From positions 62,001-126,000 of the forward strand of contig JAJTZB010000006.1 in assembly GCA_032906765.1 (NCBI GenBank): a stretch of 64,000 nt of DNA, given 5' to 3'. The position numbers were made by a program, and so were the translations under genes. Source of the stretch: Nitrososphaerales archaeon. GTDB taxonomy: Archaea; Thermoproteota; Nitrososphaeria; Nitrososphaerales; Gagatemarchaeaceae. Below, in pieces: positions 1 to 64,000 of the stretch. Positions within the stretch are counted from its first letter, which is position 1. Each line of letters opens with the position of its first letter. The notes under the pieces are model-generated. The model searched no databases and was not told where the DNA came from. It worked only from the letters and a program-made list of their open reading frames with translations.

Positions 1-1
1 G

Positions 2-562
2 CTGAGAGGCGCGGGTCTGCCGTTCCTGAGCCTCGTGCCCGGGGACAGGAGCGACGAATGCGAGCTGGTGCTCACGACGAGGGCCGAGGCGGGGCTGTTC
101 CGAACACCCACGATGGCCTTGGAAGACCTTGACGAGAACCTCGACGTCACCAGGGGCCAGATACTCGCCCGGCTCTCGGAGGGAGACAAGACTTTGCTGG
201 TCGGGCTCGACCCGGGTTCGAGGATTGGGATGGCCGCCTTCCTCGGCGACGCGCGTATCGCCTCTCAGACATTCAACTCCAAGGTCTATGCCTGCAATGG
301 AGTGATCAAGTTGGTGGAAGGAGTCTCCGCCAGAAGATCCTTCGTACGGATCGGCGACGGCGACCCGGGTATGGCGGCATGGCTCGCGGAGAACCTTTCG
401 ACTAGGCTCCCGAAGACCGTCGTGGAGTTGGTGGACGAATCGGGGACGTCGAGGAAGTTGCGAGTGAAGGGTCTGCAGAAGGACCAGGGCTCGGCTGCGA
501 AGATAGCGTTTCGCAAGGGCTCGCCGTTCAGGTACGACGACCGGACCTCCAGAAGTCCCTGA
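2..562 (+). CDS. Conserved hypothetical protein with RNase H-like motif (5' partial)
   Basis: The reading frame is open to the left edge, so the gene starts outside the window; a GTG at 35 is only an internal candidate. About 60 residues in lies LLVGLDPGSRIGMAAFLGD, a hydrophobic strand followed by D-P-G, as in the first strand of RuvC/RNase H-fold nucleases. That suggests, without proving, a nuclease-like or pseudo-nuclease protein. No further catalytic acids can be assigned. Its 3' end overlaps the convergent XPD helicase gene by 35 nt. The family is not one I can name, and a non-enzymatic role is possible. Confidence 0.6.
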   Translation: MRGAGLPFLSLVPGDRSDECELVLTTRAEAGLFRTPTMALEDLDENLDVTRGQILARLSEGDKTLLVGLDPGSRIGMAAFLGDARIASQTFNSKVYACNGVIKLVEGVSARRSFVRIGDGDPGMAAWLAENLSTRLPKTVVELVDESGTSRKLRVKGLQKDQGSAAKIAFRKGSPFRYDDRTSRSP

Positions 563-2402
563 CGATTGCTTGGACCTCCTGGGGCGCGAAGTCGCCGCTC
601 CTGACGTCGCTGCGCAGCCATGAAGGCATCAGCTCTCTGACAACCTTCGCGTCGAAGCGGTCGTCGAGAAGGACGACGAGGCCGCGTTTGCCAGGGTCCC
701 TGATGTGGCGGCCTGCGGCCTGGAAGGCCTTTCTCAGGGCAGGCAACCTGGAGAGCATCAGGAATGAGTCGGGTTCCCCTGCCTCCCTCAGGCAGGCGTA
801 TTCGGCGTAGAGCATCGGGGAGGGAGGAGGGAGCGAGAGCCCGACGACGAAGACCGCGTCTATCAGGTCTCCCCTGAAGTCCTCGCCCTCCGAGAAGCGC
901 CCGCCCTGGACTGCGAATAGGACCGAGCCCTTCTGCGAAGCCAGCGAGTCTACCGCGTCGGCTGCGTCCTGGTTCGACATTCCCCTGAACTCCTTGACCG
1001 TGTGCCTCTCCGGCAACCTCTTCGACGCCAACTCGGCTATCGGGTCCAGGAGCGCGTAGGAAGGTACGAACACGCAGGCCCCGTTCTCCACCACCTCGAT
1101 GACGGAGGTGATTTTGGCGGCTATCTTGGAGAACATCTGGGGGCCGCGGAGCCTGTATCGCGTGGTGACTCCTGTGTCGATTAGAGTCAGCACTGTCACG
1201 AACGACTCCGCCTGCGTCTCGTAGACCTCGGGACTACTCGAGTCAAGGCCCAGAGAGCGGAGGAACACGGAGGAGGGGTTGACAGTCGCTGACACGAGCA
1301 CAGAGCTCCTGAACCCTCCTAGGAAGTCTGGGAGCAGCTTCACCGGGTTCGGCTCAATCAGCCCGAGCGTGCTGTCCCACTTGGCGAGTACGCCGCTCTC
1401 TGACGAAGTGAGCGTCAGGAGGAAGTCGCCCACCTTCAGGACCGCGGAAGGCAGTCTCGCCTCGTAGGTAATGGACCTCCATGCCGCCGTTGAGCAAGAG
1501 TTCAGAGCGAATGTCAGGTTCTGCAGCCAGACTCCGCCCCGCTCCTCGGCTATCCTTCTGAGGAGGGAACCCCTGTCGATGTACCATCCAGCAGCCCTTC
1601 CCATCGTAGCCTCGACCTCCTGCTTGAGAATCCGCAGCGAAGAGGCGGCCTCGTCCATCAGCAGGGCCTCGGCTTCGTTGATGGCAGCCTCCATCTCGGC
1701 CAGCGTGATCTTGGCCGAGTGTATCCCCCTCATGAAGTCCCTGATGTTGTGCGCCTCGTCGACTACGAGTATCGAGTCAGAGGGCTCGATAGCGTTCTTG
1801 TCGAACAAGACGGGTTTGGAGCGGGGGTCCAGGACGTACTGGTATGGCACCACCACGACCTCCGCCTCCGCGGCGGCCAGCCTCACCAGCTCATAGGGAC
1901 AGACGTGGATAGACTCGGACCTGCGCAGCAGCTCGGGGTGTGGCGGGATGCTGTTCGCCACGCTCTCCACGGCCCGGTCGAGCTCGGCACCGAGCAGAGC
2001 GACGTTGAGGAAGTAGGAGCAGAGGTTGTTGCTCACGTTGAAACCGCAGTACCATCCGAACGCCTCCTGGGGAACCGAGCGCGATGCCCTCTTCTTCAGG
2101 AGGCAGTAGTCGAACTTGGAGGACAGCGAAGCCGCTCGGAGGGGGCGCTTCTTCTGGAGGCGGGACAGCTCCTCCACCACCCTGTGGATCTGGCGCTTGG
2201 TCCTGCACGCGTAGACGACCCTGCAGCCTGTCTCCTCAGCCGCCGCCACGGTGCCGCAGAGCACGGCCGCGGTCTTGCCGAAGCCGCTCATCGCCTCGGC
2301 GAGGGTGACGCCGCCGTCCAGGCACCGCTTGTAGACCCACAACGCAAGCTCCCTTTGACCGGGGCGGAACGAGTCGTAGGCGAAGAACGCGTCTACGTCC
2401 AA
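528..2402 (-). CDS. xpd: XPD/Rad3-type Fe-S DNA helicase
   Basis: Superfamily 2 5'-3' DNA helicase of the XPD/Rad3/DinG group, expected in nucleotide excision repair or general genome maintenance. Walker A is at residues 37-44 (AMSGFGKT) and the DEAH box at 215-218. Between them are four cysteines, C100, C119, C128 and C168, positioned as the 4Fe-4S ligands of XPD. The C-terminal helicase domain has the Q-AGR-IR motif near residue 570 (QAAGRHIRDP). The 624-residue length is normal for archaeal XPD. It is the last gene of a minus-strand run with the HD phosphohydrolase (38 nt away), tmk and DUF2070. The family call is firm; the cellular role is from family knowledge. Confidence 0.93.
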   Translation of the reverse strand: MDVDAFFAYDSFRPGQRELALWVYKRCLDGGVTLAEAMSGFGKTAAVLCGTVAAAEETGCRVVYACRTKRQIHRVVEELSRLQKKRPLRAASLSSKFDYCLLKKRASRSVPQEAFGWYCGFNVSNNLCSYFLNVALLGAELDRAVESVANSIPPHPELLRRSESIHVCPYELVRLAAAEAEVVVVPYQYVLDPRSKPVLFDKNAIEPSDSILVVDEAHNIRDFMRGIHSAKITLAEMEAAINEAEALLMDEAASSLRILKQEVEATMGRAAGWYIDRGSLLRRIAEERGGVWLQNLTFALNSCSTAAWRSITYEARLPSAVLKVGDFLLTLTSSESGVLAKWDSTLGLIEPNPVKLLPDFLGGFRSSVLVSATVNPSSVFLRSLGLDSSSPEVYETQAESFVTVLTLIDTGVTTRYRLRGPQMFSKIAAKITSVIEVVENGACVFVPSYALLDPIAELASKRLPERHTVKEFRGMSNQDAADAVDSLASQKGSVLFAVQGGRFSEGEDFRGDLIDAVFVVGLSLPPPSPMLYAEYACLREAGEPDSFLMLSRLPALRKAFQAAGRHIRDPGKRGLVVLLDDRFDAKVVRELMPSWLRSDVRSGDFAPQEVQAIVRDFWRSGRRT

Positions 2403-2440
2403 GCGGAGAGATGCGGCTTTGGTATTTTAGCCCCATTCGC

Positions 2441-3736
2441 TCAGACGGAGATCTTCGTCATGTAGCCTTCGTCCGAGAAGAGCTGCCGGGTGGCCTTCTC
2501 GACGGCTGACCTGTCCTCCTGCTTCGTGTAGATCCTCAGTATGTCCATGAAGCCGGCTATTGCGCCGACGAGCTGAAGCTCGCTCAACCTGACCGTGCGG
2601 TGCTGCGCTTTCTTCCCCTGGCCAGAGATCAGCTTGATCGATGAGAGCGCCTCCCTGGACGACGAGTAGGGGACCGAAGGCGTCGTCGACACGTCGAAGT
2701 AGATGTGCATCTTGTCGACTCCCGCTCTCTCCGCCAGGTCCAAGACGACCTGATCTCTCATCCTGCTCTTCCCGAACAGCTCCTCCACCACCCTGTCCTT
2801 CCTCTGCACGAGGCGCTCGAAGACGCACTTGACCAGGCGCCTGTTCCTGAAGTCGTTCGCGAGGCGCTTCGCTTCCTTCAGCTCCGAGTCTGTCGCGTCG
2901 AGCGTGGCCAAATCGTGCAACACGACCTCGTCCGTCATCTCGAGGTACCTATCGATGTCGGTGAGGTTCGTCAACTGGAGGGCGTCGTCGGCGAGCTTCA
3001 TCGATTGTACTAGCATCAGCTCTGCCGCCCTGACCGTCCTGTGGAAGTAGACCGCCTTGAACATCTCATATCTGGCCAAGATGAGCGCCTCGAAAGCGTA
3101 GAGGGCGGCGTCGTCAAGCGCGAGGTGCTTGTCGGCGACTCGGAGCGAGTCAATCACCCTCTGTACGTCCACCTTGCCGTACTCGACGCCGGTGAAGTAG
3201 GAGTCGCGCAGGACGTAATCCATGATGTCTGCGCTGAGGCCTCCGGCCACTATCTCGTTCATGAAGGGAGGCTTGGAAGCGTGCTTACCCACGGCGTAGG
3301 CAGACATCTTCCTGGGCGAGAAACCGTGCTTGTTCAGGATGTCCTTGATCGAGGTCTCCCTCACCACCCTCTGCGAGATGTCCTCGTGCGTGATCGTCGC
3401 CTTGTCTGCCAGCACCTCCTCGTACATGTGGGAGAACGGGCCGTGGCCTACGTCGTGGAGCAGGGCGGCGAGCCTCGCTTCTTGAACCTGCTCCGCACTG
3501 ATGTCTGTGTGCCGAGACAGCGATTCGGCTATCCCTCCTGCGACGTGCATCGCGCCGACTACGTGCTCGAAGCGGGTGTGGACGGCGCCGGGATAGACGA
3601 GGTATGCGCCGGCGAGCTGGTGGATTCTCCTCAGCCGCTGAAGGAAGGGGGAGTCGATCATCTCCCGCTCGACGTCTGTTATCTTGATGTAGCCGTGGAC
3701 AGGATCCCTGATCTCTGCCACTGGTTTGAGCGTCAT
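2441..3736 (-). CDS. HD-domain phosphohydrolase (SAMHD1/dGTPase-like)
   Basis: The protein has the HD metal-binding signature: an HTRFEH block at residues 53-58 and LLHDVGHGPFSH around 92-103. The opening IRDPVHGYIKITDVE and LQRLRRIHQ are typical of the SAMHD1/YwfO dNTP triphosphohydrolase branch. The expected role is hydrolysis of dNTPs, controlling nucleotide pools, but substrate and allosteric control cannot be read from sequence. It overlaps the stop of tmk by 4 nt, so the two are probably translationally coupled, which fits a dNTP-metabolism job beside dTMP kinase. Length (431 residues) suits the family. Confidence 0.88.
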   Translation of the reverse strand: MTLKPVAEIRDPVHGYIKITDVEREMIDSPFLQRLRRIHQLAGAYLVYPGAVHTRFEHVVGAMHVAGGIAESLSRHTDISAEQVQEARLAALLHDVGHGPFSHMYEEVLADKATITHEDISQRVVRETSIKDILNKHGFSPRKMSAYAVGKHASKPPFMNEIVAGGLSADIMDYVLRDSYFTGVEYGKVDVQRVIDSLRVADKHLALDDAALYAFEALILARYEMFKAVYFHRTVRAAELMLVQSMKLADDALQLTNLTDIDRYLEMTDEVVLHDLATLDATDSELKEAKRLANDFRNRRLVKCVFERLVQRKDRVVEELFGKSRMRDQVVLDLAERAGVDKMHIYFDVSTTPSVPYSSSREALSSIKLISGQGKKAQHRTVRLSELQLVGAIAGFMDILRIYTKQEDRSAVEKATRQLFSDEGYMTKISV

Positions 3737-4374
3737 TGCGCCGCCTTACCCTTGACCTTGGCCGCGTCGCCTGATTGAATGAGTCCGATCACTGCGGCTG
3801 TCACCGAACGGTGGGTGTCTTGGATGCTGCCAGAAGCGTCTATCAATTTCCAGCCGAACCTGAGCGCGAGTTCCTTATACGCTTCCCTCGCCCTCTCCTG
3901 AATCTTCGCATCCCTCTCATACCTGTCCTTGGTGGAAGCCCTCCTGTTGTACAAAACCGAGGGGAGCGCATCTAGGACGAGGACTGCATCTGTCTTCGGG
4001 AGTCCGACCTCGAGGTTGGAGAGCCAGTCGAGGTTGAGGCCGTTGGCAATCCCGTAGGCCAGGTTGGACTCGGTGTAGCGGTTGACTATGGAGACGTCGG
4101 AACTGGTCAGCAGTGCCTCGACCTTTGCCTTGTCCTCCCAGCGGTTGGCAGCGAAGAGCATGTGTCTCACCTCGGCCGGGTACGTCTTCTTCCCGTGCAG
4201 GAAATCGTGTATCTCATTGCCGATGGTAGTGGAGTAGTCTGGAAACGAAATCGTGGCCACCGTCAACCCCTTGGCGCGCAGCCACTCGGTGAGCAGAGAG
4301 GTCTGCGTCCGCTTGCCTGCAGCGTCTATGCCCTCTATGCCGACGAGGACGCCTTTCTTCTGAATCATCTTCAC
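3733..4374 (-). CDS. tmk: Thymidylate kinase
   Basis: dTMP kinase converts dTMP to dTDP with ATP in the cytoplasm. The P-loop is at residues 12-21 (GIEGIDAAGKRTQ), unusual in having K-R after the glycine. Further support is NRYTESNLAYGIANG, resembling the DRY-type substrate motif and its following helix, and a LID region around RRASTKDRYERD. Length (213 residues) is standard. It precedes and overlaps the HD phosphohydrolase by 4 nt and follows the DUF2070 gene after 38 nt. ThyX, which makes the substrate dTMP, is encoded 37 kb away beside the polymerase D small subunit. Confidence 0.92.
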   Translation of the reverse strand: MKMIQKKGVLVGIEGIDAAGKRTQTSLLTEWLRAKGLTVATISFPDYSTTIGNEIHDFLHGKKTYPAEVRHMLFAANRWEDKAKVEALLTSSDVSIVNRYTESNLAYGIANGLNLDWLSNLEVGLPKTDAVLVLDALPSVLYNRRASTKDRYERDAKIQERAREAYKELALRFGWKLIDASGSIQDTHRSVTAAVIGLIQSGDAAKVKGKAAQ

Positions 4375-4412
4375 CCAGACTCGTCAGTCCAATCTGACTC
4401 TAAATCCCTTTC

Positions 4413-6206
4413 TCATGCCACGAGGCTTGCGGCAAAGAGGACGAGAGTAGACAGGCCAGCGAATACTGTGTATGTCTTGGCGAGCCTCGAGCTCTTCTGC
4501 GTCATCTCCGCGAACTCATTCAGCGCCTTCGAGCCGAAGACGTCGAGTTCGCTCGTGAGGTTGCCCGAGCCGTACCTGCAGCTTGAGAGCTTGGAATCTG
4601 CCATGGTCGCGAGCTTGACTGCGGTGCTGACGATCGAGTCGGGCGGAGTCGCCTCTCCCAGCGCGTGATATCCTCGGTTCACTGTGAGGCCGCGGGCCGC
4701 GAGGTCGTGGCTGTCTGAAGTGCAGAACTCTAGCAGCCTGAAGCCTGCGACCCCGAGCGCCTTCGCTGCGGCTTCGCGAAGGCTGGGTACCGCGTTGTTC
4801 GCGTCTGCCAGTATCAGCGCCCACTTGATGCCGCCTACCTCGAACAGCATGAGGGCCAGGCCGTTCGCAGTGAGGTCTCCCGAGGCTGCAAGGCCGACCT
4901 CGCTGGAATGGGCGTATCCAATCCTGAACGGCCGAGCAGGCGCGTCTCCCACGCCTTTCATCAGGGCCGTCCATCCCTCATCTTGGAGGTCTGGAGCCTC
5001 TCTCCCAGAATCTATCGAGTTGTGAGCGTCGACCACCGCGGCATTGTATCCCAGTCGCGATGCCATGCCAACCAGCCTCTCCTCCGCCTCGGTCTCCAAG
5101 TCGTCCGAGCCGTAAGGGGCGAACGAAATCGTCAGGAGTAGATCCTTCCCGAATGCGCTGGCCGCCGCCGTGGCCTTGCCAACCTTGGAGGCGGCCGGGC
5201 CGCGCATCTTTGCCGCTTCTGGGGCCGGTCTGACAGTCGCGGCAAAAGTCTTGATGGCCTCGCTGTACTTCCTGGCGTCTGCGTTCGTCGCCATGTTGTT
5301 CTCGTGGCCGCCAGGCCTGTGAAGCGTCATTACCCGACCCACGCCTTCGAACGAGCTGGAGAGAAGCCCGGGCAGGTTGTAGCTCCCCACCGGATAGAAG
5401 GGGCCGGGGTGGACGCCGGGCAGGACGATGAACGTGTCTCCGCTATCCTGCTGGAACCTGAACACCTTGGAAGACACCGTGGCTTTCGACGAATGCGCCG
5501 CTATTATCGCCTCCAACTGTGAAGCGTTGTCGTCGGCCCATGTCTTCATGAAAGCCTGAAAGAGCCTGACTGCATTGTAGCCGCGGCTCGTCTTCCTTCT
5601 CTTGAGTACCAAGGTGAACGACGCGATGATTGCGAACGCAATGACGCCGAGGGCGACGGCGGGTCCACCGTAGACTGCCGCCCCGATGAGCGACAACGCG
5701 GCCGCGGTAGCGAACGGGTGAACGGCACTCAGGAGCACGGAGGTCGATGAACGTTCGATGAATACTCCGTTTATGACCAAGAACTCGAACCCGGCGCAGA
5801 GGAAGCCTCCGAAGACGAAGGCGTTGCCAGCCGAACGGCCTGCCGGTTGGAAGAGAGAGTAGATTATGCCGAATGCAGCGAAGACGAACCAGAGTAGCTC
5901 ACCAGCCAGGACTGCCGCGGCGCTCCTCCTGAACGAAGTGACGCTCGTCTTGTCGGCGAGCTTCGCTGCCTTTGCGATGGCGAACGACGTGAGGGAGGCA
6001 ATAACGAAAGACGCCACTAAGGCGGTCGGCGCCCGCGACGTCCCCACAGCGGCAACGCTCAGTGCGAGAGAAGATGCCCCTAAGTAGACAAGCAGGATGC
6101 GGGCAGACGGCAGTACGAAGAGGTGCCTGTACCTGGCTGCGAGGGCCTCAGTCGACGATTGTCCATCTGCGTGGCGCGTCTCATCTGAAGAATATGTTGA
6201 TGACAA
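4413..6206 (-). CDS. DUF2070 family membrane protein
   Basis: Archaeal DUF2070 protein. The first ~210 residues contain about six hydrophobic membrane segments; the rest is a large soluble domain, and a final hydrophobic segment closes the protein. The soluble part has the family signature VLPGVHPGPFYPVGSYNLP and later LHRPGGHENN and VDAHNS, whose histidines and acids look like metal ligands of a hydrolase-like centre. The function of the family is unknown. The start used is TTG at 6206, which overlaps sec61beta by 26 nt; I see no better in-frame start before the first membrane segment. It lies between sec61beta and tmk on the same strand. Confidence 0.85.
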   Translation of the reverse strand: MSSTYSSDETRHADGQSSTEALAARYRHLFVLPSARILLVYLGASSLALSVAAVGTSRAPTALVASFVIASLTSFAIAKAAKLADKTSVTSFRRSAAAVLAGELLWFVFAAFGIIYSLFQPAGRSAGNAFVFGGFLCAGFEFLVINGVFIERSSTSVLLSAVHPFATAAALSLIGAAVYGGPAVALGVIAFAIIASFTLVLKRRKTSRGYNAVRLFQAFMKTWADDNASQLEAIIAAHSSKATVSSKVFRFQQDSGDTFIVLPGVHPGPFYPVGSYNLPGLLSSSFEGVGRVMTLHRPGGHENNMATNADARKYSEAIKTFAATVRPAPEAAKMRGPAASKVGKATAAASAFGKDLLLTISFAPYGSDDLETEAEERLVGMASRLGYNAAVVDAHNSIDSGREAPDLQDEGWTALMKGVGDAPARPFRIGYAHSSEVGLAASGDLTANGLALMLFEVGGIKWALILADANNAVPSLREAAAKALGVAGFRLLEFCTSDSHDLAARGLTVNRGYHALGEATPPDSIVSTAVKLATMADSKLSSCRYGSGNLTSELDVFGSKALNEFAEMTQKSSRLAKTYTVFAGLSTLVLFAASLVA

Positions 6207-6345
6207 TTGACGCGGCGATCAGAGCTATCGATCCCACCAGAACGATTTCGGGCTTGATCTTCACCCCTTCCGTTGCCTCGTTGAAGAACGTGAGAAGACC
6301 TGCGCTGGAAGCAGGCATTGGCGCGTTCTTCTTCTTGCTGCTCAT
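6181..6345 (-). CDS. secG: Preprotein translocase Sec61beta subunit
   Basis: A 54-residue protein starting MSSKKKNAPMPASSAGLLTF, with a short polar N-terminus, the SSAGLLTFF(N/D)E block typical of archaeal Sec61beta, and one C-terminal membrane helix (EIVLVGSIALIAASIVINIFF). It is the small tail-anchored subunit of the SecYEbeta protein-conducting channel. A TATA-like element (CTTAAG, about 6370-6376) lies roughly 25 nt upstream, so the mRNA is probably leaderless. The stop overlaps the start of the DUF2070 gene, suggesting one transcript. It is short but unambiguous. Confidence 0.9.
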   Translation of the reverse strand: MSSKKKNAPMPASSAGLLTFFNEATEGVKIKPEIVLVGSIALIAASIVINIFFR

Positions 6346-6404
6346 CGATGCCGAGGGACGCCAGACCGTTCTTAAGGGTACCGCTGCGTCTTTTGCCTCA
6401 TGAA

Positions 6405-6414
6405 ACGTATATTA
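6405..6414 (+). promoter_or_regulatory. TATA element of glyA
   Basis: ACGTATATTA lies 24-33 nt before the glyA ATG. This is the spacing expected when transcription starts at or next to the start codon, and supports the ATG at 6438 rather than upstream in-frame starts. Confidence 0.55.
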
Positions 6415-6437
6415 CACAAGTCGGCTGTTTCTGGGGT

Positions 6438-7730
6438 ATGCCTCGCTACCTGCCCGACTTCAACTCCGTCCTGAAGGACGTCAAGGCGCACGAGAGATGG
6501 TTCTCTGTCAGCCTTCCGATGATCGCAAGCGAGAACGTGGCGTCGAAGTGGGTCAGGGAGGCGCTCTCATCAGACCTGGGGCACAGGTACGCCGAGGGCT
6601 GGCCCGGCGAGAGGGTCTACGCCGGATGCACGTACATCGACAAGATTGAGCTGAAGGCCATCGAGCTCGGCAAGAAGCTCTTCAAGGCTGAGTTCGTCGA
6701 CGTCCGACCGACGTCAGGGGTTGTCGCGAACCTCGCGGTCTACTCCGCCCTCAGCTCCGCCGGAGACACGATGATGGCGCTACCCATCCCTAACGGGGGG
6801 CACATCTCCACAGGGAAGAAAGAGTTCTCTGGCAGCGCAGGGCTGGTCCACGGCCTGCAGGTCGAATACTTCGCCTTCGACAAGGATGAGATGAACATAG
6901 ACGTCGACAAGACGAAAGCGCGGATCAAGGAGCTCGGGAGGCCCATTAGGATAGCCATGTTCGGGGGGAGCCTCTTTCTGTTTCCCCACCCAGTCAGGGA
7001 GCTCGCGGGGGCGGTGCAGGAGGCGGGCGCGACGGTCTGCTACGACGCTGCGCACGTTGCAGGCCTGATAGCCGGCGGCACCTTCCAGGACCCGCTGCGC
7101 GAGGGGGCGGAGGTGATGAGCTTCAGCACCCACAAGACGCTCTTCGGTCCCCAGGGAGGCGCGATAGCTGCTTCGTCGAAGTTCGCCGACTCCTTGAAGA
7201 AGGCGGTCTTTCCCGGCACGACTAGCAACCATCACCTCCACAGCGTCGCGGGCAAGGCGCTGATGTTCGCAGAGTTCCTCGAGTTCGGCAAGGCGTACGC
7301 TAGGGACGTGATCAAGAACGCCCAGACTCTGGCGGGGACTCTCGCAGGGCTCGGAGAGAAGGTGCTGGGCGAGAAGAACGGATACACAAAGTCGCACCAA
7401 GTGGCCATCGACGTCACGAAGTACTCCGACGGCGGCGTCATGGAGAAGCTGCTGGAGAGCCAGAACATCATAGTCAACAGGCAGCTGATACCGGGTGACC
7501 TGCAGGCGGGCAGGCACTACACCAACCCGGGTGGGATCAGGGTGGGGGTGGCAGAGCTGACCAGGCTTGGCATGAAGAAAGGGGATATGGTAGAGGTCGC
7601 CCAGGTCATGCACCGTGCGATGTCTGGAGACGACAAGCGTCAGGTCGTCAAGGACGTGAAGGAGATGAGGAAGGGCTTTCAGACAGTGAAGTACACGTTC
7701 GGCAAGTCACCTGCTTACCTATTCCGATAG
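6438..7730 (+). CDS. glyA: Serine hydroxymethyltransferase
   Basis: PLP enzyme interconverting serine and glycine while charging a folate or archaeal pterin with a one-carbon unit, which also feeds the methylene carrier used by ThyX. The PLP lysine is in SFSTHKTLFGPQGG (near residue 235), the substrate block IASENVASKWVREAL is at about 30-44, and the aspartate motif YDAAHVAGLI is near 200. ATG 6438 gives 430 residues, the usual archaeal length, and fits the TATA spacing; an upstream extension would add a non-family N-terminus. It diverges from sec61beta and its last 12 nt overlap the convergent polymerase gene. Confidence 0.95.
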   Translation: MPRYLPDFNSVLKDVKAHERWFSVSLPMIASENVASKWVREALSSDLGHRYAEGWPGERVYAGCTYIDKIELKAIELGKKLFKAEFVDVRPTSGVVANLAVYSALSSAGDTMMALPIPNGGHISTGKKEFSGSAGLVHGLQVEYFAFDKDEMNIDVDKTKARIKELGRPIRIAMFGGSLFLFPHPVRELAGAVQEAGATVCYDAAHVAGLIAGGTFQDPLREGAEVMSFSTHKTLFGPQGGAIAASSKFADSLKKAVFPGTTSNHHLHSVAGKALMFAEFLEFGKAYARDVIKNAQTLAGTLAGLGEKVLGEKNGYTKSHQVAIDVTKYSDGGVMEKLLESQNIIVNRQLIPGDLQAGRHYTNPGGIRVGVAELTRLGMKKGDMVEVAQVMHRAMSGDDKRQVVKDVKEMRKGFQTVKYTFGKSPAYLFR

Positions 7731-10700
7731 CGTCGGCTTGAGGAAGTCAGTCAGTTCGAGCTGGTCTGCCTTCCTCTTGCCCTGGAACAATTGGTCGAGC
7801 TCCCTCTGGACCACGTCCAGCCGGCTCCGCAGGTAGGGGTCGACGTCGTACTCGCGCGCCAGCCTCTGGGCGATTGAAAGATACTTCTCCACCGAGGCAC
7901 GGGTCAGCGTCTCCCTGATCTCGCCGCCGCAATAGGGGCACACCCACGAGACCGGAGGGCGCCGGATCGTGCGGGTGCACTTCTTGCACTTGAACGCCTG
8001 GGTGGCGTACTTCTTGGTGTTCCCCATGATGTCCCTGATGAGATGCGTCCTGATTATCGACTCGACCACCTCCTTCGTCGACACAGCCTCCACCTTGGAG
8101 GCGACCTCGATCTGCTTCGAGATCTTCTCGTTGAGGGAGCGGAGGGTGGAATACGCGCCCCTGGACCGCCTGACGGTCAGCGAAGAGGTTGCGCTCGTGA
8201 ACCCGTAGCCGTAGAACTGCGTCTCGTTCTCGAGCCTCGACCCTATCCTCTCAATCAGCCCCTCGACCGCAGCCGCGGGAGGAGACCCCTGCGTCTTCTC
8301 GTAGAACTCCCTGGGATACCTTGACGTCACGTCGAAGTTGTGCGCCTGCTCGTCGACCTCCGACGGGATGATCACCGGCTGGACGAGAAGGGGCGTGTCC
8401 ATCAGACCCCCGATCTGGTTCGGGAGGAACTCGATTGAGAAGTTCAGGAGGGCGTCGAGCGGTAGGAGCAGCGAGTCTCCGTCTCCGTCGCAGTCGCGCC
8501 TCTTCGCCGCGTGCCAGCAGGGGTTGGCGAAACAGACCTGGGTCAGAGAGAACCCGACAATCCGTCCGAGAACACCCACCGAAGTGTGAGGCGCCAGTCC
8601 GATGACCGTCTTCCCTATCATGTCTTCGGGCTTGCGCACATTGTAGTATGTCGGAAGGCCGTACAGGCTCTCCAGCTCGTCGTCCACGAACTGCGCCATC
8701 CTCAGCACGTCTTCCGAGACGTCGAGCGGGATGATTATGTCCTGGGGCTTCAGTTCCAGAATCTGCGAATCGTCGGTGAGGGGTTTGCCTTCCCTGTCTG
8801 TCTCATATCCGAGGGCAATCAGTTTCTCGATGCCGGTCTGAACGTCCGATGGCCGGAAGTGCGTCAGTGGCGCGTTTGTGACGTCTATGCGAAGCGTCCC
8901 GTCCTTGTACACGAAGACGTCGTGCTTGCTCCTGACGATGCCCTTCTCGAGCGACTCCGGCGTCTTGGACTGGCTCGTCAGTCCCCTGACGCCCTTGACC
9001 GGCTTGAAGTGGTCGTATGGGAGGTTGGTAGCGATCTTGTCCAGCTTCGCTTTGAGGTCGAAGTGGAAGTCCGAGTGCGTGTCGGTCTTGATCTTGCAGT
9101 TCGGGCACGTCGGCTCGTTGGTGGAGAGCCCGCAGCGGGGACAGGTCAGGTACCTCCTCGTGGGTTCGCCACAGACTTCGCACCTGGCCGAGAGCCTGCG
9201 CTCGTTGCAGGCCGGGCACATCATGTTCACGACGTCGACGTCCACCGTCCTCTCTTTCGCTGCCTCGCGGATGCTCCTCCATGGGCCGCCGGCGGGCCCC
9301 ACCGGGAAGAGTGCGTGGACAGGTGGCTTGAGTCGCCTCGTCATCGCCTTCTCAGGCCTCCCCACCCTCACTCCCACAGTCGACGTGCTCTGACGTCCGA
9401 GGCGTATCCCTGAAAGCTGGCGCACCACCTCCGCCGGGTCCACCGGCTCTGGGGCCTGTGTCGAGTCGAGGTTGAGCAGGGCCGAGACTGCGGCCGCTGT
9501 GTCTCCGACCATCACGGCCGTCGCGCCGTCTATCCTGTGCTCGAGGAGGGCGTTCTGGAGGACCCACTGGATGTGGGGGGTCGTGACGTTCACAATCAGG
9601 TCAGACCCGACCCTCTTGCAGTTCGTCCTCAGCTCGAGCAGGTCGGCCCCCGTCAGCCTGTCGAACCTTGGCGTGTAAGCTGGATGCAGGGGTATGCTGA
9701 GGATTTTGGAGATGATCAAAGCCTCGGCCAAAGTTGGCACGGTTACCCCGCCCGAGGAAATGAAGCGCAACAGTGAGTCCTCCAGCATCCCTGCCTCGCC
9801 CAACCTGGCGCGCGCTTCCGGGACCGAGTTCAGTGCCTGCTCGAGGTCCTGCGCCCACCACTCCGCGACATAGGGCGACGGCGGGAGGCTCTTGTTGTTC
9901 TCCAGAAAGTCGCCGTAGCTGATCAAGACGTCGCCCAGGTCAATGATCCTGACCAGCCTTTCACGGAGCTCCTCCCCCTCCTTAGCCGATGAGACGCGCT
10001 TCACCGTCCCGTCAGTGAGCAGGACCGTCGGGCCCTCGATTGAATCTACGAAAGCGATTGTCGCAGCCTTCCCAGGTGTGTCGACCTTGACCTGCGTCCC
10101 CGTGACCACAGGGTAGTCCAGGAGCGCCGGGACCGCCGGGTGGATGCCGATGGTGGAGAGACCCGTGTTCATCGACCTCCCGTACCTGAGCCTGAACCCG
10201 CCCTTCCTCCGCGGCATGGAGAGCACAGCCCTCCCAGAGATCACCTCTTCGAAGTGGGCCCCAGCCTGCTCCGTCTCGTTCGTCGACTGCATCGTGCCGC
10301 CCTTGATCTGGGCGAGCCACTCCCAGCCTGTTATGTTGAGGCTGGCCAGCTTCTTTGCCAGCTTGTTCGCCCTCCCTATGATCCCGTCGTTCAGGACCCT
10401 CAGTGCCCCGCCTCTCAGCCTGTCCGTGCTCACACGCTTGAGGTTCCTGTGGACGACAACCTCGATCGGGTCGGTCTCGACCCCGTCGATTTCGACTGGA
10501 AGGTTAGAAATTGCGAGCCTGATGTCCTCGTCCATCACCTTGAACTGGAAGTTGCCGACCTCCCTCTCGTAGATTCTCAGCTCCTCCGCGAACCTGTCTA
10601 TCTCCTCGCTCCTGGCATTGTAGTTCGAGAGGCCGAGCTTCTTGGCGGTGATGTCTGCTATGACGAGAGAGAACGCGGCCTCCGTGCCCCCTGCAGACCG

Positions 10701-11186
10701 CATGGGGCCGGCGTATGAGACCGAAGCGTAGTCGCTGTTGTCGTCGTTCCGCTTTATCGAGATGTTGTAGATGCCTTCGATCGGGGCGACGGTGACGCCG
10801 TCGGTCATCACCGCGAGGCCCGCCCGTATGCCATAGTTCAGAGCCTGGTGCTTCTCTAAGGGACCGAACTTGCCGAGGGCGATCTCCTGCGAGATTGTGA
10901 GCGCAGCCTTCTCCTTGCTCGTCGACCTGAGCAGCTCCCTCAACCTAGTCGCGAGGCCCTCGAACTGGCTGAGGCCAAGCATCTGGTTGACGCGGTCTGC
11001 GAGGTCGAAGACAGTCTTCGACTCGACCTGCTCCGTGGGGTCGAAACCCCTTGATCTTGCTTCGCGCGCGAGGTTGTAAGCGGACTCGTACTGCGAGAGT
11101 ATGTCGTTGTAGTAGCCTGCGAGGCGGTCAGGGAAGGGAGCGAGGGTCTTGACCCGGGTCCAGGTTTCGCTCGCAGAGAAGGACAT
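7719..11186 (-). CDS. polC: DNA polymerase D large subunit (DP2)
   Basis: Catalytic subunit of the archaeal replicative polymerase D. At 1155 residues it is full length and has no intein. The double-psi-barrel active site DCDGDGD is near residues 893-900. A zinc-ribbon block with repeated CPxC/CxxC motifs lies around residues 650-700, and a C-terminal Cys pair set (CKKCTRT...CPYCGGE) near 1063-1085 is the region contacting DP1 and PCNA in known structures. A TATA-like CTTAAG sits about 30 nt before the ATG. The partner small subunit is at 38.5-40.0 kb, across the origin. PolD argues against a crenarchaeal host. Confidence 0.96.
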   Translation of the reverse strand: MSFSASETWTRVKTLAPFPDRLAGYYNDILSQYESAYNLAREARSRGFDPTEQVESKTVFDLADRVNQMLGLSQFEGLATRLRELLRSTSKEKAALTISQEIALGKFGPLEKHQALNYGIRAGLAVMTDGVTVAPIEGIYNISIKRNDDNSDYASVSYAGPMRSAGGTEAAFSLVIADITAKKLGLSNYNARSEEIDRFAEELRIYEREVGNFQFKVMDEDIRLAISNLPVEIDGVETDPIEVVVHRNLKRVSTDRLRGGALRVLNDGIIGRANKLAKKLASLNITGWEWLAQIKGGTMQSTNETEQAGAHFEEVISGRAVLSMPRRKGGFRLRYGRSMNTGLSTIGIHPAVPALLDYPVVTGTQVKVDTPGKAATIAFVDSIEGPTVLLTDGTVKRVSSAKEGEELRERLVRIIDLGDVLISYGDFLENNKSLPPSPYVAEWWAQDLEQALNSVPEARARLGEAGMLEDSLLRFISSGGVTVPTLAEALIISKILSIPLHPAYTPRFDRLTGADLLELRTNCKRVGSDLIVNVTTPHIQWVLQNALLEHRIDGATAVMVGDTAAAVSALLNLDSTQAPEPVDPAEVVRQLSGIRLGRQSTSTVGVRVGRPEKAMTRRLKPPVHALFPVGPAGGPWRSIREAAKERTVDVDVVNMMCPACNERRLSARCEVCGEPTRRYLTCPRCGLSTNEPTCPNCKIKTDTHSDFHFDLKAKLDKIATNLPYDHFKPVKGVRGLTSQSKTPESLEKGIVRSKHDVFVYKDGTLRIDVTNAPLTHFRPSDVQTGIEKLIALGYETDREGKPLTDDSQILELKPQDIIIPLDVSEDVLRMAQFVDDELESLYGLPTYYNVRKPEDMIGKTVIGLAPHTSVGVLGRIVGFSLTQVCFANPCWHAAKRRDCDGDGDSLLLPLDALLNFSIEFLPNQIGGLMDTPLLVQPVIIPSEVDEQAHNFDVTSRYPREFYEKTQGSPPAAAVEGLIERIGSRLENETQFYGYGFTSATSSLTVRRSRGAYSTLRSLNEKISKQIEVASKVEAVSTKEVVESIIRTHLIRDIMGNTKKYATQAFKCKKCTRTIRRPPVSWVCPYCGGEIRETLTRASVEKYLSIAQRLAREYDVDPYLRSRLDVVQRELDQLFQGKRKADQLELTDFLKPTLSE

Positions 11187-11291
11187 CTGGGTGATTTGGT
11201 TCTCGCTATGTCTTAAGCTCTATCGTTGTTTGGTTACCGCCGTAACTTCCAGTGGCTCGGGAGAAAGAAAGGGTTGGAGCGATTGAGCGTC

Positions 11292-11609
11292 CTATTCCAG
11301 CAGCTTGCGTGCGTCGTCTCGAGACAGTGCCACCATCGTCTGAGTGGATACGAAGTCTAGGGCTGAGAGGCCCATTCGCATTGCGGCCTTCTCGTCAGGA
11401 GCCTCTCCGATGACGACGGCGTCGTACTGACCGAGGGTCCAGAAGACTTGACGTCTCTTGACACCTCACTTCTCTGCCTCGGCCCAGCGCTTGTCTTGTG
11501 CCTCGAGGTCCGCTTTGGTTGGCTTGCGTCGGAATTTGGCCAGTGTTACGAACCACACGTCGGGACTTGGTTCGGGCCTTGAATATTTGAGCTCCTTTGG
11601 GCTTGGCAT
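11292..11609 (-). pseudogene. GYD/Dabb-like ferredoxin-fold protein interrupted by an in-frame TGA
   Basis: Read from the ATG at 11609 the frame gives MPSPKELKYSRPEPSPDVWF and on to ...RWAEAEK, then TGA at codon 48 (11466-11468), then continues without shift as GVKRRQVFWTLGQYDAVVIG to a TAG at 11294. The second half carries the QVFWTLGQYDAVVI(G) signature of small GYD-domain proteins. There is no alternative start just after the TGA, so the second half is not a free gene. It begins one nucleotide after the mntH stop and would be cotranscribed. A nonsense mutation or a base error is the simplest reading; TGA recoding is discussed in the findings. Confidence 0.75.
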
Positions 11610-11610
11610 C

Positions 11611-12903
11611 CTAAAGCGTAGTGTAGAGCAGATAGATGTTCAAAGAGATAATGGTAACAACGGAGAGCACGCCCAGAATCAACATAATCTTGCCGTTTAC
11701 GAATTCGCCCATCATACTTCTCCTGCTCGTGTAGATTATCAGAGGAATCATCGGCAGTGGTATCATCAGGCTGAGGATTACCTGGCTGTAGACCAGTAAT
11801 GACAAAGGATCGAGTCCGATCAAGATGGCCATCGTAGTAGGAAAGACGTTCACTAACCTAGTCACGATCCTTCGGAGGTTCTTGTTAACGTGCGTGCCCA
11901 GCAGCCCATCCATGATCGCCATGCCTGCAAGCGTGCCCGTAGTCGAAGAGGCAAGGCCTGAAGCGAGCAGCGTTATCGCAAATACGACACCTGCAAGGTA
12001 GCCGTACAGGGGCACCATTATCCGGTAGGCATCGTCGATTGTGGATACGCCGCTGTAATTGACATGAAAAGCGGCTGCAGCCGAGACGAGGATCGCGACG
12101 TTGACGAGGCTCGCAATGGTGAGTGTGAGGATGACCTCCCTGAGGTGCAGCCTCCTCAGCCTCCTCTTTTCCTCGATGCTTCCGGTGGTCAGCTTGTTCT
12201 TTGTTAGCGTAGAGTGGACGAAGAGCGCGTGTGGCATCACGGTTGCACCGACTATCCCGACCACCAGCAGGATGGTCTGGTTGGTGATGGAGACGGCCAC
12301 CGAGTGGTACGCTATCTCGGTCAGGCTCGGCCCTATGAGGAGTACTTGGTAGAGAAAACCTATAGCTATTATGGAAACGAAGAGCATGAAGAAATACTCC
12401 ACGATTCGAAAACGTTCTGACGTTAGCGCCAGGAGGATAATCACGTCGGCCGCGCCGAATGCGGACGCGTACAGGAGAGGGACGCCGAAGAGCAGGTGGA
12501 GTGCGATGACGGTACCCAAGTACTCGGCCAAGTCCGTCGCAGCCGCAGCCGCCTCCGCAGCCAGCCAGTATGGGACGATGAGCTTCCTGGACTTCAGGGA
12601 TGAGCGAACGAGTTCGGAGAGGTCCTTCCCGGTCGCAATCCCCAACTTCCCTGATAGATACTGCAATATCATGGCCATGATGTTGGCGAGCCAGACCGTC
12701 CACAGGAGGTCGTAGGCGAACGACGCGCCGCTCTGGATGTCTGTCCCATAGTTCCCCGGGTCCATGTAGGCCATGCTAACGATGAGAGCGGGGCCGAGAT
12801 AGAGGAATAGACTGTGCAGAGAAATCCGATTGCGCGTCCGCTCTTGTTTCTCTCTCTCGACCTGCTCTGGAGGTTTCAGAGTTCTATTCCAGGGCGCGCG
12901 CAT
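11611..12903 (-). CDS. mntH: NRAMP-family divalent metal (Mn2+/Fe2+) transporter
   Basis: Proton-coupled Mn2+/Fe2+ importer of the cytoplasmic membrane. The first membrane helix carries the metal-binding MDPGNYGTDIQSG motif (DPGN, residues about 47-50), and a later helix has MPHALFVHSTL, the M-P-H motif of helix 6. About eleven hydrophobic segments fill 430 residues. It is divergent from an MntR-type repressor across a palindrome-rich interval, so manganese-dependent repression is likely. A TATA-like TTTAAATTTA lies about 30 nt upstream. A disrupted GYD-like gene follows directly. Confidence 0.94.
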   Translation of the reverse strand: MRAPWNRTLKPPEQVEREKQERTRNRISLHSLFLYLGPALIVSMAYMDPGNYGTDIQSGASFAYDLLWTVWLANIMAMILQYLSGKLGIATGKDLSELVRSSLKSRKLIVPYWLAAEAAAAATDLAEYLGTVIALHLLFGVPLLYASAFGAADVIILLALTSERFRIVEYFFMLFVSIIAIGFLYQVLLIGPSLTEIAYHSVAVSITNQTILLVVGIVGATVMPHALFVHSTLTKNKLTTGSIEEKRRLRRLHLREVILTLTIASLVNVAILVSAAAAFHVNYSGVSTIDDAYRIMVPLYGYLAGVVFAITLLASGLASSTTGTLAGMAIMDGLLGTHVNKNLRRIVTRLVNVFPTTMAILIGLDPLSLLVYSQVILSLMIPLPMIPLIIYTSRRSMMGEFVNGKIMLILGVLSVVTIISLNIYLLYTTL

Positions 12904-13085
12904 GGCTCATTCCATTAGCGAAAGTTACCCATACTTAAATTTAGATGATTCTAACATGATTAGGGGCTCCACCTTTGTTTATGCGCGTCTAATCATTTGA
13001 GAACGCTTTTTAATGGGCGGTGGCCTGCTTCTTCGCCGTCGGGGCTGAATTGGCAAAAGCCACCCAGATAGAGCAGCAAGAAGAG
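12904..13085. promoter_or_regulatory. Divergent mntH/mntR control region with palindromes
   Basis: The interval contains a perfect palindrome with a 4-nt centre, TTAGA-TGAT-TCTAA (12941-12954), and an inverted pair ATGATTAG (12956-12963) / CTAATCAT (12989-12996). These related half sites resemble DtxR/MntR operators. TATA-like elements face both ways: TTTAAATTTA (about 12934-12943) towards mntH and CTTTTTAA (about 13006-13013) towards the regulator, the latter favouring a start downstream of the GTG at 13020. Confidence 0.6.
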
Positions 13086-13490
13086 ATGTCGAGGCTAGAG
13101 GATTATCTTGAGGTGATCTATCATCTGATCCACGAGAAGGGTTATGCGAGTACGGTCGCCATCGCAGAGAATCTTCGAGTCAAACCCCCCACCGTATCGA
13201 GTATGCTGCAGAGACTTGCTGCGAAAGACTACCTTGTGCACGAGCCCTACAGGGGCATCAGGTTGACCGACAAGGGCGTGAAGACCGCGAAATCTGTAAT
13301 CGCGAGACACAGCATAGTATCAGAATTACTTCTGATGCTCGGCGTGGAGGATGACGTAGCCTACCAAGACACGGAGGGGATAGAGCATCACATCCAACCC
13401 GTGACCATCAGCAAGATAGAGGGGTTGGTCGATTTTCTCCGGAAGAACCCGAAGCTGCTGCGTGCGATACGAGATCACATAGAGAAGTAG
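13086..13490 (+). CDS. mntR: MntR/DtxR-family metal-dependent transcriptional regulator
   Basis: Winged-helix metalloregulator resembling MntR. From the chosen ATG the protein starts MSRLEDYLEVIYHLIHEKGY, matching the family's N-terminus; the recognition helix region is VKPPTVSSMLQRL. The dimerisation half keeps the metal-ligand pattern RHSIVSELLLML and D-x-EGIEHHI, as in manganese-binding MntR. The frame extends upstream to a GTG at 13020 and TTG at 13059, but the A/T-rich promoter element and family length (134 residues here) favour 13086. It is divergent from mntH, the likely target, and probably autoregulates. Confidence 0.88.
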   Translation: MSRLEDYLEVIYHLIHEKGYASTVAIAENLRVKPPTVSSMLQRLAAKDYLVHEPYRGIRLTDKGVKTAKSVIARHSIVSELLLMLGVEDDVAYQDTEGIEHHIQPVTISKIEGLVDFLRKNPKLLRAIRDHIEK

Positions 13491-13597
13491 GATCCCAACC
13501 AAGACGACGCTCTCGGGTCCCGTTAGGGGATGGCTTCGGAGTGCTCCTTGGAAAGCTGTATATCCAGATTGGGCTGCAAGTTTCCTGACGACGCACG

Positions 13598-14407
13598 GTG
13601 ACTCCCATGAAAGGCTACGCCCTGGTGAACGGCCTTGAGATGTATTACGAAATCCATGGCACCGGACGCCCGCTCGTACTGCTACACGGAGGAGCGGGAG
13701 CCATTGAGATGTTCGGCGAAGTCCTCCAGCTGCTCTCCAAAGGACGGCAGACCATCGCCGTCGAACTGCAGGCCCACGGGCACACGGCGGACATAGACAG
13801 GCCGCTGAGATACGAGCTGATGGCAGACGACGTCGCCGTCCTGATCAGGCACTTGCGGCTTGGGAAGGCCGACGTCATGGGCTACTCGCTCGGCGGAGGC
13901 GTCGCGCTGCGGACCGCCATCCAATATCAGGAGCTCGTGAGGAAGCTGGTGCTCGTCTCGACCCCCTGCAGGCGCGATGGATGGTACCCCGAGGTCCTGA
14001 CTGTGATGGGGCAGAGCGGTCCCGAGTCCGCGGAGGCGCTGAAGGAGACCCCGATGTATCAGGTCTACGAGAGGACTGCGCCGAGGCTCGAAGACTGGCC
14101 TGTGTTGATGACCAAGCTCGGCGAGATGCTGCGAAGGGACTACGACTGGTCGGAGGAAGTGGCCAAAATCAAGGCACCCACCATGATAGTGGTCGGGGAC
14201 GCCGACAGCGTCCGCACCGCCCATGCCGTCGAGTTCTTCGAGCTGCTCGGCGGCGGAAAGAAGGACGGCGGCTGGGATGGGTCGGGGATGTCTGATGCGC
14301 GCCTCTCCATCCTGCCCGGGGTCACGCACTACAACATCTTCTCCTCCACGGCGCTGGCGTCCGCCGTCATACCGTTCCTCGACGCGCTGATGTCGGCGGT
14401 CAAGTGA
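13598..14407 (+). CDS. Alpha/beta-fold hydrolase
   Basis: Single-domain alpha/beta hydrolase of 269 residues. The oxyanion strand is PLVLLHGGAG (about 26-35), the nucleophile elbow is GYSLGG (about 93-98), the acid is probably in VVGDADSV (near 198) and the histidine in GVTHYNIF near 248. It resembles the haloalkane dehalogenase/lipase-like esterases, but no substrate can be assigned. GTG at 13598 or ATG at 13607 could be the start. It stands alone between mntR and a membrane-protein gene of opposite strand. Confidence 0.85.
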   Translation: MTPMKGYALVNGLEMYYEIHGTGRPLVLLHGGAGAIEMFGEVLQLLSKGRQTIAVELQAHGHTADIDRPLRYELMADDVAVLIRHLRLGKADVMGYSLGGGVALRTAIQYQELVRKLVLVSTPCRRDGWYPEVLTVMGQSGPESAEALKETPMYQVYERTAPRLEDWPVLMTKLGEMLRRDYDWSEEVAKIKAPTMIVVGDADSVRTAHAVEFFELLGGGKKDGGWDGSGMSDARLSILPGVTHYNIFSSTALASAVIPFLDALMSAVK

Positions 14408-14443
14408 TTCGCAAACAAGTCCGGTTAGGTGGCAGCGTCGTCC

Positions 14444-14468
14444 AGAAGGAGGCATAATGAACCCTATG
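14444..14468 (+). repeat. Dispersed short repeat, copy a
   Basis: Copy of a family whose core is GGCGGAGGCGCAATGAACCC followed by TATG. This copy reads GAAGGAGGCATAATGAACCC then TATG, in an intergenic stretch. Compare copies at 15535, 20345, 21738, 23689, 25366 and 31356. Confidence 0.6.
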
Positions 14469-14526
14469 CAGACGAAAGCACTTCAATTCGAGAGTAACAA
14501 TTCTCTGACTTTGGGAACGAGTCTAG

Positions 14527-15423
14527 TCAAAAGACCGCGTCTCTGCCTCCACTTTTCTTCCATTCAACTACGAGGAGAGACGCTAGGGAAGTGAGAACTG
14601 CGCCCAACAAGACAGGCACGGGCTCGGAGAATATGCTCTGGAGGTTTGAGATTATCGGATTACGATAAAGCCAGAGCCACGCTCCCAAGGCAATAAGCCC
14701 GAATGCGAAGAGAGGGTACTTGACAATGATGAGTTTCGTAATTCTGAGTGGCTTGTCTCTTCGATCCAGTTGTCCCGCGCCATACAGTAAAACTATCCAC
14801 CCGAACCCAATTGCCCAAATACCCCAATTCGTTTGAAAAAAGCTCTGAATCGGAGAGAAGCGGGACGTAATGACAGTGTTCGCGAACCAGATTAGCAGTA
14901 TCACAATTGAACCAAAGAGAAAACTACGATCCAAGATATTGCTGTTCTGGGCAGGTCCATACACCCTGCGCCAAGGAACAGGTCCCTCTTCGCGCAGGTC
15001 GAGATCAGCGTAATCCACCAATCCTATAGGATCTTCTTGAAAGAAGTAAACATGCTCCTTCGGGTTAAGGGGCTGAGGTTGCCCATCTGCATTGTATAAC
15101 CCGCGCTTTATCTTCCTCGTCAAGGGAAAGAACCATTCTACACCGCGATCCTTCGCAGTTGTGAATGAGTCTTGCAAGACGTGCAGAAATACGCCAAGCG
15201 AAAGGAATGGGCTTACGAAGTAAGTCAAGACCATTACGAACACGTTATGCAAAGCAGCCCGATGGAGCTGCTCATCTCTGTAGGCTCTTCGAGGAATGAA
15301 CCAGTACTCTCTGTCCAAGTCGGGCAGGAGGGTACCCAATCCAATAAGGAGCACAAACTCTGGCCTTCCGAAAAACACGAATCCGACAGCTAGTCCGAAG
15401 GCGAAATGGGTATACAAGTCCAA
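14527..15423 (-). CDS. Membrane protein, DUF457-like (putative membrane-bound metal-dependent hydrolase)
   Basis: The N-terminus MDLYTHFAFGLAVGFVFF plus LLIGLGTLLPDLDREYW gives the H-x(n)-LPDLD pattern of the YdjM/DUF457 membrane-bound hydrolase family; additional histidines (LHRAALHN, FLHVLQDSFT) fit the metal-site pattern. The C-terminal half has three or four more hydrophobic segments around 170-280. The biochemical role of these proteins is not established. It is 298 residues and isolated, with copies a and b of the dispersed repeat on either side. Confidence 0.65.
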   Translation of the reverse strand: MDLYTHFAFGLAVGFVFFGRPEFVLLIGLGTLLPDLDREYWFIPRRAYRDEQLHRAALHNVFVMVLTYFVSPFLSLGVFLHVLQDSFTTAKDRGVEWFFPLTRKIKRGLYNADGQPQPLNPKEHVYFFQEDPIGLVDYADLDLREEGPVPWRRVYGPAQNSNILDRSFLFGSIVILLIWFANTVITSRFSPIQSFFQTNWGIWAIGFGWIVLLYGAGQLDRRDKPLRITKLIIVKYPLFAFGLIALGAWLWLYRNPIISNLQSIFSEPVPVLLGAVLTSLASLLVVEWKKSGGRDAVF

Positions 15424-15734
15424 GAGTTAATGTCTAGTAGTTCGTGGTTAGGACAATAGATAAGCTAATCTTCCCGCCGACGCTAGGAAGCCCAAGACCT
15501 ACGTTTTCTCTTGATCTACAATTGGAGTGAATCCCTTGGCGGAGGCGCAGTGAACCCTATGTGGAATGTTATCTGATATGTCAGATCTTCTCTCGATATC
15601 GGCTCCCAAATTGACCAGCCAAAGCCCTGACCAAGGCTCACTCCGACCCTCGTTGACTGGCTCAAGCTTAAATCAGGCATCTCCTTAATCTCGGGTACAA
15701 TAACCATGGATTACCACAGAGAGAACCGACGCTG
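15424..15734. other. Intergenic stretch holding one repeat copy
   Basis: About 310 nt without a convincing gene. It contains copy b of the dispersed repeat. A 63-codon minus-strand frame (15516-15707) runs through the repeat and shows no recognisable domain, so I do not call it. Confidence 0.5.
15535..15561 (+). repeat. Dispersed short repeat, copy b
   Basis: Reads CTTGGCGGAGGCGCAGTGAA then CCCTATG; one of the best-conserved copies. It is intergenic. Confidence 0.65.
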
Positions 15735-16361
15735 ATGAGCGCGAGCATTCCCTCCTTCTTCAACAAATCAGACTTCTACGGTACGCTTCTCCCGGGTTAC
15801 CTGATTCTGATAGTCTACTTCTTCCTCTATCAGCCTGACGTCCTCTTCGGCGCAACTGCCAATTCTCTCAATCTGCTGTGGACCGTAGTTTTTCTCGTGG
15901 CCGGTCCGGCCGTGGGTCTAACGGTCACCCAGATTCACCGGATCGTCTATTGGCAGGTATGGAGGTCGTGGAGGTCTGGCAAGACTGGCAAGAGTATCAA
16001 GAATAATTCCAAAGATGGTCAGAAGCCTGCTGCGTGGAAGGCAGATTACGATTACTTTTGGGTCAGGATTAAAACAAAGCATGACGAGCCCGACTTGAAC
16101 GAGATTGATTTAACAGAAGCCAAGTACAACTTCGACGTCTCAGCAGGAATGGGGTTGATAGTTCTGGGAGCAGCCAAGCTCCTTACGTCGTCCTCTTTCA
16201 ACACGTGGGCTGCAATCCTGGTCCTGGCTGGCGCGATACTTTTGGTTGGTGGGTACTACGAACTGATTGCATACGAAGCAGTGATGGAAGCCATTCGGAA
16301 AAAACTGGGTATCAAGAGTCCAGGGCCCGTGGGGCCGCCTCCGACGGTACGCATTCAGTAA
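15735..16361 (+). CDS. Hypothetical membrane protein
   Basis: I do not recognise the family. The 208-residue product has two N-terminal membrane segments (TLLPGYLILIVYFFLY and LLWTVVFLVAGPAVGLTV), a charged cytoplasmic stretch of about 80 residues rich in Lys and Trp, then two more segments (GLIVLGAAKLL and WAAILVLAGAILLVGGYYELI) and a short basic tail. The layout resembles small membrane-anchored effector or sensor proteins, but no catalytic motif is visible. It has no operon partner. Confidence 0.6.
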   Translation: MSASIPSFFNKSDFYGTLLPGYLILIVYFFLYQPDVLFGATANSLNLLWTVVFLVAGPAVGLTVTQIHRIVYWQVWRSWRSGKTGKSIKNNSKDGQKPAAWKADYDYFWVRIKTKHDEPDLNEIDLTEAKYNFDVSAGMGLIVLGAAKLLTSSSFNTWAAILVLAGAILLVGGYYELIAYEAVMEAIRKKLGIKSPGPVGPPPTVRIQ

Positions 16362-16508
16362 GCCAGATTCTGTTACAATGGAGGTTGGTTCTGCATGAAT
16401 CCCGATGAATGGTATTTTGTGGCATCGGTGCGATGGATTATCAGCAATGAGCCCTAAGCACAGCTTCAAGTGGATTCTCCAGTAATACTTCAGGATAGTC
16501 GTCCTTGC

Positions 16509-16859
16509 TTATCGCTTGGACGTGCTGACCACGCAGAACGGGTTGCCATCCGGGTCCGCAAGTACGACGAAGTCCTCGCCCTGTTGAGAGGGTCTCCGGA
16601 GGGTCGCACCCAGGCGGATTAGCCGCTTCACCTCGCCTTCTTGGTCTTCGGTGTAAAGGTCCAGGTGAAGTCGATACTGCTCCAAGTGTCCTTCGGAAGA
16701 CCGGTTGATTGAGAGGTTGGGATCTCGCCCATCAGGATCTTTCAGGATGACCCATCCATCCTTGGGAGGATACTTTGGGACGTAGTGAAGGGCTTCTTGC
16801 CAGAAGTTCATCATTCGGTCGAAGTCGTCGCAGTCAATGGCGATGGAACCGATTTTCAT
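16509..16859 (-). CDS. VOC superfamily (glyoxalase-like) protein
   Basis: A 116-residue vicinal-oxygen-chelate fold protein: MKIGSIAIDCDDFDRMMNFW opens the first beta-alpha-beta unit, and the second ends VVLADPDGNPFCVV, the standard DPDGN(P/x)F(C/E) ending. Similar short proteins are glyoxalase-like or bleomycin-resistance-like, with unknown substrates. One expected metal ligand position is Asp rather than His at the start (IAIDCDD), so activity is uncertain. It is a single gene upstream of a VapBC pair. Confidence 0.75.
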   Translation of the reverse strand: MKIGSIAIDCDDFDRMMNFWQEALHYVPKYPPKDGWVILKDPDGRDPNLSINRSSEGHLEQYRLHLDLYTEDQEGEVKRLIRLGATLRRPSQQGEDFVVLADPDGNPFCVVSTSKR

Positions 16860-16961
16860 ATCCTATGACTTCGCGACAGAAACGGTAACTAGCGATTTAA
16901 GCGATTTGCGGTCTAGGGAGGGTGCTTGGCGGTTCCTTGCGAGCATGCGCGTCATGACAGT

Positions 16962-17378
16962 CTAGGTGGTTTCAGCCAGTTCCTTCCAGCCGAGGACCTT
17001 CTGTTCCGAAGCCGCCGAGGTCAGCTTCCTGTCGTCTGTCGCCAGCGGCAACCCGAGGGACTTCGCAGCCACAAGGTAACACGCGTCGTAGTACGCGACG
17101 CCCCTGGTGATTGCGACGTCCATCGCTTCGGCGTGGTCGACCTCGTCCCATCGCACCAGCGAAATCCGGGAGGCCAGGCGCAGCAGCGCGCTGTGAGCTT
17201 TCCGCGCGTCGTCCCTGGTGAGCAGATTCAGGAGGCGGACCTGCTTCCATATGCCGTTGCTGGCTTCGTAGACCGCCACGTCAAGGGTGCTCAGGTCGCT
17301 GGCGATGTCGGCCAGCTTCCTTCCGTCCATGTGCTTGAGGAGCAGGAGCAAGGTGCTGGCGTCCACGAGGGCCTTCAT
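16962..17378 (-). CDS. vapC: PIN-domain ribonuclease toxin (VapC)
   Basis: PIN-domain RNase of a type II toxin-antitoxin pair. The first catalytic Asp is in MKALVDASTLLLLL (D6), and later acids are in AYYDACYLVAAKSLGLPLATDDRKL, matching the conserved D...D spacing of PIN domains. Length (138 residues) is typical. It overlaps the stop of the upstream antitoxin gene by 4 nt. Targets in archaea are usually rRNA or tRNA, but none can be inferred here. Confidence 0.85.
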   Translation of the reverse strand: MKALVDASTLLLLLKHMDGRKLADIASDLSTLDVAVYEASNGIWKQVRLLNLLTRDDARKAHSALLRLASRISLVRWDEVDHAEAMDVAITRGVAYYDACYLVAAKSLGLPLATDDRKLTSAASEQKVLGWKELAETT

Positions 17379-17599
17379 CGGGTGTCCCTGGTTTCTCTTA
17401 CAGCCCGGATTATCCTCTCGTCAGAGACCTTGGACAGAGATCCGCGGGCCTTGGCCAACGCGGAGACGAGCGCGGCCTTCTCCTGCCTCTCGACCTCCTG
17501 TTTGAGCGCCGACCTCACGACCTCGCTGAAGTTCACGTTGAACCTCTTCAATTTCCTCTTCAGCTTCTCATCCACCCTCACCACGACCGTTCCAGTCAT
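17375..17599 (-). CDS. vapB: VapB-type antitoxin
   Basis: A 74-residue antitoxin starting MTGTVVVRVDEKLKRKLKRF, a ribbon-helix-helix-like N-terminus, followed by a charged helix that would wrap the toxin. The chosen ATG at 17599 is preferred over an upstream extension, which would add an unrelated hydrophobic N-terminus. Upstream lies an A/T-rich tract with TGTATATACA-like half sites (about 17606-17630), a plausible promoter and operator. It overlaps vapC by 4 nt. Confidence 0.78.
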   Translation of the reverse strand: MTGTVVVRVDEKLKRKLKRFNVNFSEVVRSALKQEVERQEKAALVSALAKARGSLSKVSDERIIRAVRETRDTR

Positions 17600-17862
17600 A
17601 CAGAGATGTATATACAAGAGCGTATATAACCACAGCGATTCGTGCAAGCCTGAGAATGGTTACCGCGCTTTACAAGGCGCCTCAACCGATCCGCTCCTTC
17701 ATCTTTGATGAAGTCGTGAGTCTTCGGGAAGACAAGCGTGGCACCCTGTACTTCCGGTGCGCCTTTGGATTTCAGAAGCGCTACCATTTCCGGAGGCATG
17801 TACATGGTAAAGCAGGTCTCGTCTTCCTCATACCTTCTGTCGGTCAACGGGCCACCTCCCAC
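17596..17862 (-). CDS. Uncertain small gene between vapB and the next gene
   Basis: Both strands are open in this 300-nt interval. The minus-strand frame (GTG start, 88 codons) encodes a soluble-looking product beginning MGGGPLTDRRYEEDETCFTM with normal charged-residue and GC-rich third-position use, but its last 20 codons run into the vapB promoter. The plus-strand frame (17656-17910, 84 codons) is an alternative. Neither has a domain I know; only one, if any, is real. Confidence 0.25.
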   Translation of the reverse strand: MGGGPLTDRRYEEDETCFTMYMPPEMVALLKSKGAPEVQGATLVFPKTHDFIKDEGADRLRRLVKRGNHSQACTNRCGYIRSCIYISV

Positions 17863-17906
17863 TTCGCTTCCATGGCAACGGATATTTTCGAGTTCTTTTC
17901 TTCGAA

Positions 17907-18224
17907 CTAGACGTCGGGGAAGAATCTTCTCATGAGCGACGTTATTTGTTCACTGTCGCGGGGATTCAGCGACACCTGCAGGCTGTAACTTGTGGGCTTC
18001 GGGATGATCCAGCCTTGTCTGATTAGTTCCCTTGCCATCCTATCAATTCGTTTCGCTTCGTGTTTTCCCAAATCCGTGTCTTTGAACCCTTTCTGAAGGT
18101 TGTCGAACGCGGTGTGACTTGCACCCCAGTTTCCCCTCCTGTGTAGCTTGAACAGAATCGAGGCCCTGATTTCATCGTCCGAAAGCATGAGTTCACTTAT
18201 GATACTTCGAAAGTTCATATTCAA
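17907..18224 (-). CDS. Conserved small archaeal protein (HTH-like)
   Basis: A 105-residue protein with the block ILFKLHRRGNWGASHTAFDNLQKGF followed by LIRQGWIIPKPTSYSLQVSLNP, a pattern I associate with short archaeal proteins of unknown function. The predicted layout, helices followed by a strand pair, resembles a winged helix. There is no operon neighbour; the divergent gene at 18287 is also a winged-helix protein, so the pair could be a small regulatory unit. Confidence 0.6.
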   Translation of the reverse strand: MNMNFRSIISELMLSDDEIRASILFKLHRRGNWGASHTAFDNLQKGFKDTDLGKHEAKRIDRMARELIRQGWIIPKPTSYSLQVSLNPRDSEQITSLMRRFFPDV

Positions 18225-18286
18225 ATACTTGCCAAGTTAGATAGATAGAAAGACAGGGACAAAGTCAGACAGACATAGAAATAGTC

Positions 18287-18649
18287 GTGAGTCGAATGAG
18301 CTACAAACCAAATGAGACGCTACTGCTGAAGTACCTGGGCCCGAGTCCGACTCTGAGGATCATGGACTTCTTCCTAGACAACCCGCTGTCAGACTACTCG
18401 AAGAACGAGATTGCAAGAAATCTGGCAATGAGCAGGGTGACATTCTTCAAGTACTGGAAGGAACTGGAAAAGTCAGGGGCAGTGAAGCAGACGAGGCAAA
18501 TCGGAAGGGCTACGATGTACAGGCTGGACCGAGAGAACGAGGTCGTGAAGCAGCTCATCAAGTTCGACATGGCTCTGGCAAGGAAGACCATGGAGAAGGC
18601 TGTGGAAGAGTACCAGAAGCCTGTCGCCGTAAAGCCGAGATCCCGCTAA
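18287..18649 (+). CDS. Winged-helix transcriptional regulator
   Basis: A 120-residue protein with an N-terminal winged helix: LGPSPTLRIMDFFLDNPLSDYSKNEIARNLAMSRVTFFKYWKELEKSGAV, where SRVTFFKYW is the recognition helix, then a wing (RATMYRLD) and a C-terminal helix. It resembles ArsR/MarR-like archaeal regulators. No ligand-binding cysteines are present. GTG 18287 or ATG 18296 may be the start. The target is unknown. Confidence 0.7.
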   Translation: MSRMSYKPNETLLLKYLGPSPTLRIMDFFLDNPLSDYSKNEIARNLAMSRVTFFKYWKELEKSGAVKQTRQIGRATMYRLDRENEVVKQLIKFDMALARKTMEKAVEEYQKPVAVKPRSR

Positions 18650-19123
18650 AAAGAACCCCAGAACCGGAAAGTCGCTCGTGTGAGATGCGCCTGAGCTGTT
18701 TTGACTTGATGCGGATTGATGCTGTCCGATTGAGCTAGTGATAAAAGGTGGAAAATGTCGTGAATGTTGCTCGCGTTAGAGCTGCAGAGGGGCACCCACG
18801 CTTAACAGTGAAGACGAACCCCTGAAGACTTGACAGAACCTTCTGAACATGAAAACCACCAACACTAGACTCTCAATTTGCCAGCCTCGCGTATCCGCCC
18901 CTAGACGCGTTCGAAGCGAAGGTCGTCGGAATTCAACGGATTGGAAAGCGCGGCCGGAATCCTCTACCAGTCATCAGTGACTGAATGATTCCAGGCCAGA
19001 AGTCGCCCAGCCCCGCCGTCTGTGTCCAGCATGTTGATTTGAAACCGCACATGCGGCCTCGATATGTAGAATGAGCGGAACCTGAAGCAAATCTTATTTC
19101 ATTCAGATTCCCACCACCCGTAG
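18650..19123. other. Intergenic stretch without a recognisable feature
   Basis: About 470 nt with no convincing gene. A small hairpin (ATCAGTGACTGAATGAT region near 18973) and short A/T-rich tracts occur, including CTTATTTCATTC at about 19090-19102, a possible promoter for the next gene. I see no tRNA or known RNA. Confidence 0.4.
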
Positions 19124-19825
19124 TTGGGTTCCACAGTACTGCTGTCTGGTGAATGCACGCTCTGGAAAAACAACGCTTTCGCTGGGAAGTCGGTATCGAC
19201 TCTTTCCTACGATCAAGATCTTGGTTTCTTCAAGGCAGTCTCAGGAGGAAACATTTGGATGTCATTCAAGACTTTGCAAGTTGTTGAAACCCAAGCTAGC
19301 GAAACCGGATCCTTGCTCAAGAAGCATCGTGTTAACATCCACGTGAAGTTTCAAAATGGAGACGAGTACTTCTTGATGTTTCTTGTACAAGATGAAACAA
19401 GGTCTTTGGAAGTGAAGGCATGGATTGACAATCTTGTCAAGATTGGCCGAACGAACGATGAAGTATACCGACTCCTCAGGACAAGGGAAAAAGTCGCCCT
19501 CTCTGAAGTGTGCTCCATCCTTTCCAAGAATGGTCTGTCGAGCACCCCTTCAGACGGGCAAAGGATGGTTGAAGGACTGATCTCCTCTGGAGCTATTGAA
19601 GGCGTTTTTGACGGCGCTTCGTTCGTGAGCAAGATGGGGATGCAACGCGAATCGGTGCAATACCAAGTCGTCACATCGTTCGAGATGGGAAGAGATGGCG
19701 TAGTCAGTCTCAAGTGCCCCAGCTGTGGTTCGCCAATTCAGATGCTCGACAAGGCTTCGGTAAGGAAATGTGGTTATTGCGGCACCGAGTTCATGGTTCC
19801 GAAACGGATACTGGACACTTTGTAG
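19124..19825 (+). CDS. Zinc-ribbon protein with PH/GRAM-like N-terminus
   Basis: A 233-residue product starting at TTG. The N-terminal ~100 residues form alternating strands (GECTLWKN...VSTLSYDQDLGFFKA...WMSFKTLQVVE), resembling a PH/GRAM-like domain. The middle is helical (VYRLLRTREKVALSEVCSILSKNGLSSTP), possibly winged-helix. The C-terminus is a zinc ribbon, LKCPSCGSPIQML...VRKCGYCGTEF. It is convergent with another zinc-ribbon gene 28 nt downstream. The function is unknown. Confidence 0.65.
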   Translation: MGSTVLLSGECTLWKNNAFAGKSVSTLSYDQDLGFFKAVSGGNIWMSFKTLQVVETQASETGSLLKKHRVNIHVKFQNGDEYFLMFLVQDETRSLEVKAWIDNLVKIGRTNDEVYRLLRTREKVALSEVCSILSKNGLSSTPSDGQRMVEGLISSGAIEGVFDGASFVSKMGMQRESVQYQVVTSFEMGRDGVVSLKCPSCGSPIQMLDKASVRKCGYCGTEFMVPKRILDTL

Positions 19826-19852
19826 CGGAATCAGAACGCAATTTGAAAGAAG

Positions 19853-20302
19853 CTATTTGGGCTGTTTGAAGAATGCCACTACGTGCGACCGAGTGAAATA
19901 CCATAGAATGATGATGCCCCAGATGATTCCGATTATGCTGAGGATGTCTAGAACGGCACCAATTAGAATCAAGATTCTCGCCCAATTCCTGCCAGATAGC
20001 AGGGCTAGCGCAAAGAACAGTGTGAGCAAGCCGAAGATGTCGACTATGAACCCGAAAGGCCCTAACACGAATCCGGACCCTAGGGTGATGAGTGAACCCA
20101 CAATCTGTAGTGCGGCGAGAATGGTCACGCCAGTTGGCCTTCGTAATGTGATAGTGGCGGGTGGAGCGACCGATACGCCGGTTGTGGGCATTATGATGAG
20201 AGACGAAAAAGGCTTGCCACAATTCGGACAGAATGCTGCCCCCTGATCATACTCCCTCCCACAATTGGGACAGGCTGGCAATTCCGTCAAGAAGCTACTC
20301 AA
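19853..20302 (-). CDS. Zinc-ribbon membrane protein
   Basis: A 149-residue protein: an N-terminal double-CxxC zinc ribbon (CPNCGREYDQGAAFCPNCGKPF), a short linker, then three or four hydrophobic helices (VTILAALQIVGSLITLG, FIVDIFGLLTLFFALALLSG, ILILIGAVLDILSIIGIIWGIIILWYF). Such zinc-ribbon plus membrane-helix proteins are common in TACK archaea; their role is unknown. It converges with the zinc-ribbon gene at 19124. Confidence 0.65.
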   Translation of the reverse strand: MSSFLTELPACPNCGREYDQGAAFCPNCGKPFSSLIIMPTTGVSVAPPATITLRRPTGVTILAALQIVGSLITLGSGFVLGPFGFIVDIFGLLTLFFALALLSGRNWARILILIGAVLDILSIIGIIWGIIILWYFTRSHVVAFFKQPK

Positions 20303-20344
20303 CTGATGTTAATTAAGTTGATTGAAGCTTGAAGGAACGACGTC

Positions 20345-20397
20345 GGGTTCATTGCGCCTCTACCTAGGATTTCATCCATCCCTGTAACGTAACCATT
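20345..20397 (-). repeat. Dispersed short repeat, copy c (extended)
   Basis: On the minus strand the core CGGGTTCATTGCGCC (plus orientation) extends through a further block ending AACGTAACCATT. Copy e at 23689 shares the whole ~55 nt. In one frame both read as similar peptides: NGYVTGMDEILGRGAMNP here and NGYVSGLDEVPDGDATNP at copy e. Confidence 0.65.
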
Positions 20398-20405
20398 ACG
20401 CGCAG

Positions 20406-20822
20406 CTACGGTGATGGGGAAGAAGCGTCGGCTTGGAGACGGATGACACCACGTGTAGTGCCGCGCAACACCTCCTCTCCGTGCTGGTTCCGGCAGACCA
20501 CCTCCATAGCTACGTTGAGGCGTCCTTCGGCCCGCTCCACCTTGGTGACCAAGGCCTTGCACCTCACCGTGTCTCCGACGAAGACCGGCCTGACGAACTG
20601 AAATTCCATCTCGCGTGCTATGTAGTTCAAGTCCCCGCCGAGCTTTGTGGGAAGCGTGGCTGTCAGCAGCCCCTGCACCATCGTCCTTCCCTTGCTGTCA
20701 GGCCGCATGTGGTGAATCCCCTTGTCTCCGGAGAGCTCTGCGAACGATCTGACGTCTTCGGCTGTGAAGGTCCGCTCGTAGACGGCCTGCTGACCTACCT
20801 CAAGCTTCATCTGGGTACTCAC
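20406..20822 (-). CDS. MaoC-like hot-dog domain protein
   Basis: A 138-residue single hot-dog domain: TFTAEDVRSFAELSGDKGIHHMR holds the hydratase-type D-x(n)-H arrangement, followed by GRTMVQGLLTATL and later FVRPVFVGDTVRC, the standard MaoC strands. The family includes (R)-specific enoyl-CoA hydratases and other acyl-thioester enzymes. The usual N-P-L-H motif is replaced by K-G-I-H-H, so hydratase activity is plausible but not certain. It is followed upstream by the RraA-like gene on the same strand, 13 nt away. Confidence 0.75.
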   Translation of the reverse strand: MSTQMKLEVGQQAVYERTFTAEDVRSFAELSGDKGIHHMRPDSKGRTMVQGLLTATLPTKLGGDLNYIAREMEFQFVRPVFVGDTVRCKALVTKVERAEGRLNVAMEVVCRNQHGEEVLRGTTRGVIRLQADASSPSP

Positions 20823-20835
20823 TCTCAGGGGAAGC

Positions 20836-21543
20836 TTACTCCTCTACAGCTCCCCCTCGCTCCCGTAGATGCCTACGGAAGGTATAGGATGGGTCTGAAC
20901 TGCGCTTTGCCAGGTACCCATCGAAGTCCAATTGTTCAGAAAGCTTCCTTCCAGCCTGGATTGTCTCTGCCTGCTTCCGCTCGACCTTCCATATGGACTT
21001 CGCAGCCTCCAAGACCTCTTCGACCTTGCCTCCTGGGACGAAAAGTACGCCGTCGACATCTGCAAAAACCACGTCATCGCCATCGACAGTGAAGCCGCCC
21101 CATTGAGCTGAAGAAAGGTCCTGGGGACCCCTCTGATCGAGGCGAAGAGGTCCGGCTGGATACGACCCATAGCTGAACACCGGAAAACCCAGCCGTACCA
21201 ACTCGTCGGTGTCCCGATGGTAGCCGCGCACCACCAACCCCGCTACGCCCCACGCCCTGGCTTCTATGACAGTAAGGTCGCCCACGCAACTCTCGTCGCT
21301 TCGACCATCGTTGTCCACAACCAGCACGTCTCCGGGCAAGGCTTTCTTCATTGCTTCAAGGAAAACGTCTACGCTTCCTCGGTGACGAGCGGGCAACACC
21401 CGACCAGCAACGCGCATGTCTGACACCAGTGGATGTATGCCAGACGGGGCGACGCGCAGGGGGACGTGCAGACGCACGCATGCATCGGCGATGAGAGGGG
21501 TTGAAAGATTGGAGAAAGCGCTTTCCAACGACCCGTTGTCCAT
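20836..21543 (-). CDS. RraA-family protein (HMG/CHA aldolase-like)
   Basis: RraA fold with the metal/substrate motif VVDNDGRSDESCVGDLTVIEARAWGVAGLVVRGYHRD: the G-D-L...A...G(V)xG...G(x)RD signature of RraA-like proteins and the related oxo-acid aldolases/decarboxylases. The ATG at 21543 is preferred over a GTG at 21561 because GGAGGGAGGG lies just upstream of it as a ribosome site. In archaea the role is most likely a divalent-metal aldolase/decarboxylase rather than RNase E control. It sits with the MaoC-like gene, hinting at a small acyl or keto-acid pathway. Confidence 0.75.
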   Translation of the reverse strand: MDNGSLESAFSNLSTPLIADACVRLHVPLRVAPSGIHPLVSDMRVAGRVLPARHRGSVDVFLEAMKKALPGDVLVVDNDGRSDESCVGDLTVIEARAWGVAGLVVRGYHRDTDELVRLGFPVFSYGSYPAGPLRLDQRGPQDLSSAQWGGFTVDGDDVVFADVDGVLFVPGGKVEEVLEAAKSIWKVERKQAETIQAGRKLSEQLDFDGYLAKRSSDPSYTFRRHLRERGGAVEE

Positions 21544-21561
21544 TACCCTCCCTCCTTCCAC

Positions 21562-21923
21562 GCTTTGTTATAAAACAGGAATGGCAAGCTTGCGAACGAA
21601 GCCCGAAGAGTCCCAGCCTCCACTCGCGGAGTGATAACGCGCCTAAGCAGGGTTCTGTAGTCGTCCTGATTAAGAAGGTGAAGAATCAGGTTCTTCGTGC
21701 TCATTTTGTGATGAGGTCGGTTGCGCGCGTAGGACTTATTGCGCCTCCGCCGGGAATAGTCCTCAGTCAACGTGTTGTTCCCAAACATTATGTGACCGCC
21801 CGGTCCTCTGAGGAATGGAATCTAGTCACAAGCGCGACTCGGCCTTCAACCATCATGAACAGATGGCACGCCGACCATAGTTCTAGATTCGTAGTTCTCA
21901 CAGAGGCGTGGAGAGTAATTGGG
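21562..21923. other. Intergenic stretch with repeat copy d
   Basis: About 360 nt between two minus-strand genes. It holds copy d of the dispersed repeat (21738-21755) and two short minus-strand frames with unusual composition that I do not accept as genes. Confidence 0.45.
21738..21755 (-). repeat. Dispersed short repeat, copy d
   Basis: Plus-strand ATTGCGCCTCCGCCGGGA, the reverse complement of the family core. This copy lacks the full GAACCC end (TAAGTCCT instead). Confidence 0.55.
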
Positions 21924-23531
21924 TTATCGTCTCCTAAACTGGCCGAGCAAAGCATACCGCCTTGCCAGCAGATAGGATGCGAGCAGGAGGAGGGTGAAGA
22001 GAGTCGTGGCCGCGACCTGGAATGGGAATTCGGGAATCCCCTCGCCCCCACCTTGAGTAGGGCTTGATGTGGTTGTGCTGGACGAAGTGCTGAAGGACGA
22101 TGTGGAGATTTGAGCGGTGTTGGACGTGGCCGAGACGGTCGTAGTTGAGCTGGTCGTCGAAGTTATAGAGGAACCCAATGTGGAAGTGACGCTGCTCGCG
22201 GTGGACGTCGTGTTAGACATCGTCGTTGTGGATGAAGTAGTGGTCATGGATGACCCGTACAGCCCGAAGAGGTCCTGGTTTGGCCAATTGGCGACGTTCG
22301 CAACTACATTCTGCAGCCCGCTGTCCATTGCGGTCTCGAAGTTTGTTTCGTTTGCGACTGACCCGTTGAAGAACACCGCGAAGTCCACCCCAATTCCTTT
22401 GTTGTCCCTGACAACCTCGGTGTTTGTGCCTGGCAACAGGCCCAAGTGCCACCAGTTCGCATCGGGGCCAGCCGGACGGACGTTCCACGCCCCGGCATCC
22501 CAGTAAGCCGAACCCGCCCAGTACGGAATGGTTGGGCGGGATAACATCGTCTGCATTGTGGTCGCGTTCAGGAGCGTGGTCGAACCTTGACCGTCAAGGC
22601 CGACGACGAAGCGCATCAGGTCGATGGGGGAGGCGATCCACCCGCCGTGGGCGTCCATCGCTTCGATGCAGAAGCCGCCGTATGGCCACGGGACACTGCC
22701 GGCGCCAGGGAACACGGACGTAGCGTTGCCATCGACGGGGTCGTAGTACTTCACCTCTCTTGGGGCCCGCTGGCTGAGCTGGGTGTGTCCAATCTTCATG
22801 TCGGTGATTCCGAATGGAGCCAGAACGTTCTGTTGTACGAACTGCTCATACGACACGCCGCTAATCTTCTCTATAATCCTGCCGAGGACGCAGTAGCCGA
22901 AGTTCGAATAGTCATAGTATGTTCCGGGTGTGAATTGAAGCGGCTCCCCCAGCATGTAGCGGATGACTGTACTACAGCTCGCCGGCCTCGGGGTCCCCGT
23001 GGCGTCGGCCGCGTTCCACGTGGTGGGCTGGAACATTGGGTCGAAGGTCGTGTCCCTGTTCCATCCGCCTGCGTGCCACAGGAGGTCTTGGACGGTTATG
23101 TTCTGGATGCGTGGGTCTTCCGTGGAGCCAGCCGGCGGCTGAAGGTCGTTCAGAATAGAGAAGGCCTTGTCGCTGAGGCTCAGTTTCCCCTGCTGGACCA
23201 AGAGGTAGATAGCCGCGGCGGTGATGGGCTTGGATACGCTCGCGATTCTGAAGGGCGAATCTGGCTGCACCAGCTGGTTGGCCTCGACGTCTGCCATGCC
23301 ATAACCGTGGGCGAGGACAAGCCTGTCATCCTTGACCACGGCGAGCGCGCCCCCGGGGACGCCCCATTGTGCCATCAGGTTGGTCATGAACGTATCGAAG
23401 GCCCCGAGCCCTGGAGCTGGAGGGCCTGTGACTGGAATCGAGCTTGCTTGAGCCGGCAGGGCGAGGTTCAACGGAAGTTGAGCCGCGGTCAGCGTCAGAA
23501 CCAGTGCGATGACTCCCAGCGCACGGCGCAA
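21924..23531 (-). CDS. Secreted beta-lactamase-fold serine hydrolase with PEF-CTERM-like anchor
   Basis: Serine beta-lactamase/class C esterase fold: signal peptide at 1-30, nucleophile motif SVSK near residue 99 (S-x-x-K), YDYSNFGYCVLG carrying the Y-x-N motif near 207, and a late H-x-G-like segment WWHLGLLPG. After about residue 420 comes a 75-residue Thr/Ser-rich linker, then IPEFPFQVAATTLFTLLLLA and a basic tail. The (I/V)PEFP plus helix plus basic tail is the pattern of archaeal PEF-CTERM-type sorting signals, so the enzyme probably stands on the outer face of the membrane. Substrate unknown; beta-lactam resistance is unlikely in an archaeon. Confidence 0.88.
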   Translation of the reverse strand: MRRALGVIALVLTLTAAQLPLNLALPAQASSIPVTGPPAPGLGAFDTFMTNLMAQWGVPGGALAVVKDDRLVLAHGYGMADVEANQLVQPDSPFRIASVSKPITAAAIYLLVQQGKLSLSDKAFSILNDLQPPAGSTEDPRIQNITVQDLLWHAGGWNRDTTFDPMFQPTTWNAADATGTPRPASCSTVIRYMLGEPLQFTPGTYYDYSNFGYCVLGRIIEKISGVSYEQFVQQNVLAPFGITDMKIGHTQLSQRAPREVKYYDPVDGNATSVFPGAGSVPWPYGGFCIEAMDAHGGWIASPIDLMRFVVGLDGQGSTTLLNATTMQTMLSRPTIPYWAGSAYWDAGAWNVRPAGPDANWWHLGLLPGTNTEVVRDNKGIGVDFAVFFNGSVANETNFETAMDSGLQNVVANVANWPNQDLFGLYGSSMTTTSSTTTMSNTTSTASSVTSTLGSSITSTTSSTTTVSATSNTAQISTSSFSTSSSTTTSSPTQGGGEGIPEFPFQVAATTLFTLLLLASYLLARRYALLGQFRRR

Positions 23532-23688
23532 TGGAATGGCGATGACGGCCCTCGATATTTATTACTTGACGCAGGCGTCGGTCGGCTGTCGCGTCTCATT
23601 TCGCGAATGTTTCCGTGTTCCGTGCTGAGCCAGCGCAATACTTGCACAATGGCCATTTTGGGGAGGTTCTATGGGTTGAACGTCTAAC

Positions 23689-23743
23689 GGGTTCGTTGCA
23701 TCTCCGTCGGGAACCTCGTCTAGGCCTGAAACGTAGCCATTGC
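23689..23743 (-). repeat. Dispersed short repeat, copy e (extended)
   Basis: Plus-strand GGGTTCGTTGCATCTCCGTC and onward to ACGTAGCCATTGC. Shares about 55 nt with copy c, including the coding-like frame NGYVSGLDEVPDGDATNP. Confidence 0.6.
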
Positions 23744-23750
23744 ATGTAAG

Positions 23751-24473
23751 TCATGCGTACGGCCTGCTCCTGAAGTAGCGTATCAGTGACACCCCGTTCT
23801 TGTCCAGCCCCAGGTTGACCTGCCACCTTTCCACCCCCGCCCTCTCCGCCCTTCGCGCTGCCGCGAGGATTCTCCGATTGGTTCTGTTCGACGCTGGAGG
23901 CACGAACGGCTTCGCGTCGTACAGGTAGCACTGCGCTATGACCGCCTTGTTGCCCCTCGCCAGGGCCCTTCTCAGCTCCCCCATGTGCCTGATGAGCCTG
24001 TCGAAGGAGTCGAATCTGCTCGTCCTGACCCTCTGGAGGCTCTCGCCCGCCGGGAGGACTATCAGGGGCGTCTTCACCTCGATGTAGGTTCGGCCCACGA
24101 GGAAGTCTATCCTTGATCTGCCCAGCCTAACCTCCCTCCGCACCTCCCCCCTCGCCATGCGCGAGAGCGCCCCGTTCCTCAGGAAGAACTCGAAGTACCT
24201 GTTGGCAGCGGTCTGGTTGATGCCGACCCAGGACCCGGCTTCGGCTGTGGTGGCTATCGCCTCGACCGTGTGGGCCATCTTTCTGCCGGCGCTCTGCGAG
24301 GAGGAGTAGAGGCAGGGGAGCCCGGCCAGGCTCAGGTCGCCCAGCCTTCCGGTCGTGGGGCAGTGGCACCGGAGGGTCTCGCCCTCGGCGTCGACCATCA
24401 TGATGAATCGGTTCGGCCGCGAAAAGACGACGCCCTCCCTCAGGGGAAATGGGAATCTGTAGACCGGAGTCAA
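23751..24473 (-). CDS. sfsA: SfsA family DNA/RNA nuclease-like protein
   Basis: SfsA-like protein of 240 residues with RPNRFIMMVDAEGETLRCHCPTTGRLGDLSLAG (the R-x-N-R-F...H-x-P-x-T-G-R signature) and a C-terminal nuclease-like core SRIDFLVGRTYIEVKTP, where D and E-V-K fit a PD-(D/E)XK site. Later AVIAQCYLYDAKPFVPPASN also matches the family. Historically named for sugar fermentation stimulation; its real role is unclear, and nucleic-acid binding and nuclease activity are reported for members. Starts at TTG 24473. Confidence 0.85.
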   Translation of the reverse strand: MTPVYRFPFPLREGVVFSRPNRFIMMVDAEGETLRCHCPTTGRLGDLSLAGLPCLYSSSQSAGRKMAHTVEAIATTAEAGSWVGINQTAANRYFEFFLRNGALSRMARGEVRREVRLGRSRIDFLVGRTYIEVKTPLIVLPAGESLQRVRTSRFDSFDRLIRHMGELRRALARGNKAVIAQCYLYDAKPFVPPASNRTNRRILAAARRAERAGVERWQVNLGLDKNGVSLIRYFRSRPYA

Positions 24474-24617
24474 TTGGAGGTGGTTCCAGGTGTCGCGCTC
24501 TTAAGACAAAAGGCTGCGGTTAATACACAAGGTCTACTGCTTATGGCTGGATTGTCGTTAAATATCCTAAAGTGGTATTCGGTCGGACTGAATATAGTTG
24601 AAGCCTGGCGTTGATGG

Positions 24618-25040
24618 GTGACATACGACATACATTGTTACAAGCCGATTTCAGACAGCCCCAGCGTCGAAGAAGCGCGTCGGGTCCTTGAAGCGGGCTA
24701 TGAGTTCCCAGAGCTAGACAGAGCACCGGACCCCGAAGATAAGTGGAAGATTGCGGCTGCGTTGATGAGGTTTGATTCGAAATTGGAGCCGTTCAAACTT
24801 GACCCGGTGAAGTTGGCTAACATGACCATCGACCAACAGGAAAGGATGAGGACTGATTCCATCGAGCTCAACACTCCGAGAGACGGGCGGTCGATTCAAA
24901 TATCGATATTCGAGGACAGCGTCGGCGTCCTAGTTCCCTATTGGTATGAGGGGGCTGAGATTGATGAGGTGTTCGCATGAGTTTCCGACTACTTGCGCGT
25001 CATCGGAAAGGCTGCGGGATACTTCGTCTTTGACCCCTAG
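24618..25040 (+). pseudogene. Conserved protein with an in-frame TGA near the C-terminus
   Basis: Starts GTG; the first 120 codons read MTYDIHCYKPISDSPSVEEA... ending IQISIFEDSVGVLVPYWYEG AEIDEVFA, then TGA (24978-24980). The same frame continues VSDYLRVIGKAAGYFVFDP to TAG at 25038. I recall a bacterial family ending with a VPYWY...VF-x-E-V-x-x-YL-x-V-I...A-G-(F/Y)-F-V-(F/Y)-DP block, so the continuation looks like the true C-terminus and the TGA like a nonsense change. The family function is unknown. The tail overlaps a truncated minus-strand gene. If translation stops at the TGA, a shortened protein could still fold. Confidence 0.6.
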
Positions 25041-25313
25041 CAGGTCGAAGGAGCCTTGCTTGGAGGTGGACGAAAGAAGGATGATCTGTTCGTACTCGTC
25101 GAGAACGGCGAAGGTACCCAGGACCTGGGACACGTCACCCTTGGCTTGATTTCCGCCAATCTGGAATGCCTTTGATTGTCTGGTCTGCCAGCGCTGATAG
25201 TACAGTCTGGCGAGGTAGAAGCCGACGACAGCAAGGACCGCGAACACAGTCACGAGCGTTCCGAGGACGGATTCCAGAGAGGTCATCTTCGCCTGGTATT
25301 CTGCGGCGCCCAT
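24930..25313 (-). pseudogene. 3'-truncated membrane-anchored nuclease-like protein
   Basis: The N-terminus has one membrane helix (VLGTLVTVFAVLAVVGFYLA), then KAFQIGGNQAKGDVSQVLGTFAVLDEYEQIILLSSTSKQGSFDLLGVKDE, which resembles archaeal endonucleases related to Holliday-junction resolvases. The motif expected next, a hydrophobic strand with E-x-K, is missing: after GVKDE the frame becomes unlike the family (VSRSLSDDAQVVGNSCEHL) and is simply the antisense of the neighbouring gene. So the catalytic half appears lost at a junction near 25,020. The nuclease assignment is moderate. Confidence 0.5.
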
Positions 25314-25365
25314 ATCAGCGTCAATTAATCAAAACTAGCCGCATTCAGTGTAACTAGATGATGAT

Positions 25366-25389
25366 TCCCCGGCGGAGGCGCGATAAATC
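25366..25389 (+). repeat. Dispersed short repeat, copy f
   Basis: Reads TCCCCGGCGGAGGCGCGATA then AATC. It abuts the GGGP synthase gene remnant. Confidence 0.55.
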
Positions 25390-25404
25390 ATTCGTATAAC
25401 ATGA

Positions 25405-25517
25405 ACCGCGCCAGCGTCTGCAATCCTTTCCACTTTGTCCGCAGAGGCTATCCCTCCACTCATGATTAAGGTACCGTCGTAGAACCTCCTGGCCAATTCG
25501 ATTATCTGTGTTTGTGT
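25405..25517 (-). pseudogene. Fragment of a GGGP synthase gene
   Basis: Minus-strand translation gives TQTQIIELARRFYDGTLIMS then GGIASADKVERIADAGA, nearly the same as residues of the intact synthase at 31412-32188 (TQTIELVRRFYDGILIVGGG then ITSADRAERIAKAGT). The DNA shares long identical runs such as GTCGTAGAACCTCCTG. Everything before and after is missing, so this is a remnant of about 38 codons. It is a partial duplicate or relic; codons differ mostly at third positions, so it is not a very recent copy. Confidence 0.8.
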
Positions 25518-25532
25518 TAGGATAACTCGCTG

Positions 25533-26837
25533 TCAGGGCCCATTTGCCCGCTCAGCAAGGCTCGGTAGAGAGAGATTGAAATCCGGGATTCCGATGCGCG
25601 ACGTCCGTTCCCCGAACCGTTGTAATAGCGCTTCCACGAATGGGCTATCAAGTCTTGTAATCCTATGCCATGGCTTACTTTCCTTCGTCAATTTTTTCAA
25701 GGAAACTCTTTCGAGGTCTTTGAGATCTATACACACGTCTAACAGTTCTCCTCCGCAATCGACGTGTCGCAGTATGAAGGTTCCCTCCGGCAGGTTCTTT
25801 CCTGTCACCTTGTAGTGTTCGATACGATCGTCGATGCTTCGCTGGACTTGGGTCCTCCTTTCGTCGCTCGGCGCTTCCCGTTCCTTTATGGTCAGATTCC
25901 TGAGACTTGAGTCTCTTTGGAAGAGGACGCTGTTGCGTTTCCTGTACACGTCCTCAGTGAGTCTGAAACCCAACGCCAAAGTGACAAATTCCGGCTTGTC
26001 CCAAGCAAGATCACAGGCGGGAGTGAGCACTATTCCAATGTCTCTGCCGTCGTCTTTCCGCGTCTGGAAGATGTCCCCGGTCCAAACTCTGTCTCCCTCG
26101 GGCTTGTAGTACATCAGAAATGAGAGCAGCGAACCCCCGGCGTTGGTAAGGTCGGGTGGGGCCCTGGCCAGGATGGGTTCCAAAACTTCCTTCAAGGCCT
26201 TGTATGCTTCTCCGGAATGAGCGTGTCTCGAAAGAATCCGAATAACAGTATCGACCAGCTCCCTTCTGAGTCCTTCTCGGTCGTTTTGTTTCTCTAGTAT
26301 CTTGATCAAAGCCGCCACGACTTCGACGTTTCTACCCAGCGTAGCTTGGAAGGCGCCGTCTTTGGCTGAATCGACTACGGATTCTAGTAGGAGCGCAAGT
26401 CGCACCTCGGGATGGTCACGTATGGCACTTTCAATTTGCGACGTGAGCTCCTTCGGGTCGTCCAGATTGCCCTTCTCTATCTTGACCGGAGAGATTACTC
26501 CAGGATACTCTCCCTTCTCATTAGTGTACGCGGTCTTGAACTCGTTTGGTTCGTCAGCGGTATTGCTCAGGATGATGACAATCGAGGCTGCGCGAAGCCG
26601 ATAGAGCGCGTTGATGGCTCTCCTGAACCTTTCAGGTGCGGGCCTTAGTGCGTCTTCGTCTCGGAGTATGAGATCAAGAAGCACGATTCTATTATTGACC
26701 AATTTCTTCTTGGGGTCTTTGCCATTCCAGTATCCAATTGGCACTCCATTCTGTAGTAACTGTTCCACTGCAAGCTCTATCGACTCGTCGAACTTGTTAT
26801 CCACAATCAACACTTTGCCAGGGTAGGGCCAGTTCAA
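25533..26837 (-). CDS. Receiver-like protein of a GHKL-ATPase/methyltransferase locus
   Basis: The first ~125 residues look like a response-regulator receiver domain: VLIVDNKFDE (acid pocket, D13), IVLLDLILRD (candidate phospho-acceptor D55), IVIILSNTAD (S91/T93) and VKIEKGN (K119). The middle is helical. Near residues 270-290 is GIVLTPACDLAWDKPEFVTLALG, a Cys-Asp block I associate with proteins paired with such ATPases; its role is unknown. The stop of the upstream ATPase/kinase gene is 1 nt away, so the two are cotranscribed and probably form a phosphorelay or signalling pair. There is no DNA-binding domain I can identify. Confidence 0.65.
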   Translation of the reverse strand: MNWPYPGKVLIVDNKFDESIELAVEQLLQNGVPIGYWNGKDPKKKLVNNRIVLLDLILRDEDALRPAPERFRRAINALYRLRAASIVIILSNTADEPNEFKTAYTNEKGEYPGVISPVKIEKGNLDDPKELTSQIESAIRDHPEVRLALLLESVVDSAKDGAFQATLGRNVEVVAALIKILEKQNDREGLRRELVDTVIRILSRHAHSGEAYKALKEVLEPILARAPPDLTNAGGSLLSFLMYYKPEGDRVWTGDIFQTRKDDGRDIGIVLTPACDLAWDKPEFVTLALGFRLTEDVYRKRNSVLFQRDSSLRNLTIKEREAPSDERRTQVQRSIDDRIEHYKVTGKNLPEGTFILRHVDCGGELLDVCIDLKDLERVSLKKLTKESKPWHRITRLDSPFVEALLQRFGERTSRIGIPDFNLSLPSLAERANGP

Positions 26838-26838
26838 G

Positions 26839-29142
26839 TTACTTTGGAGCGTCTCCTTGGATTGTCTTCGGGAACGTCATTCCGACGCTGGCGCCTTTCA
26901 ACAGACCTGACATGTCACTCCGTGAAAAGTCTCTAAGTCTCCCGCCATGAGCGAGAGCAATTTCGCTCGCTATGTAAAGCCCAAGTCCCATCCCATCAGG
27001 TTTGTTCGTGATGAATGGCTGAGCGAGGAACTCGATGTCGTCTTGGAGGCCGGGTCCGCTGTCGCTTACAACCAGAGCAGTATGCCCATCTCGAGTACTC
27101 CCGACGATGAGGTTGATTTCGCGTTTTCCTGTTTCGACCGGTCCCAACCAATATAACGAATTATCCAATAGGTTCATGATGAAGGTCGTCAGAAGCCTTT
27201 CGGATCCCTTGACGGTTAGTTGCTTGAGCAGGAGAGTACACTTGATGCCTGCGTCTTCCATTCTTCCTTTGATTAGGTCGAGGGCTTGCCTTGCCACCAA
27301 ATCAAGGCGGACTTCTTTGAATCTTCCCCTCTTGAAGACTTTGGCCAAGTTTGTTACAAGTTCGTCTGTCCTTGCGGCCAACCGCCAAGCGATTTGAAGC
27401 TCGCTCTTGGCCTTGCCATCAGGCATGTTGGGGACCACTCTCTGGAGAGTGCTCTTGATTCTTTGGAGGTCTCTGAGTGCTTCGTGACTTGGGACCATGT
27501 AGGAGAGCCCGACTGCCGCCGCCACGAGTAATGGCTCTTCGATCTGTTCAACGACCTCCGTGACCTCCGTTCTAATGTCTGCAATTAGCTGGAGGACGGT
27601 ATCAGTCGTTTCGACGTTTAGTTCTCCCTTTGCACTCTTCAGCTTCTCTTCGATGTCAATGAGACCCTTCTGAATCCTTGCGAGTCTGTCAGCCCTGGTT
27701 CTACCGTATGCCTTCTCAACCAGATTGTGATCGTACGACCTCTGGCTTTCGAATACGCCGATTGCTTTGAGCACGAGGTGAACGAAATCCTTGAAGGGTT
27801 CGTTATCAATGAGACCACCTCGGTCAGACTTGTCCCTCAGCCCTGAGTTATCTTTGGATGTGATTTCAATTGTCCCAAAGACCTGGTTTCGTGAAATCTG
27901 ACTTTCGAATGTCTTACCCACCCTCCGGGCATCCAAACTGAGCCAGTCATCATCTGGATTTCCGTAGGGCAGTATCCTGAACCCATCACGGAACACTCTA
28001 ATCCCGCAGTTTGGCCTGACGATGTTGTTGTAAATCTTGATGTCTCCGAAGACCGCTTTCTTGTCGGCGGGCCGAAGGTCCCATGCGAACAGTTTGAAAT
28101 TGAATGGACCACAGGTGGGTTCTCTTCGTCCTCCTACTAATGGTCTTCTGGGGTACTTGGTCGGATCAAGGAGGTTCTCTTTAGGCTCCTTGGATCGTTT
28201 GAGTTCTGGCAGGTCTGGTCTAAAGAAGGAGTATTTTCCAGACAGATTGCCGTTCTTGTCAACAATCGCGTCAAACTTGTATGGCGCCGAAGAGAGTACG
28301 GAGTCGATTGTCTCGGCCTTAGACGGCCGGGTGAGAGAACCTACGACTTCGAGGTCCACAGCGAAGTTCTTCAGTCCTGCAAGTGGAGAAGCAACACCTG
28401 ATAAGTTGCGACCCAGCGTGTTGACCATTTCCTGCGTCCAGGTTGTCTGAAGGCTCGATATCGCAATTTTAGTTCCTGTCCGCGGTGAACTACCTCCGAC
28501 AAAGAGTCTTGGTTCGTGCTCGTTCCACGTCACGGGAATCTTGTCTAGGAATTCTGACCCGCCCTGTTCAAACTGATTCCAGTCTACAACTAGGTCGACC
28601 TCGACGCTCGAACCGGCGGCGCGAGTGGTCAGATCCGTTCGCTTTCCGAGTTTGTGGACCGCGAACCTGCCGATTCCCTTCTCGCCAAGGTACACCCTTC
28701 CTCCTGGGCTTTTGCGGGTGGCTGACGACGACTTGGAGATGGTACCTATCTCTAGCCATGACTCCAGGAGTTTCTTTCGAGTCATTCCTATGCCGTCGTC
28801 TGTGACGATAATCTTTCCGCGTGATTGTGACTCCACTGTATCAAGTGTAACTGAAACCTTCGTCGCGTCAGCATCGTAGGAATTCTTGACGAGTTCGAAG
28901 ACTGCGGATACTTCATCTCTAATCAGTTGTTCCCCGAGTATCAGCATGATTCTCGCACGAACCTTGAACGGTTGGACGCCTTTCTCGAAGACGGCCGCCC
29001 CCTCCTGGCTTTGTTTCTCGGGCAATCTGCTCTTGGACTCGCATTCGTGTAACCCGAGTCGATTTAAGACTGTTTGGCTGAGGTGAACTTCGTCCTGGGA
29101 AGACAAACCCTGATTTGTATCAAAAGTTATAGAGTGAAGCAT
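26839..29142 (-). CDS. Dual-GHKL protein: HSP90/MORC-like ATPase plus histidine-kinase-like domain
   Basis: Two GHKL ATP-binding domains in 767 residues. The first, like HSP90/MutL/MORC: ELVKNSYDADA (83-93), TDDGIGM (114-120), GEKGIGRFAVHKLG (153-166). The second, like a histidine kinase: NLLDNS (about 657-662), SDSGPGL (693-699), GMGLGLYIASEIALAHGG (717-734). Between them a helical segment has SYMVPSHEALRDLQRIKS, a possible phospho-acceptor H-box. No membrane segment is evident, so the sensor would be cytoplasmic. It forms a pair with the downstream receiver-like gene and diverges (63 nt) from a DNA methyltransferase. This arrangement recalls MORC/MutL-like ATPases linked to restriction-modification loci. 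Confidence 0.85.
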   Translation of the reverse strand: MLHSITFDTNQGLSSQDEVHLSQTVLNRLGLHECESKSRLPEKQSQEGAAVFEKGVQPFKVRARIMLILGEQLIRDEVSAVFELVKNSYDADATKVSVTLDTVESQSRGKIIVTDDGIGMTRKKLLESWLEIGTISKSSSATRKSPGGRVYLGEKGIGRFAVHKLGKRTDLTTRAAGSSVEVDLVVDWNQFEQGGSEFLDKIPVTWNEHEPRLFVGGSSPRTGTKIAISSLQTTWTQEMVNTLGRNLSGVASPLAGLKNFAVDLEVVGSLTRPSKAETIDSVLSSAPYKFDAIVDKNGNLSGKYSFFRPDLPELKRSKEPKENLLDPTKYPRRPLVGGRREPTCGPFNFKLFAWDLRPADKKAVFGDIKIYNNIVRPNCGIRVFRDGFRILPYGNPDDDWLSLDARRVGKTFESQISRNQVFGTIEITSKDNSGLRDKSDRGGLIDNEPFKDFVHLVLKAIGVFESQRSYDHNLVEKAYGRTRADRLARIQKGLIDIEEKLKSAKGELNVETTDTVLQLIADIRTEVTEVVEQIEEPLLVAAAVGLSYMVPSHEALRDLQRIKSTLQRVVPNMPDGKAKSELQIAWRLAARTDELVTNLAKVFKRGRFKEVRLDLVARQALDLIKGRMEDAGIKCTLLLKQLTVKGSERLLTTFIMNLLDNSLYWLGPVETGKREINLIVGSTRDGHTALVVSDSGPGLQDDIEFLAQPFITNKPDGMGLGLYIASEIALAHGGRLRDFSRSDMSGLLKGASVGMTFPKTIQGDAPK

Positions 29143-29205
29143 CAGAACTTCTTTTGTCCTCCTCCTTAGACTCGGGTTTCGCTTACTTGAGCCTGGGTAG
29201 CAGTC

Positions 29206-30240
29206 TTGGTACGCGCGTTCTCAGACGTAGTAGTATTGGGCGATGCTATCAACGTCCTTGGATCGATTCAGGATGCCACCGCTGACCTATTCTATCTCGA
29301 TCCGCCTTTTCTTTCCCAGCGGAGCTTCCTGTTCGAGTCGAGACACCGGGTGAGAATGGCGTTCGATGATAGGTGGGATGGGGGGATAAAGCAATACCGT
29401 GAGTGGGTAGGGCCGCTGCTAACCCAAGTTCATCGCGTTCTCAGTTCCACAGGCTCGCTGTACATTCACGTAGATTCGAGAGTGTCCCATTATGTCAAAG
29501 TGATGTTAGACGAAATCTTTGGGCAGAAGAATTTCAGGAACGAGATAATCTGGAAGCGCCTCGGCTCACATAATGATAGCTATCAGGGTGCCCGTTTCTA
29601 CGGCAGGATTCACGACGTCATCCTATTCTACACGAAGTGTCCGTCTTACAAATGGAATAGGCCGTTCGTCCCTTACAGTGAGGACTATGTACGAAGGACT
29701 TACAGGTATGTCGAGAAGGACACCGATAGGAAGTACGCCCTAGGAGACCTCACCGCCCCTGGGGGCCCCAACAAGGGAAACGCGAAGTACGAGTTTCTCG
29801 GAGTGACTCGTTACTGGAGGTACTCCGCTGATAGAATGCTGGACTTGCTGAAGAACGGAAGGATTGTTCAGAATAAGCCCGGGGCCGTTCCCTTGCTGAA
29901 GCGCTACCTTGACGAGATGTTGGGGAAGCCGATTCAAGACGTCTGGGACGATATCCAATTGGTTCGAGGGAAAGAGAGTAGTGGCTTCCCGACGCAGAAG
30001 CCGCAACACTTGCTCGAGCGAATAATTTACGCCTCGACCGACCCGGGTGACTTGGTGGTCGATCCTCTCTGCGGCTCAGGAACCACTCTACTTGCCGCAC
30101 AAAGACTCGGACGCAGGTGGCTTGGAATTGATATGTCAAAGCAAGCCTGTCTCATGGCACTAAGCAGGTTGAGGGAACAAGGAACCGAAGCCGCTATCGT
30201 GAATTACAGACAGAGTACGAGTCCGATTCTGAAGGAGTAG
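29206..30240 (+). CDS. DNA methyltransferase, beta class (N6-adenine or N4-cytosine)
   Basis: SAM-dependent DNA amino-methyltransferase. The catalytic motif IV DLFYLDPPFL comes first (D32-P-P-F35) and the SAM motif VVDPLCGSGTTLLAAQRLGRRWLGID is near residues 284-309; this IV-before-I order defines the beta class. SSGFPTQKPQHLLERII precedes motif I, as in many members. TTG at 29206 is the start used. It is divergent from the dual-GHKL gene and followed by a small minus-strand gene and a candidate nuclease, so it may protect host DNA in a restriction-like system. Recognition sequence unknown. Confidence 0.9.
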   Translation: MVRAFSDVVVLGDAINVLGSIQDATADLFYLDPPFLSQRSFLFESRHRVRMAFDDRWDGGIKQYREWVGPLLTQVHRVLSSTGSLYIHVDSRVSHYVKVMLDEIFGQKNFRNEIIWKRLGSHNDSYQGARFYGRIHDVILFYTKCPSYKWNRPFVPYSEDYVRRTYRYVEKDTDRKYALGDLTAPGGPNKGNAKYEFLGVTRYWRYSADRMLDLLKNGRIVQNKPGAVPLLKRYLDEMLGKPIQDVWDDIQLVRGKESSGFPTQKPQHLLERIIYASTDPGDLVVDPLCGSGTTLLAAQRLGRRWLGIDMSKQACLMALSRLREQGTEAAIVNYRQSTSPILKE

Positions 30241-30265
30241 ACTACCACGATTGTTTGTTTGAAAT

Positions 30266-30586
30266 TCACTTTTTGGCGGGTTTCAAGAAACCGTCTATGA
30301 GCGCCTGTACGTATTCTATATACTGAGCCGCAATCTTGCCGGCGATTTCAAGTTCCGCAGTGTCTATCGGCAGCTCGTCGTGCTCCATAAGACCAATCAA
30401 CATTTCCCTGTCCCTGCTCGTAAGCTCTGATAGCTTGATTACGCCTGCCATTAGTAGGATGTTCACGGCTTTCGAGTAGTCCCATTCGATTTCTTCCTTG
30501 AGGAGCTCTCCTCTGATGTCCTGGATGGCCCCGTTTGGTTCTTTCTCTATTACCACTGTCTTTCTGTAGCGTGCTTGCTTCGTCAT
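30266..30586 (-). CDS. Small protein of unknown function in the methyltransferase/nuclease interval
   Basis: The ATG at 30586 gives 106 residues starting MTKQARYRKTVVIEKEPNGA. It looks helical and acidic, with no domain I recognise; the N-terminus could form a strand-helix like an antitoxin or Arc-type protein. It lies convergent to the methyltransferase and divergent from the nuclease. A perfect palindrome abuts its start codon, suggesting autoregulation or regulation of the nuclease. It could be a controller or antitoxin-like protein, which is inference only. Confidence 0.55.
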   Translation of the reverse strand: MTKQARYRKTVVIEKEPNGAIQDIRGELLKEEIEWDYSKAVNILLMAGVIKLSELTSRDREMLIGLMEHDELPIDTAELEIAGKIAAQYIEYVQALIDGFLKPAKK

Positions 30587-30607
30587 ATGGTATGACGGGC
30601 ATACCAT
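30587..30607. promoter_or_regulatory. Inverted repeat at the start of the small gene
   Basis: ATGGTATG-ACGGG-CATACCAT: 8-bp perfect arms and a 5-nt centre, ending one base before the ATG. Typical size and position for a dimeric repressor's operator. Confidence 0.6.
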
Positions 30608-30761
30608 CATCTAGTTAAATTAATCGGTCGGGATAGCCCGTATCGTTGGCTTGCATCCCAGTCCTTGCCTCTTGCCAGGGGTCTCGGTGGCTGGTGTGAG
30701 TTCCCGACTCGGCCTCAATCGACGGTCTGTTCCTGGTGTCACGAACTCAACCAGGCCGGGA

Positions 30762-31244
30762 ATGTTATCGGAGATTAATAGACTGCTCTTGCACCCGTCC
30801 CATGTGAGCGAGAAGCAGACAGCCAAGGAAGCCATTAGGATTCTATGCTGTGCCAACATTGGGTTCAAGGAACTGAGCGCTTCCGAGAAAACCAAGCTGT
30901 CTACAGTCTTCGCACGTAGGAACCAGGTCCTTTACGGTAAAGCCTTCGACCTTGTAAACTGTAAGACGGAAGTGGATTTCTTGAGCGAAGATATCATCAA
31001 TAGCAATCTAGAGTCGATCAAGGTGTACGAAATCAAGTCGACAAACAGGAAAAACGTTCCTGTGGACTTCGCCGGTTACTTTTTCGATCTAACCACCGCG
31101 GAGCTCTTGGTGGCACAAAGTCTGGGGAACCAATACAAGTTTGCTTTCGTCAACACGGTAAGAGGGAATTACTTGGAAATGACGCTCCAAGAGTTGTTCG
31201 CTAGAGCGCGAAAAATCTATCCGAAATGGGCAGTTCTTCTCTAG
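30762..31244 (+). CDS. PD-(D/E)XK-like nuclease candidate
   Basis: From ATG 30762 the product is 160 residues. TEVDFLSEDI with D72, then SIKVYEIKSTN with E90-I-K92, form the spaced D...E-x-K of a PD-(D/E)XK active site, followed by amphipathic strands and helices (DFAGYFFDLTTAELLVAQSL, KFAFVNTV). It resembles the catalytic core of small type II restriction enzymes and related effectors. A longer frame opens upstream to TTG 30651 but has a Ser/Pro-rich non-domain N-terminus. With the methyltransferase 520 nt away it is the natural nuclease candidate of this locus. Confidence 0.6.
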   Translation: MLSEINRLLLHPSHVSEKQTAKEAIRILCCANIGFKELSASEKTKLSTVFARRNQVLYGKAFDLVNCKTEVDFLSEDIINSNLESIKVYEIKSTNRKNVPVDFAGYFFDLTTAELLVAQSLGNQYKFAFVNTVRGNYLEMTLQELFARARKIYPKWAVLL

Positions 31245-31355
31245 ATTTCGGCGTGATGGTTCGAGAAACGTGTGGAATCAGGTGGTAGTTTCCGCTTTGG
31301 AACGGGATGGTATTGGAGCCGCAGACGTTAAGCCGACCCGTGGCACGTCGTCATA

Positions 31356-31382
31356 CATAGGGTTCAATACGCCTCCGCTAGG
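31356..31382 (-). repeat. Dispersed short repeat, copy g
   Basis: Plus-strand CATAGGGTTCAATACGCCTC then CGCTAGG, 30 nt past the GGGP synthase stop codon. Confidence 0.65.
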
Positions 31383-31411
31383 TCTTTCTGCATGAGAACT
31401 GAAATGTGGTC

Positions 31412-32188
31412 TTAATGTCGTTGTCTTCGTTCGATGGCAGCCACAATCTGACGTAGAGCCTTTTCATACCCATTAGTCTGCAGAAGGTTGCCGATTACCA
31501 AGATGTCTGTGCCGGCCTTCGCAATTCTTTCCGCTCTGTCCGCAGAAGTGATTCCCCCGCCTACGATTAAAATCCCGTCGTAGAACCTCCTGACCAGCTC
31601 GATTGTCTGCGTCGGGATGGTGTCGCTGGCGCCGCTGCCTGCCTCGAGGTACAGGGTCCTCATCCCGAGGTATCTTGCAGCTAGGGCGTAAATCACAGCG
31701 AGAGCTGGCTTGGGCAGAGGAAGGGGGTTGACTTGGCCGATGAAACTGGTAGCGCTGGAGCCCCCGAAGACGAGGTACCCCATCGGGATGCTCTCGAGCC
31801 CGCTCTTGAAGACCTCCATGGCGCCGAGCGCCTGCGCCCCCACGATGAAGTACGGGTTAGTCGAGTTCAGGAGGCTGCTGAAGAGGATAGCATCGGCGTA
31901 GCGGGAAACTCCTGTGACGTTGTTTGGAAACAGCATCACAGGCAAAGTCACACGTCTTTTGATGGCCCTGACGACCTGATTCAGGCGCACTTGATCAGAG
32001 ACTGTAGACCCTCCCACGAGGATGATAGAAACCCCGGCCTTGGCCGCGGCTTGTGCCGTATCAGCGGCTTTGGCTGGGCTGAAGTCCTCTGGGTCAATCA
32101 ATGCGGCACATATGGTGCCGTGTCTCTTAATCTGCTTCTTGAGGAAGGCCTCGACCTTGGGCTTGGGGCTCAAGTCAGGCCCCAGCAC
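31412..32188 (-). CDS. Geranylgeranylglyceryl phosphate synthase
   Basis: Makes the first ether bond of archaeal lipids from sn-glycerol-1-phosphate and geranylgeranyl diphosphate. The TIM barrel carries CAALIDPEDFSP near the N-terminus, SIILVGGSTVSDQ, LFPNNVTGVSRYADAILF, YLEAGSGASDTIP and ILIVGGGITSADRAERIAKAGTDILVIGN, the phosphate-binding loop. At 258 residues it is full length. It overlaps the upstream Elf1-like gene by 14 nt. A short decayed copy of residues near the C-terminal phosphate loop exists at 25.4 kb. Confidence 0.94.
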   Translation of the reverse strand: MLGPDLSPKPKVEAFLKKQIKRHGTICAALIDPEDFSPAKAADTAQAAAKAGVSIILVGGSTVSDQVRLNQVVRAIKRRVTLPVMLFPNNVTGVSRYADAILFSSLLNSTNPYFIVGAQALGAMEVFKSGLESIPMGYLVFGGSSATSFIGQVNPLPLPKPALAVIYALAARYLGMRTLYLEAGSGASDTIPTQTIELVRRFYDGILIVGGGITSADRAERIAKAGTDILVIGNLLQTNGYEKALRQIVAAIERRQRH

Positions 32189-32429
32189 GGGCGAAGTCGT
32201 CGACGAACGTGTTGTAGACGTCTATGTCGGCCCGCTTCGTTTGATAGCGGAGCTCCCTTCTGACAGCGCACGCGAGGTTGCCGCAAGCCACGAGGTAGAC
32301 TTGGTCTTGTGATGTTTCGTCTTGATGTGACGTGATGCGAATCGTAATCATGCCGCAACGTGGACACGCGAAGACCTTGGGCAGCGTTCGATGCACTACT
32401 CGAAGGACTTTCTTTCTTCTCCTACCCAA
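32175..32429 (-). CDS. Elf1-like transcription elongation factor (zinc ribbon)
   Basis: An 84-residue protein with the basic start MGRRRKKVLRVVHRTLPKVF, then CPRCGMITIRI and a second Cys pair CGNLAC, ending IDVYNTFVDDFARAGA. This matches archaeal Elf1, an RNA-polymerase-associated elongation factor; the basic tail and C-terminal D-V-Y-x-x-F-x-D motif are diagnostic. The second cysteine pair has three residues between cysteines rather than two, a small departure. It overlaps the GGGP synthase gene, so the two are cotranscribed. Confidence 0.85.
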   Translation of the reverse strand: MGRRRKKVLRVVHRTLPKVFACPRCGMITIRITSHQDETSQDQVYLVACGNLACAVRRELRYQTKRADIDVYNTFVDDFARAGA

Positions 32430-32622
32430 CCTTGCTCACGCGTCTGTCTGGTGCGCGTACTAGATAAAATCGAGCGTGGGACGAGAGGGGCTCTGAATTG
32501 AATTAATCGTTCGTCCGCGCTTTCCAGAATACTAGATTTAGAGTATTTGATGAGTAGATGTGAACTTCATTCAGGTAAGGTCTTGGCGAGGCTTTATACA
32601 TAAATGGATAATTGTCTATGAC

Positions 32623-32979
32623 ATGAGCGTAGCCAGACGGATATCGAAGGACTCTTCACTCACCGAAACGCAACTCGAGTCGCTCCTGCTGTATCAAAGG
32701 GTGCGATCTGGCGAAATCTCTCTCAGAGAGGCCGCTGGCTCCAGGAGTAGGGGGCCGGTATCTGTCGGCGCATACTATCGGGTCGTCAAGCAAGCAAAGG
32801 AGAACGTCCGATCGTCGATTTTGACGCTCGTGACAGCGCTCTGGCTCGGGTATGTGAGGGTCGAGGACGTGAGACGGCTGTTTGAACTTGTGGGAAGAGG
32901 GGAAGTAGAGCTCTCCGACGAGGAAGCGGACCAGTTTGTGGGCGTTTTGAACGCACTTGTGGATAGAATGGTCGTGTGA
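32623..32979 (+). CDS. Hypothetical helical protein, possibly HTH
   Basis: ATG 32623 follows a TATA element (CTTTATACATAAAT, about 32591-32604) by 20-30 nt, indicating a leaderless mRNA. The 118-residue product MSVARRISKDSSLTETQLES... is all-helical, with RVRSGEISLREAAGSRSRGPVSVGAYYRVVKQAKENV resembling a helix-turn-helix, and a C-terminal helical half. I cannot assign a family. It precedes a winged-helix membrane protein by 40 nt on the same strand. Confidence 0.6.
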   Translation: MSVARRISKDSSLTETQLESLLLYQRVRSGEISLREAAGSRSRGPVSVGAYYRVVKQAKENVRSSILTLVTALWLGYVRVEDVRRLFELVGRGEVELSDEEADQFVGVLNALVDRMVV

Positions 32980-33019
32980 CAGTGGTGTTTATCTATGTTG
33001 CATCACGTAGCGCAACGCG

Positions 33020-33562
33020 ATGGCTGACCCAGTCGAGGTTGCTGCAGTTGCCTTTGCCGGGTTCTTTGTGGTGCTGGCCGTGGTCCTGCTGGCAAAGTAC
33101 AAGCAGGCTTCCGAGCAAATTCAAGCGTCATCTGACCTCGGGCGCGACCTCTGGAAGGCCCTCGAAGACAAGCAGAGGAAACAGGATGAAAGAATTCTCG
33201 ATTTGATGGGGAGGGTTGAGGTAATGCAGTCTCGCCTCTCCTCTTCGGTGACGTCGGCGCAGGTGATGCAACAGCGTCAGGAGCCCGTGCAACATGCCAT
33301 CCAGGAGCGGCCACAGTCGGAGCCTTCGAGGGAACGGCGTCCCCGGAAGCCGGCCAGCGACGCCAGCGAGAAGGTGATACTGGGCCTGCTGAGGGACGGA
33401 CCGAAATCGACGATAGAAATCAAGCAGGCGATGGGCCTGTCGAGGGAGCACACGGCGAGGCTGATGAAGTCGTTGTACGACGCGGGCTTGGTCGAGAGGG
33501 ATGAGTCGGCGAAGCCGTTCGTGTATCGGCTCACGGACAAGGGCCGGGGCCGCCTCGAATGA
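33020..33562 (+). CDS. Membrane-anchored winged-helix protein
   Basis: Residues 7-27 form one membrane helix (VAAVAFAGFFVVLAVVLLAKY), followed by a probable coiled coil (about 30-85), a charged linker (RERRPRKPASDASEK) and a C-terminal winged helix: VILGLLRDGPKSTIEIKQAMGLSREHTARLMKSLYDAGLVERDESAKPFVYRLTDKG. A DNA-binding domain tethered to the membrane is a plausible regulator or nucleoid/origin anchor. A decayed copy of its C-terminal half lies 0.8 kb downstream. It is 2.7 kb from the origin. Confidence 0.7.
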   Translation: MADPVEVAAVAFAGFFVVLAVVLLAKYKQASEQIQASSDLGRDLWKALEDKQRKQDERILDLMGRVEVMQSRLSSSVTSAQVMQQRQEPVQHAIQERPQSEPSRERRPRKPASDASEKVILGLLRDGPKSTIEIKQAMGLSREHTARLMKSLYDAGLVERDESAKPFVYRLTDKGRGRLE

Positions 33563-33610
33563 GTTGAGGGAGGTCGGTGCGGCCAAGGCGTCGTGCGGGG
33601 CTCCTGGCGG

Positions 33611-33991
33611 CTACAGCCACCGGACGTCGATTTCCTTGATTCTTGACAGGTGCGGGTCGTCGCTTACGCAGGTCAACCTGTAGGCTTTCGCGCTGGCCGC
33701 GACCATGCTGTCGGCCATGGGCATCGGGTATCTGCTCCGCAGGTCGGCGGAGGCCTTTGCAACTTCGGCGTCCACTGGTATGACTTCGAAGTCCTTTTCG
33801 ACCAGCGAAACCCGCAGCTCCGCTACGTCTCTTCCTTCCTTCTCCATGGTCAGCTTGTACAGCTCGTGGATGGTCACCGCGGAGACGTACTTCGTCCCTC
33901 TGGCCTTCAGGTGAGACCTCGTCGCAGAGAGCGTGGCTTCGTTGTCTGAATAGTAGTGCTCGAAGAAGAACCTGCTGTCGTACAGATTCAG
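33611..33991 (-). CDS. vapC: PIN-domain toxin (VapC) with probable CTG start
   Basis: The full PIN domain requires reading from a CTG at 33989-33991: LNLYDSRFFFEHYYSDNEAT then ...KYVSAVTIHELYKLTMEKEG and MPMADSMVAASAKAYRLTCVSDDPHLS. D5, E39 and the later D residues are the catalytic acids. A conventional GTG start at 33877 would drop the first Asp and one third of the domain. No ATG, GTG or TTG occurs in frame upstream. The CTG overlaps the antitoxin stop as CTGA, exactly where ATGA overlaps are normal, so either CTG initiates or the start has mutated. Confidence 0.7.
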   Translation of the reverse strand: MNLYDSRFFFEHYYSDNEATLSATRSHLKARGTKYVSAVTIHELYKLTMEKEGRDVAELRVSLVEKDFEVIPVDAEVAKASADLRSRYPMPMADSMVAASAKAYRLTCVSDDPHLSRIKEIDVRWL

Positions 33992-34218
33992 CGGTCTTCG
34001 CCCCGAAGTTCGTCGAGCAAGCGTTTCATCTCGCTCGGCGTGGCCTTGGAGGAGCCGCTGCCTGCCAGGTCGGTCGTGGTTCGGGACCGTCTCAGGAGTA
34101 TGCCCTCGCCCGTGTCCAAGACGGCTAGCTTAGTCCCTTCCTCGATCCCATACTTGGCTCTGAGCGGCGCTGGGATGGTCGTCTGGCCCTTTCTGGTCAC
34201 CTTGACTTCGGTCAACAC
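33988..34218 (-). CDS. vapB: AbrB-type antitoxin
   Basis: From GTG 34218 the 76-residue product begins VLTEVKVTRKGQTTIPAPLR then AKYGIEEGTKLAVLDTGEGI, the swapped-hairpin AbrB DNA-binding fold (TRKGQTTIP-LR). The C-terminal tail (EMKRLLDELRGEDR) would neutralise the PIN toxin. A longer frame upstream has no family resemblance. TTG at 34215 is an alternative start. TATA-like A/T-rich sequence (about 34233-34245) lies upstream. Confidence 0.8.
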   Translation of the reverse strand: MLTEVKVTRKGQTTIPAPLRAKYGIEEGTKLAVLDTGEGILLRRSRTTTDLAGSGSSKATPSEMKRLLDELRGEDR

Positions 34219-34277
34219 GTAGTACTCGATATGATGTAATACATAAGCGTTGTTACTACTGTGGGGCCACGCCGTAC

Positions 34278-34480
34278 GGTGATGCAGGAACGACCGCAAT
34301 CGAACTTGGCTGGGAGAAGCCCACGACCGAAACTGAACGCGCTGCGAGGTTCCATGGGAGCGCACCGCCAAGCTGATGAAGGCGCTCTACGAGAGGAGCT
34401 TCGTCGCCAGGGATCAGTCGGCGAAACCCTTTGTTTACAGGCTGACTGAAGCGGGGAAGCGCTCCGTGTCGCGGGGCTTG
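34278..34480 (+). pseudogene. Decayed copy of the winged-helix gene at 33020
   Basis: One frame gives QERPQS and R-P-K like the linker of the gene at 33020; after a shift another frame gives RTAKLMKALYERSFVARDQS then AKPFVYRLTEAGKRSV, closely matching HTARLMKSLYDAGLVERDES then AKPFVYRLTDKG. The winged-helix start and everything before the linker are missing. It is a partial duplicate with at least one frameshift or deletion, wedged between two toxin-antitoxin pairs. Confidence 0.8.
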
Positions 34481-34502
34481 GCCGCGTCGTGGGCCTTAAA
34501 TA

Positions 34503-34526
34503 TGCGTATCTGTATATTGATACGCA
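34503..34526. promoter_or_regulatory. Palindrome before the second vapB
   Basis: TGCGTATC-TGTATATT-GATACGCA: 8-bp perfect arms around an A/T-rich TATA-like centre, ending 1 nt before the vapB ATG. It fits combined promoter and VapBC autorepression operator. Confidence 0.65.
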
Positions 34527-34527
34527 A

Positions 34528-34743
34528 ATGGGCTCCAAGAACCTGGCAGTGAAGGAAGACGTGTACCGGCGGCTCCTCGAGGCGAAGAAGGGAAACGAGA
34601 GCTTCAGCGACGCCATCGGACGGCTGCTCGAAGGGAAGAGCGACCTGCTCTCCTTCGCGGGCGCCCTTTCTAAGGACGAGGAGTTCGAGCGGGTGAGGAA
34701 AGACATCGAGGACGTCAGGAAGATGACGGTGCTGAGGACTTGA
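34528..34743 (+). CDS. vapB: VapB antitoxin (DUF217-like)
   Basis: A 71-residue antitoxin, MGSKNLAVKEDVYRRLLEAK then KGNESFSDAIGRLLEGKSDL, of the type annotated DUF217/VapB: an N-terminal dimerisation and DNA-binding part and a C-terminal helix that binds the toxin. ATG 34528 is preferred because it follows the palindrome directly and an upstream frame adds only promoter sequence. Its stop overlaps the toxin start. Confidence 0.85.
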   Translation: MGSKNLAVKEDVYRRLLEAKKGNESFSDAIGRLLEGKSDLLSFAGALSKDEEFERVRKDIEDVRKMTVLRT

Positions 34744-35144
34744 TTGCAATCGACACCTCGGTCGCCGTCGACTTCTTGCGCGGAAAGGAGCGTTCCGTTT
34801 CGGTCGTCAGGTCGGCGCTGGGAGCCACCGATTCTGTGGGGATATCGACTGTGTCCCTCTTCGAACTGCTGCATCCCATCTACCACAGAAAGCTCGACAG
34901 GCAGGAGAGGGTGGTGAAATCGTTCTTCCATCAGCTGAAGCTCCTGCCCCTCGACTCTGAGGCGGCCGAGCAGTCGGCCAAGATCATGGGCGGCCTCATG
35001 AGAGTCGGCCAATCCGTCAACGCCCTTGACGTGCTGATTGCGGGGACCGCCGTGGCCAACGGAGCAGAGAAACTTCTTTCAGCAGACAGGGACTACGAGC
35101 GGATATCGAGGGTCTCTGATCTCAAGCTGGAAATCGTCGGTTGA
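34740..35144 (+). CDS. vapC: PIN-domain toxin (VapC)
   Basis: A 134-residue PIN-domain RNase: MIAIDTSVAVDFLRGKERSV has the first Asp (D5), ISTVSLFELLHPIYHRK the Glu, and NALDVLIAGTAVANGAEKLLSADRDYERI the remaining Asp residues. It starts at TTG within the ACTTGATTG junction, overlapping the antitoxin stop by 4 nt, so the two are translationally coupled. This is the second TA pair within 1.6 kb and lies about 0.6 kb from the origin. Confidence 0.88.
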   Translation: MIAIDTSVAVDFLRGKERSVSVVRSALGATDSVGISTVSLFELLHPIYHRKLDRQERVVKSFFHQLKLLPLDSEAAEQSAKIMGGLMRVGQSVNALDVLIAGTAVANGAEKLLSADRDYERISRVSDLKLEIVG

Positions 35145-35219
35145 TTCTGCGTTCTGCAGACACGACGGTCAGGTTCGTAGGTAGGTTGTGAGGACCTTGG
35201 CGGAACTCTTCAACGGTGC

Positions 35220-35333
35220 CTAATCGGTTGAACGCCAGTTTCTCCGCAGCTGGTCGAGCTCCTCTATGATCTGGTCATATTCTTTCTCGCCGACTGCTCT
35301 GCCACCAGTCAAGCGTGGAAACGGCTTCGGCAT
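35220..35333 (-). CDS. Short ORF, 37 residues
   Basis: MPKPFPRLTGGRAVGEKEYD then QIIEELDQLRRNWRSTD. It starts 14 nt after the stop of the helix-turn-helix gene and has GAGGAGG about 7 nt before the ATG, so translation is plausible. The C-terminal half is amphipathic helix. No family is known to me; it may be a small partner of the upstream regulator. Confidence 0.45.
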   Translation of the reverse strand: MPKPFPRLTGGRAVGEKEYDQIIEELDQLRRNWRSTD

Positions 35334-35347
35334 CGCGAAACCTCCTC

Positions 35348-35749
35348 TTATCTCCCGGCGACCTGAGAGGCCTTGAGATAGACCCGCCTGTAGACCCAGG
35401 AGTTGCCGAACCTTTCACGTTTGAGGCACTCCTTGTCTGCGAGCCTGGACAGGTAGGTAGATATCATGCTGAGCTTGACGGGCTGGTTGTACCTCTCCTC
35501 GAACTCCCGCGCTACGTCTGAAGAGGAGAAGTCGCCTGAAGCGAAGACCGTTTCAATGAGAGCCGTGACCTTGCCGAAGAAGGTTCCCTCGTCCGGCGCC
35601 TTCTTCTCGCCGCGGTCCAGCGGGACGTCCATGATCTCAAGCATGTCGACTGCCTTCAGCAGCTTCTCGCGGGAGACCTTGCCCTCAAGCGCGAGCGTGA
35701 ATTTTGTCCCCTCGTCATCCTCCAGCTCTATCTTTACCCGCTTCTTCAA
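35348..35749 (-). CDS. Conserved protein with C-terminal winged helix
   Basis: A 133-residue protein: an N-terminal beta-rich part (KKRVKIELEDDEGTKFTLALEGKVSREKLLKAVDMLEIM) and a C-terminal winged helix (SSDVAREFEERYNQPVKLSMISTYLSRLADKECLKRERFGNSWVYRRV). It is read away from the origin, and its promoter contains GTTCACA repeats that may be its own operator. Position beside the origin suggests, but does not show, a chromosome-related role. Confidence 0.65.
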   Translation of the reverse strand: MKKRVKIELEDDEGTKFTLALEGKVSREKLLKAVDMLEIMDVPLDRGEKKAPDEGTFFGKVTALIETVFASGDFSSSDVAREFEERYNQPVKLSMISTYLSRLADKECLKRERFGNSWVYRRVYLKASQVAGR

Positions 35750-35793
35750 CGTACAAGCAAGTTCACAGGCCAGAGGGCATTAAACCGTCGCTG

Positions 35794-35872
35794 GTGTGAA
35801 CTTGTGAACAGGCGGCTAACAATCCTTGACTGCGCGTTGATACGACGTGGCACGTTCACAGGAGTTCACACC
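35794..35872. repeat. Inverted GTTCACA repeats by the origin
   Basis: GGTGTGAACT then TGTGAAC (35793-35810) faces GTTCACAGGAGTTCACACC (35854-35872); a further GTTCACAGG is at 35761. The arms share 10 perfect base pairs plus a second half site. Possible operator for the gene at 35348 or an origin-binding element. Confidence 0.6.
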
Positions 35873-35900
35873 ATGATATTGGTTAAAAACCGAATACAGG

Positions 35901-35922
35901 CTCCAGTGGAAGCAAAGGGGTC
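35901..35922 (+). other. ORB (origin recognition box) 1
   Basis: CTCCAGTGGAAGCAAAGGGG then TC. Matches the archaeal ORB pattern (TCCAGTGGAAACRAAGGGG), with the dyad and G-string in the expected order. Confidence 0.85.
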
Positions 35923-35959
35923 AAAATCGGCCTCCGTTTGGCCGGACGGGTTGGATAGG

Positions 35960-35981
35960 TTCCAGTGGAAACACTGGGGTC
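35960..35981 (+). other. ORB (origin recognition box) 2
   Basis: TTCCAGTGGAAACACTGGGG then TC; dyad CCAGTGGAAACACTGG followed by the G-string. Same orientation as ORB1. Confidence 0.85.
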
Positions 35982-36258
35982 TAAATCAGCCTTAGTGGGA
36001 GGGCCGTTCACCGGGATTCACTGGAGGACCCCCACCCCACCTCTTCCAGTCCAGGCCAGATCAAGCATGCCGCGAGCCCTTTGTTCTCCTTAATTCAACC
36101 GTCAGCCCTCATCATTAGACCTCAGTCCTTATCCTGTTCAAACCGCCAAGCAAGAGCTGGCTAGCAAGCAGCTAGCTCATTGTATCTGTGCCAGGAGGGG
36201 CTAGCAAGGGAAGCAGCGGAACAGGAGGGGCGGAGGGCTCACAGGAGGGCTTATCTAA

Positions 36259-36273
36259 CCAGTGTTTCCACTG
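36259..36273 (-). other. Inverted partial ORB at the orc1 start
   Basis: CCAGTGTTTCCACTG, the exact reverse complement of 15 nt of ORB2, without the full G-string. It lies 7-22 nt before the orc1 ATG, so Orc1 may bind its own promoter. Confidence 0.7.
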
Positions 36274-36280
36274 ATGCCCA

Positions 36281-37480
36281 ATGTCGGGTTCTGGGGGAAT
36301 AAACGAGATTTTCCGGAGGGCCAAGGAAGGTAAGGCGTTGTTCGTCGACAGGAGCGTCCTGGGCCCGGACTATGTCCCCGACAAGCTCCCGTTCCGTGAC
36401 GCCCAAATCAAAGCGGTCGCGGAGGTCCTGGCACCAATCCTCCACAGCTCAAAGCCCTCTAACCTTCTTCTCTATGGCAAGACGGGAACGGGAAAGACGG
36501 CAGTGGCACGCTACGTCCTCTCCAAGCTGCAGGCAGAGGCGAAGACGTCGAACCTGGTCGTCGCATACGTCAACACGCGGCTGGCCAACACCGAGTACAG
36601 GACGCTGGCCGACTTTGCGAAGTTCCTCGAGCTTCCAGCCGACAAACAAATCCCGTTCACCGGGCTCTCCATCGGCGAGGTCGTGGGCAGGACCTTCGAG
36701 AGCATTCGGTCGGCCAAGAAGAACGTCATCCTCGTCCTGGACGAGATAGACTACCTCGTGAAAGCTTTCGGCGACAGCATCCTCTACGAGTTCACCCGCT
36801 CTAACGAGAGGCTCTCGCCCGGGTTCTTGGCCTTGGTTGGAATATCGAACGACCTCAAGTTCAAGGATAATCTCGACCCGCGCGTACTCAGCAGCCTCAG
36901 CGAAGAGGAGCTCGTCTTCCCCCCTTACACTGTGGACGAGCTGAGGGAGATACTCAGGGAGAGGGCGGCGATGGCGTTCAGGAAGTCTGCGGCGTCGGAC
37001 GCTGCAATCAACCTGTGTGCGGCTATGGCAGGATCGGAGCACGGGGACGCGAGGCGAGCCGTGGACCTCCTGCGAATAGCAGGCGAGGTAGCAGAGAGAG
37101 AAGGTCGGAGCCAGATAGACGATTCATGCGTCAAGAAGGCATCGGACAAGATGGAGCACGATCGCGTAGAGGACGGGATTAGGTCGCTTCCAGTGCAGAA
37201 CAAGGCCATCCTCCTCGCTACATCAAAGTTCGATTCAGGGACGAACACTGGGGAGCTGTACCTGGTCTACGGCAACCTCTGCAAGAAGCTCGGCCTCGAG
37301 GCCCTCACGCAGAGGCGCGTCAGCGGCATACTCGCGGAGCTGGACCTCCTCGGGCTGGTGGAAGCGTCGGTGGTGAGCAAGGGGCGGCGCGGCAGGACGA
37401 AGAGGATTAAGCTCTTGATAGGGAGAGAAGGCCTCGCGAAGACCCTCTCAGAAGACCCAGCGTTCGCTGGCCTGGTCTAA
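36281..37480 (+). CDS. orc1: Orc1/Cdc6 replication initiator
   Basis: AAA+ initiator that binds ORB elements and loads MCM. Walker A is LLLYGKTGTGKTAVARY (residues about 62-78), Walker B VILVLDEIDYLVKA (about 149-162), sensor 1 ALVGISNDLKF (about 186-196), and sensor 2 includes HGDARRAVDLLRIA. The C-terminal winged helix (about 300-399, e.g. GLEALTQRRVSGILAELDLLGLVEA) binds DNA. Length 399 is normal. It starts 7 nt after an inverted ORB and next to the ORB-bearing interval, so it is the initiator of this origin. Confidence 0.95.
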   Translation: MSGSGGINEIFRRAKEGKALFVDRSVLGPDYVPDKLPFRDAQIKAVAEVLAPILHSSKPSNLLLYGKTGTGKTAVARYVLSKLQAEAKTSNLVVAYVNTRLANTEYRTLADFAKFLELPADKQIPFTGLSIGEVVGRTFESIRSAKKNVILVLDEIDYLVKAFGDSILYEFTRSNERLSPGFLALVGISNDLKFKDNLDPRVLSSLSEEELVFPPYTVDELREILRERAAMAFRKSAASDAAINLCAAMAGSEHGDARRAVDLLRIAGEVAEREGRSQIDDSCVKKASDKMEHDRVEDGIRSLPVQNKAILLATSKFDSGTNTGELYLVYGNLCKKLGLEALTQRRVSGILAELDLLGLVEASVVSKGRRGRTKRIKLLIGREGLAKTLSEDPAFAGLV

Positions 37481-37503
37481 GAGCCTATTTTCAAATGGTT
37501 CTG

Positions 37504-37896
37504 TTAAGTTGGTGGGTGCTCGTTCTCCCTGTTAAGTGTCGGGTGCTGGCGATATCCCCTCACCACTACCACGATGCCAAGCAATATCAAGACAACACCT
37601 ATGAAATTAAGCGCGTAGCCCGTTGAACTTGAAACGCCAACAGGAAGTGTGATTGGGAAAGGAGTGAACGACGACAGATGAGCAGGGACACAATTCGCGG
37701 TAAGACCCAGCGGCGGTGGCGGCGGCAACAACGAATTCAACAGATTCCATGTCGGATACAAATAGCAAGTCGCAGCGACCGTCCAACCCGTCGTTCCCCT
37801 ATAAGACATGACATTGACTCCTCCGAAGAGAGCCATGACAACTCCTATCAAGAGAATCACCGTTCCAATAACGAGTAGAGACTTCATTCGCTTCAT
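37504..37896 (-). CDS. Hypothetical two-helix membrane protein
   Basis: A 130-residue protein with membrane helices near both ends (LLVIGTVILLIGVVMALFGG and ALNFIGVVLILLGIVVVVRG) enclosing an extracytoplasmic loop with a Pro-rich LLPPPPPLG and two cysteines. The C-terminal tail RQHPTLNRENEHPPT is encoded by the left inverted repeat, so the tail probably came with the cassette end. Its start overlaps the upstream gene by 4 nt. Its first 19 coding nt are nearly identical to those of the neighbour (MKSLLV). No known family. Confidence 0.6.
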   Translation of the reverse strand: MKRMKSLLVIGTVILLIGVVMALFGGVNVMSYRGTTGWTVAATCYLYPTWNLLNSLLPPPPPLGLTANCVPAHLSSFTPFPITLPVGVSSSTGYALNFIGVVLILLGIVVVVRGYRQHPTLNRENEHPPT

Positions 37897-38447
37897 TCAT
37901 TTCCACCTGTCACGTTCTGTCGTCGCGGCGCTGCTGACAATCTTCCACTCCTAAGGTTCGCAAATGCAATCGCGACAAACGCGGGAAATAGGATGTCCAA
38001 GCCAGACCTGACGAGTAAAACTGAGAAAGACGTGACGGTGGTCACCACGGAAAGGATGTCTGGGAACGCGGCCCCCCAAGAACCGCCGAGTAACACGGGC
38101 ATCAGGAAAAATGACACAGAGCCGCCCAACAATCCGCCGATGAATATGTAGATGGCGACGGAGGCGTAGTTCTCCGTCAAGTCAATCTTCCTGCCAAGGC
38201 GATAGAATACGACGAACAGGAACACGGGGTTGACGAGGAATGAAGTGTAGGAGAAAATTGAGACGAAAAGAAGCTGATAACGTTCAAAGCCAAAACTAGT
38301 TGATGCCAACGGGACCAGAAACTTCGAGAGAACGGTTGGTATGCCTTCCCACAGGGCCGACATGAGAAGTGCAACGAGCAGGAGGCCGACGAACCTGGGT
38401 CTCTGCCCGCTCTCCACGGTTTGACTGCTAACGAGCAGAGACTTCAT
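37893..38447 (-). CDS. Hypothetical polytopic membrane protein
   Basis: A 184-residue protein with four to five hydrophobic segments (FVGLLLVALLMSALWEGI, LLFVSIFSYTSFLVNPVFLFVVFY, YASVAIYIFIGGLLGGSVSFFLMPVLLGG, and a C-terminal segment LDILFPAFVAIAFANL). No catalytic motif is evident. Its promoter lies within the right inverted repeat, with a TATA-like ATAAATA (minus strand, about 38472-38478) about 28 nt upstream. It is cotranscribed with the next gene. Confidence 0.6.
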   Translation of the reverse strand: MKSLLVSSQTVESGQRPRFVGLLLVALLMSALWEGIPTVLSKFLVPLASTSFGFERYQLLFVSIFSYTSFLVNPVFLFVVFYRLGRKIDLTENYASVAIYIFIGGLLGGSVSFFLMPVLLGGSWGAAFPDILSVVTTVTSFSVLLVRSGLDILFPAFVAIAFANLRSGRLSAAPRRQNVTGGNE

Positions 38448-38525
38448 TTCATCACCCGACGCTTAACACCCGTATTTATCCCCCACCAACTTAACAGAAC
38501 CCGATGGACAATTCTAGGATAGGCT

Positions 38526-40004
38526 CTAAGCAGCGGGAAAGGCCGCGGCGCCGAAGTTCCTTCTGATGACGCTCACGTTGGACAGGTCGACTACGGGAAT
38601 TATGCTGGGCGTCGGCTCCAAGCCCATGTTGACTTGGAAGCTCGTCTGGGCCTGCCACGTACCAGAGTTCACTACCAAGGTGCCCCTGTAGTTCAGCTCG
38701 CCGTAGGTGTGCACGTGTCCGCTGTGGAAGACATCGGGTACGGGGTCGACGACCATGAAGTCGCGGAGCTCCGGCGAGAGGGCGGTCCGCTTCCCGTAGG
38801 TCGGGGCCAAGTGCCTTGATCGAAGAAGCAGCTTCATCGCATCGGTGGGCTTGTTGTAGGAGAGGTCTGGGGTGGTCGCGATGATGTCGTCCAGGCTCTT
38901 GCCGTGGTAGACGAGGAACGTCACTCCGTGCAACTTGACGTATGCAGGGTCGCCCACCAGCCTGACGTTCTCCATCCTGTACAGCGACTCGGCGATGTCG
39001 GCCGAGACAGCCGGCTGGGGCAGCGCCTGCCTGACCGCGTCGTGGTTCCCCGGGGACACGATTATCTGGACGTGGCTCGGCAGCTCCTCGAGGAGCTTGG
39101 CCGCCGTTTCATACTGCTTCTTCGGGTCCCTCTCGGCCAGCTGGAACTCCTGCCCGGGATAGACGCCGACGCCGTCGATCAGGTCGCCTGCTACGACGAC
39201 GTACTTGATTCTGTTGACCACGTCGAGGTCTCCGAGCTTTCCGTTGATCCACAGGACAAAGCGCTGGAAGTCGTCGGCGAGGAACATCTTGCTTCCGACG
39301 TGCAGGTCCGACAGAAGCACGGCGTAGACTCTGTGCGAGCCGCTGGACACCCTTCTGTCCGGCACGTCAGGGAGCATCAGGGAGTCGGCGTAGAGCTGGC
39401 CTGACTTGCTCCTGGACACCTCCATCACCACCATGCTGTCGAGCGGCGCCTCCAGAGCCGACTTCACGACGCCTTCGTCCCGGCAAGTCACGCGCAGCGT
39501 CCCGCTCGGGTCGTCTATCGTCACCTCCACGCCGCTCTTCCTATGAACTTTGTTGGAAATGAGGCCTGCGACCTTCATCTTCTGGCCTTGGGCCATGTTC
39601 CTGCCCGTAGCCGTAGTCCCCACGCCCTTCGTGTCTGGTCTCTTCCTGACGACGGAGAGAAGGCGATCATACCTGTCCCTGAAGAGCCGGCTGTATCCCT
39701 CAAGCGCTTCAATAGGCGCGATTGACTGGGTTGGGTCAGACATCATCTCCATCTCTGGTTCCTGTCCCAAAACAGGCGGCAACTCCATGCCGACGCTGGA
39801 CGGCTCCGCCGGAAGGGCCCGCCTCACGTCGTCCTCCGTGATGCGCTTCACCTCGGCCTTCGCCCCTCCTTTCTGCTCCAGCAGCTTCTCCATCAGGCCG
39901 TCGACGTCAGATTCCTGCGGCAGCCCGACTATGAGGTCGTACGCCTTGACGTCGAGGACGAACCCCAAGGCCATGATCCTGGAGATGGCCTTCACCTGTG
40001 ACAT
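38526..40004 (-). CDS. polB: DNA polymerase D small subunit (DP1)
   Basis: Proofreading 3'-5' exonuclease subunit of polymerase D. The C-terminal calcineurin-like phosphoesterase is intact: LLSDLHVGS, VVAGDLIDGVGVYPGQEFQL, VSPGNHDAVRQALPQP and FHSGHVHTYGE hold the metal ligands, preceded by an OB-fold (VAGLISNKVHRKSGVEVTIDDPSGTLRV). The N-terminal ~100 residues form the usual variable region. 492 residues is typical. It ends the thyX-like - thyX - mutase - DP1 operon (25 nt from the mutase), pairing dTMP supply with polymerase production. Confidence 0.95.
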   Translation of the reverse strand: MSQVKAISRIMALGFVLDVKAYDLIVGLPQESDVDGLMEKLLEQKGGAKAEVKRITEDDVRRALPAEPSSVGMELPPVLGQEPEMEMMSDPTQSIAPIEALEGYSRLFRDRYDRLLSVVRKRPDTKGVGTTATGRNMAQGQKMKVAGLISNKVHRKSGVEVTIDDPSGTLRVTCRDEGVVKSALEAPLDSMVVMEVSRSKSGQLYADSLMLPDVPDRRVSSGSHRVYAVLLSDLHVGSKMFLADDFQRFVLWINGKLGDLDVVNRIKYVVVAGDLIDGVGVYPGQEFQLAERDPKKQYETAAKLLEELPSHVQIIVSPGNHDAVRQALPQPAVSADIAESLYRMENVRLVGDPAYVKLHGVTFLVYHGKSLDDIIATTPDLSYNKPTDAMKLLLRSRHLAPTYGKRTALSPELRDFMVVDPVPDVFHSGHVHTYGELNYRGTLVVNSGTWQAQTSFQVNMGLEPTPSIIPVVDLSNVSVIRRNFGAAAFPAA

Positions 40005-40029
40005 TAGAAAGACGGAAACTTCGCTCGCG

Positions 40030-41358
40030 CTATAAAGAGGATTCTATGCACTGCGTCCCCAACTGCACCAAAGTCTCCAGAAGCTGAGGGTCCTTCGACT
40101 CACAGTATAGCCGCGTCTTCGGCTCCGTGCCCGAGGGCCTGAACATCACCCACGACCCGTCGTTGAAGACGAGCTTGTAGCCGTCGAGCGTCCGTTCCTC
40201 TGAAATCTTGAACCTCCTGAAGGTCTCCTTGGCGTTCCTGACGAGCGACGGTATCTTGGCCAGCACGTTGAGGTTGACCTGCCTGTAGCGCCACTCCGTC
40301 TGCTCGATCGTAGCGGCGAGCAGGCCCGGCTCCCTCGACAGCACGCCCGCTATTATGGCGGCCGCGTTGATGCCGTCCTCCCAGAATCCCCACGAAGGGT
40401 CGACGACCTTGCTCGGCTCAGTGGCGAACACGCCTCCCTCTTCTTCCAGCACGGCGAACGTCTTTCCGACTCTGCTCCTGACGACCCTATACCCCTGTTT
40501 CTCGGCTTCCTCCTCGACCATCATCGAGCTGTTTTCTGATATCACGACCGTGCCTCCACTCGCCTCAAGCTCGCGGAGCGCCAGGACCGTCATGATTGAA
40601 TCAGGCACGACATTCCCAGCCCCGTCGATCATCACCAACCTGTCGGCGTCTCCGTCGTGTGCGAACCCGAAGTCGGCACCGAGGTCTGGGACCATCCTAG
40701 CGAAGTCGGCGAGGTTGGTCGGCGTGGGTTCAGGGGGGCGGGCGGGGAACCTCCAAGAGATCTGCGCGTTGACGGGGACGACGCGGTGCCCCAGATGCTC
40801 GAGGACCCTGGGCGTAACTAGGCCGCCAGGCCCGCTGGCACAGTCGACCGCTATCCTGAGCGCATTGGGTGCCTGCTTGTGCCTCGACTCGAGCGCTTCG
40901 ATGTAGTCGTCCAGCGCCTCTTCGTCAGTGTTAATCGCTCCAAACCTCCCGGATGACTTCATCACGTCCACCCCCATGGCGCGCTCAATCCTCTCCTCGT
41001 CCGACTTTGGAAGCTCCATCCCCTTCCCATTGTAGACCTTCACCCCGGAGAACTCCGGAGGGTTGTGAGACGCGGTCACAGAGAACCCAGCGAGGCACGA
41101 CCTTTCCCTGGTGCTGAACGCGATGACCGGGGTGGGCACCATCCCGAAGGCGAAGACGTCGCTTCCCACTGCGTTGATGGCAGACATCACCGTCCTCGCC
41201 AGCAGCGCGGAGACCTTCCTGCCGTCCCATCCGACTCCGTACGCGCCCCTGCCGAAGACGAACGCGATAGTCTCGGCCAGCTTGTACACCTGCTCCGGCG
41301 TCTGCGTCTTGTTGAACACGCCCCTGACACCGGCAGTCCCGAAGGCCTTGGTCAACAC
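40030..41358 (-). CDS. Phosphohexomutase (phosphoglucosamine/phosphomannomutase)
   Basis: Alpha-D-phosphohexomutase of 442 residues. Catalytic phosphoserine loop FSVTASHNPPEFSGVKVYNG, metal loop FAHDGDADRLVMID, sugar loop (near residues 300-330) ATEPSKVVDPSWGFWEDG, and phosphate loop FRPSGTEPKTRLYCE. Substrate preference (Glc, Man or GlcN phosphates) cannot be fixed. The longer frame opens to 41445, but GTG 41358, which overlaps the thyX stop, starts at the family's natural N-terminus (LTKAFGTAGVRG), so I choose it. Confidence 0.9.
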   Translation of the reverse strand: MLTKAFGTAGVRGVFNKTQTPEQVYKLAETIAFVFGRGAYGVGWDGRKVSALLARTVMSAINAVGSDVFAFGMVPTPVIAFSTRERSCLAGFSVTASHNPPEFSGVKVYNGKGMELPKSDEERIERAMGVDVMKSSGRFGAINTDEEALDDYIEALESRHKQAPNALRIAVDCASGPGGLVTPRVLEHLGHRVVPVNAQISWRFPARPPEPTPTNLADFARMVPDLGADFGFAHDGDADRLVMIDGAGNVVPDSIMTVLALRELEASGGTVVISENSSMMVEEEAEKQGYRVVRSRVGKTFAVLEEEGGVFATEPSKVVDPSWGFWEDGINAAAIIAGVLSREPGLLAATIEQTEWRYRQVNLNVLAKIPSLVRNAKETFRRFKISEERTLDGYKLVFNDGSWVMFRPSGTEPKTRLYCESKDPQLLETLVQLGTQCIESSL

Positions 41359-41888
41359 TATCTCTCTATGATCTTGTTCCAGAGTTCTGGCGTCACTTCT
41401 TTCGCCAGTTTCAGCAGGCTTCCGGCGAGCTCCCGAATCTCCCACTGGGCCTGCAGTGCCGTCCGCTGCCAGACGATGTGCATCAAGCTTCTCGCGCTGA
41501 CCGTCATCACGAGCTTCGTCTTCGTCGCGTTGGGTAGGACGTAGCGCGCGTCCTCCTTCGGCACGCCCGCAGCCACCAACTTCTCATAGGCCGCATAGAC
41601 CGCTTTCAACCCCTCGTCGAACGCCTGTAACGCCTTTTCGTTGGACTGGATGCTCGGCGGGACGACGGCCCCTTCCTTCGTCGCGGCAGAAAACCGCTGC
41701 GACTCTTGATCATAGGAGGCGACCCTGTGTCTCACGAGCTGGTGGGTGGTGACCCGGCTGCACTCTTCTATCTCGAACATGTACACTACATGATCAAGCA
41801 ACTTCTCTGGCTCGAAGGTGGTTCCCCTCTCCCGAAGCGCCAGCTTGAGCGCCTCCAGGTCGGTGTGATACAGCAGCTTAACCCGCAC
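41358..41888 (-). CDS. thyX: FAD-dependent thymidylate synthase ThyX
   Basis: Makes dTMP from dUMP using methylene-folate and FAD. The signature RHRVASYDQESQRF (residues about 53-66) is the ThyX motif R-H-R-x-x-S-x-x-x-x-S-x-R. Further matches are EIEECSRVTTHQLVRHR, VPKEDARYVLPNATKTKLVMTVSARSL and QAQWEIRELAGSLL. At 176 residues it is somewhat shorter than common ThyX (about 210-230), lacking part of the N-terminus, which is interesting because a ThyX-like gene overlaps it upstream by 11 nt. Confidence 0.9.
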   Translation of the reverse strand: MRVKLLYHTDLEALKLALRERGTTFEPEKLLDHVVYMFEIEECSRVTTHQLVRHRVASYDQESQRFSAATKEGAVVPPSIQSNEKALQAFDEGLKAVYAAYEKLVAAGVPKEDARYVLPNATKTKLVMTVSARSLMHIVWQRTALQAQWEIRELAGSLLKLAKEVTPELWNKIIER

Positions 41889-42321
41889 TTACCTTCTCCC
41901 CGAAGGCCAAGGATTTCAGCAGGGGGCAGACCCGTTTTGCGTCCAACTCCGCCACAATCACGCTGGCAAAAGGCCTCGACGCCAGGTTCCTCCACATCTC
42001 TATCAGCGTACGCGCGTTCATCGAAAGCAACCACGAATCCCCAGCAATCTGCAGGAACCGCAGGAAAGGGAACTCCATGGACAGCCTGCCTGCCTCGGTC
42101 TCGCTCACGTCGTCTATGATCAGGGTCATCGTGAAGTGCTCGATCACGTCCAGCGACTTGTCCTGCAGCGCCTTGGTCAGGAGGAACTTCCAATACTCTT
42201 CGCCCTTCTGGTCCAGCTCCGCCTGAATCTCCTCAATCGGCCTCGTGCTGTAGCACCGTCTCATCGCGACGGCTATGGTCTTCTCGGGGCTGGGTGAACT
42301 CCATACTAGAGAGGCTTTCAT
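41878..42321 (-). CDS. Divergent ThyX-like protein
   Basis: The 147-residue product keeps ThyX landmarks: AVAMRRCYSTRPIEEI (like the A-R-x-C-Y-x-S start), SLDVIEHFTMTLIIDDVSE (like SPLEHxxFTF) and GDSWLLSMNARTLIEMWRN (like T-x-N-A-R). The catalytic RHR...S...R block is absent; in its place is GRLSMEFPFLRF. It is probably a non-catalytic partner or regulator of the ThyX encoded immediately downstream (11-nt overlap), forming a hetero-oligomer. This is inference; degeneration after duplication is the alternative. Confidence 0.7.
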   Translation of the reverse strand: MKASLVWSSPSPEKTIAVAMRRCYSTRPIEEIQAELDQKGEEYWKFLLTKALQDKSLDVIEHFTMTLIIDDVSETEAGRLSMEFPFLRFLQIAGDSWLLSMNARTLIEMWRNLASRPFASVIVAELDAKRVCPLLKSLAFGEKVSAG

Positions 42322-42384
42322 GAAGGCTTCGCCAACCTCCTCGCGGATTCAATTTAAACGTCTGGTCGGCTGAACCACCCGTCG

Positions 42385-43149
42385 TTGCCCAAAGCCCCCT
42401 CGCGGTCGGAACAAATTCCGATGTACCGCATCGAGCCGGACGGAGCCACCGCCTGTATCGTCGTTCTTCACGAGGTGTGGGGTCTCGTACCGCACATCAG
42501 GGACGTCTGTAAACGCCTAGGCAAACTCGGATTTTCAGCAATCGCACCAGATCTATACTGGGAGAGGAAGACCCTCCTCAGCCCCGAGAGCATACAGAAG
42601 GCGATGGAAGGTGTGTGGGACCTCTCGCTGGAGGAGAGGCGCGACAAGGCAAAGGTCCACAAAGCCATGATCAGGAAGGGTTTCGGTCACGACACGCTGG
42701 CAGTGACATCAACGCTCTACAGCAAGAGGTTCAGGGATCTCTTGGTCTCAGACGCTTCGTCCTCCGTGAAGCTGGTGCACTCGAAGTACGGGCGCGTCTC
42801 CGTCCTCGGATTCTGTCTTGGCGGTGGCCTCGCCCTCAAAGTGGCGGCAAGACTCGGCGACCTGAGCTCTATCGTCTCCTTCTACGGGGAGCCGCCTTCG
42901 AGCAACGAAGTGAGACGGATCTCCACCCCAGTGCTCGCAATCCACGCGACCAACGACGAGATCATAAACACGAAGGTACCCGCCTTCGTCGAGACAGCCC
43001 TGGCCGCCGGGAAAGACTTAACGCTCAAGATCTACCCGAGGACGAGACACGGATTCTTCAATGACACGAACTCGTCCGTCTACAACGAGCGCGCGGCGGC
43101 CGAAGCGTGGGAGCTCGCGACGTGGTTCCTCCGCAGGACCCTCCGATAG
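42385..43149 (+). CDS. Dienelactone hydrolase family protein
   Basis: Alpha/beta hydrolase of the dienelactone hydrolase type: VVLHEVWGLVPHIRDVCKRLGKLGFSAIAPDLYWE at the start, Cys nucleophile elbow VLGFCLGGGLAL (about residue 148-153), acid in AIHATNDEIIN, and His in RTRHGFFNDTNS. The Cys (not Ser) nucleophile is characteristic. It has 254 residues and starts at TTG. Substrate unknown. It is divergent from the ThyX operon. Confidence 0.88.
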   Translation: MPKAPSRSEQIPMYRIEPDGATACIVVLHEVWGLVPHIRDVCKRLGKLGFSAIAPDLYWERKTLLSPESIQKAMEGVWDLSLEERRDKAKVHKAMIRKGFGHDTLAVTSTLYSKRFRDLLVSDASSSVKLVHSKYGRVSVLGFCLGGGLALKVAARLGDLSSIVSFYGEPPSSNEVRRISTPVLAIHATNDEIINTKVPAFVETALAAGKDLTLKIYPRTRHGFFNDTNSSVYNERAAAEAWELATWFLRRTLR

Positions 43150-43261
43150 CTCGGAGCTCGTGAATTGCTTCATCACGTGGAGCTACGTGATTGACGGGCG
43201 AGAGGCTCGGAACCGCCCTCCCTCAAAGAAATTATAGAGGCCAAAGCTAGGCACCAGTTCA

Positions 43262-43389
43262 GCCGGGGTGGCAGAGTGGTTAATGCGCGGGCAACCTGCT
43301 TAGAAATGAGGCGGGTCCGCAACTCGAGATCACACAACCAGTCAGCCCGTGACCTTCGGGTCTCGTGGGTTCGAATCCTACCCCCGGCG
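43262..43389 (+). tRNA. tRNA-Ser with intron(s)
   Basis: Acceptor GCCGGGG (43262-43268) pairs with CCCCGGC (43382-43388), followed by G73, the serine discriminator in archaea. The T arm GTGGG-TTCGAAT-CCTAC and a long variable arm GACC-TTC-GGGTC identify a class II tRNA. The anticodon stem CGGGC/GCCCG encloses 52 nt instead of 7. No single intron leaves a loop with U33. The best fit is two introns of about 30 and 15 nt around CTCGAGA, giving anticodon CGA at 43325-43327. Amino acid firm; anticodon and introns inferred. Confidence 0.8.
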
Positions 43390-43408
43390 CCTTCCGAGAG
43401 GGCGCGGC

Positions 43409-43765
43409 CTACGCTGTCTTGAAAGACTCGCCGCAGCCGCAGGTGGAAACCGCGTTCGGGTTGCTCACGACGAACCCGCCGCCCATCAGCTTCTCAGACT
43501 TGTAGTCTATGACAGAGCCCGTTATGAAAGGTGCGCTCGACCTGTCCACAGCGACCTTCGCGCCGTTCACCTCTATCGTGTAATCATCATCAGAAATCTT
43601 GTCGTCCACGACCATGCCGTACGAGAGACCCGAGCAACCCCCTGCAGTCACGAAGACTCTGAGCGCGGCACCAGGCTTGCCCTGCTTCTCGAGGTAAGCT
43701 TTCAGCTCCGAGGCAGCCTTCTCCGTCAACTGCACTATCGGCTTTATCTCAGCTTCCTGAGTCAA
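43409..43765 (-). CDS. A-type Fe-S cluster assembly protein (HesB/IscA/ErpA)
   Basis: Iron-sulfur carrier of 118 residues. The three conserved cysteines are in VTAGGCSGLSYGM and at the C-terminus STCGCGESF, and LTEKAASELKAYLEKQG opens the fold. It delivers Fe-S clusters to apoproteins such as XPD, Rieske or aconitase-type enzymes. It is transcribed toward the tRNA-Ser gene and convergent with it, and follows the peroxiredoxin gene on the same strand. Confidence 0.92.
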   Translation of the reverse strand: MTQEAEIKPIVQLTEKAASELKAYLEKQGKPGAALRVFVTAGGCSGLSYGMVVDDKISDDDYTIEVNGAKVAVDRSSAPFITGSVIDYKSEKLMGGGFVVSNPNAVSTCGCGESFKTA

Positions 43766-43810
43766 CCTTGGGCAAAGAGCGCGGGGCCCGTATAAGAATA
43801 CTGCGCCGCG

Positions 43811-44299
43811 CTACTTGGTTAGTCTTGCCACCGCTTTCATCACTTCATCATACGGAGGCTCGTTACCCGGGTTGTCGGTCACCCACTTGTACCTCAGCGC
43901 GCCCTTCTGATCTACGACGAAGACCGACCTCTTCGCCACCCCTCTGTAACCCATTCCGACCCACTTATCTTGGAGGACGCCGTACAGCTTTGTTACCTTC
44001 TTTCCAAAATCACTGAGCAACGGGAACTGCAGGTTGTACGTCTGGGCGAAAGCCTTGAGAGTGAAGGCGCTGTCGACGCTCACCCCGACCACCTGCGCCC
44101 CTCCCACCAAGGGCCCTGCGAAGCCGTCCCTGAACGCACACATCTCCTTGTCACAGGCTCCGGAGAACGCGAACGGGAAGAAGGCGAGCACGACCGCGCC
44201 CTTCTCTGTGAACTCCCCGAGGCTGCGCGTCGCCCCCTCCGTGTCGGGGAGGCTGAACTCGGAGACCTTCTGGCCTATCCTCAGAACCACGAACCGCAA
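43811..44299 (-). CDS. Peroxiredoxin (AhpC/TSA family)
   Basis: Thiol peroxidase of 162 residues. The peroxidatic Cys motif is VLAFFPFAFSGACDKEMCAFRD, where the first C is the active one and the nearby C may resolve it. SLPDTEGATRSLGEF and RSVFVVDQKGALRYKW are standard thioredoxin-fold strands. It most resembles the AhpE/BCP-like group. It starts at TTG; the Auto_anti-p27 gene ends 28 nt upstream on the same strand. Confidence 0.9.
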   Translation of the reverse strand: MRFVVLRIGQKVSEFSLPDTEGATRSLGEFTEKGAVVLAFFPFAFSGACDKEMCAFRDGFAGPLVGGAQVVGVSVDSAFTLKAFAQTYNLQFPLLSDFGKKVTKLYGVLQDKWVGMGYRGVAKRSVFVVDQKGALRYKWVTDNPGNEPPYDEVMKAVARLTK

Positions 44300-44327
44300 A
44301 AGCGACCGTTCAGATTTAAGGGCTATG

Positions 44328-44663
44328 TCACTTTTGGGAGACTTTCTGCAGCAAATCGAAGTATCTGGCCATCAGCGACACCAGCTGCTCCTGCTTGGCC
44401 ATGTCCCTCTCCTTTTCCAGGAGAAGGCTTGCTTCATTCAGTTTTGAGATGAGCAGCTCTCTCATGTTTGCGACCACAGAGTCGTATGAAGCCCGTTCCT
44501 CCCTTAGAAGCGGGCTGATATCATCGTGGCTCGTGCAGTAGACCTTTCCATGGAACCTTACCTGAACCCCTCCGCACCGCTGACAAGGTTCAGCCAGCAT
44601 AGTCGCGCCCCTTCGTATCAACGCGGCAGCTGCCTTCATCTTGTCGTTGCCGGGCCGACTCAA
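44328..44663 (-). CDS. Autoantigen p27-like zinc-ribbon protein
   Basis: A 111-residue protein with KAAAALIRRGATMLAEPCQRCGGVQVRFHGKVYCTSHDDI, the defining block of the Sjogren's/scleroderma autoantigen p27 family common in archaea: a short zinc-binding C-x-x-C...C. The rest is a long helix. Function unknown. ATG at 44639 is an alternative start, directly at the conserved block. Confidence 0.8.
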   Translation of the reverse strand: MSRPGNDKMKAAAALIRRGATMLAEPCQRCGGVQVRFHGKVYCTSHDDISPLLREERASYDSVVANMRELLISKLNEASLLLEKERDMAKQEQLVSLMARYFDLLQKVSQK

Positions 44664-44768
44664 CGACCGTCGACTGCCCTCCGTCTTCTATAAAGACGCT
44701 CTAGCGACGAAAAGCACATATCCTCACCCAACCAAGCAGGGTGGTCAAACCGACGAGAGGGATTTCTG

Positions 44769-45053
44769 ATGAGCGCCAAACTCAAGAAACAGCAAGAGAA
44801 CGATGCGAAGCTCGCGAAGGCGAGCGTCAGCCTTCAGCAGATAGCAGACTCGAACATCACGCCGAGAAACATACGCAAAATCGTGAAGGACTCGATAGCC
44901 ATGCTTCAGGACCAGAAGCAGAGCATCTCAGTCAGGGCGGCCAACGCCATCAGCCTTCTCGACGAGGTCGGGCAGGACCCGAACATGCCTTCTTTCGCAA
45001 GAGTTACGCTCTGGTCTGCCGTTTCGGAACTGGAATCAATCAGGGAGCGCTAA
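44769..45053 (+). CDS. UPF0147 family protein
   Basis: A 94-residue all-helical protein: ITPRNIRKIVKDSIAMLQDQ then KQSISVRAANAISLLDEVGQDPNMPSFARVTLWSAVSELESI. This matches UPF0147, an archaea-specific small protein of unknown function usually around 90 residues. It precedes the zinc-ribbon/coiled-coil gene by 35 nt on the same strand. Confidence 0.88.
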   Translation: MSAKLKKQQENDAKLAKASVSLQQIADSNITPRNIRKIVKDSIAMLQDQKQSISVRAANAISLLDEVGQDPNMPSFARVTLWSAVSELESIRER

Positions 45054-45088
45054 AGGCTTAAGACAATCGGCGGCCTCTCGGGACGCCA

Positions 45089-45514
45089 TTGCCAGACTGT
45101 CCGAAGTGCGGTAACAAGGAAGTCTCGCCATACAAGTCGTTCTCCATCATAGTCGAGCCATCGAAGGGGGAGCACGGCATGGTCGAAAGAAAGGTGGGGA
45201 TGTTCAGCTGCTCCAAGTGCGGCATGAAATTCCCCACGGTCATCAGCAGGCAGAGGTATCTGGTAGTCGCCGCAGAGCAGCTCCATCAGCTTCAGGAGGA
45301 ACTTGGCAACGTGAAGAAGGGGAACGAAGAACTGGAGGGCAAGCTCCAGATCATGGCCCGTGAGCACCGCGAGCTGCAAGCGCGGCTGGAGAGGATGGCA
45401 AAAGACAGCGAAGTCAGCAAGCTGGAGACCAAGCTTGCCGAGCTAGAGAGCTGCGTGGACCATCTCAGAAAAGAAAAGGGCGAGCTCGAGCAGAGGGTCA
45501 CGAAGTTCCGTTAG
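45089..45514 (+). CDS. Zinc-ribbon/coiled-coil protein
   Basis: A 141-residue protein. The N-terminus has a zinc ribbon with CPKCGNKEVSPYKSF and FSCSKCGMKFPTVISRQRY; residues about 60-140 are a continuous coiled coil (LHQLQEELGNVKKGNEELEGKLQIM...). Such archaeal proteins are unassigned; a chromosome or RNA polymerase adaptor is conceivable. It starts at TTG with a TATA-like region about 35 nt upstream and converges with another coiled-coil gene, 3 nt apart. Confidence 0.7.
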   Translation: MPDCPKCGNKEVSPYKSFSIIVEPSKGEHGMVERKVGMFSCSKCGMKFPTVISRQRYLVVAAEQLHQLQEELGNVKKGNEELEGKLQIMAREHRELQARLERMAKDSEVSKLETKLAELESCVDHLRKEKGELEQRVTKFR

Positions 45515-45517
45515 CGA

Positions 45518-45781
45518 CTAGACTCCGGTCACGCCCGGTGGGATTTCATACCCCGCCTGGCTTTCGTATGTCGCAGCTTTCTCCTCCAACGCAGCCTTCT
45601 CTGTCCGGAGCGCTTCGACCTCGCTTTGGAGGGCGTTCGCCGACCTATCCAATTCGAGCCCTGCGAGCTTCTCCTTGATTGAGGCTATGTCGGAGAGGAG
45701 AGACGCCTTCTCCGCTTCCAGGGATCTAACTCTCTCTTCGAGTTCTGCTCTTCTGTCTGCGTATTGGTTTACCGCTTCCAT
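45518..45781 (-). CDS. Small coiled-coil protein
   Basis: From ATG 45781 an 87-residue protein MEAVNQYADRRAELEERVRS, coiled coil over about residues 5-75, then a tail GYEIPPGVTGV. The longer frame to 45799 adds six residues only. It has no family I recognise; it may interact with the neighbouring coiled-coil protein. Confidence 0.6.
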   Translation of the reverse strand: MEAVNQYADRRAELEERVRSLEAEKASLLSDIASIKEKLAGLELDRSANALQSEVEALRTEKAALEEKAATYESQAGYEIPPGVTGV

Positions 45782-45903
45782 GGATATCAAAGACAACAAC
45801 CCCGCGCTCGTTTATTGTCTGGTCGAGCGAAATACTGTTGATGCTTTTGTTCACTTAACTAAATAATGACAAAAACAGCGGAGCCGACTCGCTCGCAGCG
45901 TTT

Positions 45904-46341
45904 ATGAATCGAAGCTCTGCCGCCACGCCGTCCATGAAAGTCGGTCTCTGGGTCTGGCCTGCAGAACAGAAGGAGCAGCGACGGATTCTGAAGCGTGTCG
46001 CCGAATCAGAGCACCTCATGGCTGCTATGCAGGCGATTGCAAAGAGCAAGGAGGGTCTGAGCAACTCGGAGCTCGACGACGTCCTTGCCGACAACTCGAA
46101 TTGGATGACCAGATGGGTGGTCGAGCAGCTTACTTCGTTGGGTTTCGTGGATTACAAGGTGCAGCTCTTCGGCGGGCCAGGGAAGTACGACTTGACCGAG
46201 TTGGGCATGAATGCGCTGTCAGCGATCACAGGACAGCCAGTAAAGCCCAGACAGCCGCCGGCGCAGCCCCAGCCGACGCCAGTTCAGGCGAAGCCAAGCA
46301 CTCCCGCGCCGCAACCGGAACAGACGGCCGCCCAACACTGA
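45904..46341 (+). CDS. Hypothetical winged-helix protein with Pro-rich tail
   Basis: A 145-residue protein whose middle (about 30-110) looks like a winged helix: HLMAAMQAIAKSKEGLSNSELDDVLADNSNWMTRWVVEQLTSLGFVDYKVQLFGGPGKYDLTELG. The last ~35 residues are a Pro/Gln-rich disordered tail. It may be a small DNA-binding protein. A DnaQ-like gene follows after 16 nt on the same strand. Confidence 0.6.
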   Translation: MNRSSAATPSMKVGLWVWPAEQKEQRRILKRVAESEHLMAAMQAIAKSKEGLSNSELDDVLADNSNWMTRWVVEQLTSLGFVDYKVQLFGGPGKYDLTELGMNALSAITGQPVKPRQPPAQPQPTPVQAKPSTPAPQPEQTAAQH

Positions 46342-46357
46342 TAGAGTCAATATCATC

Positions 46358-46963
46358 ATGATCGTGGTGGATCTACAGACGACGGGGTGGAATGACCGAC
46401 AGGACCGAATTGTCAGCATTGGCGCCGTGGACTTCGAAAACCCCGCCAGACTCTTCCATCAAGAATGCAGAACTCCGACGAAAGCGAGAATCTCCCCAGA
46501 GGCATGGCGGGCATTCCGATTCGATAGGCGATCCCTGTTCACCAAGAACAAACCCACCATCAGGTCGACCGTTCAAGGCTTCATAAGTTGGAGCGAGTCT
46601 TCGGACGTGAGAACTCTCGCCGGGCAGAACCCCTGGTTCGACGCTGCCTTTCTGAGAACGGCGGCGAAACGATACCATCTGGATTGGCCCTTCGGCTACA
46701 GGCACGTCGACCTTCATTCCATCTTCTATGCCCGCTTTCTCGAATTGGGTCTGCGAATACCGACAGAGAACGGCTTGGACGCACTAGGTCTTTCAACAAT
46801 CCTTCGATACACCGGGTTGGAGCGTCGCAGACGCAGACATAATGCGTTGACGAACGCGAAGCTCGAGGCGGAGGCGCTCTCGAGGCTGATTTGTGGGAAG
46901 GTTCTCTTCGAGGAATACAGGAAGTACAAGATACCACCACCACTGGCGTCAAGTCCAGATTAG
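46358..46963 (+). CDS. DnaQ-like (DEDD) exonuclease-fold protein, probably inactive
   Basis: The fold is recognisable: MIVVDLQTTGWNDRQDRIVSIGAVDF is the Exo I motif (usually D-x-E-T-T-G), AGQNPWFDAAFL is Exo II, and HNALTNAKLEAEALSRL is Exo III (usually H-x(4)-D). In Exo I the metal-binding Glu is Gln, and in Exo III the Asp is Asn. Loss of two of four metal ligands predicts a dead enzyme, perhaps a nucleic-acid-binding or regulatory protein. It follows the winged-helix gene closely. Confidence 0.75.
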   Translation: MIVVDLQTTGWNDRQDRIVSIGAVDFENPARLFHQECRTPTKARISPEAWRAFRFDRRSLFTKNKPTIRSTVQGFISWSESSDVRTLAGQNPWFDAAFLRTAAKRYHLDWPFGYRHVDLHSIFYARFLELGLRIPTENGLDALGLSTILRYTGLERRRRRHNALTNAKLEAEALSRLICGKVLFEEYRKYKIPPPLASSPD

Positions 46964-46989
46964 CAAGGCCTAACCTTCTACTTACACGG

Positions 46990-47038
46990 CGCCGGGGGTA
47001 GGATTCGAACCCACGAACCCCCTAATGGGTTCGGCCCT
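46990..47038 (-). tRNA. 3' fragment of a tRNA-Ser gene (att-like or split-gene half)
   Basis: On the minus strand: GGGC, variable arm GAACCC-ATTA-GGGGGTTC, T arm GTGGG-TTCGAAT-CCTAC, acceptor strand CCCCGGC and G73. The last 28 nt equal those of the tRNA-Ser at 43262, but the variable arm differs, so it derives from another serine tRNA. No 5' half exists nearby. It reads as an integration-site remnant or a 3' half-gene. Confidence 0.65.
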
Positions 47039-47041
47039 ATG

Positions 47042-47050
47042 CTTTAATAT
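47042..47050 (+). promoter_or_regulatory. TATA element of the cytochrome operon
   Basis: CTTTAATAT about 30 nt before the TTG at 47078, giving a leaderless transcript. Confidence 0.5.
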
Positions 47051-47077
47051 TCCGCGTCAGAGTTCCACATTCACAAG

Positions 47078-47611
47078 TTGGCGCAAGCGGTCGACGAGAG
47101 CGAGAGACTTTCCAAGACGCTGCACCGAATCTTCCTGCTTCTGTACCTACAATTCGCATTCTACTGGGCGACGATTGCCGCGGGAATGCTAGTCAACTAC
47201 TATTACGCCGTCCCTGCCGACCTGCAAGCGGACTTTGGTAGCATCTTCCTACAGTTCTTCGCCGCCCCTTCACTCTTCGCTCACGTCGCTTTCGCGGTCC
47301 TCAGTACGAGCATGAGCATCCCGACGATCATCCTGGCGAGGAGGGCCCGACTTTCGCAGGTCGTCTACCTGCACGCTGGAGCGATCACAGCGAGGACGGT
47401 AGGCTTCGTGACTGGTCCGTTATTCATGTACTACGCGACTTCGGCGATAGCGGACCCCTATTCAGCGAACATCTCGACTTTCATCATGGCCTCGGTATTC
47501 CTGACAGCCGTCATCCTGACCTTCATGAGCAGGATATTCATCGTCAGGGAGGACGTCCGAATCAAGTACGTGATGGGCGCTCAATCTCTGACGGGTGTGA
47601 GACAGCAGTGA
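47078..47611 (+). CDS. Membrane protein of Rieske/cytochrome b operon (paralog 1)
   Basis: A 177-residue protein with four hydrophobic segments. The first contains IFLLLYLQFAFYWATIAAGMLVNYYY, the second PSLFAHVAFAVLS. The same layout (aromatic-rich first helix ending G-M, then a helix with a conserved His) recurs in the next two genes, so the three are related. The His could ligate haem or face quinone. Starts at TTG. Role unknown but operon position points to the quinol-oxidising complex. Confidence 0.6.
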   Translation: MAQAVDESERLSKTLHRIFLLLYLQFAFYWATIAAGMLVNYYYAVPADLQADFGSIFLQFFAAPSLFAHVAFAVLSTSMSIPTIILARRARLSQVVYLHAGAITARTVGFVTGPLFMYYATSAIADPYSANISTFIMASVFLTAVILTFMSRIFIVREDVRIKYVMGAQSLTGVRQQ

Positions 47612-48108
47612 AGGCCATGGGGGTTGCGGGGCTCCAGGGCGAGGAGGTTGGCAACCTCGGCCTCCAAGGTCTGAGGCTCACCTTGAGGCTCTGCTACATC
47701 AACTTCGCGGTCTATCTCGCAATCTACGTTACAGGGATGTACATCAACATATTCATCACTTCGGGAGTGAACACGATAAGCATAGGCGACCCCTCCAACA
47801 TCGTGCACATGGTGGGGGCGACCCTGAACTTCGCCTTCACCTTCATCGTGATGGTGGTGGGGTTCATCTACGGAATGAGGAAGGTTGCCCTGTTCAGCCT
47901 CGGAGCGGTTGCTTCACTAATCGTCGCCACGGTGGGAGGGCTGCTGTTCTTGGCGACCGGGGGCGGCAGACAGTCGGGGGACCTTACGCTTGCGGGAGGA
48001 TGGATAATGTCGCTCCTGTTCATGCTTGCGCTCTTCCTTTCGTACTACTCCACCCTGAAGGTCATGAGGGCTGTCAGGATACTTGAGGCGACCGGCCGGG
48101 CGCAGTGA
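47608..48108 (+). CDS. Membrane protein of Rieske/cytochrome b operon (paralog 2)
   Basis: A 166-residue protein with four hydrophobic segments; GLRLTLRLCYINFAVYLAIYVTGMYINIF and IVHMVGATLNFAFTFIVMVVG parallel paralog 1, with His after the first loop. The GTG start overlaps the preceding stop as GTGA. The C-terminal segment precedes a basic tail (KVMRAVRILEATGRAQ). Confidence 0.6.
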   Translation: MKAMGVAGLQGEEVGNLGLQGLRLTLRLCYINFAVYLAIYVTGMYINIFITSGVNTISIGDPSNIVHMVGATLNFAFTFIVMVVGFIYGMRKVALFSLGAVASLIVATVGGLLFLATGGGRQSGDLTLAGGWIMSLLFMLALFLSYYSTLKVMRAVRILEATGRAQ

Positions 48109-48126
48109 GCAGGGGACGCGCTGAGA

Positions 48127-49023
48127 ATGCAAGGCTCTTTGGAATCGATGGCGGAGGTTGGCGCCCGACAGGCAAGACGACTCGTGTACTTGATCTACAT
48201 CCAAGCCGCTTTCCTCGCCGTTACCTACGTCGAGGGCATGTGGGCGGCACTCACCGTGCATAACTTCTCCATCACCCTGCCCGACGTCATCGAGCATGGA
48301 ATGGCGTCGTCCGGTTTCGCGCTCATGACGGGCGTCGTGGGATTCGTTGCAGCGCTGCGGGGTCAGAGGCGTGTCGCAATCCTCAATCTCACGCTCTTCG
48401 CGGTCGCTGTGCTGGCTGGGTCAACGGGCTTCGCCTTCCTGGCCAACCCGGCCGACCCCACCGAAGTTGCGGTGACAAATCTTTCGATGATAACGACAAT
48501 TGCTCTAGGAATGCCGATTTCAGGATTCTCGCTGGCCAAGGCGTCCCGCGCGTCAAGAAGCAACCCGGGCGACCTCTCCCCTACCATGGTCATGATCTAT
48601 CTTGCGCTCGGCGCGCTTTCAACGACGACGATAGCTGGCGCTGCCATGCTGTCGACCACGCCTTCATGGTACGCCTTTGCCGTCTCGGCGCACGTCGGGT
48701 TGGCCGCCTTGACCGTCGCCCTTGTTCTGGGAGTCCTCATGACATCGGTAATTGGAGCGTCTGAAGGGAGGGCATCAACATGGGAACCGCAGATTGTGGC
48801 CTATTCCCTCGTCGCCCTTGCAGCCGCGGCTGTCGCTGGGGCCGACGGCGTGGTCTACATGACGACTGGTGACCTCTCATACGTCGTGGTAATGGCCGAG
48901 GTGGGCGTCCTAGTGTACGCCTTCCTGTTGATAGCAACCGGCGCGCCATATCATCGGAGTGCCGGAGGAGTCGGCAGAGGGAAAGGGGCGCGAACTCCGC
49001 CTCGGGCTGTGGTTGGAAAGTGA
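48127..49023 (+). CDS. Membrane protein of Rieske/cytochrome b operon (paralog 3, duplicated length)
   Basis: A 298-residue protein with about eight hydrophobic segments. The first half repeats the pattern LVYLIYIQAAFLAVTYVEGMWAAL...VIEHGMASSGFALMTGVVGFVAAL of paralogs 1 and 2; the second half is a further set of four helices with SAHVGLAALTVALVLG carrying another His. It may be a fused pair. Compare CbsB-type membrane subunits next to Rieske/cytochrome b in Sulfolobus, although I cannot show sequence homology. Its end overlaps the next start (GTGA). Confidence 0.6.
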   Translation: MQGSLESMAEVGARQARRLVYLIYIQAAFLAVTYVEGMWAALTVHNFSITLPDVIEHGMASSGFALMTGVVGFVAALRGQRRVAILNLTLFAVAVLAGSTGFAFLANPADPTEVAVTNLSMITTIALGMPISGFSLAKASRASRSNPGDLSPTMVMIYLALGALSTTTIAGAAMLSTTPSWYAFAVSAHVGLAALTVALVLGVLMTSVIGASEGRASTWEPQIVAYSLVALAAAAVAGADGVVYMTTGDLSYVVVMAEVGVLVYAFLLIATGAPYHRSAGGVGRGKGARTPPRAVVGK

Positions 49024-49361
49024 CTTCCGACAGGACGTCGACCCACCATCATGACGAGAAAGCACGACTGTCTCGCCGAGGCTTCCTGCACCAGGGCTTG
49101 CTCGCGACCCCGAAGCTCAAGTCCAGAGTCTCACAAACGATCTTCGCTTCGTTGGCCGTCCTTCTGTCTCTGGCCTCCATTCCGCAGGCGGCCTGGGCCT
49201 TCTCCGCAGCCGGGAACACGACGCAGGCGCCAGTGGGGCCAGTTTCAGTGAGCCTGGACCTTACAACAGCCGCCGTCGTGTCCTTCATACTCCTCTTGCT
49301 CGGTCTTGCCGCCGGAATCCTGCTCATGGGGAGGTTCCTGAACCCCAGGACGCAATCATGA
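49020..49361 (+). CDS. Small membrane protein with twin-Arg motif in cytochrome operon
   Basis: A 113-residue protein. Near the N-terminus LSRRGFLHQGLL matches the Tat motif (S/T-RR-x-F-L), but the hydrophobic stretch that follows comes 25 residues later (TIFASLAVLLSLASIPQAAWA), which looks like a Sec-type signal. A second hydrophobic segment (AAVVSFILLLLGLAAGILLM) ends the protein. So it is an anchored protein with a short extracytoplasmic part; no cofactor motif is visible. It lies 7 nt before the Rieske gene. Confidence 0.55.
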   Translation: MTSDRTSTHHHDEKARLSRRGFLHQGLLATPKLKSRVSQTIFASLAVLLSLASIPQAAWAFSAAGNTTQAPVGPVSVSLDLTTAAVVSFILLLLGLAAGILLMGRFLNPRTQS

Positions 49362-49368
49362 GGCGCGA

Positions 49369-50061
49369 ATGATGGACTCAAAGAGCGCGGACGACAGAAC
49401 CTCCGAGAAGAGAGAAAGCAAAAGGAACTTCCTGAAACTCATCCTCACCCTCGGGGGGCTGGCTACCGTGGGCTCGTTCGCGAGCGTCTTTAGGGTACTT
49501 GCGTTCGTCCCGGCTCCGGGAGCGGGTGCGGGCACCACCATCGCGTTGGCCTGGCCCGAAATCAAACTCGCGAACATCTCGGCGCTCGACCCCTCCAAGC
49601 CCCTGCGCTTCAACTACCCGCTCGTAGACACGCCGTCCGTTCTCGTCAAGTGCGGCCAGAAGGCGGACAACGGGGTCGGGCCCGATTCGGACATCGTCGC
49701 GTTCAGCGACATTTGCCAGCACCTCGGATGTTTCTATTCTGTCCTCACGCCAGGTTCGTCACCTCCTTGTGATTCATCGTTTAGCGCAGCCGCGCCTCAG
49801 GGATACTGTTGCTGTCATGGAGGACAGTACGACTTCGTACACGGCGCCAAGGTGATAGGCGGACCTCCGCCGCGGCCCGTTCCGCAGGTAACGCTGCGAT
49901 ACGACGCCGGCACAGGCGACGTCTACGCCATAGGAATGGGGACCCCGGCAATTTTCGGACACGGGCCGCCAGGATTGACCGACCCGTCGCTGGTGCTACA
50001 GCACGATCTCACCGGTGGAACCATCGTGACCGACGCAACCGTGTTCTCCGAAACAGGGTGA
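49369..50061 (+). CDS. Rieske 2Fe-2S protein
   Basis: Rieske subunit of a cytochrome bc-type complex, 230 residues. The cluster ligands are in CQHLGCFYS (about residues 115-120) and YCCCHGGQYD (about 147-156), with the two extra cysteines forming the stabilising disulfide. The N-terminal helix (KRNFLKLILTLGGLATVGSF) with K-R just before it is a Tat-like anchor. The Rieske domain holds an inserted Pro/Ser segment (TPGSSPPCDSSFSAAAPQG). It lies 7 nt before cytochrome b. Confidence 0.92.
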   Translation: MMDSKSADDRTSEKRESKRNFLKLILTLGGLATVGSFASVFRVLAFVPAPGAGAGTTIALAWPEIKLANISALDPSKPLRFNYPLVDTPSVLVKCGQKADNGVGPDSDIVAFSDICQHLGCFYSVLTPGSSPPCDSSFSAAAPQGYCCCHGGQYDFVHGAKVIGGPPPRPVPQVTLRYDAGTGDVYAIGMGTPAIFGHGPPGLTDPSLVLQHDLTGGTIVTDATVFSETG

Positions 50062-50067
50062 AATGAG

Positions 50068-51480
50068 ATGAGCGCGAACCCAGGAAGAAGGTTTGTGGAA
50101 TGGGTGAAGTCGCGCTTCGGGCTCCGGACGAACGTACTGCGTCCAGTTCCTGAATACAGTCTGAGTCCGCTATACTGGCTCGGCGCGTTGACGGTAATCG
50201 CCTTCGCTCTCCAAGTCTTCACTGGCCTGCTGATGATGATCTACTACGTCCCTACCGTCGACCAAGCTTACTCATCCACGCAATTCATAATCCGGAGCGT
50301 CCCCCTTGGATGGCTCCTAGAGACCGTGCATCTCTACGGGGCGTACGCGATGATACTCTTGGCCATGCTCCACCTCCTGCGCGGTTACTTCCTTAGCGTT
50401 CAGAAGAAGCCCAGGGAGATGATGTGGGTGATTGGGGTAGTGATGGGTCTGGCGGTGATGGGGTTCGGCCTCACCGGTTACCTGCTCCCGTGGACGGTGG
50501 TCTCAAAGTCTGCCACGGACGTCTCAATAGGAATGTTGAGCTTCCTTCCAGCCCAGATTGGACCCATCGTCACGTTTCTCATAGCCGGCGACGGCAGCAG
50601 CGCCGGGGAACTCACGAGATTCTTTGACCTCCACATCGTCGTCCTCCCGGCCATGCTCCTTTCGCTCTTGGCGCTCAAACTGTTCTTGTTCGAGGCGCAC
50701 GGGGCCGCCGAGCCAGCCACTGGCGCGAAGGAATCGAGAGAGATCCCGTGGTTTCCGACAGTCTACCTCTATTTTGCGATGATTGGCAGCGTACTCATCG
50801 CGGTAATCGTCATGGCTTCGGTCCTGTTCCCAGTCAACCTCGCCGCGCAGTTCACGCCTCTGGCCGCCTCGAACTACGTACCACAGCCCGAATGGTACTT
50901 CCTGTGGATGTATCAGGTTCTGAAGTTCACATCCTTCGAGGGCTCCGGGATATACTACGCGCTGGGTGCCGTGACAATACTGCTGGTTGGACTGATAGTG
51001 TTACCCTTCATCGACCGGGGGCTTGCGCGAAACCCACGCTCGAGGCCTCTCTACACCACCGTCGGCACGGTAGTAGTCGCGGAACTCGTGGTGCTGACAG
51101 CCTGGGGATATCTCACGCCAGGACAGATAATCCCAGACGTCGAAGCCGTCGAGGTGATTGGGACTGTGGCCCTGGCCGCCGCCCTGGCAACCGCATTCCT
51201 GCTCAGGACGCCCAGAGGCATCCAGAGGGTGTCTTCGGCCACGAAGCCCGTTCTGCTGGCCCTTGTCTTCCCTCTCAAGAACAGATGGGCGGCGTCTGTC
51301 TTCGTGGTCCTACTATCTGTCGGGTCCGTGTGCTTCGCCAACCTCGTCGACTCCATCTTTGGAATCGCGCTCAGCTCACCGGTTCTTATCTTGAACATCA
51401 CGGGACTGATTACAACTTTCTACGCCATGGCGAGAATCATGAGAAGCCTGACGGTGAAGTACGAGAGGTCTCAACCTTGA
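50068..51480 (+). CDS. Cytochrome b of a bc1/b6f-type complex
   Basis: A 470-residue fused cytochrome b. Haem ligands appear as paired His in HLYGAYAMILLAMLHLLRGYF (about H88/H102) and FDLHIVVLPAMLLSLLALKLFLFEAHG (about H189/H211). The Qo-site motif is PEWYFLWMYQVLKF (about 273). Eight or more membrane helices include C-terminal extras. It oxidises quinol and passes electrons to the Rieske protein and on to a soluble or membrane acceptor, pumping protons. Starts ATG six nt after the Rieske stop. Confidence 0.93.
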   Translation: MSANPGRRFVEWVKSRFGLRTNVLRPVPEYSLSPLYWLGALTVIAFALQVFTGLLMMIYYVPTVDQAYSSTQFIIRSVPLGWLLETVHLYGAYAMILLAMLHLLRGYFLSVQKKPREMMWVIGVVMGLAVMGFGLTGYLLPWTVVSKSATDVSIGMLSFLPAQIGPIVTFLIAGDGSSAGELTRFFDLHIVVLPAMLLSLLALKLFLFEAHGAAEPATGAKESREIPWFPTVYLYFAMIGSVLIAVIVMASVLFPVNLAAQFTPLAASNYVPQPEWYFLWMYQVLKFTSFEGSGIYYALGAVTILLVGLIVLPFIDRGLARNPRSRPLYTTVGTVVVAELVVLTAWGYLTPGQIIPDVEAVEVIGTVALAAALATAFLLRTPRGIQRVSSATKPVLLALVFPLKNRWAASVFVVLLSVGSVCFANLVDSIFGIALSSPVLILNITGLITTFYAMARIMRSLTVKYERSQP

Positions 51481-51749
51481 GGGTGGACGACCAGATGATG
51501 AGGTACACGGTGGAAACGCTACTGGCCGCCGCAGCCGCCACACTGACGGTCTACCTGTGGTTGTTCAATCTCGTCGCAAACCAACGGACCTTCGGCGCGA
51601 TGATCGGGTCCGGGTTTGTAATCTTCGCCATGATGATCTACGCCTACTACAAACCATCGCTCACCGGGAGCAGCAACTCTTGGCTGCTTGCAGGATGCGT
51701 AACTGCAGCAGTTTTCCTCTTGTTGGCCGTGCAGCTTACAGGCCAGTGA
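51477..51749 (+). CDS. Small membrane protein at the end of the cytochrome b operon
   Basis: A 90-residue protein with three hydrophobic segments (TLLAAAAATLTVYLWLFNLVA, AMIGSGFVIFAMMIYAYY, WLLAGCVTAAVFLLLAVQLTG). TTG 51477 overlaps the cytochrome b stop (TTGA), with GAGGT upstream as a ribosome site; GTG 51483 is an alternative. Its position recalls small proteins such as OdsN downstream of SoxN in Sulfolobales, but homology is not shown. Confidence 0.6.
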   Translation: MRVDDQMMRYTVETLLAAAAATLTVYLWLFNLVANQRTFGAMIGSGFVIFAMMIYAYYKPSLTGSSNSWLLAGCVTAAVFLLLAVQLTGQ

Positions 51750-51845
51750 GCCACTCGAAACTCCCTTAGTGGGGACGGGTGAGGGAAGAGACTTCGAACC
51801 ACAGTCAGTGACAGTCGCGCGGCTGAAGTTCATTCTCCAATGCAT

Positions 51846-53234
51846 TCACCCATACTGGCGTATGATCTGACCATAGTAAGCGCCAGTCGGGCTAACCGCT
51901 CCGTTCAGTATGTTCTGCGCCGCCTGTTGATTGAGCATCGAGGTAATCTGCGCCCAAGTCAAACTCTCGGAAGATGCTGAATAGTTGAGGTAACCGAAGA
52001 AGTACCAGCTCCAGTAGGGAGAGATGTAATCGACGGGGTAGAGCTCGGCAAACTTGACCATTTCCTTGATGAACTGCTCGTCTACTGGTGACCAGAAGCC
52101 GTAGACGTCGCGCCGGTAGATGTTCACGTCGGCGGCTATGGATCCATATCCCGCCTCATTTCCCACACTCTTCGTCTCCCACATCTCATCGATTATCAGG
52201 CGTTTGTGGTTCTGCTGAGCAGTTTGGGCTATCTTGATGAGGTTCTGGAAGTTGTTCCCGTAGATGGGATAGATGTGAGTCGTAATCACATCGATTCGCG
52301 GGTCTGAGACGTAACCCTGCAGCCACTGTGGGCCGTCCCACGCGGCGGCTCCCGCCGCGATTGTGGTGCTGCCATTGCTCAGATTGCCGACGATGGACTC
52401 GACGAAGTCGTTCCAGCCGCTGGGCGTGCTGAGCTGCGAGTACCCTGTGATGAAGTACCAAGTGTCGGGTTCGACCCCTATGTCAATCCAGTCTGGGTGG
52501 AGGTCATTGATTATCGTCTGGTCCATCTGAGTCTGAAGCGTCACATACTTGCTGTAAGGCACCGACGAGTAGTTGAATTTCACCGGCGAGAACGGACTGT
52601 TGGCGAAGAGGACGTGCGCCTCTATATCGAGCTTCATCCCCCTCGCGTGGACCATCTGCGCCACTTGGACGTAAAAGGCGTGGTACTGCGTATAGTTCGG
52701 AAAACTCGGCGTGAAGAGCGGATACTGCAGCGCGATTGTCACCCCGTCCACTCCGAGAGCCTGTAAGGCGTCCAAGCTGACGTTCACCGCCTTCAGCACT
52801 CCTGGGGCCAGAAGAGCAGAGCCCCTGTTGTCGTTTGCTGCTAAGAGCTCCGTACCGAACGTGATTGGGTGCGCCTGGAACGGGCCGGACGAATTGAGAG
52901 TCAGGTCGAAGCCTTCCAGACTCTGGCTGAGCTGAGTGTAGGTCTGCTGGTATGTTGCAGGCACGGCGGTATCATACTGCTGAATCTTGAACGGCGTTGA
53001 GGTTGAGCTGGTCAGTGTGAAAAAGGCACTCGTCGAACTGCCCTCGGTCGCGGTTGAGGTAATCAGAGAAGATTGAGTAGTGGTGGTTGCCGAAGTCATA
53101 ACGCTTCGCGAGACCCGATTCAGAAAGACGATGGCTGATATCGAGCCAACCAAGATTATCGCAAGGATTCCAACCGCCAGCGCCTGCGAAATTGCTTTCT
53201 TTCGGGTCTTACTACGTCGGGTTGCGCTTGCCAT
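51846..53234 (-). CDS. Extracellular glycoside-hydrolase-like TIM-barrel protein
   Basis: A signal anchor (ALAVGILAIILVGSISAIVFL) and a Thr/Ser-rich linker (about residues 45-80) lead to a TIM-barrel domain. DWIDIGVEPDTWYF has the acid/base Glu after a strand (clan GH-A pattern (N/G)-x-E-P), and RLIIDEMWETKSVG has the strand-4/7-type nucleophile Glu. TTHIYPIYG and PYWSWYFFGY line the active site. It is a secreted membrane-tethered beta-glycan or galactan hydrolase-like enzyme. ATG 53234 with GGAGG upstream is the start I use. Confidence 0.75.
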   Translation of the reverse strand: MASATRRSKTRKKAISQALAVGILAIILVGSISAIVFLNRVSRSVMTSATTTTQSSLITSTATEGSSTSAFFTLTSSTSTPFKIQQYDTAVPATYQQTYTQLSQSLEGFDLTLNSSGPFQAHPITFGTELLAANDNRGSALLAPGVLKAVNVSLDALQALGVDGVTIALQYPLFTPSFPNYTQYHAFYVQVAQMVHARGMKLDIEAHVLFANSPFSPVKFNYSSVPYSKYVTLQTQMDQTIINDLHPDWIDIGVEPDTWYFITGYSQLSTPSGWNDFVESIVGNLSNGSTTIAAGAAAWDGPQWLQGYVSDPRIDVITTHIYPIYGNNFQNLIKIAQTAQQNHKRLIIDEMWETKSVGNEAGYGSIAADVNIYRRDVYGFWSPVDEQFIKEMVKFAELYPVDYISPYWSWYFFGYLNYSASSESLTWAQITSMLNQQAAQNILNGAVSPTGAYYGQIIRQYG

Positions 53235-53243
53235 GTCCTCCAA

Positions 53244-53610
53244 AGTCTGGAATCACAAACTCTAGTCAGACGATATAAGACTGCTTTTGGCCCAAGAGAT
53301 TTCTGGCTCAAGGCCAAGCTCTCGAGCTAAACACCAGTTTGAATCTCGCTTCAGAGAAGTGCGGGGGTGGGACTCAAGACATGCATGTAGTTCTCAAAGC
53401 AGGCGCTGTTCTAGCCTAGAATAGCGTGCGGTCGCCGGGACTGCCGGATTACAAGTAGTGCGGGGGGTGGGACTTCGACCCAGCACATTGGACGGGATTC
53501 CGACTTGAACCACATTCAAAGCGTTGCTGGAAAGGATTGTGAGAAGATTTTATCCCGCAGAATTGATGGTGAGCTTCCTACACCGCAAGCCGAGCATCGG
53601 GGGGCACCCA
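53244..53610. other. Gene-free stretch with decayed tRNA 3' ends
   Basis: No protein gene is evident. Two segments, TGCGGGGGTGGGACTCAAGA (53360) and TGCGGGGGGTGGGACTTCGA (53459), echo the reverse complement of the tRNA-Leu 3' end TGCGGGGGGTGGGATTCGAA at 54774, in the same orientation. They look like decayed attachment-site copies. Confidence 0.6.
53459..53485 (-). repeat. Decayed tRNA-Leu 3' end (att-like)
   Basis: Plus-strand TGCGGGGGGTGGGA matches the first 14 nt of the tRNA-Leu 3' end exactly, then continues with an indel (CTTCGACCCAGC for TTCGAACCCACG). A weaker copy is at 53360-53383. Confidence 0.55.
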
Positions 53611-53880
53611 TTATTTGCAGCCGCATTCATCACTATCAGGGCGTGATGCGTGTGGCGTGGTCTCAGTTAGACTCAAGGCAAACTGGTCCGTCTTAGATAC
53701 TGCTCCCCTTCTCACCATCTTTCCCACCTCAACGGCCTCCGAAATTTCTTCTCCATTCGCTCCGCTCTCCCGAGCCTTACCTACGTGGTACTCCAGACAT
53801 GGTTTGCAATTTGCCGTTATGGAGGCCCCTACTGCCACCAGTTCCCTGAATTTGGAATCCAGCTTCATCACTTTCTCCAT
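53611..53880 (-). CDS. AhpD-like carboxymuconolactone decarboxylase family protein
   Basis: An 89-residue single-domain AhpD-like protein: LDSKFRELVAVGASITANCKPCLEYHVGKARESGA holds the redox motif C-x-x-C-x-x-x-H (CKPCLEYH). A C-terminal extension ends DSDECGCK, adding a further Cys pair. It could reduce thiols or peroxides. It diverges from an ArsR-type regulator with a TATA-like GGATATATAA between them (about 53899-53908). Confidence 0.8.
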   Translation of the reverse strand: MEKVMKLDSKFRELVAVGASITANCKPCLEYHVGKARESGANGEEISEAVEVGKMVRRGAVSKTDQFALSLTETTPHASRPDSDECGCK

Positions 53881-53908
53881 GGAATTCAGAACGGAGTAAG
53901 GATATATA

Positions 53909-54376
53909 ATGTCAGGAGACCAGATTCAACGAAGTTTGAATTCGCCAAGTCAAGATTCATTACACAACCAAACCGCGGTATGGCGAGAATCCCGCACCTC
54001 GAAGTTTCGAAATTGCTGTCCCGAAGACCAAGCTATACGACTGAAGCTTGAAGAGCAACTGGAGGGAGAGTTACGAGACGTACCAAACGAAGAAAGCCTG
54101 AAAGAGAATGCCAAGGTTCTGCGAGCTCTGTCGCATCCTCTACGCCTGCAGATTGGATTGCTTCTCTTGAAGAGGGATCACTGCGTTTGTGAGCTTGTGC
54201 AGCTCACCGGAAGAAAAAGAAATCTCGTCTCTCATCATCTTTCAGTAATGCGGAGAAGCGGGGTCGTTCATCCGCATGTTTCCAGATGGAAGTACTACAG
54301 GTTGGACGAAAGGGCAGTTCATATTCTGCGAGGATTTCAGCACACCTCGGATTCACCAACGCAATTTGTGTATTGA
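53909..54376 (+). CDS. ArsR/SmtB-family regulator
   Basis: A winged-helix repressor whose core is ENAKVLRALSHPLRLQIGLLLLKRDHCVCELVQLTGRKRNLVSHHLSVMRRSGVV. CVC-E-L in the alpha-3 region is the metal/arsenite-binding motif of ArsR. The N-terminal ~45 residues are not family-like and may be untranslated or a real extension; no closer ATG is in frame. It is divergent from the AhpD-like gene, probably its target. The islet it sits in is bounded by tRNA-Leu. Confidence 0.75.
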   Translation: MSGDQIQRSLNSPSQDSLHNQTAVWRESRTSKFRNCCPEDQAIRLKLEEQLEGELRDVPNEESLKENAKVLRALSHPLRLQIGLLLLKRDHCVCELVQLTGRKRNLVSHHLSVMRRSGVVHPHVSRWKYYRLDERAVHILRGFQHTSDSPTQFVY

Positions 54377-54495
54377 TTATGTTACGCTTCGTGCTGAGGG
54401 TAGGACCTCGAACAAGCACGCTGGGCGAAAACTCGTTGGAAGTCGTTCTACTCTGATGTTCGAGCGTTCTCGAAGATAGTCTTTTCAGTCTCTCG

Positions 54496-54762
54496 ATGCT
54501 AACGGTCTGGGACATGAGACGGATGAGGAAAGTGGCAGCAATAGGCATCGTTGTCATCGTTGTCTTGGCATTCTTCTTCGCGCCCGTGGTCTTTTGGTTC
54601 AGAGCCGGTCCCACTTTCCAACCTTTACCACATCCCTCTCCAGCATACACCAACGTCTACAGGTCGCTCGGGTGTGTTACTCTCGGATTCGGCGACCTCT
54701 ATGCTTCTGATTGGTTCGGATTTGTTCTCGGATGTCAGATTCCTGTGCCTGTCCCTGTCTGA
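54496..54762 (+). CDS. Small exported/membrane protein
   Basis: An 88-residue protein: a basic start, one strong membrane helix (VAAIGIVVIVVLAFFFAPVVFWF), then an extracytoplasmic part with two cysteines (SLGCVTLGFGDLY and LGCQIPVPVPV). No family I can name. It ends just before the tRNA-Leu gene. Confidence 0.5.
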   Translation: MLTVWDMRRMRKVAAIGIVVIVVLAFFFAPVVFWFRAGPTFQPLPHPSPAYTNVYRSLGCVTLGFGDLYASDWFGFVLGCQIPVPVPV

Positions 54763-54773
54763 AGAGAACATGG

Positions 54774-54858
54774 TGCGGGGGGTGGGATTCGAACCCACGA
54801 ACCCCTGAGGGACGAGGTCCTGAGCCTCGCGCCGTTGACCAGGCTGGGCGACCCCCGC
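54774..54858 (-). tRNA. tRNA-Leu (CAG)
   Basis: On the minus strand: acceptor GCGGGGG, D arm with GCCTGGTCAA, anticodon stem-loop CGAGG-CTCAGGA-CCTCG (anticodon CAG), long variable arm, T arm GTGGG-TTCGAAT-CCCAC, acceptor CCCCCGC and A73. 85 nt, no intron. Its 3' end is echoed by decayed copies at 53459 and 53360, indicating past integration. Confidence 0.93.
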
Positions 54859-55052
54859 GTTGTCTCGTCGAGCCGCCCCTTTGGGTTAATAATCTATTGC
54901 GAGAACCCGGCCCGATTTTCTGAAGACGAGAGCCACGGCCGAGATTCGGATAACTCGCATCACTCCGAAACACCACATTTTGGAGTTCGTCAGACGAACC
55001 CCATTTGGCCAAGGGACGGGTTGGTGCTATTATAGAACCAAAAGGTTTCATA

Positions 55053-56156
55053 ATGTATTACACGTGGGCGCAGGGATTCCTTGGCGAGGCGTTCGGACTG
55101 TCAATGACTGACGGAAGTCTCCCAAAACCAGTCCAGGCCGCGCCTATGGCGGTTCACTCCCACGACGAGTTCGTCCAAGCAATTACATCTCTGCGTGAAC
55201 GCTATACCAACAAGGAGTTGACGCCGAACGAACGCAAGCGTTTCGTTCAATCGATGTACTACTTGCTCGGATGGATGGTGGGAGACGCAGAAAAAGGGAT
55301 GGGCTCTAGACGCCTGATGACCGTCAGAATTAAACTAGAACTGTGTCGGAAGCATCCAGAGAATCTACGACTAGGAAATTACGTGATGTCGTGTGTAGAG
55401 CTGCTTGGCATCCGCTGGGCAAGGCTACCAGACCGGCCTTCACGGCCAAGAGATCCCCACGGGTCGTATCTTTGGGGGTCTCGTTTCTCACATATCTTGG
55501 GCTGGATGTTCACGGCTTGCTTAGGACTCGCATGGAACGAACGAGCTTCATACACCCCCGTCAAGATGGGTTGGTTGCTCTCGGCCCCAGAAGAGATGCG
55601 AATCTGGTTCCTCAGAGGCTTGGCTGATTCCGACGGCGACGTGCACTTCAGGAGCAAGGCGGTAGACATAACGAGCCTTCCGAACACACCCTTCATTAAA
55701 AAGACATTCGACTCGATAGGAATACGAAGTAGAACAAGATATCAAAAGGCGAAGAGATGCAGTAGCATCACTGTCTCTGTATACGACGCCTTCAGAATCC
55801 GGCTTTTCAATCCGTATATTCCGACTCACAGGCGTAATATGCTCGAAAGGCTGGCAAGAGCAAAGACCCACCCTCGCCATTGGCCTGCTTGGCTCGAAGC
55901 CAAGGTGTCGCGCCTGATTCAAGAAAGGCACGACGCCAGGTCGATATGCGAAAGAGTTCTCGACGAAGACAACGTCTTCATCAAGATGCATACAGTAAGC
56001 AGGAAAATGGAACGTACAAGACCCAATCCAGCGCCCAGAAGATCAAGGAGCCTCGAGTGGGACTCGGACCCACGACCTTTGCCTTACCAAGGCAACGCTT
56101 CGGCCAGTAAACCCTCTAGCCAGCTGAGCTATCGAGGCTCGCCGAGACCAACTTAA
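55053..56156 (+). CDS. LAGLIDADG-type homing endonuclease-like protein
   Basis: The product has two LAGLIDADG-like helices: YLLGWMVGDAEKG (first) and WFLRGLADSDGDVHFRSKAVDITS (second), as in single-chain enzymes, plus intervening beta/alpha region. ATG 55053 follows a TATA element (CTATTATAGAA near 55027-55037) by about 20 nt; a longer frame opens upstream. The last ~36 codons run antisense through the tRNA-Thr gene, so the real C-terminus might be earlier. It is free-standing, not in an intron. A WhiA-like or other derivative is possible. Confidence 0.7.
   Translation: MYYTWAQGFLGEAFGLSMTDGSLPKPVQAAPMAVHSHDEFVQAITSLRERYTNKELTPNERKRFVQSMYYLLGWMVGDAEKGMGSRRLMTVRIKLELCRKHPENLRLGNYVMSCVELLGIRWARLPDRPSRPRDPHGSYLWGSRFSHILGWMFTACLGLAWNERASYTPVKMGWLLSAPEEMRIWFLRGLADSDGDVHFRSKAVDITSLPNTPFIKKTFDSIGIRSRTRYQKAKRCSSITVSVYDAFRIRLFNPYIPTHRRNMLERLARAKTHPRHWPAWLEAKVSRLIQERHDARSICERVLDEDNVFIKMHTVSRKMERTRPNPAPRRSRSLEWDSDPRPLPYQGNASASKPSSQLSYRGSPRPT
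56049..56138 (-). tRNA. tRNA-Thr (GGT) with D-arm intron
   Basis: On the minus strand: acceptor GCCTCGA, D stem GCTC...GAG, anticodon stem-loop TTGCC-TTGGTAA-GGCAA (anticodon GGT), T arm GTGGG-TCCGAGT-CCCAC, acceptor TCGAGGC, T73. Between the D-stem 3' strand and the anticodon stem an extra 16 nt (56098-56113, GGTTTACTGGCCGAAG) must be removed to restore GAGC-G; the spliced length is then 74 nt. That puts the intron at about position 24/25, not at the canonical 37/38. Confidence 0.88.
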
Positions 56157-56238
56157 TTATGCTTTTATCCTTTGAAACACCAACAGTCACTGCTATCACT
56201 GAACAGTTAAAGAGCCAACGCCGCTCAGGCCGAAGCGT

Positions 56239-56388
56239 GCCGGGGTAGCACAGCTTGGTCTACTGCGCCGGGGCTAGCCGTAGCGGCGTGACTCATAATC
56301 GACCAGGATGCGAAATCCGGAGAGGACGTAGAACTCCCCGGTGATCGCGGGCTCGAATTGAAAGCGAACGAGAATCCCGCCCCCGGCA
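56239..56388 (+). tRNA. tRNA-Met (CAT), elongator type, with apparently four introns
   Basis: Acceptor GCCGGGG / CCCCGGC and A73 frame 150 nt. Anticodon CAT is at 56294-56296. To give the elongator fold four insertions must go: about 56272-56290 (19 nt, anticodon stem 30/31), 56299-56315 (17 nt, about 37/38), 56323-56343 (21 nt, variable region) and 56358-56374 (17 nt, T-loop, between CTCGAA and T). Removing 74 nt leaves a normal 76-nt tRNA with stems CCGGA/TCCGG and GCGGG/CCCGC. Exact junctions may shift by 1-2 nt. tRNA-Ile2 is less likely by resemblance to archaeal elongator Met. Confidence 0.82.
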
Positions 56389-56471
56389 CTCATAGCTTCA
56401 CGTCAATCTATGGCACTGATGTCAAGTCTTTTACTGCCACGGTGCTTCGAAGCACACCACTTTCTCCGGTG

Positions 56472-58127
56472 TCACCAGAAATCGGCGAAGCTCCCTATGG
56501 TCGAAGTCGAATCGTGAAACGAGACCGTCTTCGTCGCCGCGTCTGCGGCTGCCCCCACATTCGGGAACGTCTCACCCCACCGCCAAAGAACCTTCCAATA
56601 TGACTGGTTGCCCTGTAGGGACTGCGCGTGGTCTACGCAGCTCCATGTTCCGTTCAGCAGTATTGATGGACAAGCGAACGTGACTGCCCAAGCCCCATTC
56701 AGTGGCCGAAGGCTAGTGACTCCGAACTGGAAGAAGAACGCGCCACCAGGAGACGGCTTGTCGGGCGGGCCGAGCCAGCCAGCGTTGAACGCAACGTTCA
56801 TGCGAGCCGACGCCTGGAAAGAACCAAGCACGACAGGTTCTGCGTCCGAACCATACTCCCAGACTACCGTGTGGTTCTCCCACCGCAGCGTTAGTCGCAG
56901 AGGCTGGTCTGGACTCTCGCCTCTATACGGCGCTGAAACACGATACAGCAAGATCTTCCATGAGTGACCGCCGCACGCCGCGTTGGCATCGCATATTCGC
57001 CAAGCGCTCGCCGCGAGGTTCTCGCTCCCATTTCCCCACAAGACGACATCGAAACGGTAGCCGTAGTCTATACCATCGGTGCAGCAGTCAGCCGAGTGTA
57101 CACCTATTCCCGCTGCGATGAAGTTGCCTGCGGGTATGGCAGCAACATCGGAATCCGCGAAGCTCACGTTAAGCGAGACCGCGGTCGGGCGAACCATCGG
57201 GCTTGACATGAATCCGCCGACATACAATGGAACCGCATAGGAATAGCTGCTAGGCATGCCGGGATTGGATGATGCTACGACTTGTCCAGCAACGGCATCC
57301 GGCCAAACGACCAAACTCGTCAACAACACGAAGAGGACGATGCCCACTAACGGCCAAGGCGACTCTCGTATCAACGCGGCAGCACGGGTCCCGCCCCGCA
57401 ACATGGCGAGGGCAAGGACAGCTCCAACAAACGTGACTAACAGACTCGAAAAGGCGAAGGGCAAGATTTCCCAAAAATACTGCCAAGCCATACCCGCTCC
57501 CAACAGCAACAATGCACCCTGCGAGACAGCCGGCAATGCGAGGCGGTTTACGACACTCATCCCCTGTGGCGCCTTGAGCGTGACTGTCAACGATAGGATT
57601 CCAAGGAAGACCAATGTGGCGAAGGGATCAAAGGGAGCGAGGACCTTGGCGCCCGCGAGGGTAAAAACCACGGCGTTGTAGGCGATTGCGTAGAAAGTGC
57701 AGGCCTCCACGAAAGATGTTTGCCACCGGCTCTTGAGTTCACCACTTCTGCCGAAGCTACCAAGATATGCGGTCGCCACTCCTTCCGCGGCGAAGAAGGA
57801 ACCCATCCTGAGCGGCTCGAGCCCATCTGCTCCCAAGCTGTAGCACAGGAGCGGCTGACAGACAGCATAGAACAGAGAAACGAGGATGAATACCGACAGC
57901 AAGTAGGTGACCCACGCGCGAGTAGGTCCAAACCGGTAACCGAGCGCCCCGGCGGCGAGGGCTAGGTAGACCACATCGAAGTAATACCTGTCCCCAGAGA
58001 AGGTCGCGAAGGTTTGGCTATGAATCAGGAAAAAGTGCTGTGCCAGCTTCTCGAAGGCGTAAGGAGGAGCGACGACTAACAAAACTCCGAGGGCCGGCCA
58101 GACGAGCGACCGGAATCTCGCGTTCAA
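56472..58127 (-). CDS. Polytopic membrane protein with extracellular beta-rich domain
   Basis: A 551-residue protein: about eight membrane helices in residues 1-275, then an extracytoplasmic region of 270 residues rich in beta strands with cysteines paired as DCCTDGIDYGYRFDVV, RICDANAACGG and FACPSI...SCVDH, likely disulfides, and N-glycosylation-type N-x-S/T sites. The second part resembles a lectin- or laminin-like jelly roll. No catalytic motif is visible. It is alone on its strand. Confidence 0.65.
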   Translation of the reverse strand: MNARFRSLVWPALGVLLVVAPPYAFEKLAQHFFLIHSQTFATFSGDRYYFDVVYLALAAGALGYRFGPTRAWVTYLLSVFILVSLFYAVCQPLLCYSLGADGLEPLRMGSFFAAEGVATAYLGSFGRSGELKSRWQTSFVEACTFYAIAYNAVVFTLAGAKVLAPFDPFATLVFLGILSLTVTLKAPQGMSVVNRLALPAVSQGALLLLGAGMAWQYFWEILPFAFSSLLVTFVGAVLALAMLRGGTRAAALIRESPWPLVGIVLFVLLTSLVVWPDAVAGQVVASSNPGMPSSYSYAVPLYVGGFMSSPMVRPTAVSLNVSFADSDVAAIPAGNFIAAGIGVHSADCCTDGIDYGYRFDVVLWGNGSENLAASAWRICDANAACGGHSWKILLYRVSAPYRGESPDQPLRLTLRWENHTVVWEYGSDAEPVVLGSFQASARMNVAFNAGWLGPPDKPSPGGAFFFQFGVTSLRPLNGAWAVTFACPSILLNGTWSCVDHAQSLQGNQSYWKVLWRWGETFPNVGAAADAATKTVSFHDSTSTIGSFADFW

Positions 58128-58232
58128 CTACCTCCCCAAATCGGAAGAATCACCTTTAAGGCTGCGGCAACGCATTTCCGCTGGCACTCCCAGCAACCCT
58201 TATTATCCGACGCCGACGCGGCAGGCGAAAGA

Positions 58233-58364
58233 TTGCAGATTCCGTTCCTAGACATAACCAGCTTCTACAACTTCTTGAGCACGATGATGATAGTGCTCTT
58301 CGTAGTGGGATTGGTCGTCGTCTTCGTCTACGAGTACGAAGCCCTGAGACGGTCGAAGACCTAG
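58233..58364 (+). CDS. Single-helix small membrane protein, 43 residues
   Basis: MQIPFLDITSFYNFLSTMMI and VLFVVGLVVVFVYEYEALRR then SKT. TTG start about 26 nt after a TATA-like CTTATTATCC. One membrane helix followed by an acidic/basic tail; may be a subunit or regulator. It overlaps the last 4 nt of the convergent RPA gene. Not a known family. Confidence 0.5.
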   Translation: MQIPFLDITSFYNFLSTMMIVLFVVGLVVVFVYEYEALRRSKT

Positions 58365-59758
58365 CCGCGTCTATTCAGTCGCTCTACTACTGTCGTGGCG
58401 GAAACCTGCAGGGTCCATGCGCCCATCTTCGTCACCTTCGGAGTGACGCCGACTATCCTCAACCTCTCCCCTGGCTCGATTCCAGGGAACCGGGTCGAAT
58501 CCTCCCGCCAACCCACCACCTCGATTTCGCCCGTATCATCGCCCACGACCAGCTCTCCCTTCTTGACTACCGAGCCGTCCCTCAACCGCACGTCTACGGC
58601 AGTCCCGCGGGAAAGGGCGATGACCTCGACCATAATCTGGGCGGCTTCATCTCTCGCGTTCTTCACCTTCACTGACAGCTCTGCCAAGCTTGGGAATCCG
58701 TCCTCCTTCGCCTGCGACAGAGACCCCGGAGTTTTGCAGACAATCCTCCCGCTGGACTCTTGGTCCGGCGACACTGCTATCACGTCGCCGCCCTTCAGAC
58801 CCAAGTCAGGTGCGACCTCCACGACCCTGACCCTTTTCTCCCTGTCTAGGGCCAAGACGGTCGGGTTCCCAGCAGAGTCGGAGACTGCGGCCACCCTCAA
58901 TTCCATCGAAGTCCTCTTCGAGTCAACAAAGATTGTGCTGCCAGCGTCGCCGTGCAGCTCCAGCTCCCCCCGGGAAGAACGCCTGGACCTAAGGTTCGTC
59001 AGCTTCACCCTCTGTCCCACCCTGAGGTCGGGGCGGCTCGACGGGCTCCATACGACTACGCGGCTTCTATCTTTGCTCCCATCGCCAGTCACCTCGAACT
59101 GAAAGAGAGACCCGGAGGAACCGTCTTCGCGCACAAATTCGGAGTAACGCGGTTCCGAGGACACCACGCAATCGACGACGAGGAACGGCCGCTCCTCGGT
59201 TAACTTCGTGAGCTTCTCAGAAACGCCATCGAGACCGACTAGCTTCTCCGTTACTGCTTCCTCCTTCAGCAGTTCGAGCCTTCCCCTTTTGCCAAGGTTC
59301 AGATTCGGCTTCCCGTCAAGTCCTTGCTTTACGTAGCCGCTCACGACCCTGACCGGCGCTCCGACGACGATTCCCAGCTTCTCTGGCTCGTCTGTCTGGT
59401 CGTCCCAGATTGTTAATCTGACCGAGCGATCCTTGTCGAACAACACGAGCCTGCGGTACCTGCCCGAGCCCCCGTCCTTCTTCTGGTACGTGGATACGGG
59501 GTGAATCCCCAGCACCCTAGCCACGACAGTGATGTCGTTGGCACCGACGTGCAAGTCCTTGATGGAAAGGTCGCTCGACACCGCGCGCTGCAGTGTTACT
59601 CCCAGCTCCCCTGCCACCAGGAAGAGCGCTCCTTGGTCAGTGAGGTATCCCGCACCGACCATGTCCTTCTTCTCCTCCACCCGTCTCATCAGTTCTTCCC
59701 TCGTCAATTCGGGGCGATTCCTGAGCAGCTCGTCTACCAGCGCTTCGAAGTCGGACAC
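58361..59758 (-). CDS. Replication protein A-like ssDNA-binding protein (multiple OB folds)
   Basis: A 465-residue RPA large-subunit-like protein with at least three OB folds: about 60-165 (ITVVARVLGIHPVSTYQKKDGGSGRYRRLVLFDKDRSVRLTIWDDQ), 180-285, and a C-terminal one (AQIMVEVIALSRGTAVDVRLRDGSVVKKGELVVGDDTGEIEVVGWRED). GTG start. No zinc finger is seen. It coats single-stranded DNA in replication and repair. It lies 4 nt after the aminotransferase gene in the alba - aminotransferase - RPA operon. Confidence 0.88.
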   Translation of the reverse strand: MSDFEALVDELLRNRPELTREELMRRVEEKKDMVGAGYLTDQGALFLVAGELGVTLQRAVSSDLSIKDLHVGANDITVVARVLGIHPVSTYQKKDGGSGRYRRLVLFDKDRSVRLTIWDDQTDEPEKLGIVVGAPVRVVSGYVKQGLDGKPNLNLGKRGRLELLKEEAVTEKLVGLDGVSEKLTKLTEERPFLVVDCVVSSEPRYSEFVREDGSSGSLFQFEVTGDGSKDRSRVVVWSPSSRPDLRVGQRVKLTNLRSRRSSRGELELHGDAGSTIFVDSKRTSMELRVAAVSDSAGNPTVLALDREKRVRVVEVAPDLGLKGGDVIAVSPDQESSGRIVCKTPGSLSQAKEDGFPSLAELSVKVKNARDEAAQIMVEVIALSRGTAVDVRLRDGSVVKKGELVVGDDTGEIEVVGWREDSTRFPGIEPGERLRIVGVTPKVTKMGAWTLQVSATTVVERLNRRG

Positions 59759-59762
59759 GGCG

Positions 59763-61115
59763 CTAACCTCCGACCACTGTCTTGTTTACCGCTGAAATGG
59801 CCTCTTCGAGTATGTCAAGGCCCTCGTCCAGCACCTCCTCGGTCGTGTTCAACGGAGGGATGATTCTGATCGTGTTCCTTCCCGCGGTTATCGCGAGCAA
59901 CCCGCTCTTGAAGCAGTGTTCAATGATCTGGCGAGACTCCTTCTCTCCACGCTCCTTGGTCCGCTTGTTCTTGACTATCTCGACCCCGACGAACAGGCCC
60001 ATCCCCCTCACATCCCCGATTATCTCGTAACACTCCTTCATTTCCAGCAAACGGCTCACGGCCCTCTTCCCGAGCCTTCTTGCGTTGTCCAGCAAGCGCT
60101 CTGATTTCATGACGTCAAGGGTTGCGAGTGCGGCCTCCACAGCCACCGGGTTGGCGCCGAAGGTCGACGCGTGTTGTCCTGGCTTCCAGCTCTCCATCAC
60201 CTCTGCCTTGGCGACCATCGCGCTGAGTGGCAACCCGGACGCTATTCCCTTGGCAATCGTTATGATGTCGGGGACGACCCCGAAATTCTCTATCCCGAAG
60301 TACTTCCCGGTCCTGCCCATACCCGTCTGAATCTCATCGGAGACGAAGAGGACGCCCTCCTTCCTCATGAACTCCATGCGCTTGAAGTACTCGGGCGGCG
60401 GCACCACGTAACCTCCTTCTCCTTGAATCGGCTCAAGGAAATAAGCCGCAATCTCGTCCACGGGGACGAACTTTTCGAGGTACTGTTCCTTGAAGAAGTC
60501 GACGCAGTAGTAGTCGCACTCTGGAAAAGTCTGCTTCCACGGGCACCTGTAGCAGTACGGGAACGGGAAATGAACCACATCCGGAATCAGGGGCAGCGAC
60601 CCCCTCCTCTGCATTGGCTTGCTCGCGGTGAGGCTGAGCGCTCCCATCGTCCTGCCATGGAACGCTCCCGAGTGGGCCAAGAAGATCGGCCGCTTCGTGT
60701 AGTTCCGGGTGAGCTTCATCGCCGCCTCTATAGCCTCGGCCCCGCTGTTGCCGAAGTAGACCATCTTTCGGAACTTCCCAGGAGTCAGCGAGACGAGCCG
60801 CTCTGACAGCTCCACGAGGTTCTCATAGTAGAAGTCGGTATACGAGAAATGGACGAACTTCTCAGACTGCCGCTTGATTGCCTCGACCACCTTCGGATGG
60901 GTCGAGCCGGTGCTCAGGACGGCGATGCCGGCGGTGAAGTCGATGAACTGGTTCCCGTCGACGTCCTTGATGATCGAATCATGGGCCGATTCGACCACCA
61001 AGGGGTAGAATCTGGATATCGAAGGAGAGACGAACTTGGCCGTCCTGTCCACGACCGCAGACGCCTTCCTGCCTGGGAGTTTGGTGCTTACCTTGGCGAA
61101 CTTCCTTGCCTTCAA
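59763..61115 (-). CDS. Class III PLP aminotransferase (archaeal GABA/ornithine type)
   Basis: PLP-dependent omega-aminotransferase or amino acid racemase-like enzyme, 450 residues. Signature motifs: FGNSGAEAIEAAMKLTRNYT, PFPYCYRCPWKQTFPECDYYC (a Cys-rich insertion typical of archaeal 4-aminobutyrate/ornithine-type members), FVSDEIQTGMGRTGKYFGIE (the D-E-I-Q-x-G block) and IAKGIASGLPLSAMV with the PLP Lys. Substrate could be 4-aminobutyrate, ornithine or acetylornithine. TTG start. Confidence 0.88.
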   Translation of the reverse strand: MKARKFAKVSTKLPGRKASAVVDRTAKFVSPSISRFYPLVVESAHDSIIKDVDGNQFIDFTAGIAVLSTGSTHPKVVEAIKRQSEKFVHFSYTDFYYENLVELSERLVSLTPGKFRKMVYFGNSGAEAIEAAMKLTRNYTKRPIFLAHSGAFHGRTMGALSLTASKPMQRRGSLPLIPDVVHFPFPYCYRCPWKQTFPECDYYCVDFFKEQYLEKFVPVDEIAAYFLEPIQGEGGYVVPPPEYFKRMEFMRKEGVLFVSDEIQTGMGRTGKYFGIENFGVVPDIITIAKGIASGLPLSAMVAKAEVMESWKPGQHASTFGANPVAVEAALATLDVMKSERLLDNARRLGKRAVSRLLEMKECYEIIGDVRGMGLFVGVEIVKNKRTKERGEKESRQIIEHCFKSGLLAITAGRNTIRIIPPLNTTEEVLDEGLDILEEAISAVNKTVVGG

Positions 61116-61154
61116 ACGGGTTCATCCCCGACCCAGTTGGTCGGCCTATAACCT

Positions 61155-61502
61155 TTAGGTCGGAATCGAGAGTTCTATTTCCAGCACGGGGAGGTTAAGC
61201 TGCCTGCCGTCCCTCGCGGTGACGTTCTCTCCGTCTATCGTGATGTTCGAGATCTCCACGTTGCTCATGAAGCGCTTCTTCAGAACCTGGGCCACGTCGA
61301 CCGACATGTTGATCGCCTCGCCCCTCGCCCTGAGGACGACCCGTTGGGCCCCACCGTTGAACATTGTGATGCAGGCGGTCACGTAATTGAGAAGCGGCTT
61401 TGACTGTCCGACTATGACCGTCTTCCTCTCCTCAGTGACCGTCCCTGTTTCCTCAGGGACTGGCTTCGTCTCCTCAGCGACTGTATTCGTCTCCTCAGAC
61501 AA
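61155..61502 (-). CDS. albA: Alba DNA/RNA-binding protein with acidic N-terminal extension
   Basis: Alba chromatin protein: VIVGQSKPLLNYVTACITMFNGGAQRVVLRARGEAINMSVDVAQVL with the surface Lys of the KPLLNY block, and NITIDGENVTARDGRQLNLPVLEIEL. It is preceded by an acidic Glu/Thr-rich extension of about 25 residues (EETNTVAEETKPVPEETGTV) that is not part of the Alba fold and may regulate DNA binding. It binds DNA and RNA. It is first in the operon, 39 nt before the aminotransferase. Confidence 0.93.
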   Translation of the reverse strand: MSEETNTVAEETKPVPEETGTVTEERKTVIVGQSKPLLNYVTACITMFNGGAQRVVLRARGEAINMSVDVAQVLKKRFMSNVEISNITIDGENVTARDGRQLNLPVLEIELSIPT

Positions 61503-61600
61503 GCCGTAGACGGGTTTTCAGCCATGCCTTATAACGGCTTGTTTCATGCGAGAATTGCAACCGAATCATATTTGTATGCGCTTTCGGTCGAGGTGAGAGA

Positions 61601-62251
61601 TTGCCGCAGAAGCCAAGGAGAAGGAAGCAAAGCGGGATCAGACCGGCTTACATTATCGCCGCGGCGCTCGCAGTAATACTCGTCGTCGCAATCGGTTGGT
61701 ATGTATACAGCTCCTCTAGCCCACCTGCCAAGTTGGTCTACGCCCGGATTGACACCAGCATGGGCTCGTTCGAGGTGGAGCTCTTCGCTTCCTCTGCCCC
61801 AAAGACGGTGGCGAACTTCGTTACCCTCGCAGAGAGCGGCTTCTACAATAACCTCGTTTGGCACAGAATCGAGCCAAACTTCGTGATCCAGACAGGCGAC
61901 CCCGCTACTAGGAACGGGGGCGGCACCAGGTCGCTCTGGGGAACTCAGGGGTCAAACACCACAGTTCCGCTCGAGATCGATCCCACACTCCACAACTATG
62001 TCGGTTATCTGGGAATGGCACGTGGCAGCGACCCCAACAGCGGGACTTCCCAGTTCTACATCAATCTCGCAAACAACACATCGCTGGATGGCAACGCCCC
62101 AGGACCTTACACTGTGTTCGGCAAGGTCATCAGCGGAATGAACGTTGCGCAGGCGATAGGAGCCGTGCCCGTGGAACTTGTTGGGAGCCAGCACGAGCCG
62201 GTGACGCCCGTCTACGTGACCAGCATTACCATTCTCAGTAACGGGCCGTAA
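61601..62251 (+). CDS. Membrane-anchored cyclophilin-type peptidyl-prolyl isomerase
   Basis: A basic N-terminus (PQKPRRRKQSGIRP) and one membrane helix (AYIIAAALAVILVVAIGWYVY) precede a cyclophilin domain: FVTLAESGFYNNLVWHRIEPNFVIQTGDP, GYLGMARGSDPNSGTSQFYINLAN and GPYTVFGKVISGMNV hold the isomerase signature (R, F, Q, W/H positions). The enzyme would fold exported proteins on the outside. TTG start. 216 residues. Confidence 0.9.
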   Translation: MPQKPRRRKQSGIRPAYIIAAALAVILVVAIGWYVYSSSSPPAKLVYARIDTSMGSFEVELFASSAPKTVANFVTLAESGFYNNLVWHRIEPNFVIQTGDPATRNGGGTRSLWGTQGSNTTVPLEIDPTLHNYVGYLGMARGSDPNSGTSQFYINLANNTSLDGNAPGPYTVFGKVISGMNVAQAIGAVPVELVGSQHEPVTPVYVTSITILSNGP

Positions 62252-62271
62252 CCTATACAGGGTCTAACGGC

Positions 62272-62361
62272 CTATCCTACTACCTTGCTGTCTTTCTCTG
62301 TCTTATCAGCGGAGCAACAAGGCGCACCGCCACAGCAGCAGCAACACGACGTACACTTCAC
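62272..62361 (-). CDS. Cys-rich miniprotein, 29 residues
   Basis: From GTG 62361: MKCTSCCCCCGGAPCCSADK then TEKDSKVVG. Eight cysteines in 29 residues, with GAGGTG just upstream as a ribosome site. It follows a Cys-bearing winged-helix regulator by 28 nt on the same strand. A metal-storage, metallothionein-like or cluster-binding role is likely but unproven. It is too short for automated calls. Confidence 0.5.
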   Translation of the reverse strand: MKCTSCCCCCGGAPCCSADKTEKDSKVVG

Positions 62362-62389
62362 CTCGGCACTAGTAACGCAATCAGGCTAA

Positions 62390-62629
62390 TTATTGACTGG
62401 TTTTGCAGCGGTATCTTCCGCTCACCTTCTCGATGGCGCCGTGCTTCTGGAGCCTCCTCAGGATGCGCGACACAATCTCTTGATGCAGCCCTACTGACCT
62501 CTTGACATCGGAGAATGCCAGCGGCAGTTCGCTTTGGCACACGGTCTCGCATATGAGTGACTCCCTCTCTGTCAGTTGTAGGCACTCCGCGTCGGCGCAA
62601 TCTGCGGTCATGCAGCACACCGTTGACAT
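62390..62629 (-). CDS. Small winged-helix regulator with Cys-rich N-terminus
   Basis: From ATG 62629 a 79-residue ArsR/MarR-like winged helix: MSTVCCMTADCADAECLQLT, then ERESLICETVCQSELPLAFSDVKRSVGLHQEIVSRILRRLQKHGAIEKVSGRYRC. C5, C6, C11 and C16 form a cysteine cluster ahead of the DNA-binding domain, with further Cys at ICETVC. A metal or thiol sensor controlling the Cys-rich miniprotein is plausible. Confidence 0.65.
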   Translation of the reverse strand: MSTVCCMTADCADAECLQLTERESLICETVCQSELPLAFSDVKRSVGLHQEIVSRILRRLQKHGAIEKVSGRYRCKTSQ

Positions 62630-62676
62630 AAGACGCCTGGCTGAACCAGAGTCGCCCCGGTATTTATTGACCGACG

Positions 62677-63060
62677 TCACGCTTCGAAGAGTTCTATCCA
62701 GATGCCATTGGTGTCCTTGACGTAAGCCCACCTGCTTGTCTTCCCCTCGATTTCCTTGACCACTGGATGTCCCATCCTTTTCGCTTCACCAAGAGCCCTT
62801 TCGAGGTTCGCCACGCCAAACGCTAGGTGGTCCAACCCCTCTCCTACCGTATACTTGGTGTAGAACGGGCTATTGCGGGGGTAGTAGTTCAGCTCAATCC
62901 CGAACTTGCCGCCGCTCGACTGCAGGAACGCTACTTCGCCCTTGGTGGCCTCAATCTTGAATCGACCTTTGTACTTCATGCCCAACAGCTTCTTGTAGAA
63001 CCACACGGACTTCCTCAGATTCCTGACTCGAATTCCGACATACGTGAACTTCGCTCTCAT
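62677..63060 (-). CDS. VOC/glyoxalase-family protein
   Basis: A 127-residue vicinal-oxygen-chelate protein: YVGIRVRNLRKSVWFYKKLLGMKYKG, AFLQSSGGKFGIELNYYPRN, EGLDHLAFGVANLERALGEAKR and RWAYVKDTNGIWIELFE. The HL(A)F and final IWIELFE supply metal ligands (His, Glu). It resembles lactoylglutathione lyase or methylmalonyl-CoA epimerase-type members; substrate unknown. ATG 63060 is preferred to an upstream GTG at 63081. Confidence 0.85.
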   Translation of the reverse strand: MRAKFTYVGIRVRNLRKSVWFYKKLLGMKYKGRFKIEATKGEVAFLQSSGGKFGIELNYYPRNSPFYTKYTVGEGLDHLAFGVANLERALGEAKRMGHPVVKEIEGKTSRWAYVKDTNGIWIELFEA

Positions 63061-63148
63061 GGCCGAAAGATCCCTTACCACTTTCTAAAAAGAACGTCGC
63101 TGAGCTCGACCAACGAAGAATTATAGCTGGGCGGCTGGCCGAGACTCC

Positions 63149-63691
63149 ATGGATCCCACGAGAAAGCAAGCGCTCTTCTCCGAGGGGAACGTTCCACCAG
63201 GGGGCGTTTGCCTTTCATTCTTCGTCGTACTACGTCACGGGAACAAGATACTCATCGGCAAGATGGCGAAGCCGGAGATCTGGGTGGGGCGGTTCTTCGT
63301 CAGGAAGGACTTCGCTCCGACGTATGCGAGCAGCGGCAAATTCCTGCTTCCCGCCAGACACTTGGCGTGGTACGAATCGCCGCTGGAGGCCGCGGAAGGC
63401 GTCGTCAGGGACCAGCTTCAGCTCAAGGTCCAGAAGGGCCGTCTGCGAATGATTGATGCCCAATCTCACGTCAGGGGCGACATTGACAACAAAGACCAGC
63501 CACCACACTGGGACATCTGCTTCGTCTTCGAAACGAAGGTCTCGGAGAGGTTCGTTAGAACTGTCAAACCACTTCCTTGGTTCACAGAGCTCGGGTTCAG
63601 GCGGCTGTCTGACTTGACTCCGAACGACTTCACGCGCGGCCACGGCGACGTGCTCGAAGTGGCGGGCCTGCTGAAGACCAAGCGGGCATAA
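63149..63691 (+). CDS. Nudix-fold-like protein with degenerate Nudix box
   Basis: A 180-residue protein. GGVCLSFFVVLRHGNKILIGKM opens like a Nudix fold; the stretch GKFLLPARHLAWYESPLEAAEGVVRDQLQLKVQ occupies the Nudix box position but keeps only part of the G-x5-E-x7-R-E-x-x-E-E-x-G pattern. HWDICFVFETKV and FTELGFRRLSDLT are typical later strands. Hydrolase activity is doubtful; it may have a binding role. No operon partner. Confidence 0.55.
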   Translation: MDPTRKQALFSEGNVPPGGVCLSFFVVLRHGNKILIGKMAKPEIWVGRFFVRKDFAPTYASSGKFLLPARHLAWYESPLEAAEGVVRDQLQLKVQKGRLRMIDAQSHVRGDIDNKDQPPHWDICFVFETKVSERFVRTVKPLPWFTELGFRRLSDLTPNDFTRGHGDVLEVAGLLKTKRA

Positions 63692-63763
63692 GACCAACGA
63701 TCTTCCGCATGCAGTTCGGTTAGGACGCCGATTGGCGGCCCCACTTGAAACCTAGTACGCCGC

Positions 63764-64000
63764 TCATTCCACGAGCGCGGCCGCCTCTTTCAGCAGTCGA
63801 CCGAACTCCTTCTCATCCATGTCCGCCTTACTTCTGACCTTCAGGTGTCTCAGGCCCTTTCCCGTCCCTTCCAGCTTCTTGGACTTCAGCTTGGCCCCCA
63901 TGAAGAAGCCGAGGTTGACATGATCACTGTAATGCATGATGCAGGCGACGTTCTTTCCGTTTACTGTGTAGACTGGGTTGCCCCACTTGACCTGTTCGAC
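63764..64000 (-). CDS. DUF1801-type protein (5' partial)
   Basis: The minus-strand frame is open to the right edge of the window. It reads VEQVKWGNPVYTVNGKNVAC then IMHYSDHVNLGFFMGAKLKS and LEGTGKGLRHLKVRSKADMD, ending KEAAALVE. This is the YdhG/DUF1801 domain core (W-G-x-P-x-Y...H-V-x-L-G-F-F...L-E-G-T-G-K-G-x-R-H). Its biochemical function is unknown. The start lies beyond 64000. Confidence 0.8.
   Translation of the reverse strand, partial: VEQVKWGNPVYTVNGKNVACIMHYSDHVNLGFFMGAKLKSKKLEGTGKGLRHLKVRSKADMDEKEFGRLLKEAAALVE

Follow-up and report, generated by a model that had tools for sequence, protein, structure and literature searches.

What is the unit of about 1 kb that separates two replication genes in this archaeal genome, and how could it have come there? 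The window is the whole analysed stretch of 64,000 nucleotides. In it the genes for Orc1/Cdc6 (left) and a DNA polymerase small subunit, presumably DP1 of DNA polymerase D (right), are convergent, and the unit at 37497–38501 sits between them. We read this unit, with a probability of about 0.88, as a non-autonomous passenger-carrying transposable element, i.e. a mobile insertion cassette (MIC), which belongs to an IS6-related archaeal family and would use a transposase in trans. The locus contains the following features.

36281–37480, plus strand: Orc1/Cdc6 host gene, 399 aa (Cdc6_C 79.5 bits, Cdc6_lid 75.1 bits)
37477–37488, plus strand: left outer flank, a CTAAG direct repeat overlapping GAGCCTAT, with the Orc1/Cdc6 stop inside
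37497–37548, plus strand: left (distal) end, with block 1 GGTTCTGTTAAGTTGGTGGGTG, a linker and block 2 CTGTTAAGTGTCGGGTGCTG
37504–37896, minus strand: cargo gene 2, a 130-aa small membrane protein
37893–38447, minus strand: cargo gene 1, a 184-aa predicted multi-helix membrane protein
38450–38501, minus strand: right (putative promoter-side) end, with both blocks again at 28-bp spacing
38519–38530, plus strand: right outer flank, ATAGGCTC and the second CTAAG copy, with the DP1 stop inside
38526–40004, minus strand: polymerase small subunit host gene (putative DP1), 492 aa (DNA_pol_E_B 65 bits, Metallophos 46.4 bits)

Positions 37497–37516 and 38482–38501 form a 20-bp perfect inverted repeat, the longest exact one in the 3.1-kb region. 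An exact inverted repeat of at least 20 bp appeared in only 1 of 200 dinucleotide shuffles of this region. Over 52 bp the two inverted ends are identical at 40 positions, with the first 20 perfect, and the second block matches at 14/15 positions in the same register as the first. The open reading frames of the unit include two membrane-protein genes on the minus strand and no transposase. A preliminary description of this DNA, made from its letters, had already reported the identical 20-bp block, the 15-bp block with 14 matches in inverted register, the two membrane-protein genes and the lack of a transposase, and all of these were found again. It did not mention that each end consists of two direct copies of a block of about 20 bp. 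In the left end the block cores begin at 37501 and 37529, which are 28 bp apart. Each copy consists of CTGTTAAG, a few bases and GGGTG. The unit combines IS-type inverted ends and cargo with the lack of a transposase gene, as a MIC does.

The cargo is closely fitted to the ends. Cargo gene 1 starts directly behind the right end, which carries ATAAATA at 38473–38479 (minus strand) between its two blocks. This TATA-like stretch closely precedes the first ORF, so transcription of the cargo probably starts from the right end of the element itself, which would then act as a promoter. At the other side, the last ~13 codons and the stop of cargo gene 2 are encoded by the left end, which bears out the earlier claim for its C-terminus and extends it to the stop. 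The last cargo ORF in this respect resembles the transposase ORF of several autonomous elements, whose stop also lies in the opposite end. Cargo gene 1 has no Pfam match at E ≤ 1 and no match in plasmids. Its single-sequence structure model (pLDDT 58.1, pTM 0.33) has low confidence and is too poor for a fold search. Homologues of this gene are present in 10 other genomes. Since none of the 13 homologous loci elsewhere had such ends within ~1.5 kb, the gene looks captured. For cargo gene 2, one homologue was found (34% over residues 5–118), in a second cassette of the same genome (C2:53818–55627). The two cargo genes have ATGAAGTCTCTRCTCGTTA in common with one mismatch (19/20 nt; 37869–37888 and 38429–38448). 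The preliminary description had given this stretch as the first 19 coding nucleotides of both genes; in cargo gene 2 it begins at Met codon 4 and not at the first codon of the ORF. Cargo genes may have been copied or exchanged behind a start that they share. The first gene of the C2 cassette also begins much like them.

The recurrence of the ends was examined in 61 genomes, namely the own genome and 60 relatives, none of which has the own genus code. BLAST of the unit found these ends at further sites of the own genome and gave matches in 11/61 genomes. A profile of the ends (R1) was built from 23 ends, including both window ends. The left end scores 49.3 bits (E 1.9e-14) and the right end 48.0 bits against R1, which these and the other building sequences match by construction because the profile contains them. 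In the own genome R1 has 27 matches at E ≤ 1, of which 15 reach E ≤ 1e-4, and at the latter threshold matches occur in 23/61 genomes. The window holds one more end, on its own:

18794–18840, minus strand: solo end of the family, 28-bp spacing (35.5 bits against R1, of which it is also a building sequence)

Within the window no partner was found for this end, and its flanking 8-mer occurs once only; it is apparently a remnant.

Paired ends with identical 8-mers at their outer sides were then sought as a sign of target duplication. The first 35 loci yielded 19 pairs. In every one the 8-bp repeat was exact, and no pair with a single mismatch turned up, whereas a shifted-flank null gave 0.04 exact pairs per 35 loci. 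Across 93 loci, 31 distinct elements have paired ends of this type within an exact 8-bp duplication of the target; the number is not a frequency because the loci were picked for holding ends or a transposase. Left out of this count were duplicates (two identical rows, and three in which an element already counted is read in reverse) and two rows whose repeat has one mismatch (L270, plus a spanning pair found in L163). The 31 elements comprise 21 with a transposase, nine with cargo only (L046, L050, L068, L070, L259, L262, L265, L273 and L278) and one (L276) with a 29-residue C-terminal transposase tail. Members of the family insert with duplication of 8 bp of target. The second cassette of the own genome, which is transposase-free, has the duplication TTGATTCA; it shares with the window cassette 88% over ~72 bp of the promoter-side end and 83% over 52 bp of the other end. 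The window copy lacks an 8-bp target duplication (TTTCAAAT on the left, CGATGGAC on the right), as does a cassette with Endonuclease_7 cargo (L051).

The transposase of the family has about 380–400 aa and carries a SWIM zinc finger, a zinc ribbon and an IS240-type DDE domain. In three transposases scanned, PF13610 (DDE_Tnp_IS240) scored 49.6–59.5 bits (cut-off 27) in all three, and Pfam called SWIM in two. The NCBIfam IS6 model NF033587 was the best model in all three but reached only 102–122.6 bits, below its cut-off of 125; the transposase is therefore termed IS6-like or IS6-related and not a member of IS6. Its profile had no match among PDB sequences at E ≤ 0.01. Plasmid records that match it and carry a product name are annotated as IS6-family, with 22–27% identity among the 8 matches listed. 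Relatives at E ≤ 1e-20 occur in 31/61 genomes. In a scan of genome contigs, 34 transposase loci were recorded, whose titles are mostly Thaumarchaeota, Nitrososphaerales/Nitrososphaerota and Bathyarchaeota, with one Sifarchaeum and one Nanoarchaeia. The GGYTCTG ends with 8-bp repeats presumably suggest IS1595, and this family was also considered. It was rejected, since PF12762 (DDE_Tnp_IS1595) was found in 0/1 genomes (the own genome) and the actual transposase is IS240/IS6-like; the control search was positive in 1/14 control genomes, Haloferax volcanii.

The own genome encodes five near-full-length transposases of this kind and three fragments. The five lie in elements (L049, L105, L107, L108 and L215) whose ends are of this type and are flanked by exact 8-bp duplications, so intact transposase-bearing relatives of the window cassette exist in its own genome. 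Such autonomous relatives would supply the transposase in trans, and the end blocks are its putative binding sites. Consistently, the two blocks of one end vary together (TGTTCG/TGTTCG in L105, TGTCCA/TGTCCA in L118, TGTTGCG in the left end of L108), as would be expected if a single protein bound them as paired sites.

The spacing between the two blocks was compared over 33 elements. Spacings of 28 and 37 bp occur most often, single values being soft because they were chosen by best self-match. Both ends of an element have equal spacing (±1 bp) in 19 of the 22 measurable elements, while permutation gave a mean of 7.4 and a maximum of 16 in 10,000. For the recognition of ends by the transposase, this raises the question why the ends of one element share their spacing while elements differ by steps of ~9–10 bp. 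Against the transposase tree, spacing switches repeatedly, with 9 changes among 21 rows, and it was not supported as a marker of transposase clades. Because spacing tracks transposase phylogeny poorly, the cognate transposase cannot be named. Among the five autonomous elements of the own genome, one (L105) has 28-bp spacing, but its core TGTTCG differs; L108 has a spacing of ~31 bp.

No autonomous element of the own genome was found to combine 28-bp spacing with the TGTTAAG core. Together with the missing 8-bp duplication, this is compatible with a dead relic, in which the cognate transposase was lost and the cassette is now a fixed gene pair. We regard such a state as possible but somewhat doubtful, since the ends are well preserved with their first 20 bp identical, both ORFs are open, and the five near-full-length transposases of the family are at hand.

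The site was compared with that of relatives, for which loci were obtained for 30 of 45 matches. The sample consisted of 29 relative loci fetched with DP1, 25 of which also hold Orc1/Cdc6; the stretch had no Orc1 match in the other four (L142, L144, L146 and L151). In all 25 relatives with both genes placed, the aligned ends of Orc1/Cdc6 and DP1 are 6–70 nt apart, compared with 1,052 nt in the window, and in many of them the stops nearly abut or overlap. Neither cargo gene had a copy in these loci. The insert is absent from 25/25 relatives, and the cassette lies between the two stop codons. The MIC assignment is based on the wider family of elements together with the empty site and does not rely on a duplication of the window copy; a duplication of the length seen in autonomous relatives, exactly 8 bp, is found in the nine other transposase-free elements.

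The preliminary description had proposed a cargo-only mobile unit, and had suggested looking for the ends elsewhere, for a matching transposase and for empty sites. It held that ends unique in the genome and an arrangement fixed in all relatives would point to shared regulatory sequence. Neither was seen, all three suggested searches gave results in its favour, and its reading proved largely right, for a copy that has no duplication of its own.

Outside the unit, at the stops of both neighbours, GAGCCTAT and ATAGGCTC form an inverted pair accompanied by the CTAAG direct repeat, which had not been described before. IS6-type elements make adjacent deletions. It could be argued that the last mover was an outer element with GAGCCTAT ends, which duplicated TAA (or CTAAG), and that the IS6-like cassette lies in its remains, having lost its own duplication, e.g. 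by an adjacent deletion. This would account for the missing 8-bp repeat, and it fits the relatives, which have only nearly abutting or overlapping gene ends at this place. However, a search allowing up to 3 mismatches found the 22-bp right outer sequence in 1/61 genomes (its own), and within the own genome neither outer flank had another copy by DNA search; we consider an outer element unlikely. The simple outer pattern GAGCCTATYYTMRAAT was uninformative at up to 3 mismatches (95 matches versus 59 in the backwards control), with exact matches only at the two sites of this locus.

The TATA-like stretch with an ORF start at one end and the ORF stop at the other would also suit regulatory DNA common to small membrane-protein genes, such as promoter or terminator modules. 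With similar ends surrounding unrelated cargo, exact duplications on 31 elements of which 21 bear a transposase, an empty site in every relative compared and homologues of cargo gene 1 that lack the ends, this reading is very improbable and is refuted as the sole explanation, although the ends may have a double role.

The cassette and its family were compared with known systems. Like IS6 elements (IS26, IS257 and IS240), as treated in the sections of the IS6 review consulted (PMC7986276), the archaeal family has 8-bp duplications, GG tips with cTGTt and an IS240-type DDE domain. Of the GG tip, cTGTt and caaa motifs of the single 15–20-bp IS6 terminal repeat, the window ends show the first two but have AAGTT in place of caaa, and their repeat block is present twice per end. 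The same sections of the review describe zinc-finger clades, one passenger-carrying member (ISDsp3) and two MITEs. Compared with what is stated there for IS6, the archaeal family differs in having the N-terminal SWIM and zinc ribbon, in size (2.0–5.5 kb against ~0.8 kb for a typical IS6 element), in its two-block ends of ~50 bp (against 15–20 bp), and in commonly carrying passengers, whereas ISDsp3 is the single such IS6 member named (PMC7986276). The 21 transposase-bearing elements, which span these 2.0–5.5 kb, have other ORFs aboard. No published description of this SWIM-bearing IS6-like family was found in the open-licence literature.

In its transposase-free organisation the cassette resembles MICs described from other IS families, such as MIC231 of Bacillus cereus. 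According to the parts of the sources used (PMC2266710, PMC3129680), MIC231 is of IS231/IS4 type and has IS ends around cargo without a transposase, and a cognate transposase encoded at another place in the genome is presumed to activate it. Both have IS ends with transposase-free cargo; the window cassette would be mobilised in trans. Unlike MIC231, which belongs to an unrelated IS family and another domain of hosts, the window cassette has probable promoter-like sequence in one end. IS-like DDE transposons occur in Thaumarchaeota in a 2019 survey of 20 thaumarchaeal genomes with IS calls by ISsaga, as they do here; the consulted part of that survey lists passenger-carrying composite DNA transposons as undetected in archaea (PMC6563490).

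The passengers of the family are diverse. Cation_efflux cargo is carried by L262 (over the cut-off) and L273 (0.1 bit below the cut-off), PaREP1 by L070, small membrane proteins and a YHS-domain protein by L046, and the Endonuclease_7 cargo of L051, which has no repeat, is in the own genome. The transposase-bearing L071 has a DNA methylase passenger. One further element, beyond the 31, with a transposase, the same two-block ends and the exact 8-bp repeat GCGTGTGG is located at 2638–5574 of locus L281, on a 76-kb IMG/VR contig. Tentatively, and at slightly less than even odds, we propose that the SWIM-bearing IS6-like family of Thaumarchaeota and Bathyarchaeota is a gene-shuttling platform. Its transposase-free copies would hold genes taken up from elsewhere, for small membrane proteins, TnpB, cation-efflux pumps, a PaREP1 protein and an endonuclease VII-type protein, behind promoter-bearing two-site ends. 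They would be moved in trans, with virus-like replicons accounting for part of their spread, giving archaea cassette-type transposons of their own. If the main reading is right, thaumarchaea and bathyarchaea possess a family of cargo transposons and transposase-free cassettes; passenger-carrying composite transposons are among the classes that the survey cited gives as undetected in archaea (PMC6563490). Two blocks of ~20 bp, mostly 28 or 37 bp apart, together with 8-bp duplications could serve as a signature for counting gene capture and movement in uncultivated archaea.

Several further observations were made on single elements. L281 contains a GGGATAAAAATG stretch between its end blocks, much like the promoter-side end of the window cassette. 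L214 1778–3158 (C5:19277–20657 of the own genome, no exact repeat) carries TnpB/Cas12f1-like cargo by Pfam, and L259 3124–4789, in a different genome, carries the same kind of cargo by similarity of reading; in both, an IS200/605-type nuclease is a passenger in an IS6-like cassette. L215 937–6412 (C2:171936–177411 of the own genome) is 5.5 kb long with the exact repeat CCCCGCCT. Beside the transposase it holds a 959-aa Eco57I/N6-methylase/restriction-like protein and a DUF3800 protein, so that a restriction-type gene is found on a small transposon. In L049 (2689–2710) and L074 (524–545), an element starts exactly 8 bp past the end of another, and this 8-mer is the target repeat of the second element, as if the border of an element already in place were the target for insertion.

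Follow-up and report, generated by a model that had tools for sequence, protein, structure and literature searches.

A tRNA-Met(CAT) gene of a Gagatemarchaeum-like archaeon that very probably carries four introns

Three introns is the maximum given for an archaeal tRNA gene (PMC4033280, PMC4390854, PMC6379350), and the tRNAscan-SE 2.0 paper also describes archaeal tRNA genes that hold up to three (PMC8450103). In the Thermoproteales, three introns each are found in Pyrobaculum calidifontis tRNA-Glu(UUC) and P. islandicum tRNA-Pro(UGG) (PMC4390854, PMC4033280, PMC4090602). The Thaumarchaeota are known to have an alpha2beta2 tRNA endonuclease (EndA), and unusual tRNA introns are plentiful there (PMC4090602). 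tRNA genes of the red alga Cyanidioschyzon merolae show up to three introns as well (PMC3978253), and an algal elongator tRNA-Met has three introns situated at non-canonical sites (PMC4090602).

The gene reported here is found in a 64,000-nt stretch of genomic DNA, termed the window. The sequence evidence makes it very probable that this is a working elongator tRNA-Met gene, from a Gagatemarchaeum-like archaeon, and that four small introns interrupt it, one above the published maximum of three. The Thermoproteales genes are similar in having small introns flanked by bulge-helix-bulge (BHB) motifs, at both canonical and non-canonical sites, with cutting by an alpha2beta2 EndA expected. The present gene differs from these in its four introns, its Nitrososphaerales host and a conserved base pairing of intron 2 with the D-loop. 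The thaumarchaeal non-canonical introns modelled in tRNAscan-SE 2.0 are of the same phylum and the same kind, with up to three per gene (PMC8450103). The algal elongator gene represents the same tRNA species, but it is eukaryotic and has three introns, not four. No report of four introns in one tRNA gene was found in the open-access full-text literature; an unseen report is possible.

The preliminary description of this DNA, made from the sequence alone, had referred to the Thermoproteales as the main setting of multi-intron tRNA genes and had called four introns in one gene extreme. The latter rating is justified by the published maximum, whereas the host here belongs to the Nitrososphaerales (group I.1c / Gagatemarchaeum-like) and not to the Thermoproteales. 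Named members of the host's family include several Thaumarchaeota / Nitrososphaerales MAGs as well as 'Candidatus Gagatemarchaeum stordalenia'.

The gene has the following parts, with exon boundaries taken from the sequence and from comparison with relatives:

56239..56388, + strand: complete elongator tRNA-Met(CAT) gene with four introns between five exons; the mature tRNA is 76 nt (ARAGORN on the spliced sequence)
56239..56271, + strand: exon 1, 33 nt, tRNA positions 1-30
56272..56290, + strand: intron 1, 19 nt, GGCTAGCCGTAGCGGCGTG, site 30/31; central helix 25-28 CGCC:GGCG, inner hairpin GCTA-GCCG-TAGC
56291..56297, + strand: exon 2, 7 nt, ACTCATA, positions 31-37, with the anticodon CAT inside
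56298..56314, + strand: intron 2, 17 nt, ATCGACCAGGATGCGAA, canonical site 37/38; central helix 32-35 CTCA:TGCG with one U-C mismatch
56315..56322, + strand: exon 3, 8 nt, ATCCGGAG, positions 38-45
56323..56343, + strand: intron 3, 21 nt, AGGACGTAGAACTCCCCGGTG, site 45/46 in the variable region; central helix 40-43 CCGG:CCGG
56344..56357, + strand: exon 4, 14 nt, positions 46-59
56358..56374, + strand: intron 4, 17 nt, TTGAAAGCGAACGAGAA, site 59/60 in the T loop; central helix 54-57 CTCG:CGAG
56375..56388, + strand: exon 5, 14 nt, positions 60-73

Site 30/31 of intron 1 lies within the anticodon stem. The spliced 76-nt sequence, GCCGGGGTAGCACAGCTTGGTCTACTGCGCCGGACTCATAATCCGGAGATCGCGGGCTCGAATCCCGCCCCCGGCA, shows complete acceptor (7/7), anticodon (5/5) and T (5/5) stems, and a D stem of 3 bp plus a C13-C22 mismatch (window 56248-56266). 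ARAGORN reads the spliced 76-mer as tRNA-Met(cat), and the 150-nt unspliced gene gives no match with ARAGORN or with the Rfam tRNA model at its gathering score. The extent of the gene, the insert lengths, their locations and the mature length in the preliminary description all agree with the sequence and with ARAGORN. Its reading of a four-intron tRNA-Met(CAT) is likewise borne out by the cloverleaf that is restored on removal of the four inserts, by the BHB helices and by the relatives, with the addition that one insert, intron 2, occupies the canonical site.

Initiator tRNA-Met is marked by an A1-U72 pair and three G-C pairs at 29-31:39-41. The spliced tRNA has G1-C72 and A31-U39, thus the initiator features are absent. 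The initiator gene itself was not located; a search with GGCTCATAACC gave one match, which is not readable as a tRNA.

For the splice junctions, the registers that leave a proper mature tRNA were enumerated and then scored by the BHB rule, in which four exon bases, ending two bases short of the exon's 3' end, pair with four intron bases that end two short of the intron's 3' end. This fold had been proposed earlier as a check on the gene, and all four junctions fit the rule, with 4/4, 3/4, 4/4 and 4/4 central helix pairs at 30/31, 37/38, 45/46 and 59/60. When each intron was shuffled and every register keeping the mature tRNA unchanged was allowed, the chance of an equal match was P = 0.083, 0.16, 0.030 and 0.027 for introns 1 to 4, and the product of the four values is about 1e-5 if they are independent. 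The presence or absence of the inserts one by one in relatives is stronger evidence than this shuffle test. Three-nt bulges with an inner helix h' are good at introns 1 and 3, and relaxed forms are found at introns 2 and 4.

In an unconstrained fold of the whole precursor, helix 1 has P = 0.76, helix 3 P = 0.99 and helix 4 P = 0.98-0.99, and the intron 2 central helix has P = 0. The latter helix is a full 4 bp in relatives, with TGAG in G033 and TGGG in G031. Registers 38/39, 39/40 and 40/41 were tried for intron 2 and give a poorer helix than 37/38 in the window gene; register 38/39 suits the intron better in G001, G002, G003, G010 and G011. For several relatives, one or more of the BHB helices or the D-loop pairing are not favoured when the precursor is folded without constraints. 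The global fold of the precursor has an unremarkable z-score of -1.39, and the case for the introns is therefore independent of it.

The gene was identified in 28 of 46 genomes of the family by pattern searches and reading of the sequences. The 18 genomes with no match are partly incomplete, or the gene may differ at the pattern positions. All four introns are found in the window's genome, in G006 (a complete genome in one contig), in G026 and in G011. Ten of the 28 genomes show introns 1, 2 and 4, eight show introns 1, 2 and 3, and the remainder have two introns. The introns are present or absent separately from one another across relatives, and the intron at 37/38 is found in nearly all family members in which the gene was detected. 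In other families of the order, most of the genes found carry intron 1 at 30/31, some with a variable-region insert in addition; in a sister family (f8), intron 1 is absent in many members. A search for further carriers by the 3' end pattern gave no match that reads as a tRNA, and no viral contig among those searched contains the gene. The introns were probably gained stepwise, with that at 30/31 present across much of the order, that at 37/38 nearly family-wide, and those at 45/46 and 59/60 coming and going.

A subgroup of the family displays another elongator Met type, with a GCCGAGG acceptor, the D-loop AGCCTAG and two or three introns (L159, L216, L218-L221, L223, L224). Both gene types occur in one genome, G031, which may be due to contamination.

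Paired changes are found at the junctions as well as in the spliced product. Helix 3 is CCGG:CCGG in the window gene, CCGA:TCGG in G006 and G026, and CTGG:CCAG in G027. Helix 4 is CTCG:CGAG in the window gene and CTCA:TGAG in G011. The anticodon stem varies across the introns as CCGGA/TCCGG, TCGGA/TCCGA, CCCGA/TCGGG and CCAGA/TCTGG; this stem comes together only after splicing. Such compensatory changes are what selection for a spliced, working tRNA would leave.

The weak D stem and the failure of standard finders on the gene could point to a decayed tRNA-Met pseudogene with random insertions, an intact gene elsewhere being the active one. However, the remaining stems are all intact, and three further genomes keep the exons and the four-intron pattern while showing compensatory changes. 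A second, intact elongator Met gene, which the preliminary description had named as evidence against its reading, was sought by DNA, pattern and tRNA-model searches and was found neither in the window's genome, a 95.6% complete draft, nor in the complete G006. A second gene might lie in the part that the draft lacks; none is seen in the complete G006. Decay of this kind is extremely unlikely. It is also very unlikely that a real tRNA-Met gene is present with fewer than four introns, either by removal of introns 1 and 2 or of introns 2 and 3 as one larger event or with boundaries situated elsewhere. The small size of exons 2 and 3 and the imperfect central helix of intron 2 would favour this, but these two exons contain the anticodon loop along with the 3' side of its stem, with no tRNA possible without them, and each intron is independently present or absent in relatives.

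The anticodon CAT alone cannot tell an elongator Met tRNA from a tRNA-Ile2(CAU), in which C34 is modified to read AUA. However, the Ile tRNA of the window's genome and the other CAT tRNA of G006, which is among the best tRNA-model matches there and has an Ile2-type acceptor, show a GGGCC-type acceptor, versus GCCGGGG...CCCCGGCA in the gene reported here. The latter is the usual archaeal elongator Met acceptor and is found in many genomes of the order, mostly in single copy. An Ile2 identity is exceedingly improbable.

Intron 2 of this gene also carries a complement to part of the D-loop:

56254..56260, + strand: D-loop stretch CTTGGTC, pairs over 7 bp with GACCAGG of intron 2 (56301-56307)

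In the unconstrained fold of the window precursor this pairing has P = 0.98-0.99; it is not predicted by the fold in some relatives. Each of the 28 genes carrying intron 2 contains a D-loop complement of 6-9 bp (G-U allowed). Among 21 distinct D-loop/intron 2 pairs, the mean Watson-Crick run is 5.57, versus 3.47 for shuffled introns, and none of 5000 partner permutations reaches the observed mean, relatedness being uncontrolled in this comparison. Changes in the two partners leave the pairing intact, with CCTGG facing CAGG, CTTGG facing CCAAG, and CCTAG facing CTGGG (G-C to A-U), and it occurs in two registers. A BHB of intron 2 based on the D-loop helix was considered by inspection, and no arrangement cuts at the right places. 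The pair 13-22 is mostly C-U, C-A or U-U in relatives with intron 2 and C-G in relatives without it. The mismatch is consistent with an opening of the D arm in the precursor, and shared ancestry could also account for it.

The window's genome encodes two EndA paralogues and an RtcB gene. In one paralogue, P0001, the Tyr, His and Lys residues are retained, and the protein resembles archaeal EndA chains of solved structure. The other, P0002, is without the His in alignments to solved EndA. From these sequences we infer one catalytic and one structural paralogue, which would assemble as an alpha2beta2-type enzyme. The whole precursor would be transcribed, the heterotetrameric tRNA endonuclease formed by the two EndA paralogues would cleave the eight junctions, and RtcB would ligate the five exons, including the two of just 7 and 8 nt. 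Introns 1, 3 and 4 would be excised first, their helices being formed already in the full-length precursor. Intron 2 would be the last to leave: the 7-bp D-loop pairing would hold it until closure of the anticodon stem becomes possible and the D-loop is freed. In an in silico fold of the intermediate with only intron 2 remaining, the anticodon stem is formed. Tentatively, the pairing might silence the canonical intron and prevent the anticodon arm from closing until all three non-canonical introns have been removed, giving a built-in splicing order. No precursor-folding checkpoint of this type is described for archaeal tRNA in the literature searched.

A second tRNA gene is found beside the tRNA-Met gene:

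56047..56138, - strand: tRNA-Thr(GGT) gene, head to head with the tRNA-Met gene

The same pair is present in the complete G006 (L190), and the tRNA-Met genes of the two genomes are orthologous by position because the tRNA-Thr(GGT) gene is head to head with them in both. In the window tRNA-Thr(GGT), about 15 nt are inserted near position 25, and the G006 orthologue displays a T-loop insert instead. The window's genome appears intron-rich, with many of its about 40 tRNA genes (loci L021-L064) longer than an intronless tRNA and with apparent inserts in the D-loop, anticodon arm, variable region and T-loop. A tRNA-Gly(GCC) in L062, read by eye, seemingly carries three inserts. A tRNA-Ser-like gene of about 128 nt at 43262-43389 (+ strand), with at least one insert, is matched by Rfam and missed by ARAGORN.

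An open reading frame at 55005-56156 shows a match at 55056-56030 (+ strand) to Pfam LAGLIDADG_3 (E = 0.024, below the cut-off). Its 3' end abuts the 3' end of the tRNA-Thr(GGT) gene, and the frame continues antisense through that gene. A PDB search with this reading frame gave only stathmin matches, which are judged spurious. A convergent tRNA gene likewise follows the four closest homologues (L159-L162) and a fragment in the same genome (G000:C6:132238-132405), with about 10-30 nt between their ends and the 3' end of the tRNA gene; the tRNA is mostly Thr, and in L159 it is elongator Met. Of the more distant homologues, 19 were examined, and no tRNA match is found nearby. These reading frames seem to form a family of putative homing endonuclease genes sited at tRNA 3' ends.

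The tRNA-Met gene packs five exons, the two smallest of 7 and 8 nt, into 150 nt and raises the apparent limit on the fragmentation of a tRNA gene, and extreme intron load extends beyond the hyperthermophilic Thermoproteales. Genomes with such genes seem to be without an elongator tRNA-Met, as standard finders overlook them. The pairing between the D-loop and intron 2 provides a concrete, testable claim on how an order of splicing could be set. The clade offers a presence/absence series for each intron site in otherwise similar genes, which is useful for the study of tRNA intron gain and loss.
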